From the NCBI GenBank assembly GCA_030680995.1, contig JAUXUM010000209.1, forward strand, positions 1 to 45,096: 45,096 nt of DNA, read 5' to 3'. The position numbers were made by a program, and so were the translations under genes. The DNA comes from Devosia sp. Its GTDB lineage: Bacteria > Pseudomonadota > Alphaproteobacteria > Rhizobiales > Devosiaceae. Below the pieces are notes generated by a model that saw only the letters and a list, made by a program, of their open reading frames with translations, made no database searches and had not been told where the DNA came from. How positions within the stretch are numbered: the stretch's first letter is position 1; each line of letters opens with the position of its first letter. Positions 1-45,096 of this stretch are shown here, in pieces.

Positions 1-3000
1 CTCTTCGAGGGCATCTTCGCGCGTGCAGGCCTCGCCTCCGACATCGAAGTCATGGAGGATTTCCCGTCGCGCTACGATGTGGCGTGCAAGCGTCAGCATC
101 GTTGGACGCGCGGTGACTGGCAACTCATTCCCTGGGTCTTCGGGCGCGTGACCGCAAACCACGCGGTACCTGCGATCGGCCGCTGGAAGATGCTCGACAA
201 CCTGCGACGTTCGCTGTTGGCGCCGGGCATGGTGTTGGCTCTCGGGCTGTGCTGGTTGCTGCCGATGCCGTCGGCCCTGTTGGGCACACTGTTCGTCGTT
301 GCGGCCATCGCCATCCCCGCCTTCCTGCCGACAGCCTTCTCGGTCCTGCCGCAGCGCGCCGGAATTCGCCTTCGCAGCCATCTGGCCATGCTCGGCGCCC
401 ACATCTCGCTCGCCGCCATCCAGACCACGCTTTCCGTTACCTTCCTTGCCGATCAGGCCTGGCGCATGGGGGATGCCATCGTCAGGACGCTGGCGCGGGT
501 GCTGTGGACGCGGCGTCACCTGCTCGAATGGACGACAGCCGCCGAGGCCGCGGGAAGTCGGCGGCCGGATCTCGGGGGCTTCTATTGGCAGATGGCCGGC
601 GGCACGGTGCTGGGACTTGTCGTGTCGGCCGGTGCGGTCGCTGTTGCCCCACCCTCGTGGCCAGCGGTTCTGCCCGTCGCGCTCTTGTGGTTGGCAGCCC
701 CGGCGGCGGCCTTGTGGGCCAGCCGTGGGGCACCCCGCGAGCGACGGCTCTCGCTCTCGGACCATGAAGCTCGAGACCTGCGGCTTATTGCGCGTCGCAC
801 CTGGCGCTTCTTCGAGACTTTCGTCACGCCAGCGGACAACATGCTGCCCCCGGACAATTTCCAGGAGGCCCCGAGGCCCGCCATTGCGCACCGGACTTCG
901 CCGACCAACATCGGCCTCTACCTGTTGTCTGCCGTGGCTGCCCGTGACTTCGGCTGGACGGGGACGACCGAGACCGTCGATCGCCTGGAGGCGACTTTCG
1001 CCACCCTGCAGAAGATGCAAAGTTTCAATGGCCACTTCTTCAACTGGTACGGTACCGAGGATCTGCGCACGCTCGACCCGGCATATGTTTCCTCCGTCGA
1101 TAGCGGCAATTTCGCCGGTCACCTGATCGCGCTGGCGAACGCCTGCGAGGAGTGGATCGATGCTCCAGCAGCGCCCAACGCCCGCCGCGGCATTGCCGAC
1201 ACCCTCTGGCTCGCCCGCGACGCATCCCGTACCATGCCCGGCGCGCATGGGGAACGTGGACGCCAGCTCGCCACCATCTTCGATGAAATCGAATCTCAGT
1301 TGAATGGCGTGCAGTCGATCGAGACCTTGGCTCCGGCGCTCAGGCGGCTGACCGACAGGGCCGCAAAGGTGGTACGCGACGGCGTCTCGCCTGCCGGCGA
1401 CGAAGGAGCAGATAATGCCGCCTTCTGGCTCGAGGCGCTAGGCAGGACGATTGCAGAACATGCCCGTGACCGCTCGCCGATCGACGATGCGTCGCCCCTC
1501 TCTGACCAACGGTTGAAAGCACTCGCCGCCACCGCGCGCGCCATGGCGATGGCGATGGACTTCCGGTTCCTACTCGATCCGGATCGCAAGCTGCTGTCGA
1601 TTGGCTATTCCGTTACCGAGAATAGCCTCGATCCCAGTTGTTATGACTTGTTGGCGTCGGAGGCCCGGCTTGCGAGCCTGTTTGCGATTGCCAAAGGCGA
1701 TGCGCCGACCCGGCACTGGTTCCGGCTCGGCCGGACCGCCACGCCGCTGGGAAGCGGGTCGGCATTGATCTCGTGGTCAGGCTCGATGTTCGAGTATCTG
1801 ATGCCGTCGCTCGTCATGCGCGCTCCGGCTGGCAGCCTGCTGGAGCAGACCAGCCGTCTGGTGGTGCAAAGGCAGGAGGCATACGGGCGCTCCCTCGGCC
1901 TTCCGTGGGGGATTTCGGAGTCGGCCTACAATGCCCGCGACATGGAATTCACCTACCAGTATTCCAATTTCGGCGTCCCCGGTCTCGGGCTGAAGCGCGG
2001 CCTCTCCGACGATCTGGTGATCGCGCCTTATGCGACGGGCCTTGCCGCCATGGTGGACCCCCGCGCCGCACGCGAAAACTATGCGCGCCTAGCCAGGATG
2101 AGCGCCGAGGGGCGCTACGGCTTCTACGAGGCCCTCGACTTCACCCGGTCGCGGCTTCCCGACAACCAGACGGTTGCCATCGTCCGCAACTACATGGCCC
2201 ACCATCAGGGCATGACCATCGTTTCCCTGGCGAACGCGCTGCACGACGGACAGATGCGCGACCGCTTCCATCGGGAGCCGATCATCAAGGCCAGCGAGCT
2301 GCTGCTGCAGGAGCGCATGCCGGAGGCCGTCGCCATCGCACATCCGCGGGCCGAAGAGGTGAAAGCCTCGGCGGCAGAGGCAATCACCGTGGCGCCAAGC
2401 GTGCGCCGCCTTACCGGTGCGGTCGTGGGTCCTCCCACAACCCATATCCTGTCCAACGGACGCTACGTGGTCATGCTGACCGCGACGGGCGGAGGCTACA
2501 GTCGCTGGCGCGATGTCGCGGTGACTCGCTGGCGGGAGGATGCGACCCGCGACGACTGGGGGGCCTTCGTCTTTCTCAGGGATACGCGAACCGGGAACGC
2601 CTGGTCCCCTGGCGGGTCCCGGAGGCCGGGCGACGCCGACAAGGACGAAGTCATCTTCGAGGAGGATCACGCCCACTTCATCCATCGGGACCGCACAATG
2701 ACCACGACGCTGGATGTTGTCGTCTCCGGCGAGGATGACGGCGAAGTCCGCCGACTGTCATTGATCAACAGCGGGCGGCGCCCGCGCGAGATCGAAGTGA
2801 CGTCCTACGCCGAAGTCGTGTTGACGACGCCCGCGACCGACAATGCACATCCCGCTTTTGCCAAGATGTTCATCGAGACCGAGCATCTGTCGGAGTTCGG
2901 GGCGCTGATTGCGACGCGCCGGCGGCGTTCGCCCGGCGAACCGGAAATCTGGGCAGCCCATTTCGCCGTGGTGGAGGGCGAAATCGTCGCCGAACCGCAA

Positions 3001-6000
3001 TACGAGTCCGACCGGGCACGTTTCCTCGGTCGTGGCCGAGCGATCGGTTCCGCTTCGGCCATCGTCGACGGCCTGCCGCTTTCGAACACTGTGGGGACGG
3101 TGCTCGATCCGGTGTTCTCGCTGCGGCGCCGCGTTGTGGTTCCACCCGGCAAGGTCGCGCGGATCGCGTTCTGGACGATCGTTGCGCCTTCGCGCGCTCA
3201 GCTTCTCGAACTGATCGACAAGCATCACGATCGCAGCGCCTTCGAGCGGGCGCAGACCCTCGCCTGGACTCAGGCTCAGGTACAACTGCGCTATCTCGAC
3301 GTCGACGCGGCGGAAGCGGCGAACTTTCAGCGTCTCACCGCGCCGATCCTCTATGCCGATCCGCGCTTCCGGGCGCCACCGGGAGCGATCATTCGCGGCG
3401 CCGGCCCTCAGTCGGGTCTGTGGCCGCACGCGATTTCAGGCGACCTGCCGATCATGCTGCTGAGGATCGACGATATCGAGGATATCCGCCAGGTCCGCCA
3501 GTTGCTGCGTGCCCACGAATACTGGCGCATGAAACGCCTCGGCGTCGACCTGGTCATCATCAACGAGCGCGCCCCATCCTACGTTCAGGATCTGCAGATC
3601 TCGATCGAGACGGCGGTTCGGAGCAGCCAGTCGCGGCCGCGCTTCGGCGAAGAGCACGCCCAGGGCTCGGTCTATGCCCTGCGTGCCGACCTGATGGACG
3701 GCAACGCCCGCGCCTTGCTGCAATCGGTGGCCCGCGTGGCGCTGATTGCCCGCCGCGGGTCGATCGCGGACCAGCTCGCCCTCATACCGCCATCGCTTCC
3801 ATCCGCTGTGCCGACTCCGGCTCCGACGCCGTCAGCACCGGCAGCGCGGCACGCGCCGGACCCTAACGGGCTCGAATTCTTCAACGGGCTGGGCGGCTTC
3901 GACAAGAACGGCCGGGAATATGTCACCATCCTTCGTTCCGGAAACAGCACGCCGGCGCCATGGATCAACGTGATCGCCAACCCCGGCTTTGGTTTCCAGG
4001 TATCGGCGGACGGGAGCGGCTACACCTGGGCCGAAAACAGTCGCGACAACCAGCTCACGCCGTGGTCGAACGATCCGGTCTCCGACCCGGCGGGGGAGGC
4101 GATCTATGTCCGCGACGAAGACACTCTCGAGCTGTGGAGCGCGACGGCTCAGCCGATCCGCGACGGCGGAACCTACGTCGCGCGCCACGGTTTCGGCTAC
4201 AGCCGCTTCGAACACGAGGCGAACGGCGTCGCCCTCGACCTGCTGCAGTACGTCCCGCTCGGCGATCCGATCAAGATCTCGCGACTCACGCTTCGCAACG
4301 TTTCCGGACGGGCGCGCCGCCTGTCGGTCACGACGTTTACCGAGTGGGTGCTGGGCACATCCCGCAGTGCGTCTGGACCTTTCATAGTCACGGAGGCAGA
4401 CGCAGCCACCGGCGCGATGCTGGTCCGCAATCCCTGGAGCACGGACCTGTCCAACCGCGTCGCCTTTGCCGACCTCTCCGGCAGGCAGCGCGCATGGACC
4501 GCCGACCGCACCGAGTTTCTTGGCCGCAAGGGTGGACCTGCATGGCCAGCCGCGCTCAGAAGACGGATCCCTTTGTCCGGCAGGACTGGCGCCGGCCTCG
4601 ATCCGTGCACGGCGCTGCAGGCCACTTTCGAGCTCGGCGCAGGCGAGACGATTGAAATCGTCTCGTTCATTGGACAATGCGGATCGACCGAGGAAGCGAG
4701 GGCACTGATTGCCCGCTATCGCGCTGCCGATCTCGACGCCGCCCTGAAGGAAGTAACCGACCACTGGGAGGACCTGCTCGGCGCCGTGCAGGTCAAGACG
4801 CCCGACCGGGCGATGGACATCATGCTGAACGGTTGGCTGCTGTATCAGACGCTCGCCTGCCGCATATGGGCACGTTCGGCCTTCTACCAGGCGAGCGGCG
4901 CCTATGGTTTCCGCGATCAGTTGCAGGACGGCATGGCGCTGACACGCTCGCGGCCGGAAGAAACGCGGCGGCACCTGCTGCGGGCCGCTTCCCGCCAGTT
5001 CATCGAGGGTGACGTGCAGCATTGGTGGCTGCCACATTCCGGGCGGGGCGTGCGAACGAGGATCTCTGACGACCGGGTCTGGCTCGCCTTCGCGACTGCC
5101 ACCTACATCGCCACCGCCGCTGATCCCGCAGTCCTGGACGAGATGGTGCCATTCCTCGAAGGCCAGGCGTTGCATCCCGGCGAGCATGACGCCTTCTTCC
5201 AGCCGATGTTTGTCGATACGTCCGCGACGTTGTTCGAGCATTGCGCCCGCGGTCTCGACCAATGCATGCACCTCACCGGAGAGCATGGGTTGCCGCTGAT
5301 GGGCACTGGGGACTGGAACGACGGCATGAACCGCGTCGGCGAGGGCGGCAAGGGCGAGAGCGTGTGGCTCGGCTGGCTGCTGGTCCGCGCCATCGCACTG
5401 TTTGCGCCGCTGGCGGACGGCCGCGATCCGGAGCGGGCCCGGCGTTGGCGGGCCCATGCCGAACTGGTGCGGGCCGCACTGGAGCGGGAGGCCTGGGACG
5501 GCGAGTGGTACCGCCGCGCCACCTTCGATGACGGCACGTGGCTCGGCTCGAAGAAGAACCGGGAATGCCGGATCGACTCCATCGCCCAGTCCTGGGCAGT
5601 GCTGTCCGGCGCTGCCGATCCCGCGCGCACCCGAACCGCAATGGCCTCCCTGGACAAGCGGCTCATCCGCCGCGACGAAGGGTTGGCGCTATTGTTCGCT
5701 CCACCATTCAACAAGACGCGACACGACCCCGGCTACATCAAGGGCTATCCGCCTGGCCTGCGCGAAAATGGCGGCCAGTACAGCCATGCCGCCATGTGGG
5801 CGATTCTGGCATTTGCAGAGATGCGATCGGGGGACAAGGCTGCCGAACTGTTCGCCCTCGTCAATCCGATCAACCATGCACGCACGCCCGAAGAGGTCGA
5901 GCGCTACAAGGTAGAGCCGTATGTGGTTGCTGCCGACGTCTACTCGGTCGCGCCGCATGTCGGGCGTGGCGGCTGGACCTGGTACACCGGGTCCGCAGGA

Positions 6001-6276
6001 TGGATGTACCGGGCCGGTGTCGAGGGCATCCTGGGCATCCGCAGGGAGGGTGCCTTTCTCGTCGTAGACCCCTGCATTCCGCCAAGCTGGCCTGGATTTG
6101 AAGCCATAGTCAAAGTGGCATCAACCCTCTATGAAATCCGCGTGCACTCCTCGCGGGACCGACCCGAAAGCACTTCCGAGGCCATCCTCGATGGATCGCA
6201 GATCGAATGTATGAACAACAGGGTCCGTGTTCCCCTCGACGGAGGCAATCACCGCCTGTCTCTGAACCTGACCTAG
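1..6276 (+). CDS. ndvB: Cyclic beta-1,2-glucan synthase (NdvB/ChvB), 3' part
   Basis: The frame is open from base 1, so the gene enters from outside the window; about 2091 residues of a family usually near 2800-2900 are present. It makes and exports cyclic beta-1,2-glucans at the inner membrane, as in Rhizobium and Agrobacterium. The first visible residues are the end of the GT84 transferase domain (HRWTRGDWQL near nt 100-125), followed by hydrophobic membrane segments between about nt 215 and 720. The rest is the two-part C-terminal region that ends in a GH94 phosphorylase-like module with GTGDWNDGMN (about nt 5305-5335) and GGWTWYTGSAGWMYR (about nt 5968-6012). It stops with TAG at 6274-6276, 18 bp before a perfect palindrome, and converges on the minus-strand cluster. 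No frameshift is seen in the visible part. The identification is secure. Confidence 0.95.
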   Translation, partial: LFEGIFARAGLASDIEVMEDFPSRYDVACKRQHRWTRGDWQLIPWVFGRVTANHAVPAIGRWKMLDNLRRSLLAPGMVLALGLCWLLPMPSALLGTLFVVAAIAIPAFLPTAFSVLPQRAGIRLRSHLAMLGAHISLAAIQTTLSVTFLADQAWRMGDAIVRTLARVLWTRRHLLEWTTAAEAAGSRRPDLGGFYWQMAGGTVLGLVVSAGAVAVAPPSWPAVLPVALLWLAAPAAALWASRGAPRERRLSLSDHEARDLRLIARRTWRFFETFVTPADNMLPPDNFQEAPRPAIAHRTSPTNIGLYLLSAVAARDFGWTGTTETVDRLEATFATLQKMQSFNGHFFNWYGTEDLRTLDPAYVSSVDSGNFAGHLIALANACEEWIDAPAAPNARRGIADTLWLARDASRTMPGAHGERGRQLATIFDEIESQLNGVQSIETLAPALRRLTDRAAKVVRDGVSPAGDEGADNAAFWLEALGRTIAEHARDRSPIDDASPLSDQRLKALAATARAMAMAMDFRFLLDPDRKLLSIGYSVTENSLDPSCYDLLASEARLASLFAIAKGDAPTRHWFRLGRTATPLGSGSALISWSGSMFEYLMPSLVMRAPAGSLLEQTSRLVVQRQEAYGRSLGLPWGISESAYNARDMEFTYQYSNFGVPGLGLKRGLSDDLVIAPYATGLAAMVDPRAARENYARLARMSAEGRYGFYEALDFTRSRLPDNQTVAIVRNYMAHHQGMTIVSLANALHDGQMRDRFHREPIIKASELLLQERMPEAVAIAHPRAEEVKASAAEAITVAPSVRRLTGAVVGPPTTHILSNGRYVVMLTATGGGYSRWRDVAVTRWREDATRDDWGAFVFLRDTRTGNAWSPGGSRRPGDADKDEVIFEEDHAHFIHRDRTMTTTLDVVVSGEDDGEVRRLSLINSGRRPREIEVTSYAEVVLTTPATDNAHPAFAKMFIETEHLSEFGALIATRRRRSPGEPEIWAAHFAVVEGEIVAEPQYESDRARFLGRGRAIGSASAIVDGLPLSNTVGTVLDPVFSLRRRVVVPPGKVARIAFWTIVAPSRAQLLELIDKHHDRSAFERAQTLAWTQAQVQLRYLDVDAAEAANFQRLTAPILYADPRFRAPPGAIIRGAGPQSGLWPHAISGDLPIMLLRIDDIEDIRQVRQLLRAHEYWRMKRLGVDLVIINERAPSYVQDLQISIETAVRSSQSRPRFGEEHAQGSVYALRADLMDGNARALLQSVARVALIARRGSIADQLALIPPSLPSAVPTPAPTPSAPAARHAPDPNGLEFFNGLGGFDKNGREYVTILRSGNSTPAPWINVIANPGFGFQVSADGSGYTWAENSRDNQLTPWSNDPVSDPAGEAIYVRDEDTLELWSATAQPIRDGGTYVARHGFGYSRFEHEANGVALDLLQYVPLGDPIKISRLTLRNVSGRARRLSVTTFTEWVLGTSRSASGPFIVTEADAATGAMLVRNPWSTDLSNRVAFADLSGRQRAWTADRTEFLGRKGGPAWPAALRRRIPLSGRTGAGLDPCTALQATFELGAGETIEIVSFIGQCGSTEEARALIARYRAADLDAALKEVTDHWEDLLGAVQVKTPDRAMDIMLNGWLLYQTLACRIWARSAFYQASGAYGFRDQLQDGMALTRSRPEETRRHLLRAASRQFIEGDVQHWWLPHSGRGVRTRISDDRVWLAFATATYIATAADPAVLDEMVPFLEGQALHPGEHDAFFQPMFVDTSATLFEHCARGLDQCMHLTGEHGLPLMGTGDWNDGMNRVGEGGKGESVWLGWLLVRAIALFAPLADGRDPERARRWRAHAELVRAALEREAWDGEWYRRATFDDGTWLGSKKNRECRIDSIAQSWAVLSGAADPARTRTAMASLDKRLIRRDEGLALLFAPPFNKTRHDPGYIKGYPPGLRENGGQYSHAAMWAILAFAEMRSGDKAAELFALVNPINHARTPEEVERYKVEPYVVAADVYSVAPHVGRGGWTWYTGSAGWMYRAGVEGILGIRREGAFLVVDPCIPPSWPGFEAIVKVASTLYEIRVHSSRDRPESTSEAILDGSQIECMNNRVRVPLDGGNHRLSLNLT

Positions 6277-6294
6277 GCATCGACGGACAGCCCC

Positions 6295-6340
6295 CTAGGC
6301 TCCAAACCCAATCAATTTATTGATTGGGTTTGGAGCCTAG
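6295..6340. repeat. 46-bp perfect inverted repeat between convergent genes
   Basis: Two 22-bp arms (6295-6316 and 6319-6340) are exact reverse complements separated by only TT at 6317-6318. The arms begin CTAGGCTCC and become AT-rich toward the centre (CCCAATCAAT). The repeat lies between ndvB (stop 6276) and the last gene of the minus-strand cluster, whose TAG stop (6337-6339) lies inside the right arm. It could end transcription in both directions, but no T-run follows on either strand, so it is not a textbook Rho-independent terminator. An mRNA 3' end-protecting hairpin or a protein-binding palindrome is equally possible. Confidence 0.8.
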
Positions 6341-7380
6341 AGCGCGACCACCTGATGGCTATGGATGGACTCGTCGGCCGCCAGGACGATCTTGAGGCTC
6401 TTGACCCCATCGTCCATGTGCGCGCTGAGATCGAGATCCTCATCGATCGCCTTGAGCAGATAGCGCTGTTCGCGCTCGCACAGGTCGTCGTGGTTGGGCT
6501 CGTCGCTCATGTCGTAGCGCATGTCGGGCTTGTTCATATCGGTATAGTGCCGGAGGATCTGGCTGGTCTTGGTGTGGGCGTTGATGTCGTCCGATTTCAC
6601 CCCGGCGGTGTTCTCAGCCATCACGATCGAGGCCGAGCCCAGGGGACCGAAGACGTCCTTGATGAAAAAGCTCTGCTCGGAGACCATCGGACCCCAGCCG
6701 GCCTCGTACCAGCCGACCGAGCCGTCGTCGAACTCGACCTGCAATTGCCCATAGTTGTTCTTGGCCACCTCGTCGGTGAGCTTGGCGCCGATGGCGTGGA
6801 CGCGGATCGGCTTGGCGTCGGTCATCTGGCACATGACGTCGACATAGTGGACGCCGCAATCCACGATGGGCGGAAAACTGTCCATCAGCCGCTTGTGCCA
6901 GGACCAGGTTTCCCCGTTCGACTGCTGGTTGAGGTTCATGCGGAACACCAGCGGCGTGCCCAGCTCGCGGGCGATCTCGATGAACTTGATCCAGCTCGGG
7001 TGCTGGCGGAGGATATAGCCGATCACCAGCTTGCGCTTGGTGCGCTTGGCCACCGCGACCACCTTCTCGGCGTCCTCGGCCGAGATCGCCATCGGCTTTT
7101 CGACGAACACATGGGCGCCTGCTTCCATCGCCTTGATGGCGTAGTCGGCATGGGTGTCGGGCATGGTGTTGACCGAAACCACGTCGGGTTTGAGCTCGGC
7201 CAGCGCCTGTTCGAAATTGGCGTATTTCCTAGCGCCCTGCAGCGCCTCTGGCAATTGCTTGCTCTCGATGTTGCGCGTGCATACGCCCACCACCTCGTAG
7301 CCGTCGATGCGCGTATAGGCGAGCGCATGGCTCATGCCCATATTGCCCAGACCCACCACCAGAACCCGCTTCTTGGCCAT
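6337..7380 (-). CDS. Gfo/Idh/MocA-family oxidoreductase
   Basis: A 347-residue NAD(P)-dependent dehydrogenase of the Gfo/Idh/MocA family, which oxidises or reduces sugars, inositols and sugar derivatives in the cytoplasm. It has the N-terminal Rossmann motif VVGLGNMGMSHA, the family FVEKPM motif after strand 5 (about residue 96), and the DCGVHYVDVM segment holding the usual catalytic histidine. The ATG at 7380 is preceded by AAGGA, which overlaps the stop of the upstream gene, so the two are probably translationally coupled. Longer starts upstream lie inside the previous gene and look unrelated to the family. It is the last gene of the minus-strand cluster. The substrate cannot be deduced from sequence; a second paralogue lies directly upstream. 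Confidence 0.9.
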   Translation of the reverse strand: MAKKRVLVVGLGNMGMSHALAYTRIDGYEVVGVCTRNIESKQLPEALQGARKYANFEQALAELKPDVVSVNTMPDTHADYAIKAMEAGAHVFVEKPMAISAEDAEKVVAVAKRTKRKLVIGYILRQHPSWIKFIEIARELGTPLVFRMNLNQQSNGETWSWHKRLMDSFPPIVDCGVHYVDVMCQMTDAKPIRVHAIGAKLTDEVAKNNYGQLQVEFDDGSVGWYEAGWGPMVSEQSFFIKDVFGPLGSASIVMAENTAGVKSDDINAHTKTSQILRHYTDMNKPDMRYDMSDEPNHDDLCEREQRYLLKAIDEDLDLSAHMDDGVKSLKIVLAADESIHSHQVVAL

Positions 7381-7385
7381 GCCGA

Positions 7386-8390
7386 TTATCCTTCTATCGT
7401 GATCACAGTGCCCGTGCGGGCGGATTGCTCGGCGGCGAGCGTTGCTTGCAGCGCCGCGGTCGCGTCTTCTGGTGTGCCGATGGCCGGCATCTTGCCGGTC
7501 AGCGCGCAATTGGCGAAATAGGAGAACTCCTCGCGCAGCGCGCCGCCGCGGACGCCGTCGAATTCGGGCCAATAGGTGGTGTCGGGGCTGTGCAGCTTGT
7601 CGGCGGAGACGATCCCCAGATTGGGGAAGGTGTCCTGGACGTGGATGATGCCCTCGGTGCCGATAATGGACATGCGCTCATCGATGTCGAACGGGGTCTT
7701 TTCCGGCATGCACCAGACCGTCTCCAGCGTGGCGGTGGCGCCGCCGGCGAAGCGATACATGGTCTGGCCGATATCGGGGTGCTTGAGCCCGCGCACGTTG
7801 ACGGTCTGGGCATAGGTCGAGACGATCTTTTCGCCGGTGAACCAGAGCATGATGTCGGTATCGTGGATGGCGTCGCCGACAATCGGCCCGATCTTATCGA
7901 GGATGGTGGGGGTCCAGGCGGCGGGGATATTGCGGCGCGAGCTTAGCGCCACGATCTTGCCGATCTTGCCCGCATCGATCGCCTGCTTGGCCATGCGGTA
8001 GCGCGGGTTGAAGCGCACGATATGGCCGATGAACAGGATGCCCCTGGCGCCTTTGGAGGCGGCCATGATCTTTCTGGCGTCGGCGACGGTCGAGGCGATC
8101 GGCTTTTCGAGGAAGACGTGCTTGCCTGCCCGCAGGGCGGCAATCGCCGGCTCGGTGTGCTGGTCCCACATGGTGCAGATCGACACCGCGTCGATCTCGG
8201 GGTCGGCCAGCAGCTCGCGGTAATCGTCATAGAGCTTGTTGACGCCGTACTTTTCGCCCAGCGCCGCCAGCCGGTCCGGGGTACGGGTGCAGAGCGCCGC
8301 CAGCTCCAGGTTGGGCACGCCCCTGATGGTGTCGCAATGGATCTCGCCGAACCAGCCGAGCCCGATCACCCCGATACGCAGTCGCTGCAT
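7386..8390 (-). CDS. Gfo/Idh/MocA-family oxidoreductase
   Basis: A 334-residue paralogue of the downstream gene. It carries a Rossmann motif (IGVIGLGWFGEIH), FLEKPIAST, and GDAIHDTDIMLWF with the expected active-site His/Asp. The ATG at 8390 is preferred over an in-frame TTG one codon earlier because a GGGGG ribosome-binding site lies seven bases upstream. It starts 9 bp after the SDR gene and ends 5 bp before the next oxidoreductase, so it is certainly operonic. Two different Gfo/Idh/MocA enzymes plus an SDR suggest successive oxidation/reduction or epimerisation steps on one sugar-like substrate, which is inference. Confidence 0.9.
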   Translation of the reverse strand: MQRLRIGVIGLGWFGEIHCDTIRGVPNLELAALCTRTPDRLAALGEKYGVNKLYDDYRELLADPEIDAVSICTMWDQHTEPAIAALRAGKHVFLEKPIASTVADARKIMAASKGARGILFIGHIVRFNPRYRMAKQAIDAGKIGKIVALSSRRNIPAAWTPTILDKIGPIVGDAIHDTDIMLWFTGEKIVSTYAQTVNVRGLKHPDIGQTMYRFAGGATATLETVWCMPEKTPFDIDERMSIIGTEGIIHVQDTFPNLGIVSADKLHSPDTTYWPEFDGVRGGALREEFSYFANCALTGKMPAIGTPEDATAALQATLAAEQSARTGTVITIEG

Positions 8391-8399
8391 CAATTCCCC

Positions 8400-9179
8400 C
8401 TAGAAATCTTCGAGCGTGAGTTCGCGCGCCATCACCACATTGCCGGCGGTCAGCCCGCAATCGACCGGGATGGCCGCCCCGGTCACCGCGCTCGCCGTGT
8501 CCGAGGCGAGAAACGCGATCACCCGCGCCACCTCGGCCGGCTCGACGATGCGGCCGAGCGGATACCAGCGCTCCAGCGTCCTGAGCACCTGCGGGTCCTT
8601 GCGCGCCCGCTCGTCCCAGATCGGGGTGCGCACGGTGCCGGGCAGAACGATATTGGCGCGGATGTTGTAGCGGCCATATTCGAGCGCCAGCGCCTTGGTC
8701 AGCGCGATCATCCCGGCCTTGCCGGCACTGTAGGCCGGGTCGCCCAGCGCCTGCAGCCCATTGACCGAGCCGACATTGACGATGGCGCCGCCGCGGCGTT
8801 CGACCATCTGCGGCAGCACCGCATGGGCGCAGTTGAAGGCGCCGTTGAGGTTGGAATTGACGTCGTCCTGCCAGCCCCCTGGGTCGGTGGCCGCGAAGGT
8901 GGGGTGGCTGGAGATGCCCGCATTGTTGATCAGGATATGGATTTCGCCGAACCCGGCAAAGGCCTCGGCGACCGCGGCGGGCGCGCCGATATCGGCGACG
9001 GCGCCGCGCGCCGCATAGCCCTTTTCCTTGAGCTCCTCGGCGAAGTCGAGCACCGCCACGCTGCGGTCGAGCAACACCAGCGCCGCGCCCTCCTCGGCGA
9101 AAAACCGGCAGAGCGAGCGGCCGATGCCGCCGGCGGCGCCGGTGATGGCGATGGTCTTGCCGACAAACATGTCGCTCAT
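8400..9179 (-). CDS. SDR-family oxidoreductase
   Basis: A 259-residue classical short-chain dehydrogenase/reductase, NAD(P)-dependent and cytoplasmic. Visible motifs are the cofactor loop TGAAGGIG, NNAG, the catalytic serine region VNVGSVNG and the active-site YSAGK. The ATG at 9179 overlaps the stop of the upstream gene as ATGA, and an AAGGAGG ribosome-binding site sits just before it, which fixes the start. It lies between the unrecognised barrel-like protein and two Gfo/Idh/MocA oxidoreductases. It probably acts on a hydroxyl group of the compound imported by the adjacent ABC system. The substrate is unknown. Confidence 0.9.
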   Translation of the reverse strand: MSDMFVGKTIAITGAAGGIGRSLCRFFAEEGAALVLLDRSVAVLDFAEELKEKGYAARGAVADIGAPAAVAEAFAGFGEIHILINNAGISSHPTFAATDPGGWQDDVNSNLNGAFNCAHAVLPQMVERRGGAIVNVGSVNGLQALGDPAYSAGKAGMIALTKALALEYGRYNIRANIVLPGTVRTPIWDERARKDPQVLRTLERWYPLGRIVEPAEVARVIAFLASDTASAVTGAAIPVDCGLTAGNVVMARELTLEDF

Positions 9180-10360
9180 CTGGCCTCCTTCAGGGCTTCG
9201 CCGATCCAGGCGATATTGGCCTGGCGCAAGGCGCCCCAGTTGTAGAATGCCAGCTCGTCGACCCCGCCGGCCCGCAACGCAGCCACGGCGGCGAGGAACT
9301 CGTCCTTGCTGGCCAGGTCCGGGTGCGATGGCCGCAGGATGGCGCGCAGCGTCGCCGTGCCGGTGCGCCGCCGGATGTCGAAGAGGTCCGATTTCACCCG
9401 CATGGCGCTCGGCTCGTAAAAACAGACTTCGATGATGCCGGTGGCGTGCGCGAGGGCCGCCAGGTCGCTGCCCTCGTACCAGGCGCCGCCGGTCGGCCGC
9501 GCCACCGAGGGGATCACCGCCACGGTGGCGTTGGCGCGCACCGCGGCGCGGATTTCGGCGACCAGCGAGGTCACCGCCGAGGCGCGATAGTCGAGATAGA
9601 GCCGCAGCGCGCCGTCCGCCTGCACATCGGCCAGCCAGAAGGCCTCGGCCATGTCGTCGGGAAAATCGATGTCGGACGCCAGATAGGCCGCCAGGTCCTC
9701 GGCTACCCTCGCCTTGAGCCGGCGGGCCTCGACGCCGCGCGCCTCGGCGCCGGCCAGGCAATGCTCGCAGAAGCACAGCCCCATCAGGTTGTTGAACCAG
9801 CGGTTCTGCCGCATCAGCGCGAATTCGTGGTGATAGCCATGCGCATAGGGCGCAAAGCCTGGGCTCTCCAGCGACAGGCCATCGACCGGGTAGTTCTCGG
9901 TGACGTCCCGCGCCAGCCCGATCGCATAGGCGCGGGCGTCGGGATTGGAGGCGCAGAGGCTATAGACATAGCGGTCGCCGAAGGCGTTCTGCACCGTCGC
10001 CTCGCGGTGCCTGAGCCCGAGCTGGGAATTATGCAGCAGCACCAGCCAGACATTGGTGGCGATGCCCGAGCCGGCCAGTTCGCGTAGCACGTCGCGCTCG
10101 GCCAGCATGGAATTGGCGATCGGCTTGATGGTGCCGTAACGGCTGGGGTCGGCGTTGAAATAGGCGGTGCCGTCCTCGGGGAAATACACCTTGCCGGTCT
10201 TGCCATGCGGCCGCAGGAATTTTCCGGCGTGATAGGTGCCAGCCAGCGTCACCGTGTCGAGGCCGAGGTCGCGGAACTGGCCGACGGCGTTACCGACGCC
10301 CTCCTCGGCCAAGTCCCAAGCATAGGCGTAGATTGCTTTGTAACTCAATTTCCGAACCAC
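9176..10360 (-). CDS. Uncharacterised protein, probably barrel-type and glycosidase-like
   Basis: A 394-residue protein without a family I can name. It begins with a segment resembling the first strands of glycoside-hydrolase-like (beta/alpha)8 barrels (KAIYAYAWDLAEEG, then LDTVTLAGTYHAGKF). It has an ESPGFAPYAHGYHHE segment near the middle and a CFCEHC cysteine cluster of the kind seen after strand 4-5 in some glycosidase-like proteins. It has no signal peptide, so it should be cytoplasmic. The GTG at 10360 overlaps the VOC gene by 16 bp; a TTG at 10348 overlapping the VOC stop (TTGA) is a credible alternative start. Its stop overlaps the SDR start by 4 bp. Glycosidase, lyase or isomerase activity would all fit; catalytic residues are not assigned. 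Confidence 0.75.
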   Translation of the reverse strand: MVRKLSYKAIYAYAWDLAEEGVGNAVGQFRDLGLDTVTLAGTYHAGKFLRPHGKTGKVYFPEDGTAYFNADPSRYGTIKPIANSMLAERDVLRELAGSGIATNVWLVLLHNSQLGLRHREATVQNAFGDRYVYSLCASNPDARAYAIGLARDVTENYPVDGLSLESPGFAPYAHGYHHEFALMRQNRWFNNLMGLCFCEHCLAGAEARGVEARRLKARVAEDLAAYLASDIDFPDDMAEAFWLADVQADGALRLYLDYRASAVTSLVAEIRAAVRANATVAVIPSVARPTGGAWYEGSDLAALAHATGIIEVCFYEPSAMRVKSDLFDIRRRTGTATLRAILRPSHPDLASKDEFLAAVAALRAGGVDELAFYNWGALRQANIAWIGEALKEAR

Positions 10361-10680
10361 CCGTCTTTCAGATACCGCATGTACTCAAACACCATGCCGT
10401 GCTTCCTGACGAACACCACTTGCAGGAAATCCCCGACCACGAAGGGCGGGATCAGGATTTCGACATCCTTGAGATGCGGCTCCAGTGCCGCAACGCGATA
10501 GGCGACATGCGGGTTGTCGCGCACGGCGGCGGGCACGGTGCTGTCCGGCGCGTAGCGCAGGAACTCCATATGTTCGGGATGGTGGCGCGGATTGGTCACC
10601 CAGATGCGGCTCGCCTCGACCCAGTCTTCCTGGGGCTGCGGCACGGTGGTGGTGATTCCCACATGGTCGAATTCGAACAT
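10345..10680 (-). CDS. VOC-superfamily (glyoxalase-fold) protein
   Basis: A small 111-residue vicinal-oxygen-chelate domain protein. It begins FEFDHVGITT, typical of the first VOC strand, and ends with the strand VFEYMRYL that closes the second beta-alpha-beta-beta-beta unit. Relatives are metal-dependent epimerases, isomerases, lyases and dioxygenases. The ATG at 10680 has a G-rich ribosome-binding site (GGGGGG) six bases upstream and is preferred over an upstream in-frame start that adds an unrelated 17 residues. It is the first gene after a candidate terminator within the cluster. A role as sugar or keto-acid epimerase/isomerase is inference from the neighbours. Confidence 0.8.
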   Translation of the reverse strand: MFEFDHVGITTTVPQPQEDWVEASRIWVTNPRHHPEHMEFLRYAPDSTVPAAVRDNPHVAYRVAALEPHLKDVEILIPPFVVGDFLQVVFVRKHGMVFEYMRYLKDGWFGN

Positions 10681-10729
10681 AGTCCCCCCGGCAGGATAGC
10701 GCGTCCGAACCCGTCCGTGGGCCCGGATC

Positions 10730-10768
10730 AAAAAGCTAGGGCGGCGGGCCGTTACGGCGCCGCCGCCC
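10730..10768 (-). terminator. Rho-independent-type terminator or attenuator inside the cluster
   Basis: On the minus strand a 9-bp GC stem (10768-10760 with 10747-10739, GGGCGGCGG/CCGCCGCCC) encloses a 12-base loop that can form its own small stem. It is followed, after TAGC, by a run of five T (AAAAA at 10730-10734 on the plus strand). It lies 8 bp past the stop of the binding-protein gene and 50 bp before the VOC gene, so it likely lowers expression of the catabolic genes relative to the transporter. Confidence 0.6.
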
Positions 10769-10776
10769 CAGTCAGA

Positions 10777-11907
10777 TCAGAGAACGGCCTGGATGGCGGC
10801 CACGTCGACCGCGGTATAGGCGTCCGACAGCGTATAGGCGTCGGCATCGGCCTTGACCTTGGCGTGGTCGAAGTCGTTGGCCCCGTCGACGAACATATTG
10901 GTGGTGACGTCCGCCGCCTTGAACACCTGGCTGACCTGGCCGATCTTGGCGATGGCGTCGAAATAGGCCTGCCAGCTGTCCTCGAGGTGGAAGCCCCACT
11001 TGCCGCGCCGATCCCAATGGGCGTGCATCAGGTCGAGCTGCTGCATCAGCGACTCGGTGGCGACAGTGGGGTCCATCTGGCTGGCAAGGCCCGGGAACTG
11101 CTCCATGGTGATCATGGTCGCGGCGCGCGGGTTCTGCAGCGCGAATTCCATGCCCATGGCCCAGCCGCGCAGGTACTTGGTATAGGCCTCGACCTTGGCG
11201 GGGTCCGCGAGGTCGGACTTGCGGGTGACGTAGGAATTGGCCGGGAAGGTCGAGGAGTTCTTGCCCAGCAGGTAATCGAAGTCGAGACCCTGGCCACGCC
11301 ACTGGGCGCGGAGGCCTTCCCAGCTCAGCGCCGCGTCGGCCTGGCCCTGCGACAGGGCCTGGCCCCAGGCGCTGACTTCCACATACTTGACCTTGCTGAG
11401 GTCGACGCCGGCAGCGGCCAGCATCGGGTCGGTGATCGACTGCCAGCCGGCCGAGCCGAGCACGATGGTCTTGCCTTCGAGGCCCTTGAGGTCAGCCGGG
11501 GCCTTGCCCTTCTGGAAGGCGAAGTCGAACACGTCGCCGGCCATGATGTGGAAGGCCGAGACCAGGTCCATGCCCTGCTCGAGGCCGAGCGAGAGCACGC
11601 CGGGCGAGGGGTAGCCGAAATCGGACTGCTTCTGGTCGACCAGCTTGACGGTGGCGGTGCCGTCCTGCGGACCGGCTTCGATCTCGGTCTTGAGATCGCC
11701 GAAATAGCCGTACTTGAGGGCCACCCAATAGGCGAAATCGTCGAGCACTTCGAGCGTGCCGCGGGGCGAGACCCAGCGGATGGGGGCGGCGTCCTGGCCG
11801 AAGGCGGAACGGGCGCCCAGCCCGAGGGCCGAGAGCGTGACCCCGGCGGCCGTCAGCTGCAGCAGCCGGCGGCGCCCGATTTGGGGCATGGTGGAGTTGA
11901 TGGTCAT
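10777..11907 (-). CDS. ABC transporter substrate-binding protein, NMT1/THI5-like
   Basis: A 376-residue periplasmic binding protein of the NMT1/THI5-like group that serves NitT/TauT-type importers. It has a twin-arginine signal (GRRRLLQLTAAGVTLSALG) with likely cleavage near AFGQD, and the family-typical DFAYWVALKYGYF helix after the first strand. The ATG at 11907 is chosen because AGGGAGA lies eight bases upstream; a TTG nine codons earlier is unlikely. It is transcribed after the permease and before a terminator-like hairpin. Relatives bind thiamine precursors, sulfonates, nitrate, riboflavin or aromatic compounds, so the ligand cannot be named. Tat export suggests that it folds before secretion. 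Confidence 0.9.
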   Translation of the reverse strand: MTINSTMPQIGRRRLLQLTAAGVTLSALGLGARSAFGQDAAPIRWVSPRGTLEVLDDFAYWVALKYGYFGDLKTEIEAGPQDGTATVKLVDQKQSDFGYPSPGVLSLGLEQGMDLVSAFHIMAGDVFDFAFQKGKAPADLKGLEGKTIVLGSAGWQSITDPMLAAAGVDLSKVKYVEVSAWGQALSQGQADAALSWEGLRAQWRGQGLDFDYLLGKNSSTFPANSYVTRKSDLADPAKVEAYTKYLRGWAMGMEFALQNPRAATMITMEQFPGLASQMDPTVATESLMQQLDLMHAHWDRRGKWGFHLEDSWQAYFDAIAKIGQVSQVFKAADVTTNMFVDGANDFDHAKVKADADAYTLSDAYTAVDVAAIQAVL

Positions 11908-11947
11908 TGCGGTCTCCCTGTTTGCAATCGTCAAAGGCTTGGAAATT

Positions 11948-12802
11948 CTAGGCTTCCCAGCTCGCCCACTTCTTTCCGACCCAGAAGAAGAACACGTAGA
12001 TCGAGATGCCGATGATCGCGAGCAGCGTGATCACGGCGAAAAATTGCGGCATGCGGATCATCGAGGAATAGTAGTTGAGCCGGTTGCCGAGCCCCTCGGC
12101 CCCGCCCACCATCTCGGCGCCCACCGTGGTCAAGAGCCCGAAGATCGAGCCGACCATCAGGCCGACGATGATCATCGGCATGGCCATGGGGATGCGGATC
12201 TTGGTGAAGATCTGCAGCGTCGAGGCGCCGAAGGACCGGGCCAGCGCGATCTTGGCCAGGTCGACGCGGCGGAAGCCGGTGGCCGAGTTGATCATCACCA
12301 TCGGGCCCGAGGCCAGCGCCACCGCGATGATGCGCGGCTCCGAACCGAAGCCGAAACGGAGGATCAGCAGCGGCACCAGCGCCAGCATGGGCGTGGTCAC
12401 CAGCAGCAGGATGTAGGGGGTGACGATCTTTTCAGCGAAGGGGAATTGGGTGATCACCGCCGCCAGAACGAAGCCGATCGAGGCGCCGATGGCAAAGCCG
12501 ACCAGCAGCTCATAGAGCGTGATCAGCAGATGCGGCCAGATAAAGCCCCATTCGGTGATCAGCGCGGTGCCAATCTGGCTGGGCCGGGGCAAGATATATT
12601 GCGGCACCGCAAAGACGGTGAGTAGCAGTTCGGCCCCACCGATGATGATCACCGCCACCAGCACGATGACGAAGGTCTCGAAGGCGCTGCGGCCGCCGCC
12701 CGAAACCAGTGAGGAAAGGCCGCCCGACAGGCTGACGCCGCCGCCGGCGGCGGCCGGTTTGGCCGAAAAGGTCGGGATCTGGTCGCGAAGCTGGCTGTCC
12801 AC
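11948..12802 (-). CDS. ABC transporter permease, NitT/TauT type
   Basis: A 284-residue inner-membrane permease with about six hydrophobic segments. The BPD_transp_1 coupling motif is visible around residues 185-200 (RSFGASTLQIFTKIRIPMAMP). A proline/glycine-rich cytoplasmic leader of about 40 residues precedes the first membrane helix. It starts with GTG at 12802, supported by AAGGAA nine bases upstream. It sits between the ATPase gene (24 bp upstream) and the binding-protein gene (40 bp downstream), so the three form one importer. Two copies of this permease would pair with the ATPase dimer. Confidence 0.9.
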   Translation of the reverse strand: MDSQLRDQIPTFSAKPAAAGGGVSLSGGLSSLVSGGGRSAFETFVIVLVAVIIIGGAELLLTVFAVPQYILPRPSQIGTALITEWGFIWPHLLITLYELLVGFAIGASIGFVLAAVITQFPFAEKIVTPYILLLVTTPMLALVPLLILRFGFGSEPRIIAVALASGPMVMINSATGFRRVDLAKIALARSFGASTLQIFTKIRIPMAMPMIIVGLMVGSIFGLLTTVGAEMVGGAEGLGNRLNYYSSMIRMPQFFAVITLLAIIGISIYVFFFWVGKKWASWEA

Positions 12803-12825
12803 TGGGAAGTTCCTTGAATTGGGCG

Positions 12826-13629
12826 TTAGGCCTTGCGGTGATCGATCATCGCCTTGATGGCGTTGACCCGTTCGATGAAGGCCGGGGTCGACTGGATTTC
12901 GACGCCGCGCGGGCGCGGCATGCCGACCTCGACGATCTCCTGGATGCGGCCGGGCCTGGCCGACATCACCACGATGCGGTCGGCCAGGAACAGCGCCTCG
13001 ACGATCGAATGGGTGATGAAGATGATGGTCTTTTTGGTCTCCATCCAGATTTCCTGGACCAGGAGGTTCATCTCGTCGCGGGTGAAGGCGTCGAGCGCGC
13101 CGAACGGCTCGTCCATCAGCAGCACCGAGGGGTTGACCGCGAGGCTGCGCACGATCGAGGCGCGCTGCTGCATGCCGCCCGACAGTTCGCGTGGGAATTT
13201 GTGCTCGAAGCCCTTGAGGCCGACGCGCTCGAGCAGCGCATCGATGCGCGCCCGGTCGGGCGGCAGCTTCTTGAGTTCGAACGGCAGCTCGATATTGCGC
13301 GCCAGATTGCGCCAGGGCAGCAGGTTGGCCTCCTGGAAGATCATGGCGATCTCCGGATGCGGCTTGGTGATCGCGTCATTGCCGAGCCAGATCTTGCCGC
13401 CGCTGAGCCCATGCAGGCCCGCCATCGACCATAATAGGGTCGACTTGCCGCAGCCCGAAGGCCCCAGGATGCAGAGGAATTCGCCTTCCTTGACCTCGAG
13501 CGAGACATTGTCGAGCGCATGCACGGCGCCGCTGCGCGTCTGGTAGAACTTGGTAGCGCCCTCGACCGCCATCTTGGTGCCCGCGGGGGCACCTCCATGC
13601 GGCAGTCCGAATGATCCGGCAGCGTTCAA
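12826..13629 (-). CDS. ABC transporter ATP-binding protein, NitT/TauT type
   Basis: A 267-residue ATPase with Walker A GPSGCGKST (residues 56-64), signature LSGGMQQRA, Walker B LLMDEPFGALD and the switch histidine in FITHSIVEA. I choose the TTG at 13629 because GGGGGGAG lies eight bases upstream. An ATG at 13710 would add 27 residues without family similarity, and an internal ATG at 13572 would shorten the domain edge. It is the first gene of the minus-strand importer-catabolism cluster and lies back-to-back with the RpiR regulator. It powers import of the unidentified ligand. Confidence 0.9.
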   Translation of the reverse strand: MNAAGSFGLPHGGAPAGTKMAVEGATKFYQTRSGAVHALDNVSLEVKEGEFLCILGPSGCGKSTLLWSMAGLHGLSGGKIWLGNDAITKPHPEIAMIFQEANLLPWRNLARNIELPFELKKLPPDRARIDALLERVGLKGFEHKFPRELSGGMQQRASIVRSLAVNPSVLLMDEPFGALDAFTRDEMNLLVQEIWMETKKTIIFITHSIVEALFLADRIVVMSARPGRIQEIVEVGMPRPRGVEIQSTPAFIERVNAIKAMIDHRKA

Positions 13630-14010
13630 ATCAGCGTCTCCCCCCGTCGCAGCGGCGTGGCCAATCGGGCGTCCGGCACGAGCGAACGTGCGGCAGCGCC
13701 GGACCGCCATGGCGGCGTCTTCAATCCTGAAATCATGTTACAGAATTTCAGACTGTGCAATAGGCATTTTGTCGGAACGTTGCGCTTCGGTGTTTTGCAG
13801 TTACAATAGCAGAATCAGCAGCATAGTTCCACTGATTCGCTGACGTAATGACATTACAGCCGTCGCACGATCCACATTTTTGCGCTGCCGTGGTCTTGCC
13901 CAGGCGGTAAAATCGTGTAATTCACTTTCACGCCGCCGGGGCCATTGCCGCTCCAGGACAGGCGCGGCGCGCCGCGGCAACGGCGCTGGGGAGGGCTTGG
14001 GCACAGATAA
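13630..14010. promoter_or_regulatory. Divergent control region with clustered inverted repeats
   Basis: This 381-bp region between the ABC importer operon and the RpiR regulator gene holds no convincing gene. It has three inverted repeats: CTGAAAT-N11-ATTTCAG (13727-13751), GAATCAG-N13-CTGATTC (13812-13838) and GTAATG-A-CATTAC (13845-13857). GAAAT/ATTTC half-sites resemble operators known for several RpiR-family regulators, so the first is the best candidate for autoregulation and control of the importer. Promoter hexamers could not be assigned with confidence. Confidence 0.5.
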
Positions 14011-14937
14011 ATGAGCAAGCAGCACCAGGCCGCCGCCATCGATATCGTCTCGCGCATCCAGCGCGTGGAAGCCAAGCTGACTACCGCCGAGCGCCGGGTC
14101 GCCGAGGCGGTGCGCGCCGATTTCGAGGCGGCGACGCGGCTCACCATCGCCGAACTGGCCGCCAAGGCCGGGGTCAGCCAGCCCACGGTCACCCGCTTCT
14201 GCCGTTCGGTCGGCTGCGCTTCGTTCAACGAGTTCAAGATCGGGCTGGCCACCACCATGACGGTGGCCGCCGCCTACCTGCGCTCCGACCGGGTGTTCAG
14301 TGACGATGTGGGCCAACTGGCCCAGACCATCATGATGCGCGCCGCCACCACGGTGCGCGAAACCCTCGACCAGCTCGACACCAAGGCGGTGGGCGCCGCC
14401 ATCGAAGCCTTCGCGGCGGCCCGCCGCATCGATATCTACGGGCAGGGCGGCGGTTCGGCGGCAATGATGGAGGACGCCAAGCTTCGGCTCTTCCGCCTCG
14501 GCATGCCGGTCTCGGGCTATGCCGACAGCCACCAGATGCGGATGTCGGCGGCCACGCTGCAGCCGGGCGACGCGGTGTTCGCCATCTCCAATTCCGGCCA
14601 CTCCAAGGCGGTGGTCGAGGCCATCGAGATCGCCAGCACGTTCGGCGCGGCGACGGTGGTGCTGACCCGTCCGAACACGCCGCTGGCGCGGGCCGGCGGC
14701 ATCGTCATCCCGGTGACCATCGCCGAAGACGAGAACATCCTCCTTCCCACCCCGTCGCGCTACGCGCATCTGGCGGTGATCGACACCATCGCGGCCGGGG
14801 TCGCCATCAAGCTGGGCGGCAAGGCACGCGAGGCGCTGCGCCGCGTCCGCTACACCGTGGCCAGCATCGGCATCGCCATCCCGACGCCCTCGACCGACCC
14901 CACGCCGCTCATGAAAACCATCAAGCCGCACGAGTAG
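14011..14937 (+). CDS. MurR/RpiR-family transcriptional regulator with SIS domain
   Basis: A 308-residue regulator. The N-terminal RpiR helix-turn-helix covers about residues 44-70 (LTIAELAAKAGVSQPTVTRF). A SIS sugar-phosphate-binding domain follows, with IYGQGGGSAAMMEDA near residue 140 and AISNSGHSKAVVEA near 190. RpiR proteins sense phosphorylated sugars or related catabolites. The ATG at 14011 is chosen, with a GGGAGGG stretch upstream at a rather long spacing. It is divergent from the ABC-importer operon and 13 bp upstream of the D-aminoacylase gene, so it probably controls both. Its SIS domain hints that the pathway intermediate is sugar- or amino-sugar-like, which is inference. Confidence 0.92.
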   Translation: MSKQHQAAAIDIVSRIQRVEAKLTTAERRVAEAVRADFEAATRLTIAELAAKAGVSQPTVTRFCRSVGCASFNEFKIGLATTMTVAAAYLRSDRVFSDDVGQLAQTIMMRAATTVRETLDQLDTKAVGAAIEAFAAARRIDIYGQGGGSAAMMEDAKLRLFRLGMPVSGYADSHQMRMSAATLQPGDAVFAISNSGHSKAVVEAIEIASTFGAATVVLTRPNTPLARAGGIVIPVTIAEDENILLPTPSRYAHLAVIDTIAAGVAIKLGGKAREALRRVRYTVASIGIAIPTPSTDPTPLMKTIKPHE

Positions 14938-14950
14938 GCCCGAGCCGACC

Positions 14951-16402
14951 ATGACCACAGCGCACGATCACGTCTTTCGCAATGCCCTGATCTATGACGG
15001 TTCGGGGGCCGCGCCCTATCGGGGCGAACTGGGGCTCACCGGCGACCGCATCAGCGCCATCGGCGGCCCCGGCAGTATCCCGTCGGACGCCGGCGAGCGC
15101 GAGCACGATCTGGGCGGATTGGCGCTGTCGCCGGGCTTTATTGACGCGCATACCCATGACGACCGGATCGTGCTCGACGTGCCCGACATGCTGCCCAAGA
15201 TCAGCCAGGGGGTGACCTCGGTGGTGGTGGGCAATTGCGGCATCTCGCTGGCGCCGGTGACCTTTTCCGGCCCGCCGCCGGCGCCGATGAACCTTTTGGG
15301 CGAAGCGCGCGCCTATCAATTCCCGAGCTTTGCCGCCTATGCGGCGGCGCTAGCCAGGGCGGTGCCCGGGGTCAATGTGGCGGCGCTGGTCGGCCATTCG
15401 GCCTTGCGCCTCGCCACCATGGACGACATCGCGGGCAAGGCCGGGCCGGCGGCGCTGGACGCCATGCTCGCCCATGCCGACGAGGCCATGGCGCATGGCG
15501 CCATCGGGCTCTCGACCGGGCTGTTCTACCCCACCAATGCGGGGGCCGATATCGAGGAGGTCACCCGGGTCGCCGGGCGCTTCGCCGAGCATGGCGGGGT
15601 CTATGCCACCCATATGCGCGACGAGCAGGACGATGTGCTCAAGAGCATCGAGGAGACCATCACCACCGCCGAAGGCGCCAGGATTCCGCTGATCATCTCG
15701 CACCACAAATGCGCCGGCGTGCACAATTGGGGCCGCACCCTCGAAACCCTGCCGCGGCTCGAAGCCATCGCCGAGCGCCATCCGGTCAATGTCGACGTCT
15801 ATCCCTACGCGGCCGGCTCGACCAATCTGCGCGCCGACCTAATCACCGACACCTACCGGATCATGATCGCCTGGTCGCGCCCTCACCCGGAGATGAACGC
15901 CCGCGACCTGGTCGATATCGCCAAGGAATGGGACCTCGACATCCACGAGACGGCGCGGCGGCTGCAGCCGGCCGGCGCGATCTATTTCCAGATGGACGAG
16001 GCCGATGTGCGCCGGGTGATTTCCTCGAAACTGGCGATGATCGGCTCGGACGGCCTGCCGCATGACGATCATCCGCATCCGCGCCTCTGGGGCACCTTTC
16101 CGCGGGTGATCGGGCACTATGCCCGTGATCTCAAGCTGTTCTCGATCGAGGCGGCGGTCCACAAGATGACCGGGCTGCCGGCAAAAGTGTTCAAGCTGGC
16201 CGGCCGCGGGCGGCTGGCGGCAGGCGCCTTCGCGGACCTCGTGGTGTTCGATCCGGCCACCATCATCGACAAGGCCACCTACGACAAGCCGCTGCAGCAA
16301 TCGCTCGGCATCGCCAAGGTGTTCGTCAACGGCGTGCTGAGCTTTTCGGCCGCCGAGGGGGTGGTCAAGCGCGCCGGAAGGCTGATCGGCGGCCGCGCCT
16401 AG
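14951..16402 (+). CDS. N-acyl-D-amino-acid deacylase (D-aminoacylase) family amidohydrolase
   Basis: A 483-residue member of the D-aminoacylase branch of the amidohydrolase superfamily, whose enzymes hydrolyse N-acyl-D-amino acids to a D-amino acid and a carboxylate. Visible features are the metal motif DAHTHDD (about residues 65-71), VVGNCGIS with the branch-typical cysteine, the HHK metal/active-site triplet (ISHHKCAG), and the late SDGLPHDDHPHPR segment with the catalytic aspartate. Length matches the family. It is co-transcribed with the RpiR regulator and so belongs to the regulon of the neighbouring importer. Some relatives act on N-acylated amino sugars or other amides, so the true substrate may differ. 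Confidence 0.88.
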   Translation: MTTAHDHVFRNALIYDGSGAAPYRGELGLTGDRISAIGGPGSIPSDAGEREHDLGGLALSPGFIDAHTHDDRIVLDVPDMLPKISQGVTSVVVGNCGISLAPVTFSGPPPAPMNLLGEARAYQFPSFAAYAAALARAVPGVNVAALVGHSALRLATMDDIAGKAGPAALDAMLAHADEAMAHGAIGLSTGLFYPTNAGADIEEVTRVAGRFAEHGGVYATHMRDEQDDVLKSIEETITTAEGARIPLIISHHKCAGVHNWGRTLETLPRLEAIAERHPVNVDVYPYAAGSTNLRADLITDTYRIMIAWSRPHPEMNARDLVDIAKEWDLDIHETARRLQPAGAIYFQMDEADVRRVISSKLAMIGSDGLPHDDHPHPRLWGTFPRVIGHYARDLKLFSIEAAVHKMTGLPAKVFKLAGRGRLAAGAFADLVVFDPATIIDKATYDKPLQQSLGIAKVFVNGVLSFSAAEGVVKRAGRLIGGRA

Positions 16403-16730
16403 CCGCGCCGGAGCGTAATCCGTTCTGGTTGGTTCAGTAGCGCGCGTAGGGCTGTGGTCGTGGTCCGGTGCTCCGCCCTCGTGGTTCGACAGGCTCACCA
16501 TGAGGGCGATTCATACAAAACCCACTCCGCACCTAGACTAGTTCCCGTCCATAAACGTGCATTTTCTGAGTATTTGTCGAGGCTTTCCGGCTCAACGCAG
16601 GTTGTTGTGCGGGGTTTTGTGGGGTCGAGACGCATGGATGGCGACAGCAAGGCGTCGCGGACGAAGCATTGGGCAAGCCGACCGGCCGGCGCCTGCCGGC
16701 GGGCCGCTTAGTCGGCTCGATGGCTCGGCG
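16403..16730. other. Non-coding scar next to IS remnants
   Basis: No credible gene was found here. The stretch holds a REP-like hairpin near its left end and, from about 16540, sequence that probably belongs to the non-coding 3' end of the ISNCY-like element whose transposase relic follows. The exact outer end of that old element could not be fixed. Confidence 0.4.
16476..16506. repeat. REP-like hairpin (intergenic repeat)
   Basis: CCCTCGTGG (16476-16484) pairs with CCATGAGGG (16498-16506) with one G-T pair around a 13-base loop reading TTCGACAGGCTCA. From memory, this type of element (TTCGACAGGCTCA between CCTCG/TGAGG arms) is a frequent dispersed intergenic repeat in alphaproteobacteria. 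Only one copy is present in this window. Confidence 0.6.
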
Positions 16731-16973
16731 TCAGCTCGGCTTGAGGCGGGTGAAGAGAGCGAGATTGTAGGCCACGACCGAGGACCAGACATAGGCCTTG
16801 AAGTGGTCGAGCCCGCGCCAGGTGCAGCGCGCCAGGCCGTAGGCCCGTTTCAGCCATGAGATGCCGGCCTCGATGCCGGCACGGAAGTTCCTCAGCTTGC
16901 GATAGATCCAGCGGCTCCTGACCATGTCTTCGATCCTCAGACCGGCCTTTTTGTGGAAGGCCATGTCGCACAC
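16731..16973 (-). pseudogene. ISNCY-like transposase, C-terminal relic
   Basis: About 80 codons read through the end of a DDE transposase: the FRAGIEAGISWLKRAYGLARC segment carrying the last acidic residue, then HFKAYVWSSVVAYNLA. The N-terminal majority is missing. If the adjacent IS1182-type element is removed and the flanks joined at CTAG, the reading frame meets a TAG immediately upstream. The gene was therefore already broken, or was broken at that point, before the newer IS arrived. It is not functional. Confidence 0.8.
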
Positions 16974-16980
16974 GCCCTAG

Positions 16981-18572
16981 CAGCCTGTCGGACTTAGCGC
17001 ACGCGAGGGATATCGGCTAGAATCAAGCGATTGATTCTCCATCCAGGTGCCGGTTGTGCGATGAGCAATTTTCGAATGGTAGATCGTACGACCGGATTTC
17101 TTCTGCCGCCGTCGGTGGATGAATGGCTTCCCGAGCGGCACCTTGCGCGTTTTGTCGTCGAGGTTGTCGAGGGGCTGGACCTTCGGGCGATGAGCGGCAG
17201 CTATCGCGGGTCTGGTTCGGCGTCGTATCATCCGAAGGTTCTGCTTGGCCTTCTGGTTTATGGCTATGCGACGGGCGTTTTTTCGAGCCGCAAGCTTGAA
17301 CGGGCGACGTATGACTCGGTGGCCTTCCGGTTTATCGCGGCGAACGATCATCCTGACCACGATACGATCGCCGCGTTCCGGCGGCGTTTTCTCAAGGAGC
17401 TTGAGGGTCTGTTTGTGCAGGTGCTGCTTCTGGCGCGCGAGATGGGCGTTCTGAAGATGGGCACGGTTGCGCTTGACGGGACGAAGATCCACGCCAATGC
17501 CAGCCGGCATAGCGCGCTTTCCCATGAGCATGCCGGCAAGATCGAAGCGCAGCTGAAGGCCGAGGTGGCCGACCTGATGGCGAAGGCCGAAGCTGCGGAT
17601 CAGGCCGATCTTCCCGATGGCTTTTCGATCCCCGATGAACTTGCGCGGCGGGAAGAGCGCTTGAGCAAGCTTGCCGAGGCGCGCGCCAAGATCGAGGCGC
17701 GGGCCAAGGAGCGCCATGCCCGTGAGCAGGCCGAGCATGGAGGCAAGGCTTGCGGCACGGCAGGAAAAGGAGAAGCGCACGGGCAAGAAGCCCGGCGGCA
17801 AGCCGCCGTCCCCACCTGCATCGGGTCCTTCGCCCACCGACCAGATCAACCTGACCGACGAGGATTCGCGCATCATGCCGGTGGCCGGCGGCGGGTTCGA
17901 GCAATGCTACAATGCGCAGGCCGTCGTCGCCGAAGGCAGCCTGTTGGTGGTCGCGGCCGAGGTGGTGCAAGCGGCCAACGACAAACAGCAGCTTGAGCCG
18001 ATGGTCGACAAGATCATGGCCTTGCCCGAAGAGGCAGGACGGCCCGATACGCTGTTGGCCGACAGCGGCTACTTCAGCGCTGCCAATGTCGATGCCTGCG
18101 CCAATGCCGGCATCGAGCCGCTGATCGCCAAGGGGCGGCAGACGCATTACCCCCCGCTCAGCGAGCGAATCGCCGAGCCGCCGCCGCCGGAAAATCCAAC
18201 GTCTGTCGAGGCCATGGCCCATCGCCTGAAGACACCCGACGGCAAAAGGCTCTATGCGTTGCGCAAGCAGACACCGGAGCCGGTGTTCGGCATCATCAAA
18301 TCCGTTCTGGGCTTCCGGCAGTTCTCGATGCGCGGCCACCAAAAGGCTTGCGGCGAATGGAACCTCGTGACCATGGCCTGGAACATCAAGCGCATGTTCG
18401 CCCTGACACCCGCCTGATGGGGGGCGTCGTCAACGCCCAAAGACCGCCAAATCGTCCCCCGGTCGAAAATCGCGAACCAAGGCCTCTCTCGGACCGCATC
18501 CCGGCAATCCACCCGGTTTCGACCAGCCAGAGCCACCCCGCCTTCGATTGAAGACATCAGTCCGACAGGCTG
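16981..18572 (+). mobile_element. IS1182-family insertion sequence, complete ends
   Basis: This 1592-bp element is bounded by perfect 14-bp terminal inverted repeats (CAGCCTGTCGGACT at 16981-16994, AGTCCGACAGGCTG at 18559-18572). It is flanked on both sides by the 4-bp direct repeat CTAG (16977-16980 and 18573-18576), a clean target-site duplication. It carries one IS1182-type transposase gene that is disrupted by a frameshift. Intact ends with a broken transposase make it non-autonomous, but it could be moved by a related copy elsewhere. Confidence 0.92.
17061..18417 (+). pseudogene. IS1182-family transposase, frameshifted
   Basis: The N-terminal half (from ATG 17061) has the DUF772-type segment YHPKVLLGLLVYGYATGVFSSRKLE and the first catalytic Asp in VALDGTKIHANAS. 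The C-terminal half continues in another frame, with LADSGYFSAANV (second Asp region) and PEPVFGIIKSVLGFRQFSMRG (catalytic Glu). The switch is near 17736-17740, where an extra G in CATGGAG separates AREQAEH from EARLAARQEKEKRTGKK. Dropping one base restores a full-length transposase of about 450 residues. There is no slippery heptamer or downstream structure suggesting programmed frameshifting, so this is most likely a one-base insertion. Confidence 0.88.
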
Positions 18573-18719
18573 CTAGGGTTCACTCTGTTACCTCAAACGT
18601 CGAACATGCGCGCAACCGGGGGCGTCCAGGTTTGAAGTGACCTCCCTCATGCTTGCGCAATGCCAGGCGGCTGGCCTGCTACGGTGACCGGGCTGTACCA
18701 CCGCGCTGGTGGACGTGCG

Positions 18720-20387
18720 TCAGTTCGTCCCCGGTTTTTGCCGGCTGTTGTCAGGGAGTTCGAAGACAGGCAGGTGGATGGCGGTCGGGCGTTTCGGATC
18801 GTGGAAGATCTCGATGTCGACCGGCAACAGCGTCACGGCTTCGCCCAGCGGTTCGTCCGTGCCGGTATTGCGTGCGTAGCGCGGGTGGGCGCCGCTGGCC
18901 ACGATCAGTCGCAGCCGGTGATCCCGCTTGAAGCAGTGTGCGGTGGCATGCAGCTTGAAATTGAGCTTCCAGATGTCATCGGGCACGGCCGGTGCCGCCG
19001 AAGTCAGGCGAATGAAGCCGTCACAGATATTGATCGAGAGGCCGTTCTCGTCCACATCGCAAAGCCGTACGAAGAAATCGGCGTTGGGCAGGCTCGCTCT
19101 GGCGTGGAGCGTCACACGCACGTTGCCGATGATGGTGAGGGGCGTGAATAGCGGCTCGGATGTGTAAGTGAGCACGTCCGCACGCCGTTCGAGTTTGGCA
19201 TTATCGACAGGCCCGGCGCCGGTGAAGGCGAAGATCGCTCCGCCAATATTCGGCGTCGGTTTTTTTGGGTCGTAACGGTAGTTGTCGGGTTTGGAATTCT
19301 TGACCGGCCGGGGCGACAGGACGCCATTGGGGTGGATGTGCCAGATTTGGATATCCGGAGTGCCCGGGGGAAAAACGTCGAACTCGTGCCATTCGTCGGT
19401 GCCCGAGACATGGATGCGCACCGGATTGTCGCGCAGGCCCGACCGGTCACCCAGAAGATGGGCGCGCATCCAGGTCAGCGTTTCCTTGACGCTCTGCTTT
19501 TGCAGTTCACCGCTGACATGGAACCATGGACCCACCGTCAGGTAGGGCTTGTGCCCTGCGTCGACCAGCGTGGCGTAATCGCGCAGGAGCTGGTCGAGCA
19601 TGAAATCATACCAGCCCGAGATAAAGTGGTTGGGCGGTGTTCGCATGCCGAGCCGGTGTGTGTGATCGATCGCCTCCCAAAACCCCTTATTGCCGATGGC
19701 ATCGTTCATCCAGCGGCGCCAGAAGGGGATGCGCTTGCCGGTGACAAGCTTGTCTGCATCGAGCAGCGGCAGCTTCATCGAAGCTCGGAGGGTCTTGCGT
19801 TCGATGCTGCCGCTCCACATGCGTTGAGCGATCAGGACCGGGTTGGACCGTAGCCCCTCCACGGTCTGCAGCCAGCTCAGCCACAGCCCGAGATGGAACG
19901 CGCCGCCGGGAAAGACCACGCTCTTGAACTCGGCGCTGGTGACTTTGGTCGCCATGGCCGAAACCTTCGGCAGGGCGTCGCAAATGGCCCATTGCGCGTA
20001 GCCGAGATAGCTCGGACCCGAGGTGCCGAGGCGGCCGTCGAACCAGTCCTGCCGCTTGATCCAGTCCAGGGTCGCCAGCCCGTCCTCGCGCTCGTGGATC
20101 AACGGATCGAACGAGCCGCCGGATCTGCCGGTGCCCCTGCAGGTCTGCAGCACCACGTGGAACCCGCGTTCCGCATAGCATTCGGCGACAGTGCCGAAAC
20201 CGCGCAGGCCGTAGGGAACCCGCATCAGCAGGGCGGGATGCCCTCCCGCAAGCCTGGGGGCGTAGTGCACGGTATCCAATGTGACCCCGTCGCGCATCGG
20301 CACCCGGATGTCGGCGGTGCGGACGGCGCGACACTGACGTTTGGGAAGTTCGTAAAGCTCGGCCAGAAAACGGCTTCCGAGGCTCAT
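18720..20387 (-). CDS. CocE/NonD-family hydrolase (peptidase S15 type)
   Basis: A 555-residue serine hydrolase of the CocE/X-Pro dipeptidyl-peptidase family. The N-terminal alpha/beta-hydrolase has RVPMRDGVTLDTVHYAP and the nucleophile motif GTSGPSYLG (Ser126), with CRGTGRSGG upstream of it. The C-terminal half (from about residue 330) is the family's jelly-roll domain. The catalytic His is probably in GPWFHVSG. No signal peptide is seen, so it should be cytoplasmic. It starts 4 bp after the adenine deaminase stop, so the two genes are co-transcribed. Relatives cleave esters, amides, cephalosporin precursors or peptides; the substrate here is unknown. The gene is intact. Confidence 0.9.
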   Translation of the reverse strand: MSLGSRFLAELYELPKRQCRAVRTADIRVPMRDGVTLDTVHYAPRLAGGHPALLMRVPYGLRGFGTVAECYAERGFHVVLQTCRGTGRSGGSFDPLIHEREDGLATLDWIKRQDWFDGRLGTSGPSYLGYAQWAICDALPKVSAMATKVTSAEFKSVVFPGGAFHLGLWLSWLQTVEGLRSNPVLIAQRMWSGSIERKTLRASMKLPLLDADKLVTGKRIPFWRRWMNDAIGNKGFWEAIDHTHRLGMRTPPNHFISGWYDFMLDQLLRDYATLVDAGHKPYLTVGPWFHVSGELQKQSVKETLTWMRAHLLGDRSGLRDNPVRIHVSGTDEWHEFDVFPPGTPDIQIWHIHPNGVLSPRPVKNSKPDNYRYDPKKPTPNIGGAIFAFTGAGPVDNAKLERRADVLTYTSEPLFTPLTIIGNVRVTLHARASLPNADFFVRLCDVDENGLSINICDGFIRLTSAAPAVPDDIWKLNFKLHATAHCFKRDHRLRLIVASGAHPRYARNTGTDEPLGEAVTLLPVDIEIFHDPKRPTAIHLPVFELPDNSRQKPGTN

Positions 20388-20391
20388 CGGC

Positions 20392-22101
20392 TCACTCTAC
20401 GAAACGGAAGGCGTCGACATCGAAAAGCCCCCGATCCGTCATCTTGAGATGCGGGATCACGGGCAGGGCGAGGAAGGCAGCCTGCAGGAACGGTTCGGGC
20501 AGAGTGCAGCCCAGGGTTCTGGTGGCCGCGCGCAGTTCGCGCAGCTTTGCGGCCACCGTCTCGAAAGGCTGCAGGCTCATCAGCCCGGCGATGGGCAGCG
20601 CCAGTTCGGCGATCACCTCGCCGCCTTGCGCCACAGCGAAGCCGCCTCCAAGCGCGATGAGCCGGTTGACCGCCACCGCCATGTCCACGTCGGAGACGCC
20701 GACCACCGTGATGTTGTGGCTGTCATGGCCGACCGACGAGGCGATCGCTCCCGTCTTCAATCCGAAACCGGTGACGAAGCCGCACGCAACGTTGCCGTTC
20801 TTGCCGTGACGCTCCACGACGCTGACCTTGATCACGTCGGCATCGAGATCAGGCAATAGCCCGCGGTCGCTGACCTCGAGGGTTGCGCTCTCGCGGAATG
20901 TGAGAATGAGACCGGGCCTGACACCGATCACCGGCGTCATGTTCCGATAGGGGTCTGCCGGCGTCATGAAGCTGTCGGCGGTCACCGGCTGCGCCTTCAT
21001 CGAGGCCAGGCCGACCGGCGCGACCGGGTAGCGCGCCTCGAATGCTTCGGGCCGCACCAGCCGGCCGGCGGCGATGACTTCCGAGACCGCGCAGCCTTCC
21101 AGATCGTCGAGCAGCACGATGTCGGCACGCCAGCCGGGCGCAATGAGGCCACGGTCCCTGAGCCCGAAAATACGGGCGGCGGAGTGGCTGGCGGCGCGGT
21201 AGACATGATGCAGCGGCCTGCCCTTGCCGATCAGGCGCCTGATGGAGGCGTCGAGATGGCCCTCTTCGGCGATGTCGAGCGGATTGCGGTCGTCGGTGCA
21301 GAGCGCGACGAAACTCGAGGTGTTCTCGTCCAGGATCTCGGCCAGGGCTTCGAGGTCCTTGCTGACCGATCCCTCGCGGATGAGGATGGCCATGCCCTTG
21401 GCCAGTTTCTCGCGGGCCTCCTTCGCGGTGGTCGCTTCGTGATCGGTGCGGATGCCCGCCGCGAGATAGCCGTTCAGCGCCTTGTCCGAGAGCAGCGGCG
21501 CATGTCCGTCGATGTGGACATCCTGAAAGGCGGCGAGCTTGGCGAGGATGCCGGGATCGGTGGCCAGCACCCCGGGGAAGTTCATCATTTCGGCCAGCCC
21601 GAGGACCTTGGGATGGTCGCGGAAACGCAGCAGGTCGTCGACCTCGAGTCGTGCCCCGGAAGTCTCGTGCTCCGTCGCCGGCACGCAGGAGGAGAGGTTG
21701 ACGCGGATGTCCATGACCGTCCGCTCGGCACTTTCGAGGAAATAGCGGATGCCATCCGCACCCAGCACATTGGCGATCTCGTGCGGATCGCAGATGGCGG
21801 TCGTGGTGCCGTGCGGCAGCACGCAGCGGTCGAATTCGAGCGGCGTGACCAGGGACGATTCGATGTGAAGATGGGTGTCGATGAAGCCCGGCACGGCGAA
21901 GCGCCCATCGCCTTCGATCAGGCGCGCGCCACTATAGTAGGCGTGGGTGCCGACGATGCGGTCCCCGACGATGGCGATGTCGGTGTGGGTGACGGTGCCG
22001 GTGACGACGTCGAGAAGCCGCACGTTCTTGATCACGAGGTCGGCGGGGATTTCACCAGCACCAGCCTTGATCATGCGGGAGAGAAGTTCTGGAGACGTCA
22101 T
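20392..22101 (-). CDS. ade: Adenine deaminase
   Basis: A 569-residue amidohydrolase-superfamily adenine deaminase converting adenine to hypoxanthine and ammonia for purine salvage. The metal-binding motif DTHLHIESS is at about residues 75-83. [18 protein letters not shown] and LCTDDRNP carry further metal and active-site residues, and the C-terminal family domain contains VGHDSHNI. Length matches the family. The ATG at 22101 gives the standard N-terminus; the ribosome-binding site is weak. A longer in-frame extension reaching 22458 overlaps a small divergent gene and is rejected. It is first in a two-gene operon with the CocE-type hydrolase. Confidence 0.95.
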
Positions 22102-22221
22102 TGAATTACCGCAGAGAAATCTGCCCGGCAGCGTCGTCTGTCGCGAGGCCGCGGTCAAGGGGCGCCGGAACCCTGCGGCAACAAGACGTTGACTTCGAAA
22201 CGTCGCACAAGGGAGCAAGCG

Positions 22222-22383
22222 ATGCGAACCGGCGACGCCCGCAAGAATACCACCGAGGTCCGCCAGGGCAACCGCCGGCTGATGAACATACGCGTGCTCG
22301 CCGGCTCCATTTCGTTGGTCGTGATCGCCTTCGCGGCAATCTATCTCATCTTCTCCCTCCAGCCTAATCCCACCGCAATCTGA
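22222..22383 (+). CDS. Small single-span membrane protein
   Basis: A 53-residue protein with a charged N-terminus ([11 protein letters not shown]) and one hydrophobic helix (about residues 26-46, [20 protein letters not shown]). Small proteins of this NTTE-RQG plus one transmembrane helix type are, from memory, common in Hyphomicrobiales and have no assigned function. The ATG at 22222 is supported by AAGGGAG eight bases upstream; an in-frame start at 22189 lacks a good site. It is divergent from adenine deaminase and stands alone. Function is unknown; it probably sits in the inner membrane with its N-terminus in the cytoplasm. Confidence 0.7.
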
Positions 22384-22509
22384 CCATTGGCGCTTCGAGG
22401 CGCAAGCAGAGGCAGCTTGCCGCCCTGAGCGGGGCGCTGCCGCGCATCCGTGCTGCATGCTGCCGGATAGCCCTGGGACGCCCGCAACCGGTCAAGAGAA
22501 CGCCGCGGT

Positions 22510-24753
22510 TCAGGCGAACTCGGCCACCAGGCGCGCTTCACTCTCGGGCGCAGCGACCTGGTCGCGGAACATCGCCTCGATCAGCGCCGGAGTAGTGGGG
22601 GTGGCCAGAAGGAAGCCCTGCAACGTGTTGCACCCCATTTCTCTGAGGATATCGACCTGCTCGTGCGTCTCGACTCCTTCGGCAGTCACGGCGATGCCAA
22701 GGGCGTGGGCGAGCGTCACCATGGCCTGAACGATGGCAGAAGAGGCGCTTTGTCGCGCGAGCTGGCTGACGAAGGACCGGTCGATCTTGATGCGATCCAC
22801 GGGATAGCGCTTGAGATAATTCAGCGAGGAATAGCCGGTGCCGAAATCATCCAGCGCGATCTTGATGCCGGCCCTGCGGAATTCGCGTAACGCGGCGGAC
22901 GCGACGTCTTCGTCCTCGAGCAGGATGCTTTCGGTGATCTCGAGCTCCAGATCATCGGGCCGCATGCCGCTTTCTTCCAGGATATCGAAAACGCGTCCGG
23001 AGAATTTCGGATTGCGCAATTGTGCGGGGGAAATATTGACGGCGACGGTCAACCCGGGCCAGCGCGCGCCCAGTTCGCACGCCCCGCGCAGCACAAAGTC
23101 TCCCACGCCCTCGACCAGACCCGTGCTTTCGGCCACAGGGATGAAATGGGCGGGCGAAACCTGTCCGAGCCGCGGATTGCTCCAGCGAACGAGGGCCTCG
23201 GCGCCCGAGATGGTCCCGGTTCGGCAATGGAACAGCGGCTGAAACGCGACCGCGAGCTGATCGCCGCCGCGAAGCGCCTCGCGCAGTTCGGCTTCGATCG
23301 TGTGCCGGCTTTGCAGCAGTTCGTACATGACATCTTCGTAGAATACCGCCCGGTTTCGCCCGGTGGACTTGGCCTCGTAGAGGGCAATGTCGGCCTTGCG
23401 GGTCACTTCGAGCCGGTCGGCGTCCCCATCCAGAACCACGGCGATCCCGATGCTGGTCCCGATGAACACTTCGCTGCCCGCAACGACAAATGGCGTGCTG
23501 GCGGCGACAATGGCTCGCCGGGCGAGATCGGCGGCGGTGTTCATGGCGGCCTTGCCCGAGTAGATGATGGCGAATTCATCGCCGCCCAGCCGCGCCGATA
23601 GAGCGCCATTGCCGAGCAATTCCTGAAGCCGCTGCCCGACCGCGCGAATGAGGTCGTCGCCGGCCTGATGCCCGAGCGTGTCGTTGATCTTCTTGAAACG
23701 ATCCAGGTCGAGCATCAGCAGCGCGACCTGCGTTCCGTCCCTGGTGCACGACGCCAGCACCTCCTCCAGCTTCCGTTCAAACCGGGTGCGGTTCGGCAGG
23801 CCGGTCAGAGCATCGTGTGTTGCCTGATGATGGGCGCTCATTCGTTCGGCTTCGAGCGCGGCAGAGGACTTCCAGAGCCTGTCGACCAGTGCGACAATCA
23901 ACAGGCTGGCGACGAGGAAGGTTCCGGCGAGCACGGGCGCGGTCTGCGCCAGCAAGACCTGGCCTGGCTTGTCCGGCTTCCACTGAAAGAAAGTCACGAA
24001 GCGCCCGGCCTTGCTCGCGAGGGGATAGGAGGCATGGTCCGAGGACGGTATCCTCTCGGTTGCAAAGGCCGCTTCTTCGAGCATGTACCGCTTGCCGAGG
24101 CCTGCGGCGATTTCCTCATCCAGGTAACTTATCGCCAGATGCAGGTATTCGCTGCCCGGCTCCTGTGCGATGTCTCCGGTGTCGGAGACGATGGGGGCGA
24201 TACTGACGACCGCCGGCCTGCCGCCGATCTGTCGCAAGTCGACCACCTGCGGCAATTTGGCGGTTTCCCCGTTCACATATGTTTGCAGGGCACCTGACGC
24301 GATCAGCGCCCGCATCGCCGCGACTTCCCGCGTCAGCAAGCTTCTCTCGGACGCAAATAGCGTGGTTTCTGGCGAGACACCGTCACTCATGGTGTAGATC
24401 GGCTCGTCGTCCTGATCGAACACCACGACATGATCGTGCCCGTAATACTCGTACATCCAGATGCCGAGATTGTTGTCGATCCAGTCCTTGTCGAACTTGA
24501 ACTTGGTGCGCTCGATGGCGTCGTCCCAGATGGCGATGCTCTCTTGAGCACGCGGGACCTTTGCCACTTCCTCGGCGAGAATATTGCGTACCAGTTCAGT
24601 CTGGCGCAGCAGCGACCGGCGGTCCACATCCGCTGTGGACCAGAGAACAAAGCCGACAACCGCCGCGGCAGTTATGGCGAGCAAAAGCACTGCGGGAGCG
24701 AAAACGCTTGCCGAGAACTGCCACCGCTTCAACAGGCGAGGTTTGATACGCAT
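22510..24753 (-). CDS. Membrane-bound CHASE4-GGDEF-EAL cyclic-di-GMP protein
   Basis: A 747-residue signalling protein. A first transmembrane helix (about residues 15-38) and a second (about 268-292) bracket a periplasmic CHASE4-like sensor with the YYGHDHVVVFDQDDEPIY segment. The cytoplasmic GGDEF domain has an intact ARLGGDEF active site (about 380-387) without an obvious upstream RxxD inhibitory site. The EAL domain has EALVRW, the loop-6 motif DDFGTGYSS and ending motif TLQGFLLA. Both catalytic centres look intact, so the protein may both make and degrade cyclic-di-GMP, or one domain may regulate the other. The ATG at 24753 is used because upstream extension is not family-like. It follows the ROK gene by 85 bp. 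Confidence 0.93.
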   Translation of the reverse strand: MRIKPRLLKRWQFSASVFAPAVLLLAITAAAVVGFVLWSTADVDRRSLLRQTELVRNILAEEVAKVPRAQESIAIWDDAIERTKFKFDKDWIDNNLGIWMYEYYGHDHVVVFDQDDEPIYTMSDGVSPETTLFASERSLLTREVAAMRALIASGALQTYVNGETAKLPQVVDLRQIGGRPAVVSIAPIVSDTGDIAQEPGSEYLHLAISYLDEEIAAGLGKRYMLEEAAFATERIPSSDHASYPLASKAGRFVTFFQWKPDKPGQVLLAQTAPVLAGTFLVASLLIVALVDRLWKSSAALEAERMSAHHQATHDALTGLPNRTRFERKLEEVLASCTRDGTQVALLMLDLDRFKKINDTLGHQAGDDLIRAVGQRLQELLGNGALSARLGGDEFAIIYSGKAAMNTAADLARRAIVAASTPFVVAGSEVFIGTSIGIAVVLDGDADRLEVTRKADIALYEAKSTGRNRAVFYEDVMYELLQSRHTIEAELREALRGGDQLAVAFQPLFHCRTGTISGAEALVRWSNPRLGQVSPAHFIPVAESTGLVEGVGDFVLRGACELGARWPGLTVAVNISPAQLRNPKFSGRVFDILEESGMRPDDLELEITESILLEDEDVASAALREFRRAGIKIALDDFGTGYSSLNYLKRYPVDRIKIDRSFVSQLARQSASSAIVQAMVTLAHALGIAVTAEGVETHEQVDILREMGCNTLQGFLLATPTTPALIEAMFRDQVAAPESEARLVAEFA

Positions 24754-24838
24754 TCTACGTAAACGAGCCCCCTGAATGCACCGTAAATGACGCAAACTTG
24801 AGGAGTCGTTACCGAGGACGGCGGGTTTTCGCTTCCGG

Positions 24839-26077
24839 TCAGCTGTTTTCCTTGAACAGGACTTCGCGGTCCTGCGTGAAATTGGCGAGCAGCGGCAGGC
24901 ACGCTCCACCCATGGCGCGGGCGGCGTTGCCGATCGAGCCTTCGATCAATCCAAACGGGGAAAGGCCCTGCCGGTTGACTCTGCTGATCGCCGCCATTGT
25001 CTTCTCGATGATGGCTCGGCGCACATTGCCGGGAAAGGCGCCGTCGATGATGACGGTCTCGACGTCGATCACGGCAATGGCGGCGACGATCGCGTAGGCG
25101 AGGTTCTCGGCCACTTCGGTGATCCATTCGTCCAGCGACGGACCCAGGTCGTCGCCCCAATCGTCCGGCGATTGCCAGAGCACGTCGGCGTTGCGGCCCT
25201 GGGCATTGAGCTTGCGCTCGAGCACGTAGATCGACGCGACATTCATCAGCTGTGGGGTCTTCGCTGATTTTGAGGCCCGGGCCCCGGGAGCGGGCATCGA
25301 GCCGAGGGCGGCGGCGTTCTGGGTCCGGCCGGGAAACAGGTGTCCGTCGAGCACCAGGCCGCCGCCGACGAACGACCCGATGAAGACGTACAAATAGTCG
25401 ATGTGGTCGCCGCCATGTCCGAACATCAATTCGGCGGCGCAGGCGGCCGTGATGTCGTTGGCGAAATAGACCGGCCACGGACAAAGCTGCGCGATCTCGG
25501 CGCGAATGTCGATGGTGCGCCAGGCGTCGATCTCCGCCTTCGGCGCGCCAATCTCCTCGTGCCAGGTCCACATTTCGTAAGGAGCGGCGATGCCGAGGCC
25601 GGCGATGCGGCTGGTCAGGTGCTCGGGCATGTCCCGGAGCAGGTCCTGGATGCCCTCGCGGGCGAAATCGCGAATGCCTTCCGGCCGGGGGAAGGCGTAG
25701 GTCCTGTGGAGGAGTTTGAGGACCGTGCCGGTGAAATCGATCAGATAGAGGTCGGCGCTGCGCCGTCCGATCTTGAGCCCGAAGGCCAGTGCACCTTCGG
25801 GATTGAGCGAATAGGGGACGGAAGGCTGACCGATCCGGCCGCGTTGCGGCCGCCCCCTGAGCAGCAGGCCGTCATCGGTGAGCTGGTTCATGATCATCGA
25901 GATGGTCTGGGGAGAAAGTCCGGTCAGGCGGGCAATGTCGGCCTTGGGCAACTCGCCGTGCAGGCGGATGAGGGAAAGCACCAGCCGCTCGTTGTAAAGC
26001 CGCACGCCGAGCTGGTTGGTGCCCCGGTTCGAGGCGCCTGGTCTTGTGCTCCACTCCTTGCCGCCGCCGTCCATCAT
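24839..26077 (-). CDS. ROK-family transcriptional repressor of the adjacent sugar operon
   Basis: A 412-residue ROK (NagC/XylR-like) protein. The N-terminal winged HTH at about residues 42-66 (LPKADIARLTGLSPQTISMI) is followed by a sugar-kinase-fold domain (VFIGSFVGGGLVLDGHLFPGRTQNAAALGSM). The usual ROK zinc-binding cysteine cluster is not apparent, so ligand binding may differ from NagC. The ATG at 26077 (one of two consecutive Met codons) has AAGGAG ten bases upstream. It is divergent from frcBCA and the dehydrogenases across a 330-bp region with a clear palindromic operator. By analogy it represses until the imported sugar or its derivative binds. Confidence 0.92.
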   Translation of the reverse strand: MMDGGGKEWSTRPGASNRGTNQLGVRLYNERLVLSLIRLHGELPKADIARLTGLSPQTISMIMNQLTDDGLLLRGRPQRGRIGQPSVPYSLNPEGALAFGLKIGRRSADLYLIDFTGTVLKLLHRTYAFPRPEGIRDFAREGIQDLLRDMPEHLTSRIAGLGIAAPYEMWTWHEEIGAPKAEIDAWRTIDIRAEIAQLCPWPVYFANDITAACAAELMFGHGGDHIDYLYVFIGSFVGGGLVLDGHLFPGRTQNAAALGSMPAPGARASKSAKTPQLMNVASIYVLERKLNAQGRNADVLWQSPDDWGDDLGPSLDEWITEVAENLAYAIVAAIAVIDVETVIIDGAFPGNVRRAIIEKTMAAISRVNRQGLSPFGLIEGSIGNAARAMGGACLPLLANFTQDREVLFKENS

Positions 26078-26407
26078 CAATACCGAACTCCTTGGTCGAC
26101 TGCCCGCACGGCCATCGGAACGACGCCGCAAAGCGCCCGTCCTTGGCGCGTCCGCAGCCAATATGCAGTCGATTACATGATGTTAATGAACCCTCCCATG
26201 CACAATCTGCGACCGTCCGCGCCGCCATGTCAATTAATAAATCAAGTGGATTAATTTATTGACAGGCGATTTTGAATGCGCTGAAAGTGAAGGCACGGCT
26301 CGGGGACGATGAGCAGGCGGAGCGCCTGTGCGCCCATGAACCGGTACCCGAAAGACGCCGGCGATACAGCCGGAAGTTGGACTGAACAACTCCATGGGAG
26401 GACAAAC
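26078..26407. promoter_or_regulatory. Divergent ROK/frc promoter region with operator
   Basis: This 330-bp intergenic region holds no gene. Its centre carries a 37-bp imperfect inverted repeat (26228-26264) whose two 18-base arms match at 15 positions. It begins TGTCAATTAATAAATCA and ends GATTAATTTATTGACA, and is AT-rich in a GC-rich genome. The outer ends of the arms read TTGACA outward on each strand (26228-26233 minus, 26259-26264 plus), matching a -35 hexamer for each divergent promoter. The -10 elements are poor matches. This is the likely binding site of the ROK repressor, which would occlude both promoters. Confidence 0.7.
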
Positions 26408-27445
26408 ATGGGACGACTCAATATTCTGAGGGCCGCGCTGGCGAGTGCCGTCGTGCTCGGCGCCATGGCCGCCACGGCGACCTTGGCGCAGGACAAGCCA
26501 ATCGTCGGGCTGATCACCAAGACCGAAGGCAATCCGTTCTTCGTGAAGATGCGCGAAGGCGCGCAGGCCAAGGCCGACGAACTTGGGCTCGAGCTCAGGA
26601 GCGCCGCCGGCAAGTTCGACGGCGACAACGACAGCCAGATCGCGGCCATCGAGAACCTGATCTCGTCGGGTGCCAAGGGTTTCGCGATCGTGCCGTCCGA
26701 TTCAAGCGCCATCGTGCCGACCATCCAGCAGGCCCGCGATGCCGGGCTCCTGGTCATCGTGCTCGACACCCCGCTCGATCCGATCGACGCCGCAGACGCC
26801 ACCTTCGCCACGGACAACCGCAAGGCCGGCCGCCTCATCGGCGAATGGGCCAAGGGCACCCTGGGCGACGCGGCGGCCAACGCCAAGATCGCCTTCCTCG
26901 ACCTGGCCGTGAACCAGCCCACCGTCGACTACCTGCGCGACCAGGGCTTCATGGAAGGCTTCGGCATCGACGTGAAGGACCCCAATCGCTACGGCGACGA
27001 GGGCGATCCGCGCATCTGCGGGCATGAAATGACCGCGGGCTCGGAAGATGGCGGCCGCACCGCCATGGAGACGCTGCTGCAGAAATGCCCCGACATCAAC
27101 GTCGTCTATACGATCAACGAGCCTGCCGCGGCTGGCGCGTATGAAGCGCGGAAGGCCGTCGGCAAGGATGACGGTTCGGTGCTCGTCGTCTCCATCGACG
27201 GCGGCTGTCCGGGCGTGCAGAACGTCAAGGCCGGCGTGATCGGCGCCACCTCTCAGCAATATCCGCTGCTGATGGCCTCGATGGCGCTCGAAGCGATCAA
27301 GAAGTTCGCCGACACCGGCGAGAAGCCTGCCCCGACACCCGGCCTCGATTTCTTCGATACCGGCGCGACCCTGATCACCGACCAGCCGGTGGCTGGTGTC
27401 GAATCGATCGACACAACCAAGGGCACGGAGCTCTGCTGGGGTTGA
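26408..27445 (+). CDS. frcB: Sugar ABC transporter substrate-binding protein (FrcB-like)
   Basis: A 345-residue periplasmic binding protein of the ribose/fructose (Peripla_BP_4) type. It has a Sec signal peptide (about residues 1-27, cleavage near LAQDKP) and the family segments [19 protein letters not shown] and [24 protein letters not shown]. It resembles FrcB of the Sinorhizobium meliloti high-affinity fructose importer as recalled. The ATG at 26408 has GGAGGA six bases upstream. It is the first gene of the operon, and a strong hairpin separates it from frcC, as is common for abundantly made binding proteins. The ligand is probably fructose or a related sugar or polyol, because two polyol-type dehydrogenases follow. 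Confidence 0.9.
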
Positions 27446-27487
27446 TCCCTTCCTAACCCCGAACCATCGGGTCTAGACTGACAACGA

Positions 27488-27514
27488 GGGAGCCGCGGCC
27501 AGCCTGCGGCTCCC
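27488..27514 (+). other. Intercistronic mRNA hairpin between frcB and frcC
   Basis: A perfect 9-bp stem (GGGAGCCGC at 27488-27496 with GCGGCTCCC at 27506-27514) encloses a nine-base loop. It lies 43 bp after the frcB stop and 44 bp before frcC. No T-run follows, so it is better read as a 3'-end-stabilising structure that raises binding-protein output over permease output than as a terminator. Confidence 0.6.
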
Positions 27515-27557
27515 GTATTGGAATAGGGCTGAGCTGTTCCTTGGGAGGGGGACCGGT

Positions 27558-28634
27558 ATGAGTGACGATGCCGCGGGTTCGACGACTGCCGAGAAGGGCC
27601 TCGTCGGCCAGGACCAGACGGTCGCCAGTTTCGAGGAGCACGCCCCCGGGCCGATCCGGCGTCTGCAGGGTTTCCTGCATCAATATCCCACCGCCATTCC
27701 CTTCATCGTCCTGATCGTCGGCATCCTGATCTTCACCGTTGCCGCCGGCACCAAGTTCTTCGCACCGTTCAATCTTTCGCTGGTGCTGCAGCAGGTGACG
27801 ATCATCGGCGTGCTGGGCATCGCGCAGACGCTGATCATCCTCACCGCCGGGATCGACCTTTCGGTGGGGGCGATCATGATCCTCTCGTCCATCGTCATGG
27901 GGCGTCTCGCGGTGGTCGTCGGCGTACCGGTCGAGATCAGCTTCGTACTCGGTCTGGCGACGGGCCTCATCTGCGGGCTGATCAACGGCGTCCTCGTCGC
28001 CATGGTAAAGCTGCCGCCCTTCATCGTGACGCTGGGTACATGGTCGATCTACGGCGCCATGGTGATCTTCATTTCACGCTCGGAGACCATCCGCTCGCAG
28101 GATATCCAGGCCGTGGCGCCGCTGCTGCAGTGGCTCGGTTCCTCGATCAAGCTCGGCGGCGGCGCCATCATCACCTATGGCTCGATCCTGATGATCATCA
28201 TTGCGGTGGCTGTCTGGTACATCCTCAACCGCACCGCTTTCGGCCGCCACATCTATGCCACCGGCGACGATCCCGAAGCGGCGCGGCTGGCGGGCATCAA
28301 CACCAAGCGAACGCTGATCCTCACCTATACGCTGGCCGGCTTCATCTGCGCCATCGCCAGCTGGGTGCTGATCGGCCGGATCGGCGCGGTCTCGCCGCTC
28401 GGGAGCCAGACGGCGAATCTCGACGCCATCACAGCCGTGGTGATTGGCGGCACCTCGCTTTTCGGCGGGCGCGGCTCCATCGTCGGAACGCTGATCGGGG
28501 CTCTGATCGTGGGCACCTTCCGCAACGGGCTGGCGCTCGCCGGCGTCGACGTGCTCTGGCAGGAATTCGCCGTCGGCGCGCTGATCATCATCGCGGTCAC
28601 CATCGACCAGTGGATCAGGAAGATTTCGTCATGA
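27558..28634 (+). CDS. frcC: Sugar ABC transporter permease (FrcC-like)
   Basis: A 358-residue inner-membrane permease of the RbsC/FrcC type, with about eight to ten hydrophobic segments after a soluble leader of about 45 residues. Family-typical segments are FFAPFNLSLVLQQVTIIGVLGIAQTLIILTAGIDLSVGA and, near the end, GGTSLFGGRGSIVGTLIGALIV. It starts with ATG at 27558 after a GGGAGGGGG ribosome-binding site. Its TGA overlaps the ATPase start as ATGA. It pairs with FrcB and FrcA. The leader and membrane segments closely follow S. meliloti FrcC as recalled. Confidence 0.92.
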   Translation: MSDDAAGSTTAEKGLVGQDQTVASFEEHAPGPIRRLQGFLHQYPTAIPFIVLIVGILIFTVAAGTKFFAPFNLSLVLQQVTIIGVLGIAQTLIILTAGIDLSVGAIMILSSIVMGRLAVVVGVPVEISFVLGLATGLICGLINGVLVAMVKLPPFIVTLGTWSIYGAMVIFISRSETIRSQDIQAVAPLLQWLGSSIKLGGGAIITYGSILMIIIAVAVWYILNRTAFGRHIYATGDDPEAARLAGINTKRTLILTYTLAGFICAIASWVLIGRIGAVSPLGSQTANLDAITAVVIGGTSLFGGRGSIVGTLIGALIVGTFRNGLALAGVDVLWQEFAVGALIIIAVTIDQWIRKISS

Positions 28635-29407
28635 CGCAGCCCATCCTCGAAGCGAAGGCCCTCAACAAGCGCTACGGCAGAGTGGTGGCGCTCGACCACG
28701 CAGATTTCGAACTGATGCCGAATGAGATCCTGGCTGTCATCGGCGATAACGGCGCCGGCAAGTCGACGCTGATCAAGGCCCTTTGCGGCGCCGTGACCGC
28801 CGACAGCGGCGCCATCATGCTCGACGGCCGGCCGGTGCAGTTCAAATCGCCCATGGAGGCGCGGCTCGCCGGCATCGAGACCGTCTACCAGAACCTGGCG
28901 TTGTCGCCGGCACTGTCGATAGCGGACAACATGTTCCTCGGCCGGGAGATCAGGAAGCCGGGCATCACCGGCGATATCTTCCGCCGGCTCGACCGTTCGA
29001 AGATGGCAAAAATCGCGCGCGAAAAGTTGACCGAACTCGGGCTGTTGACCATCCAGAACATCCATCAATCGGTGGAAACGCTCTCCGGGGGGCAGCGCCA
29101 GGGCGTGGCAGTGGCGCGAGCGGCGGCCTTCGGTAGCCGGGTGGTGATCATGGACGAGCCGACGGCCGCTCTCGGCGTAAAGGAGAGCCGCCGCGTGCTC
29201 GAACTGATGCTGGCGCTCAAGCGCCAGGGGTTGCCGATCGTTCTGATCTCGCACAACATGCCGCATGTGTTCGAGGTGGCGGACCGAATCCACATCCACC
29301 GGCTCGGCAAGCGCATTGCGGTCATCAATCCCAAGGATTATTCGATGTCCGACGCCGTCGCGATCATGACCGGCGCCATGAAGCCGCCCGAGGCGATGGC
29401 GGCGTGA
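28631..29407 (+). CDS. frcA: Sugar ABC transporter ATP-binding protein (FrcA-like)
   Basis: A 258-residue single-domain ATPase, unlike the double-domain RbsA type, which is characteristic of FrcA. It has Walker A GDNGAGKST (residues 38-46), signature LSGGQRQGVAVARA, Walker B VVIMDEPTAALG and switch His in ISHNMPHVFEVADR. The ATG at 28631 overlaps the frcC stop by 4 bp, so translation is coupled. It closes the importer and is followed after 24 bp by the polyol dehydrogenase gene. In S. meliloti the frc operon continues with a kinase gene (frcK); here that position is taken by dehydrogenases. Confidence 0.93.
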   Translation: MTQPILEAKALNKRYGRVVALDHADFELMPNEILAVIGDNGAGKSTLIKALCGAVTADSGAIMLDGRPVQFKSPMEARLAGIETVYQNLALSPALSIADNMFLGREIRKPGITGDIFRRLDRSKMAKIAREKLTELGLLTIQNIHQSVETLSGGQRQGVAVARAAAFGSRVVIMDEPTAALGVKESRRVLELMLALKRQGLPIVLISHNMPHVFEVADRIHIHRLGKRIAVINPKDYSMSDAVAIMTGAMKPPEAMAA

Positions 29408-29431
29408 ACTGAACTCTTCGAGGCCACCTGA

Positions 29432-30478
29432 ATGACCAAAGTCCGTGCGCTGGTCCTTGAGCGTCAACATGAGCTGGCAATGCGCGATATCGACCTGCCG
29501 ATGGAGGTCGGGCCGGGGCAGGTGAAGATCAATATCCATACCGTGGGCGTGTGCGGCTCCGACGTGCATTACTACACCCACGGCAAAATCGGCCCGTTTG
29601 TCGTCAATGCGCCGATGGTGCTCGGACACGAAGCCGCCGGGACCGTGGCCGAAGTCGGCGAGGGAGTCATCAATCTCAAGGTCGGCGACCAGGTCTGCAT
29701 GGAGCCCGGCATACCCGATCCCAACTCCCGCGCTTCCCGGCTGGGCATGTACAATATCGATCCGGCGGTCAGCTTCTGGGCGACGCCGCCGATCCATGGC
29801 GTGCTCACGCCCCAGGTCGTCCATCCGGCCAACTACACATTCAAGCTGCCGGACAATGTGAGCTTTGCCGAGGGCGCCATGGTCGAGCCGTTCGCGGTGG
29901 GCATGCAGGCGGCCACCAAGGCCAGGATCACGCCGGGCGACACCGCTGTGGTGCTGGGGGCGGGGCCGATCGGCACCATGGTCGCGATCGCGGCGCTGGC
30001 CGGTGGCTGCGCCCGCGCCATCGTCGCCGACCTGGCCCAACCCAAACTCGATATCGCAGCCCGCTACCAGGGCGTCATTCCGGTCAATATCCGGGAAAAG
30101 GGCATCGTCGAGGAGGTCGGGCGCCTGACCGAGGACTGGGGCGCCGATCTTGTCTTCGAATGCTCCGGCTCACCGAAGGCTTGGGAGACGATCATGGACT
30201 TGCCGCGCCCGGGCGGCACCATCGTGGTGGTCGGCCTGCCGGTCGAGCCGGCGCCGTTCGACATCGCCACGGCCTCCACCAGGGAAATCGGCATCGAAAC
30301 CGTGTTCCGCTACGCGCACCAGTATGAGCGGGCGATCGCACTCATGGCATCGGGGCGCGTCGACCTCAAGCCGCTGATTTCCGAGACCTTCAGGTTCGAG
30401 GATTCGATCAAGGCCTTCGAGCGGGCGGTCGAGGGGCGTCCGACGGACGTCAAGCTACAGATCAGGATGGACGCATAG
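29432..30478 (+). CDS. Zinc-type polyol dehydrogenase (xylitol/sorbitol dehydrogenase-like)
   Basis: A 348-residue medium-chain dehydrogenase/reductase of the sorbitol/xylitol dehydrogenase group, which oxidises polyols to ketoses with NAD. It has the zinc ligands in [12 protein letters not shown] (Cys) and GHEAAG (His-Glu), a Rossmann motif [14 protein letters not shown], and an acidic residue after strand 2 ([10 protein letters not shown]) consistent with NAD. The four-cysteine structural zinc lobe is not visible in the [16 protein letters not shown] region, as in other catalytic-zinc-only members. It is co-transcribed with frcBCA and directly abuts the SDR gene. Xylitol, sorbitol or arabinitol are all plausible substrates. 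Confidence 0.9.
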
Positions 30479-31267
30479 ATGGATCTCGGACTTAGAGGCA
30501 GAATTGCCGTCATTACCGGCGCGAGCGTCGGCATCGGGCTGGCGGTGGCAGAAGGTCTTGCCGCCGAGGGTGCGCACATCGTCATGGCGGCACGCGGCGG
30601 CGAGCGGCTGAGCGCGGAGGCGACGCGGGTCGCCAACACCTTCGGCGTCCGGACGCTGCCGGTTTCCTGCGACGTGGCGACGGCCGGAGGCGCGCGCGAG
30701 CTGATCGAGGCGGTCGAGGCCTTCGGCGGCGCCGACATCCTCATCAACAATGCGGGAACCGGCTCGAACGAAACCATCCAGGAGGCGGATGACGCCAAAT
30801 GGCAGTACTATTGGGAGCTGCATGTGATGGCGGCCGTGCGGCTGGCCCGCGGCATCGTCCCGCAGATGAAGCGTCGCGGCGGCGGGGTGGTGCTGCACAA
30901 TGCCTCGATCTGCGCGGTACAGCCGCTCTGGTACGAGCCGATCTATAATACCACCAAGGCGGCGCTGATGATGTTCTCCAAGACGCTGGCCACCGAGGTC
31001 ATCAGCGACAACATCCGCGTCAACTGCATCAATCCGGGCCTGGTGCTGACGCCCGACTGGATCAAAACCGCCAAACAGTTGACCGCCGACACGGGCGGCG
31101 ACTGGGAGGGTTACCTCCAGGGTGTCGCCGACGAGTATTCGACCATCAAGCGGTTCGCAGCGCCGGGGGAGCTGGCGCATTTTTTCGTCTTCATGTGCTC
31201 GGACAAGGCCAGCTACTCGACCGGTTCGGCCTATTTCGTCGATGGCGGCATGCTGAAGACGGTGTAG
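30479..31267 (+). CDS. SDR-family oxidoreductase of the frc operon
   Basis: A 262-residue classical SDR with cofactor motif TGASVGIG, NNAG, catalytic Ser in HNASIC and active-site YNTTK. It starts immediately after the stop of the polyol dehydrogenase (no gap), so the two are made together. A likely role is oxidation or reduction of a second hydroxyl or carbonyl on the sugar or polyol imported by FrcBCA. The substrate is not deducible. It is the last gene of the operon; the MgtC-type gene follows 82 bp later. Confidence 0.92.
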   Translation: MDLGLRGRIAVITGASVGIGLAVAEGLAAEGAHIVMAARGGERLSAEATRVANTFGVRTLPVSCDVATAGGARELIEAVEAFGGADILINNAGTGSNETIQEADDAKWQYYWELHVMAAVRLARGIVPQMKRRGGGVVLHNASICAVQPLWYEPIYNTTKAALMMFSKTLATEVISDNIRVNCINPGLVLTPDWIKTAKQLTADTGGDWEGYLQGVADEYSTIKRFAAPGELAHFFVFMCSDKASYSTGSAYFVDGGMLKTV

Positions 31268-31349
31268 TTTTCCAAGGGCGCAAGCGAAGGGGGCGGTGAA
31301 AGGAACCGCGTTCCGGTCCCCCATTGACCAGCGCCGTCAAGGGGCAAGC

Positions 31350-31841
31350 ATGATGGACTGGGTTGGCAATATCGGGCTGATCGAAACCCACACACCGCAG
31401 CACATCATCCTGATCCGGCTGCTGATCGCTGCCGTGCTGGGCGCCATGATCGGCTTCGAGCGCGAGATGAGCCACGGTGGGGCGGGGCTCAGGACCCATA
31501 TTCTGATCGCGGTGGCGGCGGCGCTGTTCACCCTTCTCGCCTTCGAGATATTCCATCTCTCCGAAGTCGTGGGCTCGGGCCGCGCCGATCCGATCCGCGC
31601 CGTGGAGGCGGTGACCGCCGGCATCGCCTTCCTCGGCGCCGGCGCCATCTTCCGTCTGCGCGGCAATGTGCAGGGGCTCACCACCGGGGCAGGCATGTGG
31701 CTTGCCGGCGCCCTCGGCGTCGCCTCCGCGCTTGGCTATTACGTCGTCGGCTTCACCGTCGCGATCTTTGCGGTGGTTGTCCTCGCCGCGCTGCGCGCCT
31801 TCGCCCATCAGATCGTCGGACGGGAAAAGAAAGGGGACTGA
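31350..31841 (+). CDS. MgtC/SapB-family membrane protein
   Basis: A 163-residue integral membrane protein with about four to five helices. It bears the MgtC signature GFEREMSHGGAGLRTHILIAVAAALF and the conserved TAGIAFLGAGAI and GLTTGAGMW segments. The family is tied to growth at low magnesium, acid tolerance and modulation of ATP synthase in other bacteria. The short C-terminal tail means it lacks the ACT-like domain of long MgtC proteins. The ATG at 31350 has AGGGG six bases upstream (a second ATG follows at once). It stands apart from the frc operon; no Mg riboswitch-like leader is evident. Confidence 0.9.
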   Translation: MMDWVGNIGLIETHTPQHIILIRLLIAAVLGAMIGFEREMSHGGAGLRTHILIAVAAALFTLLAFEIFHLSEVVGSGRADPIRAVEAVTAGIAFLGAGAIFRLRGNVQGLTTGAGMWLAGALGVASALGYYVVGFTVAIFAVVVLAALRAFAHQIVGREKKGD

Positions 31842-31918
31842 GGCGTGCCGCTCCAGGAGTGGAACGCGTTGCGCGCTGCCCACGTTAAAAACGAGGAACT
31901 CTCGAATGGAGGTTCGCC

Positions 31919-32110
31919 ATGCCAGCCAAATCCAAAGCCCAGCAGAAAGCCGCCGGCGCCGCCCTTTCGGCCAAGCGCGGCGATACCAAGGTCGGCGAAC
32001 TCAAGGGCGCGTCCAGGAGCATGTACAAGTCGATGTCCGAAAAGGAGCTCGAGGAATTCGCCAGCACCAAGCGCAAGGGCCTGCCCGAACACAAAGGGGA
32101 GGCAAGGTGA
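31919..32110 (+). CDS. DUF3008-family small basic protein
   Basis: A 63-residue soluble, Lys/Arg-rich protein that begins MPAKSKAQQKAAGAALSAKR and contains GASRSMYKSMSEKELEEFA, the hallmarks of the DUF3008 family, whose role is unknown. The ATG at 31919 has GGAGG seven bases upstream. It converges on a secreted-protein gene; a short palindrome (GCAGGAA-A-TTCCTGC, 32112-32126) follows its stop. Confidence 0.85.
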   Translation: MPAKSKAQQKAAGAALSAKRGDTKVGELKGASRSMYKSMSEKELEEFASTKRKGLPEHKGEAR

Positions 32111-32185
32111 TGCAGGAAATTCCTGCTACATGACGGGGCAGGTGCTGCACCCGAACGGCGGCGAGGTCGTCGTCGGCCAGGTTCG

Positions 32186-32638
32186 CTACTCGGCCGCCAT
32201 CTCCAGCACCTCCGCGCCTTCGGGGTCCCACATGCGCACGGCGGAACATTCCATCAGGTAATCGGCCTGGCATTCCAGCGCGATCACTGCTTCCAGTGTT
32301 TCGCGGCTCTGCTGGTCGCAGACGAATTTGTGCCAGTGCGGCCCCTCATTGTGCTGCATGAAGATGTCCGCCACCCAACCGTGCGGGTAGCACCAGAGGT
32401 TGGCGGCGCAATCCTCGATCCCCAGTTCGCTCTCCGCCATGCACTGGGCCTGGGCGCATTCGATGCCGTCGGCGGCTTCGGGACTGAAGCAGACCCCGAG
32501 TCCGGCTTCGGGCGCCTGGGCCACGGCGATGCCTTTGAACGCGGGTATGACGAAGGTATCGATACCTTCCTCCTGCGCCAGGACCGGTACGGCGAGGGCG
32601 CCGAGGAGAGCGAAGAAAGACAGGGCGTGGCGCGGCAT
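32186..32638 (-). CDS. Secreted cysteine-rich hypothetical protein
   Basis: A 150-residue protein with a Sec signal peptide (MPRHALSFFALLGALAVPVLAQE). The mature part has seven to eight cysteines, including ECAQAQC, EDCAANLWC, VCDQQ, LEC and MEC, suggesting disulfide bonds in the periplasm or outside. I recognise no family with confidence; the alternating Cys/Ala pattern vaguely recalls DUF4189-type proteins. The ATG at 32638 has GAGG six bases upstream, better than a GTG four codons earlier. It stands alone, converging on the DUF3008 gene. Confidence 0.7.
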   Translation of the reverse strand: MPRHALSFFALLGALAVPVLAQEEGIDTFVIPAFKGIAVAQAPEAGLGVCFSPEAADGIECAQAQCMAESELGIEDCAANLWCYPHGWVADIFMQHNEGPHWHKFVCDQQSRETLEAVIALECQADYLMECSAVRMWDPEGAEVLEMAAE

Positions 32639-32810
32639 GATCGACCTCACAAGAATGAGACGGCAGACTGTGACCGAAGGGGCGTTGCGTCAAGCCGAGC
32701 GCGACAGGGCGTTCCACCGGCCGCGTCCCTGCCGCCGCGTCCTTGCCATGAATGCCGGAGACGGCCGCGCAATACCGCCCCGCCTGGCACGCAACCTCCG
32801 AAAACAGCGG

Positions 32811-33257
32811 TTACGCGCCAACCACCCTGAGGTGCCGACCGCGCACCCAGAAGCTGACAATGCCGGCAGCCTCTCGGCGATAGGTATTGATATCGGTATG
32901 CCGCTCGAACACCGCGTCAGCGCCGGCATCGAGCACGGCATCGCGCACGCTACGTTCGAGCGATGGCGCCATTGCAGCAACGGTCAGACGGTCCGCCCCC
33001 TCGAGCTTACGGAGGGCGGCGACGAAATCCCGGGTCGCGCTGGAAGAGGATTTGAGGTCGACGATCACTAGGCCCGGGAGATCGGGATGCGATCGGCCCA
33101 ACAGCGCACGAAGCCGTTCGATTGCCGCATCGGCGCCATCGATCGTCTCGATGGCAGGCGCACCATGGGCGAGCAGCACCCTGGTGAGTAGCCGAGCGGA
33201 ATGGGTGTCGTCATCAACCAGCACCAGATAGGGTCGACGGTTATTGTGAACGTTCAT
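32811..33257 (-). CDS. Orphan response-regulator receiver-domain protein, atypical
   Basis: A 148-residue single receiver domain without an output domain. The acidic cluster LVDDD (Asp15-17) and the expected phospho-acceptor in VIVDLKSS (Asp67) are present. The conserved Thr/Ser is not evident in the strand LTVAAMAP, and the strand-5 Lys is replaced in the AVFERHTD segment, so phosphorylation-driven switching may be impaired or unusual. The ATG at 33257 follows AAGGA. No histidine kinase lies nearby. It could be a stand-alone adaptor or a decaying gene. Confidence 0.8.
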   Translation of the reverse strand: MNVHNNRRPYLVLVDDDTHSARLLTRVLLAHGAPAIETIDGADAAIERLRALLGRSHPDLPGLVIVDLKSSSSATRDFVAALRKLEGADRLTVAAMAPSLERSVRDAVLDAGADAVFERHTDINTYRREAAGIVSFWVRGRHLRVVGA

Positions 33258-33634
33258 GCCGAAATCCTTCTTGCCGCGCCGCGCGGTAGAGGCGATTTGG
33301 TTATGTTTGGAACGCAAGCGCCTGGCGCAAGAAACGCGAAGGGGCGGCGTTGGTTGCTCAGAAGGTTTTGATTCGCGTACCTCAAACCTAGTCACACCCA
33401 CCAGCGGCCGGCGCGCCCTGGCGCTCGCCGGTGCGGCTATCCATCGCCGTGGTACTCCTATCCGCTGGCGGTCGAGGCGTTGCGCGCCGCCGTTACAATG
33501 AGGCGCTGGACCTTGCCGCAAGGCTGGTCGAGGAGGGTCGCTGCCCGCCGGGGTGCCGCAGAATGCGTTGACGCGACCGTTCTGGACACTTGGCCAATTA
33601 GGATGTCGCCAGTTCCAGTGCCTGGGTCCCCTCG
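33258..33634. other. Intergenic stretch without recognised gene
   Basis: These 377 bp lie between the orphan receiver (transcribed leftward) and the gutted reductase (rightward). No gene, hairpin with T-run or repeat could be supported. Control elements for either side may lie here. Confidence 0.4.
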
Positions 33635-34149
33635 ATGCCGTTTCGCGCGCTCGTTACCGACCTGGATGCCAAGGGCAGGGTTTCGAGCAGGCTTCGGTAT
33701 CTCAGCGACGAGCGACTGTCCGAAGGCGAGGTCCCGGTGGCTGTGGAATGGTCTGGCCTCAACTACAAGGATGCGCTCTGCCTCTCGGGCCAGGGCAAAC
33801 TGGTCAAAGCCTATCCGCATATTTGCGGCATCGATCTCGCGGGCCGGGTTCTCGAGAGTCGCGATGCCCGCCATCACCCGGGGCGGCCGGCGGCGCAAGC
33901 TGGGACGGCAGCGTCATCCCCCTTATTCCGCGCGGCGTGGCGCTCCTGGGAATCGACAGCGTCACGATCCCGTTCGAAGCGCGGCAGGCCGCCTGGGACC
34001 GGCTCACCGACCTGTTCGCGCCGGCGGTTTACGAGCCACTGGTCGCCGAGGCGGGCCGCGACGAACTGCCGGGGCTCGCGGCACGGATCCCGAAGGGCGC
34101 GATCGCGGGGCGCGTGATCGTCAATCCGCGCGATCCGGTAATGAGTTAG
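33635..34149 (+). pseudogene. AcuI/YhdH-type acrylyl-CoA reductase, internally deleted
   Basis: The first about 80 codons (MPFRALVTDLDAKGRVSSRL, then AVEWSGLNYKDALCLSG and GIDLAGRVLES) are the N-terminus of the AcuI/YhdH quinone-oxidoreductase family. After about 33870-33895 the family resumes in a different frame near its C-terminus (PRGVALLGIDSVTIPFEARQAAW to GAIAGRVIVNPRD). About half of a roughly 330-residue enzyme, including the Rossmann cofactor domain, is missing and the frame is shifted. The product would normally reduce acryloyl-CoA with NADPH. The TAG at 34147-34149 overlaps the end of murD2 on the other strand. Confidence 0.88.
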
Positions 34150-35480
34150 CGGGTGGGGGCCTTGTCCTCGCCGGCGAACAATTTCTCGGCCATTGCGACG
34201 AAGGCGGCACCGCGTTCCTCGAAGTTCCTGAAGACCTTGCCGTCGCTTTCCAGCTGGCCATAGCTGGGTGCGCCGGGCGAGAGGATGATTGTGTCGAAGC
34301 GCGCGGTCCGCGTCGCCAGGGCCTTCATCGCCGCTTCGAGGCTCGCCGCTTCCAGCACCTCGATATCGGGCGCCGCGGCATAGGCGGCGGTGGCGAGGCG
34401 GTCGCCGGTCACCGGCAGGCAGACGAGGATCGTCACTCCCGACGGGCCGAGCAGGGTCGCGAGCTCGGAATAATTCTGCTGGCGCTCATGGCCGCCGGCG
34501 ATCAAGGCGATCCGCTTGCCCTTGTAGGCGTTGAGCGCGGCCTTGGTGGCCTCCGGGGTGGTCGAGATCGAGTCGTTGACGAAGGTCGTAGTGCCGAAGG
34601 TGTGCTCCTCCAGCCGATGCGGCAGCGGCACGAACTTGGCGATCCCCCGCACCACGCCTTCGAGATCGGCGCCCGCCTTGAGTGCGATCTGGGTTGCGAG
34701 GATGGCATTGTCGAGATTGTGCTCGCCCTTGAGCCGCGAGCGCGCCACCGCCGAGGTGATGCGGTCCTCGATGAACGGCGCGAGAGGCGGCACCAGGCGT
34801 GTCCGATCGCGCAGCGCCTCGATCACGAGGGGGTTTTCATCCGCCCTGGCGCCGAGCGCTACGAGGAAGGGCAGGTCGCGATCGATGAGATTGAGCTTAT
34901 CCGCATAGTAGCGCTCGACCGTGCGGTGCCAGTCGGTGTGCTCGGGCGTGAGGTTGGTGATCGCCGCGATGTCGGGCGAAAACCCGATGTCGGCGGTCTG
35001 GTAGGAGGAGAGCTCGAACACCACGATCTTGTGCTTGTCGGCGATCTCGAGCGGCGCCAGCCCGACATTGCCGGCCAGCCCCGCATCGAGCCCGGACTCG
35101 GTCAGCATCAGATGGACCAGTGTCGCGGTGGTCGATTTGCCCTTGGTGCCGGTGATGGCGATGACAAAGCGGCCCTCGCGGTAAGCCTCGGCCCAGAGGT
35201 TGAGGTTCGAGGTGACCGTGATCCCGACCTCGCGCGCCACCGCGAAGATCGGGCGATAGCGCGACACGCCGGGGCTCTTGACGATGGTGCCGAAGCGTTT
35301 CTCTGCGACCGCCGCGGGCAGGTCGACCGGCGCGATCGCCTCGGCATCCTCGATCGCGGTCTCGCCGCTGTCGACGGTGACGAAAACCTTGGTCCGGGGT
35401 GCGCGTTCCTTGATGAAGGCACGGGTGGAGCGGGCCTCCCGCCCGGCGCCGTAAAGCAGGATCGGCTCGTCAAAACGCAT
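34146..35480 (-). CDS. murD2: UDP-N-acetylmuramoyl-L-alanine-L-glutamate ligase (MurD2)
   Basis: A 444-residue Mur ligase with the P-loop ITGTKGKST (residues 109-117), the central-domain FELSSYQTADI and NLTPEHTDWH segments, and the C-terminal HRLEEH, NDSISTTPEA and SPGAPSYGQLE motifs. It lies away from any dcw cluster. Its start overlaps the murL stop by 11 bp, exactly the partnership of the Xanthomonas MurD2/MurL pathway. MurD2 adds L-Glu, not D-Glu, to UDP-MurNAc-L-Ala in the cytoplasm using ATP. Sequence alone shows a MurD-type ligase; assignment to MurD2 rests on context and the unusual N-terminal domain. Confidence 0.85.
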   Translation of the reverse strand: MRFDEPILLYGAGREARSTRAFIKERAPRTKVFVTVDSGETAIEDAEAIAPVDLPAAVAEKRFGTIVKSPGVSRYRPIFAVAREVGITVTSNLNLWAEAYREGRFVIAITGTKGKSTTATLVHLMLTESGLDAGLAGNVGLAPLEIADKHKIVVFELSSYQTADIGFSPDIAAITNLTPEHTDWHRTVERYYADKLNLIDRDLPFLVALGARADENPLVIEALRDRTRLVPPLAPFIEDRITSAVARSRLKGEHNLDNAILATQIALKAGADLEGVVRGIAKFVPLPHRLEEHTFGTTTFVNDSISTTPEATKAALNAYKGKRIALIAGGHERQQNYSELATLLGPSGVTILVCLPVTGDRLATAAYAAAPDIEVLEAASLEAAMKALATRTARFDTIILSPGAPSYGQLESDGKVFRNFEERGAAFVAMAEKLFAGEDKAPTR

Positions 35481-36801
35481 GATCTTTGACCCTTTCGGCG
35501 ATCTCGGGCGGGATATGATGATCCTTGCCGTCCGTCATCAGCTCTGCAAGTGCTGCTTCAAGTCTGGCGATGCCATATTGAGCCACCATATCGGCCTTGA
35601 GCCTTGATATGATTGGTTCTTCCGCCCATTCCTGCCGCGACGTCAGCTCGTAGAGGCAGGCGGCGGCCTCGAGGATTTCGCCCACGCATTCCCAGGGTTT
35701 CTGTCCGGCAAGCCCCGTCAGCTCGCGGAACGAGGCCTCGTTCCGCGGCTTGGCGAGCAGGTTCTGGCCGAAAATGCCGAGGAGCCGGTCCTTGGCCATC
35801 TCCGGGGCAAGGATCAGGAAGACGAAATGGCATTTCGGGCATTCGCCGCACCAGAGCGGACCATTGTGCCCGTCATACCTGAAGTTGCGGTTGCAGCTCG
35901 AGAACACTCGGTCGAAACGCGCCTGCCGCGCGAACAGCCGCGCGATCCTTGCCTCGGAGTAAGGCCGCAGCAGCGAAAAATAGCCCAGCGCGCCGCCGGT
36001 CGCGCCGGCCAGGATATCGGCGATCAGCGCCTCGAATTCGAGCGACTTGGAGTATTGGTGGTTGACCTCGCGTCCGTCGTGGAAGGCATTGCCTTCGCTG
36101 GCCGAGCGCTCGTTGGAAAGCACGACGCGGTCGTAGGAATAGAGCAGGGCGCAGAGCGCCGCGATCATCGAATTGATCGCGGTCGAGGGCACATGGCCGT
36201 TGTAGTAGCCCGGCTCGCTGCCGAGGCGGATCATCTCGGGGTCGAGCGTACGCGTCACATAGATCGGCGGCTTGCCGATCTCGCCGACCGAGGACAGGAT
36301 AGGCCCCTTGGGGTTGACGGCGAACGGGGTGAATTCCACCCCCGCCGCTTCCAGCAGCGCGACGCTGACCAGTGAATCCTTGCCACCGCCGATCGGCAGC
36401 AGTGAGCGGTGCCGAAGCAACGGGGAGGGCAAGGGCGGCCGGTCGTCGGTGCGGGACTTGATGCTCAGCTTGCCGAAGCGTTCGAGGTTGTTCCGGGCAT
36501 AGAACTCGCCCAGTCCGTTCTCGTAGACATCGAGGACGAAGGCCTTCTCGGCTTCGCTCAGGGCGATCTCGGGCGCTGCGATAACGAAGGGTGCCAGCAG
36601 CTTGTAGTAGCTCACGCCGAGGACGATGGCGGTGAGGTCGAGGAGCTTGCGGAAAGGGGCCGAATCGAGCGCATCCCGATCCCACTCGGCCGGGAAGGTC
36701 AGCGTTTCGGTGAAGGTCTTGCGGTCGAGCCCATAGCTGACGCTGACCGTGCCGTTCGCAGGGTCGAATTCCGGCCTATGGATGAGGAAATCGGAGTTCA
36801 A
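35470..36801 (-). CDS. murL: UDP-MurNAc-L-Ala-L-Glu epimerase (MurL)
   Basis: A 443-residue protein matching the MurL family as recalled. It has an ATP-pyrophosphatase-like loop SLLPIGGGKDSLVS (about residues 133-146), LSNERSASEGN, and a C-terminal CNRNFRYDG, then WCGECPKCHF cysteine cluster. MurL epimerises the terminal L-Glu of UDP-MurNAc-L-Ala-L-Glu to D-Glu in an ATP-consuming reaction, giving the normal peptidoglycan precursor without glutamate racemase. The start is TTG at 36801 with AAAGG eight bases upstream; no ATG gives a full N-terminus. It is first in the operon with murD2. The family was long annotated as hypothetical. Confidence 0.87.
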   Translation of the reverse strand: MNSDFLIHRPEFDPANGTVSVSYGLDRKTFTETLTFPAEWDRDALDSAPFRKLLDLTAIVLGVSYYKLLAPFVIAAPEIALSEAEKAFVLDVYENGLGEFYARNNLERFGKLSIKSRTDDRPPLPSPLLRHRSLLPIGGGKDSLVSVALLEAAGVEFTPFAVNPKGPILSSVGEIGKPPIYVTRTLDPEMIRLGSEPGYYNGHVPSTAINSMIAALCALLYSYDRVVLSNERSASEGNAFHDGREVNHQYSKSLEFEALIADILAGATGGALGYFSLLRPYSEARIARLFARQARFDRVFSSCNRNFRYDGHNGPLWCGECPKCHFVFLILAPEMAKDRLLGIFGQNLLAKPRNEASFRELTGLAGQKPWECVGEILEAAACLYELTSRQEWAEEPIISRLKADMVAQYGIARLEAALAELMTDGKDHHIPPEIAERVKDHAF

Positions 36802-36821
36802 GAACAGCCTTTCTACGGCGT

Positions 36822-36899
36822 CATTCCCGCGAAGGCGGGAATCCAGTGCGGCAGGCGCCAGCTTCCATCAAGTAGTGGATTCCCGCCTTCGCGGGAATG
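36822..36899. repeat. Paired REP-type palindromes in inverted orientation
   Basis: Two 24-bp arms (36822-36845 and 36876-36899) are exact reverse complements around a 30-base spacer. Each arm holds its own hairpin, TTCCCGC-GAAG-GCGGGAA. This CGCGAAGGCGGGAA-type unit is a well-known dispersed intergenic repeat in many proteobacteria. It lies between the metallophosphoesterase stop (36942) and the murL TTG start (36801). It may end transcription from upstream, so murL may have its own promoter between the repeat and its start. Confidence 0.85.
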
Positions 36900-36941
36900 G
36901 CGCCATAAATTGAGGCATCGAATCGGGTGCGCAAGAGGGGC

Positions 36942-37835
36942 CTAGTAAATCCGCACGCTGAGCCGCAGCACGATATCGGAGCTCAGGCGCTGAAAGCCAT
37001 ATTCGCGCAAAGTGCACTGCCAGGCGCTTCCCACTCGTTCAATCTTGAACAAATTGTAGCGGGCGGGGTCGTGACCGCCGGTGTCGTTCTGGGCCGTGCC
37101 GGCTGCCGCGACGCCGATCACAGGCACATCGCCATTGTTGCCAGGCACGGCGTAGATCGTGGATTTATGTGTATGACCGTGCAGGATCAATTCGGCGCCC
37201 GCCTCGGCGATGGCGCGGCGGAAGTTGCGAGCGCCCCACAGGCCGAAGCGCGGATGCGAGGCTTCCTGGTTGGGCGGGTGATGGATCAGCACCACGCGGA
37301 AATAGCCGGCGTCGCCGAGCAACTTCAGGCAGCGCGTCAGCCGCGCCTGCTGATCTTCCTCGAAACGGCCGGCGGCAAGCCAGGGCAGCGTCGGAACGGC
37401 GCTGTTGCACGAAATGATCGCCATTTCGCCAATCCGCCGGACAAAGGGGAACTGGAACTCGTCGATCGTTTCGCCCAGCGCGTAGCCATTCCAGCGATCC
37501 AGCGCCTTTTCGAGTTGACCGGGAACGTAGGCGTCGTGATTGCCGGGCGAAATGCAGACCCGTTCCGGCTCGCCCACGGTCTGCAGCCAGTTGTAGGCAG
37601 TGTTGATTTCGGCATCGAGCGCGAGGTTCGTGAGGTCCCCGGTGATCGCAACAAAGTCAGGGCTTTGGGCCTGCATATGGCGCACGAGCGTATTCAGCCC
37701 CTCGCCGTCGAGTGTCCTCTGCCGCTTGATCTTCCAGTTAAGAAAGCCGGTGATCCGCTTGTTCAGGAGATCCCGGGCACGGACAGGAGGCAGCGGCGCC
37801 AGATGGACGTCCGACATATGAGCGAGGGTAATCAT
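36942..37835 (-). CDS. Metallophosphoesterase, calcineurin-like
   Basis: A 297-residue phosphoesterase with the complete metal-binding set: SDVHLAP (D-x-H), ITGDLTN (GD), GNHDAY (GNHD), VLIHHPP and LHGHTHKS (GHxH). It resembles the cyclic-nucleotide phosphodiesterase/Icc-like branch. It has no signal peptide, so it should be cytoplasmic. The ATG at 37835 gives the standard N-terminus (ITLAHMSDVH); no strong ribosome-binding site is seen. An upstream extension to 38219 lies over the next gene and is rejected. Substrate could be cAMP, another nucleotide or a phospholipid headgroup. Confidence 0.9.
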   Translation of the reverse strand: MITLAHMSDVHLAPLPPVRARDLLNKRITGFLNWKIKRQRTLDGEGLNTLVRHMQAQSPDFVAITGDLTNLALDAEINTAYNWLQTVGEPERVCISPGNHDAYVPGQLEKALDRWNGYALGETIDEFQFPFVRRIGEMAIISCNSAVPTLPWLAAGRFEEDQQARLTRCLKLLGDAGYFRVVLIHHPPNQEASHPRFGLWGARNFRRAIAEAGAELILHGHTHKSTIYAVPGNNGDVPVIGVAAAGTAQNDTGGHDPARYNLFKIERVGSAWQCTLREYGFQRLSSDIVLRLSVRIY

Positions 37836-38016
37836 CGGAGGCGTAATGGCACGAGGCGCGCGGCAAGAAAATGGCATAAATGTCCGCCCGGCGCATTTGT
37901 GGTTACCGCCGTCCTGCCAACCAGACGGGGAACGGGCGGAAAGGGCCGGCAGGCCGAGAACGCGCCGCCGCTTCGACGTGACCTTCCGCGGCACGCCGCG
38001 CAGTCCGAACTGGTAG

Positions 38017-38976
38017 TCAGCCGAGGAACTCCGGCACCGGCCCAACCGGGATGATCCGGGTCGGGTTGATCTTGTCGTGGCTCCAGTAATAGTGCGTCCG
38101 GATGTGCTCGAGATGCACCGTCTCCTTGACGCCCGGCACGTGGTAGAGCGCCTTGAGGAAGTGCGAGATGTTCTGGTAATCGGCGATACGGCGCTTGTTG
38201 CACTTGAAGTGGCCCACATAGACGGCGTCGAAGCGCGCCAGCGTGGTGAACAGCCGCCAATCGGCTTCGGTGATGGTGTTGCCGGTGAGGTAGGGTTTTT
38301 CTTCGAGTATGCCGTCTACCCAGTCGAGCGCCTCGAACAGGGCGGTGACCGCTTCATCGTAAGCCTCCTGCGTGGTGGCAAAGCCGGTCTTGTAGACGCC
38401 ATTGTTGATGTCGTCACGGACGCGGGCGTTGACGCGGTCGATCTCGGCGCGCAGCGGTCCGGGATAGAAATCCTCCGTGCTCCCGGTCAACGCGTCGAAG
38501 GCCGAGTTGAACATGCGGATGATTTCGGCGCTCTCATTGGAGACGATGGTCTGGCGCTCCTTGTCCCAGAGCACCGGGACGGTCACCCGGCCGCTATAAT
38601 CGGGCTTGGCCAGCGCATAGACCTGCCAGAGATGCTCCTTACCGTTGACGGAGTCCTCGGTGGCGCCTTCCAAGGTGAAGGTCCAGCCCGTTTCGCTGGG
38701 CATTTTCGGTGCCACCACGGACACCGGGATCAGCTTTTCCAGACCCTTGAGGCTGCGGAAGATGAGCGTGCGATGCGCCCAGGGACAAGCATGGGACACG
38801 TAGAGGTGGTAGCGGTCCGCGGCCGCCGGGAAACCTCCCTCACCGGAGGGGCCGGCACTGCCGTCGGCGGTGATCCAGTTGCGGAATCCGGCGTCGCCGC
38901 GCTGGGAGCGGCCTCCAGTCTTGCTGGTGTCGTACCATTCCGTCGACCACCGCCCGTCAATCAATCGTCCCAACAT
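38017..38976 (-). CDS. yqjG: Glutathionyl-hydroquinone reductase (Xi-class GST)
   Basis: A 319-residue Xi-class glutathione transferase. The thioredoxin-fold N-terminal domain holds the catalytic YVSHACPWAHR motif (Cys about 64). GWTFTLEGATEDSVNGKEHLWQVY and the helical C-terminal domain (TEADWRLFTTLARFDAVYVGHFKCN) are family-typical. It reduces glutathionyl-hydroquinones with GSH, releasing hydroquinone and GSSG. The ATG at 38976 has AGGAGG five bases upstream. It is divergent from the acetyltransferase gene across 275 bp. Monocistronic or loosely linked to the metallophosphoesterase gene (181-bp gap). Confidence 0.93.
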   Translation of the reverse strand: MLGRLIDGRWSTEWYDTSKTGGRSQRGDAGFRNWITADGSAGPSGEGGFPAAADRYHLYVSHACPWAHRTLIFRSLKGLEKLIPVSVVAPKMPSETGWTFTLEGATEDSVNGKEHLWQVYALAKPDYSGRVTVPVLWDKERQTIVSNESAEIIRMFNSAFDALTGSTEDFYPGPLRAEIDRVNARVRDDINNGVYKTGFATTQEAYDEAVTALFEALDWVDGILEEKPYLTGNTITEADWRLFTTLARFDAVYVGHFKCNKRRIADYQNISHFLKALYHVPGVKETVHLEHIRTHYYWSHDKINPTRIIPVGPVPEFLG

Positions 38977-39196
38977 TGCCTCCTTCCGGGGACGTCAAGG
39001 TCCCGCTGTCGCCCCATTTAGGTGTTCGGTTCCGGAAATCAATTCGTTAAGGCTGAGGTTCCGAAAAATGCGGGCAGCGCGGCGAATACCGATAGACGCG
39101 TTGAAACCTTGATGCTAATTCGCATTCCAGGCGTCAGGAGGCGTCCAGGATGGAGAAGGTTTATCAGGTGACCCGACGACCCTAGACGGTCGGTAG

Positions 39197-39215
39197 CCAA
39201 CCGATTTGCGGTTGG
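39197..39215. other. Small hairpin upstream of the acetyltransferase gene
   Basis: CCAACCG (39197-39203) pairs perfectly with CGGTTGG (39209-39215) around a five-base loop, 36 bp before the ATG at 39252. It could be an operator palindrome or a leader hairpin; nothing decides which. Confidence 0.35.
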
Positions 39216-39251
39216 TGCGTTAGTCCTTTGTGCGCTTCCAGGACCAGTCAC

Positions 39252-39812
39252 ATGATTGCCCCATCTGCTCATCCGGCCCCGCAGGCCGCGCCCACGCAAC
39301 AGAGCCTGCCCACCGTTCGCTTCGCCACACCGGCCGACGACCGGTTCATCGAGGAACTGCAAGCGCTGGCCTTCGGCCCCGGGCGGTTTGCGCGCACCGC
39401 CTTCCGCATACGTGAGCGCTTCCCGATCGACAAGAGCCTCAGCCTGATCGGCGAGATCGACGGCCGCCCGGTCGCTTCGGTGTGGATGACGCCGATCAGC
39501 GTCGGCGGCATGGACGGCTACCTGCTCGGCCCCTTGACGACCGACCCGGCCTATCGCGGGCGTGGCGCCGGTAAGCTCCTGGTCAAGGAAGTCTGTGCCC
39601 GGGCGCTCGCGCGCGGAGAGGGCAGCTTCGTGCTGCTCGTCGGCGACGAGCCCTACTACGCCCCCCTTGGCTTCGCTCCCACCACGCCGGGCGCTATTCA
39701 GTTTCCCGGCCCAGTTGATCCCAAGCGCGTGCTCCTGCACTCTGCGGATCGGACGCTGGCGCTGCGGCTCTCCGGAGCCATCGCCGCGTTCGGAGCGCGC
39801 AAAAGGGTCTAG
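39252..39812 (+). CDS. GNAT-family N-acetyltransferase
   Basis: A 186-residue acetyltransferase of the YhbS-like GNAT group. Motif A is visible as LGPLTTDPAYRGRGAGKLLVKEV (the R-G-x-G-x acetyl-CoA loop) at about residues 96-118, followed by VLLVGDEPYYAPLGFAP, the typical end of the fold. About 24 residues of low-complexity leader precede the domain. The ATG at 39252 is chosen over an upstream TTG. It is followed after 8 bp by the Nudix gene, so it heads the operon GNAT-Nudix-CCA. Acceptor substrate is unknown. Confidence 0.88.
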   Translation: MIAPSAHPAPQAAPTQQSLPTVRFATPADDRFIEELQALAFGPGRFARTAFRIRERFPIDKSLSLIGEIDGRPVASVWMTPISVGGMDGYLLGPLTTDPAYRGRGAGKLLVKEVCARALARGEGSFVLLVGDEPYYAPLGFAPTTPGAIQFPGPVDPKRVLLHSADRTLALRLSGAIAAFGARKRV

Positions 39813-39820
39813 GAGCTGCG

Positions 39821-40453
39821 GTGGTCCCCACCGAAGAGGCACTGATAGGGCGAATCGAGACGCGGCTTCTGCATCGTCCCGAGCACGGCGAAGCAGATCG
39901 CGAGATGCTGCCCGACTGGATGCCGGAGGTGCCGTTCGACCGGCCGCCGGTGCCCGCGGCGGTGCTGATCGCGCTGGTCAGGCGTGCCGCCGGCCTGAGC
40001 GTGCTCTACACTGAGCGCTCGCCGGACCTGCGCGCCCACTCAGGGCAGGTTTCGTTCCCCGGCGGGCGTATCGATCCGGCCGATGCGGACGCTGCCGACG
40101 CCGCCTTGCGCGAAGCCACCGAGGAGGTGGCGATGGACCGTGCGGAAGCGCGCGTTCTCGGCTACATGCCGCGCTATTTCACCGGCACCAACTATCTCAT
40201 CACCCCGGTGGTGGCGCTGGTCGAGCCGACCCGGCCCTTCATCCCCAATCCGCGCGAAGTCCGCTCGGTGTTCGAAGTGCCGCTGGAACGGCTGATGCGC
40301 GACGAAAGCTATGGTACCTTCCGCATCCAGCGCGGCGAGCGGGAACATTCGACCTGGCAGATCCAGCATGGCGAACAGACGATCTGGGGCATCACGGCGA
40401 ACCTTACCCGCCGGTTTCATGATCTGGCGCTGGCGGGAGAGCCGACATGGTGA
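39821..40453 (+). CDS. CoA-pyrophosphatase-type Nudix hydrolase
   Basis: A 210-residue Nudix hydrolase. The CoA-subfamily signature upstream of the Nudix box is clear (YTERSPDLRAHSGQVSFPGG), and the catalytic REATEEV helix follows. Relatives cleave CoA and acyl-CoA to 3',5'-ADP and phosphopantetheine with Mg or Mn. It starts with GTG at 39821 after AGGAG. Its stop overlaps the ATG of the CCA-transferase gene by 7 bp, so the two are translationally coupled; this Nudix-CCA pairing is familiar in alphaproteobacteria. Confidence 0.92.
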   Translation: MVPTEEALIGRIETRLLHRPEHGEADREMLPDWMPEVPFDRPPVPAAVLIALVRRAAGLSVLYTERSPDLRAHSGQVSFPGGRIDPADADAADAALREATEEVAMDRAEARVLGYMPRYFTGTNYLITPVVALVEPTRPFIPNPREVRSVFEVPLERLMRDESYGTFRIQRGEREHSTWQIQHGEQTIWGITANLTRRFHDLALAGEPTW

Positions 40454-41658
40454 AAACTGCCGACATCGTTGCCCGCCTCAAGTCCGCGGACTGGCTGCGG
40501 CGGCCGGAAACGCAGTTGCTGTGGGCCCTGCTCGGGGGCGAGAGCGGTCGCACCCGGGCTGTGGGCGGCATCGTCCGCGACACGCTCCTCGATCGCCCGC
40601 GTGGCCGCACCGATATCGATTTTGCCACCGAATTGCCGCCGCATGAGGTGACGCTGAGAGCGGAAAGAGCGGGTGTCGCCGTTCATCCCACCGGCATCGA
40701 ACACGGGACCGTCACGCTCCGGCTGGGGGCACTGGTGGCCGAGGTGACGACGCTGCGCGAAGATGTCGAGACCGATGGGCGCCGCGCCGTGGTCAAGTTC
40801 GGCACCGACTGGTCGCGCGACGCCGGGCGCCGGGATTTCACCCTCAACGCCCTTTACGCCGACATGGATGGGGAACTGTTCGACCCGTTGGGCGGGCTGG
40901 ATGACTGCATCGTCGGGCGGATCAGGTTCATCGGCGATCCGGCCCAGCGGATCGCGGAGGACCGCCTGCGGGTCTACCGGTTCTTCCGCTTTTCGGCGAG
41001 CCACGGCGGTGAGAAGTTCGACCCCGAAGGTCTCGACGCCTGCCGCGAAGCGGCGGGCCGGCTCGGCGCTGTCTCGGCCGAGCGGATCGGGGCCGAAATC
41101 AAGCGCATGCTGGCTCTGCCGCGGGTGGCGGTGACGCTTCGTGCAATGGTGGATGCCGGCATTCTCCATCTCAGCCAGGAAAGCGTCCGGCTGCTGCATT
41201 CCTATGAGCGGCGCGCCCGCCGACCCGATGTGGCCGCGCGGCTGGCGCTGATCATAGCCGAAACCGGCTCGCGGCAGCTCAAGTCCATGTGGCGATTGTC
41301 CAATGACGATGTCGCAGTGGCCGAGGCCATTCTGACCGTGGCTCGGCTGCTGAGCGCATATGAACTCAACGAGGCGGCATACCGGCACCCGGCGGCGCTG
41401 GCCGACGGCATCGAAGTGGCGGCGGTGCTCGCCGACTGGACCGACGCCGGCAGACTCGCCGTCACCGAGCAGCTGCAATCGTTGAACGTACCGCGCTTCC
41501 CGCTGGGCGGGGATGATCTGGTACGTCTCGGCATGCGGCCGGGCAAAGCATTGGGGGTCGAACTCGACCGGCTCGAACAACTCTGGATCGAGAGCGGTTT
41601 CGCCCTCGACCGCGATGCGCTGCTGGCAAAAGTGGAACGCCCGGAAACGCTGCGCTGA
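40447..41658 (+). CDS. cca: CCA tRNA nucleotidyltransferase
   Basis: A 403-residue class II nucleotidyltransferase that adds or repairs the 3'-CCA of tRNAs. It shows AVGGIVRDTLL, the catalytic TDIDFAT (DxD, about residues 55-57), the RRDFTLNALYADMDGELFDP motif and the nucleotide-selecting ERIGAEIKRML helix. No HD phosphohydrolase domain is evident. The ATG at 40447 overlaps the Nudix stop. A 6-bp stem (CTGAGG/CCTCAG, 41655-41669) overlaps its TGA and the stop of the convergent DUF1059 gene. Confidence 0.94.
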   Translation: MVKTADIVARLKSADWLRRPETQLLWALLGGESGRTRAVGGIVRDTLLDRPRGRTDIDFATELPPHEVTLRAERAGVAVHPTGIEHGTVTLRLGALVAEVTTLREDVETDGRRAVVKFGTDWSRDAGRRDFTLNALYADMDGELFDPLGGLDDCIVGRIRFIGDPAQRIAEDRLRVYRFFRFSASHGGEKFDPEGLDACREAAGRLGAVSAERIGAEIKRMLALPRVAVTLRAMVDAGILHLSQESVRLLHSYERRARRPDVAARLALIIAETGSRQLKSMWRLSNDDVAVAEAILTVARLLSAYELNEAAYRHPAALADGIEVAAVLADWTDAGRLAVTEQLQSLNVPRFPLGGDDLVRLGMRPGKALGVELDRLEQLWIESGFALDRDALLAKVERPETLR

Positions 41659-41665
41659 GGCTGCC

Positions 41666-41863
41666 TCAGGCCTGTTGGCGCCGTGATTCAGCGGCCTCGT
41701 GCACACGCGCCTTGATCTGTTCGACCATGCCGGGCCGGATCACCGACTCCCCGTGGGCGGTGCGCAGATGTTCGGCGGCGCGGCGGACGATCTCGGCACC
41801 TTCCTCCGCTTCGGTGTGCCAGGTGCAGCCCGGCACCAGCGAACCACATTCGAACTGTTTCAT
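41666..41863 (-). CDS. DUF1059-family small protein
   Basis: A 65-residue protein with FECGSLVPGCTWHTEAEEGAEIVRRAAEHLRTAHG, matching the DUF1059 pattern (two Cys near the start, then a His-containing helix, like a degenerate zinc-binding fold). Function is unknown. The ATG at 41863 has AAGGAGG six bases upstream. It converges on cca with 7 bp between stops. Confidence 0.85.
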   Translation of the reverse strand: MKQFECGSLVPGCTWHTEAEEGAEIVRRAAEHLRTAHGESVIRPGMVEQIKARVHEAAESRRQQA

Positions 41864-42029
41864 CCCGTCCTCCTTCGTTTGTGGCCTCTAATGTGACCAT
41901 TGCATTGGGGCAGGGGCAGGGCAAGGCGCCAGAGAACGGCTTGGCAAATGCCGCGTTCCAGTTCATAGGAAGCAAAACGGCGCGGAGCGCCGAATGGTGC
42001 TATGCTTACAGGGATGAGGGGCGCGACGT

Positions 42030-44390
42030 ATGTCGAGTGAATCTGTCGGGACACGATTCCGCGATATGCTTACTTATAGGCGGTCCATCGGTTTCGGTCT
42101 CGAAAATCTGGGACGTCTCACGCTGAAGTTCCCCAGGATCGCGGCAGTCTTCGTGCTTTTGCTCAGTATTCTGGCGGTCACGCAGGTCCCGCGCGCCAAT
42201 GTCGATGGCGATCTGCTGCGGGTCTATGCCCATTCCGGCCCCGAATACGATGCCTACAAGCACCTGGCCGACACTTTCGGCACGTTCGAGAATGACATCT
42301 ATCTGCTCGTGACGTCGCCCAGGCTGACCCAGCCGCGGGTGCTCGAGCGCATGCGCGAGCTTGCCTTCGAGCTTGAGCTCAACGAGTTTGCGGCCGGCAC
42401 GCTCTCTCCCTTCTCGCTGCGCAAGCCTGCCCAGGGCGGCGGGACGGTTCCCGCCGTGCCCGAGGAAATGACCAGTTCGGCGCAGGTCGCCGCCGCGATG
42501 GCGGATTTGCAGCAGAACGATCCGATGATGCGGAATCTGATCAACCCCGATCTTTCGGGCGTGGTGATGATCATGTTCCCCGATCCGGAGACGACTAAAG
42601 GCGGCGGCGTCAAGACCATGATCGCCCAGCTCAAGGAACTCGCCGCCACGTTCGAAGGCGACGACATGCATGTCGAGCTGACCGGACCGCCGATCTGGAC
42701 CGGCGAGATGCTCAACGCGGCGGTGGACGATCAGGTCAAGTTCACGGTCTACGGTTTCGCGCTCGGCGCGCTCATCGCCCTTTTCAGCCTCCGCTCGTTC
42801 TGGGGCGCGCTCATCGTGGCCGCCACACCCTTCGTGGCCGTGCTTTGGGCCATGGGTGTCGTGCTTCTCTTCTTCGGCTCGTTCTCGTTCCTCACCATCA
42901 TCGTCACCACGCTGGTGCTGGTCATCACCTTCGCCGAGAGCCTGTTCCTCATCTTCAACTGGCTCGCCTATTGGCGCGACGGCATGAATCCGTCCAAGGC
43001 AATCGACGAGACGGTGAAGGTCGTCGGTCCGGCGGCGGCGCTCACCATGCTGACGACCCTGATCGCCTTTGGTTCGCTCTCGCTCACACCGGGTCAAGGC
43101 ATCCAGGAGTTTTCAATGGCGGGCGTCATCGCCTCCATGCTGAGCTTCATCTCGGTCATGACCTTTCTGCCGCTGCTGCTCAAGACAGCGCTCCGGCTCG
43201 GGCTCAAGCTGCCCAAGACGCCCAGCTTCGCCCTCTCCGCACCGCTGCCGCTTTCCTGGTTCCTGGCAAGCCGGCTGGGCCGGCCGATCGCCATCGCCGG
43301 CATTGTTGCGACCGCGTTGCTGCTCGTTCCGTATTTCCTGATCCAGCCCCGCTTTTCCTTTGAGGATTTCCTCGCCAAGGGCTCGACGGCACTGGATGCC
43401 GCCGAGAGCATCGACCAGGGCGTGGGGGGCGTGGCGCCGCTTTACGTCCGCGTGCCGCTCAAGGAGGGGATTGCCAGCGTCGGAGACGCCGATTTCGACA
43501 CCATTCGGACGGTGCACGAAATCCTCGAAAAGCACCTGGGCGAGAACAAGGTGATCTCCGCCGCCAGCTTCAAGCACTATGCGGATTCCGGCTTCACCCG
43601 CGACGAAATCTTCAGCGCCGTGGGGCCGTTCATGAAGCGGCGCTTCGTCACCGACGACAACACGCAGGCGCTGGTCACCGGCTTCATGCCGACGATCATA
43701 GAGTCCGGCGCGCTCAAGAAGCTCGTGACCGACACCGAGGCCGACATCAAAGCCGCCGGGATTGAGGGGGCGGAGATCGGCGGCTTCCGCATCCTCACCA
43801 CCTTCGCCACGGACAATATCGTACGCAGCCTGCAACTTTGCCTGAGCCTGAGCGTGGTGGTGAATCTTTTCCTCATCGGCTTCGCCTTCATGTCATGGCG
43901 CCTGGCGCTGGTCTCCATCATTCCGAACCTGTTCCCTGTGCTGGGCACCGAGGCCTATCTCTGGTGGGCCGGAGCTGGCCTGCAGATGACGACCGTGCTG
44001 GCCCTTACGATCGCTTTCGGCATTGCCGTGGACGACACGATCCACTTCCTGTCGCACTACATGCACGACCGGCGGAAGGAGGGGAGATCGCACATCGAGG
44101 CAATCAGGCACACGATCGAACGCATCGGCGGCGCCATCATCGCCACCACCATCATCCTGTGCTCGGGCACGGCGATCGTCGCCTTCTCGGAGCTTCCGCA
44201 GGTGGCGCTCTTCGGCTCGCTGTTCGTCACCGCATTGGCCCTGGCACTTCTGGGCGACCTCTTCATCCTGCCGGCCCTGCTGGTAGCGGGGGGGCGATTC
44301 TTCCATCCCGTGGGCAGGATCAGGACGGCCGACGAATTGGTGGCACCCGGCGGGCCCATGGCGGCCGGCAGCGCCGCACCCGGAGAATAG
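42030..44390 (+). CDS. MMPL/RND-family transporter
   Basis: A 786-residue inner-membrane protein with the duplicated RND layout. One helix at about residues 37-54 and a large periplasmic loop precede a block of five helices (about 236-390). A second helix near 415-435, a second loop and a final five-helix block (about 605-755) follow. The DDTIHFLSHYMHDRR segment in the last block is typical of MMPL/HpnN-like exporters. The family moves lipids, hopanoids or other hydrophobic molecules using the proton gradient. The ATG at 42030 has GAGGGG at a suitable distance. No partner adaptor gene is adjacent, as for other MMPL proteins. Substrate is unknown. Confidence 0.9.
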   Translation: MSSESVGTRFRDMLTYRRSIGFGLENLGRLTLKFPRIAAVFVLLLSILAVTQVPRANVDGDLLRVYAHSGPEYDAYKHLADTFGTFENDIYLLVTSPRLTQPRVLERMRELAFELELNEFAAGTLSPFSLRKPAQGGGTVPAVPEEMTSSAQVAAAMADLQQNDPMMRNLINPDLSGVVMIMFPDPETTKGGGVKTMIAQLKELAATFEGDDMHVELTGPPIWTGEMLNAAVDDQVKFTVYGFALGALIALFSLRSFWGALIVAATPFVAVLWAMGVVLLFFGSFSFLTIIVTTLVLVITFAESLFLIFNWLAYWRDGMNPSKAIDETVKVVGPAAALTMLTTLIAFGSLSLTPGQGIQEFSMAGVIASMLSFISVMTFLPLLLKTALRLGLKLPKTPSFALSAPLPLSWFLASRLGRPIAIAGIVATALLLVPYFLIQPRFSFEDFLAKGSTALDAAESIDQGVGGVAPLYVRVPLKEGIASVGDADFDTIRTVHEILEKHLGENKVISAASFKHYADSGFTRDEIFSAVGPFMKRRFVTDDNTQALVTGFMPTIIESGALKKLVTDTEADIKAAGIEGAEIGGFRILTTFATDNIVRSLQLCLSLSVVVNLFLIGFAFMSWRLALVSIIPNLFPVLGTEAYLWWAGAGLQMTTVLALTIAFGIAVDDTIHFLSHYMHDRRKEGRSHIEAIRHTIERIGGAIIATTIILCSGTAIVAFSELPQVALFGSLFVTALALALLGDLFILPALLVAGGRFFHPVGRIRTADELVAPGGPMAAGSAAPGE

Positions 44391-44419
44391 CAGGCGCCAC
44401 GGCGGGGAGGAAGACGCCA

Positions 44420-44728
44420 GTCCTTTTCGAACTCGCCCACCATGTTGAGGCCTTCGAACCAGGTGGCGCCGTCCTTGCGGATGGCTTGACGCGGAACGGT
44501 GCCTGTTTTGTCGGCGAGAAGACCGGCAAGTTCGTGCGAATGCGTGACCATCCAGGTCTGGCTTCGTCCGCCGCGCGCGCGATCAGCCTCGCCAGGGCTG
44601 GAAGGCGCTTGGGGTGGAGGGCTCGTCTCGGGCTCGTTGCGTGCGATGAAGGGCGGCAGCCGGCGCAGCGGAAAGCGTAGTCTCCGGATCGAGCGGAACC
44701 CGGAAATCGAGATGTCGGTGAGCGTCAC
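44420..44728 (-). pseudogene. AAA-family ATPase, internally deleted remnant
   Basis: From a GTG at 44728 the frame reads TLTDISISGFRSIRRLRFPL, the N-terminus of an overcoming-lysogeny/RecF-like AAA ATPase. It then jumps past where the Walker A should be into a C-terminal segment (WMVTHSHELAGLLADKTG, then RKDGATWFEGL and GEFEKD). The Walker A, Walker B and most of the protein are missing, so only about 95 of an expected 350-400 residues remain. The frame then runs on antisense into the MMPL gene without a natural stop. It is a deletion remnant and unlikely to work. Confidence 0.8.
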
Positions 44729-44796
44729 TACGCGTCCTGTGTTCGCCTTGCCGAGGGAACACGAAGCAACGCCGTCCTCAACCTCAGGACAAATGC

Positions 44797-45096
44797 CTAC
44801 GGCCACCGCACTTCGGGCGGCATGGAGGAGAGAATCGAGTCGACATTGCCACCGGTCTTGAGCCCGAAGGTTGTGCCGCGGTCGTAGAGCAGGTTGAACT
44901 CGACGTAACGGCCGCGGCGGATCAGCTGCTCATTGCGGTCGGCCTCGGTCCAGGGCGTCTCGAAATTGCGACGGACGAGGGCTGGGTAGATGTCGCGGAA
45001 GGCGTGCCCGACATCCTGGGTGAAGGCGAAGTCCGCATTCCAGTCGCCGCTGTCATGGTGGTCGTAGAAGATGCCGCCGATGCCGCGCGGTTCCTT
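44797..45096 (-). CDS. hemF: Oxygen-dependent coproporphyrinogen III oxidase, 3' part
   Basis: The last 99 residues of HemF are present; the gene continues past the right edge. Recognised segments are [25 protein letters not shown] and the C-terminal signature [15 protein letters not shown], then [18 protein letters not shown]. The enzyme oxidatively decarboxylates coproporphyrinogen III to protoporphyrinogen IX in haem synthesis. The TAG stop is at 44797-44799 (complement). The AAA ATPase remnant lies immediately downstream. Confidence 0.96.

Follow-up and report, generated by a model that had tools for sequence, protein, structure and literature searches.

The MurL-MurD2 gene pair of a Devosia sp. 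as the probable replacement of the canonical route to peptidoglycan D-glutamate

The window, i.e. the whole stretch of 45,096 nucleotides of Devosia sp. that was analysed, carries two overlapping genes that very likely serve peptidoglycan synthesis by the MurD2-MurL route and that most likely constitute the only working route of this organism to the D-Glu of the stem peptide. In this scheme MurD2 would attach L-Glu to the cell-wall precursor and MurL would then flip the attached residue to the D form, possibly with adenylation chemistry at its PP-loop. The pair would have replaced the canonical machinery in an ancestor of the Devosiaceae, with murI gone and murD lost from between mraY and ftsW. 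We base this explanation on gene content, residue signatures, linkage, distribution and a predicted fold, all from the present analysis. The two reactions and the conversion of ATP to AMP are taken from published enzymes, and we infer the PP-loop adenylation, the coupling of the genes, the ancestral timing and the essentiality.

We note that the route itself is known: Devosia, Pelagibacterium and Parvularcula have already been named as its carriers (PMC8788868), the one open-access paper found that treats Devosia together with murD and peptidoglycan. What is added here is the loss of murD from the dcw cluster, the family-wide replacement, the fusions of the two genes and the predicted QatC-like fold of MurL.

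The gene pair and its linkage

The features of the pair are as follows; the basis of each assignment is given in brackets.

35470..36801, minus strand: murL, encoding MurL of 443 residues, TTG start at 36801 (match to NF041275)
36373..36390, minus strand: GGGKDS pyrophosphate-binding (PP-loop) motif, MurL residues 138-143 (conservation; alignment with the PP-loop of TtuA)
35830..35895, minus strand: MurL Cys cluster C303 ... C318xxC321xxC324, likely zinc site (invariant in 49 sequences)
35470..35480, minus strand: 11-bp overlap ATGCGTTTTGA, holding the murD2 start and the murL stop (reading frames; length kept in Devosiaceae)
34146..35480, minus strand: murD2, encoding a MurD-type ligase (TIGR01087 score; E180/R333/I305 signature)
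34941..34943, minus strand: E180 of MurD2, equivalent to E197 of X. oryzae MurD2 and D182 of E. coli MurD (alignment)
34482..34484, minus strand: R333 of MurD2, equivalent to R358 of X. oryzae MurD2 and K348 of E. coli MurD (alignment)
34566..34568, minus strand: I305 of MurD2, equivalent to K319 of E. coli MurD (alignment)

The two open reading frames, their overlap, the GGGKDS loop and the Cys cluster had been described in a first-pass annotation of this DNA, and all of them are present at the positions listed. The same annotation proposed that both proteins be scored against family profiles. This expectation was borne out for the ligase, which passes the murD cut-off, and in part for MurL, which gives a full-length match to the NCBIfam MurL model NF041275 (residues 5-441 of 443, 389.5 bits, E = 1.6e-116) yet stays below the curated equivalog cut-off of 700 bits, a value set for Xanthomonadales. 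The cut-off is passed by both Rhodanobacteraceae MurLs scored (758 and 764 bits), whereas all eight relatives from other groups lie under it (112-426 bits): seven, from Devosia (two), Gayadomonas, Solirubrobacter, Microbacterium (one each) and Patescibacteria (two), score 323-426 bits and a divergent one 112 bits.

The nearest named MurLs among the matches listed are from Devosia, with 67-72% identity, which places the window in Devosiaceae. In an alignment of 49 MurL sequences G138, G139, D142 and S143 of the PP-loop are invariant, as are the cysteines, which by their pattern likely form a zinc site. The annotated MurL of X. sacchari was kept outside this alignment and agrees with it at 41 of the 41 conserved positions; it shares 39% identity with MurL of the window, and its gene stands in the same order, murL-murD.

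An AGAAAGG sequence is found 6 bases 5' of the TTG start of murL. The overlap with murD2 is exactly 11 bp in all 38 Devosiaceae loci that could be placed (39 were tested, L029 gave no placement), the start positions being set by homology to that of the window. Outside the family its length varies widely (64 of 70 other loci placeable). The recurrence in Devosiaceae is more than chance, because the same 11 bp is seen in 38 family loci and the two genes are neighbours in all 57 MurL-bearing family genomes, their matched parts being separated by 11-79 bases of a single contig. The two genes are probably translated together via this overlap, i.e. by translational coupling. In one of the 57, G321, the MurD match next to MurL is below cut-off; a 58th genome, G315, has the MurD and no MurL match.

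The linkage extends beyond the family. Among the 80 named MurL loci kept from the matches listed, 75 have a MurD2-like frame. In three of the remaining five the contig ends 0-70 bases past murL; the other two (L069 and L076) have no such frame within about 6 kb, and the contig does not end there. In four of the 80 loci, from Falkowbacteria and Moranbacteria, a single open frame encodes MurL together with MurD2 and has the principal motifs of each; two of these fusions are near-identical, and no MurI match was found in the four genomes. The Patescibacteria fusions make the physical coupling of both steps testable. The tree distances of MurL and MurD2 are correlated (0.95 for 72 loci; 0.81 for a spread set of 32 picked by hand). 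In a quick tree one branch (SH-aLRT 99) separates 83 MurL-linked ligases from 16 canonical MurDs, i.e. that of E. coli and 15 of 30 from the order; three short MurL-linked ligases were excluded.

Glutamate specificity of the ligase

The ligase has the middle and C-terminal domains of Mur ligases (PF08245, PF02875) and passes the NCBIfam murD model TIGR01087 (250.3 bits, cut-off 211.95), which agrees with its earlier description as a MurD-type enzyme. According to a review (PMC8788868), the L-Glu specificity of X. oryzae MurD2 is set by E197 and R358, the change of both leading to D-Glu, and the K319T substitution admits L-Glu to E. coli MurD. The window ligase has the L-Glu residues of the Xanthomonas enzyme at the first two positions and Ile at the third, and by this signature it is very probably L-Glu-adding. 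The same E/R/I signature occurs in 39 of 39 further Devosiaceae genomes (10 with best-scoring MurD loci and 29 different ones with MurL-neighbour loci), while all 30 MurDs that scored best in the order sample have D/K/K.

Among the matches listed, the named loci provide 75 ligases linked to MurL. E/R is found in 62; five have D/R, one C/V and one D/S, and six, incomplete in sequence, lack one or both positions. At the K319 position there is Ile or Leu in 69, Phe in one and a gap in five. Ile/Leu at this site is a third natural marker of MurL-linked ligases. MurD2 of X. sacchari has the same three residues as the window ligase, with E206 and R367 each numbered nine above 197 and 358 of X. oryzae, and the same NDSI motif.

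In terms of known systems, the window resembles the X. oryzae pair MurD2 (XOO_1320) and MurL (XOO_1319) in the gene pair, the specificity residues and the full-length MurL match, and differs from the Xanthomonas pair in the exact 11-bp overlap of its family and in a MurL under the Xanthomonadales model cut-off. With the canonical MurI and MurD it has in common a Mur ligase scoring above the cut-off of the murD model, but it has no MurI above cut-off, E/R/I in place of D/K/K, and a ligase gene outside the dcw cluster. Ligases of this kind are annotated as D-Glu-adding MurD, an example being the X. sacchari gene; for the pair-bearing family genomes of the sample, 57 in number, this label is probably incorrect.

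Canonical genes in Devosiaceae and other bacteria

The first-pass annotation had asked whether the genome holds murI, a D-amino-acid transaminase or a second murD. The searches gave none of the three: the window ligase is the sole MurD above cut-off in its genome, no MurI is above cut-off, and no transaminase candidate was found. Several weaker matches were identified as other genes. The second-best MurD match (119.9 bits, contig C50) is murC, and those on contig C183 are murE and murF, as judged from their translations. The only PF01063 (aminotransferase-IV) match is a contig-end fragment that best fits the branched-chain type (276 bits, vs 40 for D_amino_aminoT). DapF reportedly acts as a glutamate racemase in Chlamydia. 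One of two PF01177 matches fits nothing well (contig C200, 18.8 bits on asp_race), and the other, on contig C40, is an aspartate/glutamate racemase (TIGR00035, 187.2 bits, cut-off 93.1).

The genome is a draft (257 contigs, 96% complete) whose gaps could hide a gene, and the missing murI and dcw murD might be an artefact of assembly. This explanation is hardly credible in view of the dcw cluster. The cluster lies on two contigs with 52 exact bases in common inside mraY, an overlap that leaves no room for murD; read across the contigs, it has mraY followed by ftsW and murG, and no murD. The order murE-murF-mraY-ftsW-murG-murC, again without murD, is seen in six of six other Devosiaceae genomes (hand-chosen, four of them single-contig, genes identified by tblastn), whereas murD lies between mraY and ftsW in both other members of the order inspected and in E. 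coli. In other words, murD appears to have been lost from the otherwise intact mraY-ftsW stretch of the Devosiaceae cluster, and the ligase gene stands outside dcw, as had been proposed. Moreover, MurI is above cut-off in none of the 61 sampled family genomes.

MurL is found in 57 of these 61 genomes. Their MurDs above cut-off (57 of 61 genomes) score 238-292 bits; in the order sample 76 non-family genomes have MurDs above cut-off at 289-377 bits and two have none. MurL occurs in three of the 81 order genomes; all are Devosiaceae, the genome of the window included. In the class it occurs in 15 of 289 genomes, again counting that of the window, and two of the 15 are weak or divergent. MurI is above cut-off in 55 of the 81 order genomes, with ten more at 126-143 bits, and in one of 62 MurL-bearing genomes outside Devosiaceae (12 of the 14 others in the class sample, plus 50 of the 70 named loci L039-L108). 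When named genomes were scanned, at least 579 stretches were confirmed as encoding relatives, and the 80 kept loci among the matches listed span Xanthomonadales, other Gammaproteobacteria, several actinobacterial classes and Patescibacteria.

The racemase on contig C40 is the basis of two other explanations. The ligase might still take D-Glu made by this enzyme, with MurL serving in, say, repair or recycling. Overexpressed RacD can indeed supply D-Glu in Vibrio fischeri, where it restored the growth of a murI mutant without added D-Glu (PMC12502697). But the window ligase has E/R/I and not D/K/K, and it adjoins MurL. Sub-cut-off MurI-profile matches (E up to 0.001, 21-113 bits) occur in 41 of the 61 family genomes, as against 57 of 61 for MurL, so that not all members of the family show such a racemase; the 113-bit match is from G309, which also has the MurL pair. 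We consider this explanation highly improbable.

Alternatively both routes could operate, with a ligase that takes either enantiomer, MurL correcting the L product and D-Glu of any source being used. The presence of the racemase is compatible with this, as is the D-Glu activity of X. oryzae MurD2, which is extremely low in comparison to E. coli MurD and not nil (PMC8788868). However, the same X. oryzae enzyme works with L-Glu, and the absence of MurI above cut-off throughout the 61 genomes speaks against a dual supply, which thus seems improbable. The MurD2-MurL route, on the other hand, accords with the absent murI, transaminase and second murD and with the L-Glu residue signature, which lends support to the original suggestion that D-Glu is made after ligation. 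As to whether a second, canonical murD is needed, the pair in Devosiaceae looks like a replacement rather than a spare.

Predicted fold of MurL

MurL has been described in reviews of 2018 and 2021 as a protein without known conserved domains (PMC5808125, PMC8788868). The AlphaFold model of the window MurL (pLDDT 96.3, pTM 0.94) has a predicted QueC-like fold: the top VIA-align matches are QatC, QueC and Cap9. In Foldseek the E value for QatC was 1.6e-6, with a TM-score by query length of 0.42; for QueC the corresponding values were 3.3e-4 and 0.31. The TM-scores for QatC are only modest (0.42-0.46, rmsd over 11), so that VIA-align, itself a second look at the candidates of Foldseek, provides most of the basis for the two-domain match.

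By sequence, MurL does not fall into the QueC family (PF06508). A single-sequence search found no solved relatives of MurL. A profile search weakly matched PP-loop enzymes, the best being TtuA (E = 0.00095), with whose PP-loop the GGGKDS motif aligns; it also matched one unrelated dehydrogenase (E = 1), nine sequences in all. None of the 49 MurLs matched Pfam QueC (PF06508) at E up to 1 or PADLOC QatC, one matched PADLOC QueC (E = 0.028), and hhalign of the MurL profile with one E. coli QueC sequence was not significant (probability 3.9).

QueC has the PP-loop SGGxDS and the zinc motif C(x)8CxxCxxC (PMC13329287), and in kind the Cys cluster of MurL resembles that of QueC and QatC (PMC13329287, PMC13279940). 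MurL has GGGKDS and C(x)14CxxCxxC, both fully or almost fully conserved across the 49 sequences; relative to QueC, Gly stands in place of the first Ser and the Cys spacing is different. QatC, part of the qatABCD anti-phage defence (PDB 9y01, 9y02), has 12% identity to MurL, another partner and another biology. Its reaction is described as unresolved (PMC13279940).

We think it likely that MurL represents a branch, so far unrecognised, of the QueC/QatC enzymes with their PP-loop and zinc motif. Activation of the carboxylate would acidify the alpha carbon of the peptide-bound Glu; MurL would invert this carbon and then hydrolyse the adenylate, with no nucleobase or amine joined. Such an adenylation-based inversion would explain both the conversion of ATP to AMP and the one-way epimerisation. 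The predicted fold suggests for MurL a definite mechanism that can be put to the test, and it connects the chemistry of the cell wall with enzymes of phage defence; if the relationship is true, MurL would help in working out what QatC catalyses. We found no joint mention of MurL with a PP-loop among the open-access literature matches listed, nor of MurL with QueC in the open-access literature. MurL-like proteins on Pseudonocardia plasmids, with no MurD2 nearby, may represent a further, non-cell-wall use.

MurL-MurD2 fusions and MurI matches

At four loci of Falkowbacteria and Moranbacteria (Patescibacteria) a single open frame encodes both MurL and MurD2, and the search for MurI, the glutamate racemase, gave no match in any of the four genomes carrying these fusions.

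L068, 1785-4445: MurL-MurD2 fusion
L104, 168-2966: MurL-MurD2 fusion
L107, 5944-8427: MurL-MurD2 fusion
L108, 5776-8475: MurL-MurD2 fusion

Among 62 MurL-bearing genomes outside Devosiaceae, the sole MurI above the cut-off was found in a Patescibacteria bin. Within the family, one genome (G309) combines the MurL pair with a sub-cut-off MurI match. This match may mark a genuine second route, or its contig may be foreign to the genome.

L185 (G458, contig C40, 641-1333): MurI above cut-off
L149 (G309, contig C236, 1055-1654): MurI match, 113 bits

Divergent MurL-like proteins

MurL-like genes are also carried by two mobilizable Pseudonocardia plasmids, in both cases next to a large WD40-repeat gene and with no annotated MurD nearby.

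L203, 8959-10353: MurL-like gene
L204, 8875-10275: MurL-like gene

Both proteins lack the conserved N104, N201 and R279 and have arginine in place of K141, which suggests that their substrate differs from that of MurL. A divergent relative from another alphaproteobacterium retains the PP-loop and the cysteines, and 13 of the 41 conserved MurL positions are changed, N201-H203 included.

L027 (G086), 727-2229: divergent MurL relative

Flanks of the window pair

Short frames converge on murD2; one of them carries an alcohol-dehydrogenase N-terminal domain. Together they look like the start and the end of a quinone-oxidoreductase-type gene whose middle is missing, through either a deletion or an assembly fault.

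33635-34149: short reading frames
36814-36907: inverted repeat whose arms, 32 nt each, are 94% complementary

The inverted repeat lies upstream of murL and stops 12 bases short of the gene's start. Each arm contains the palindrome TTCCCGCnnnnGCGGGAA, and the whole may be a dispersed palindromic repeat.
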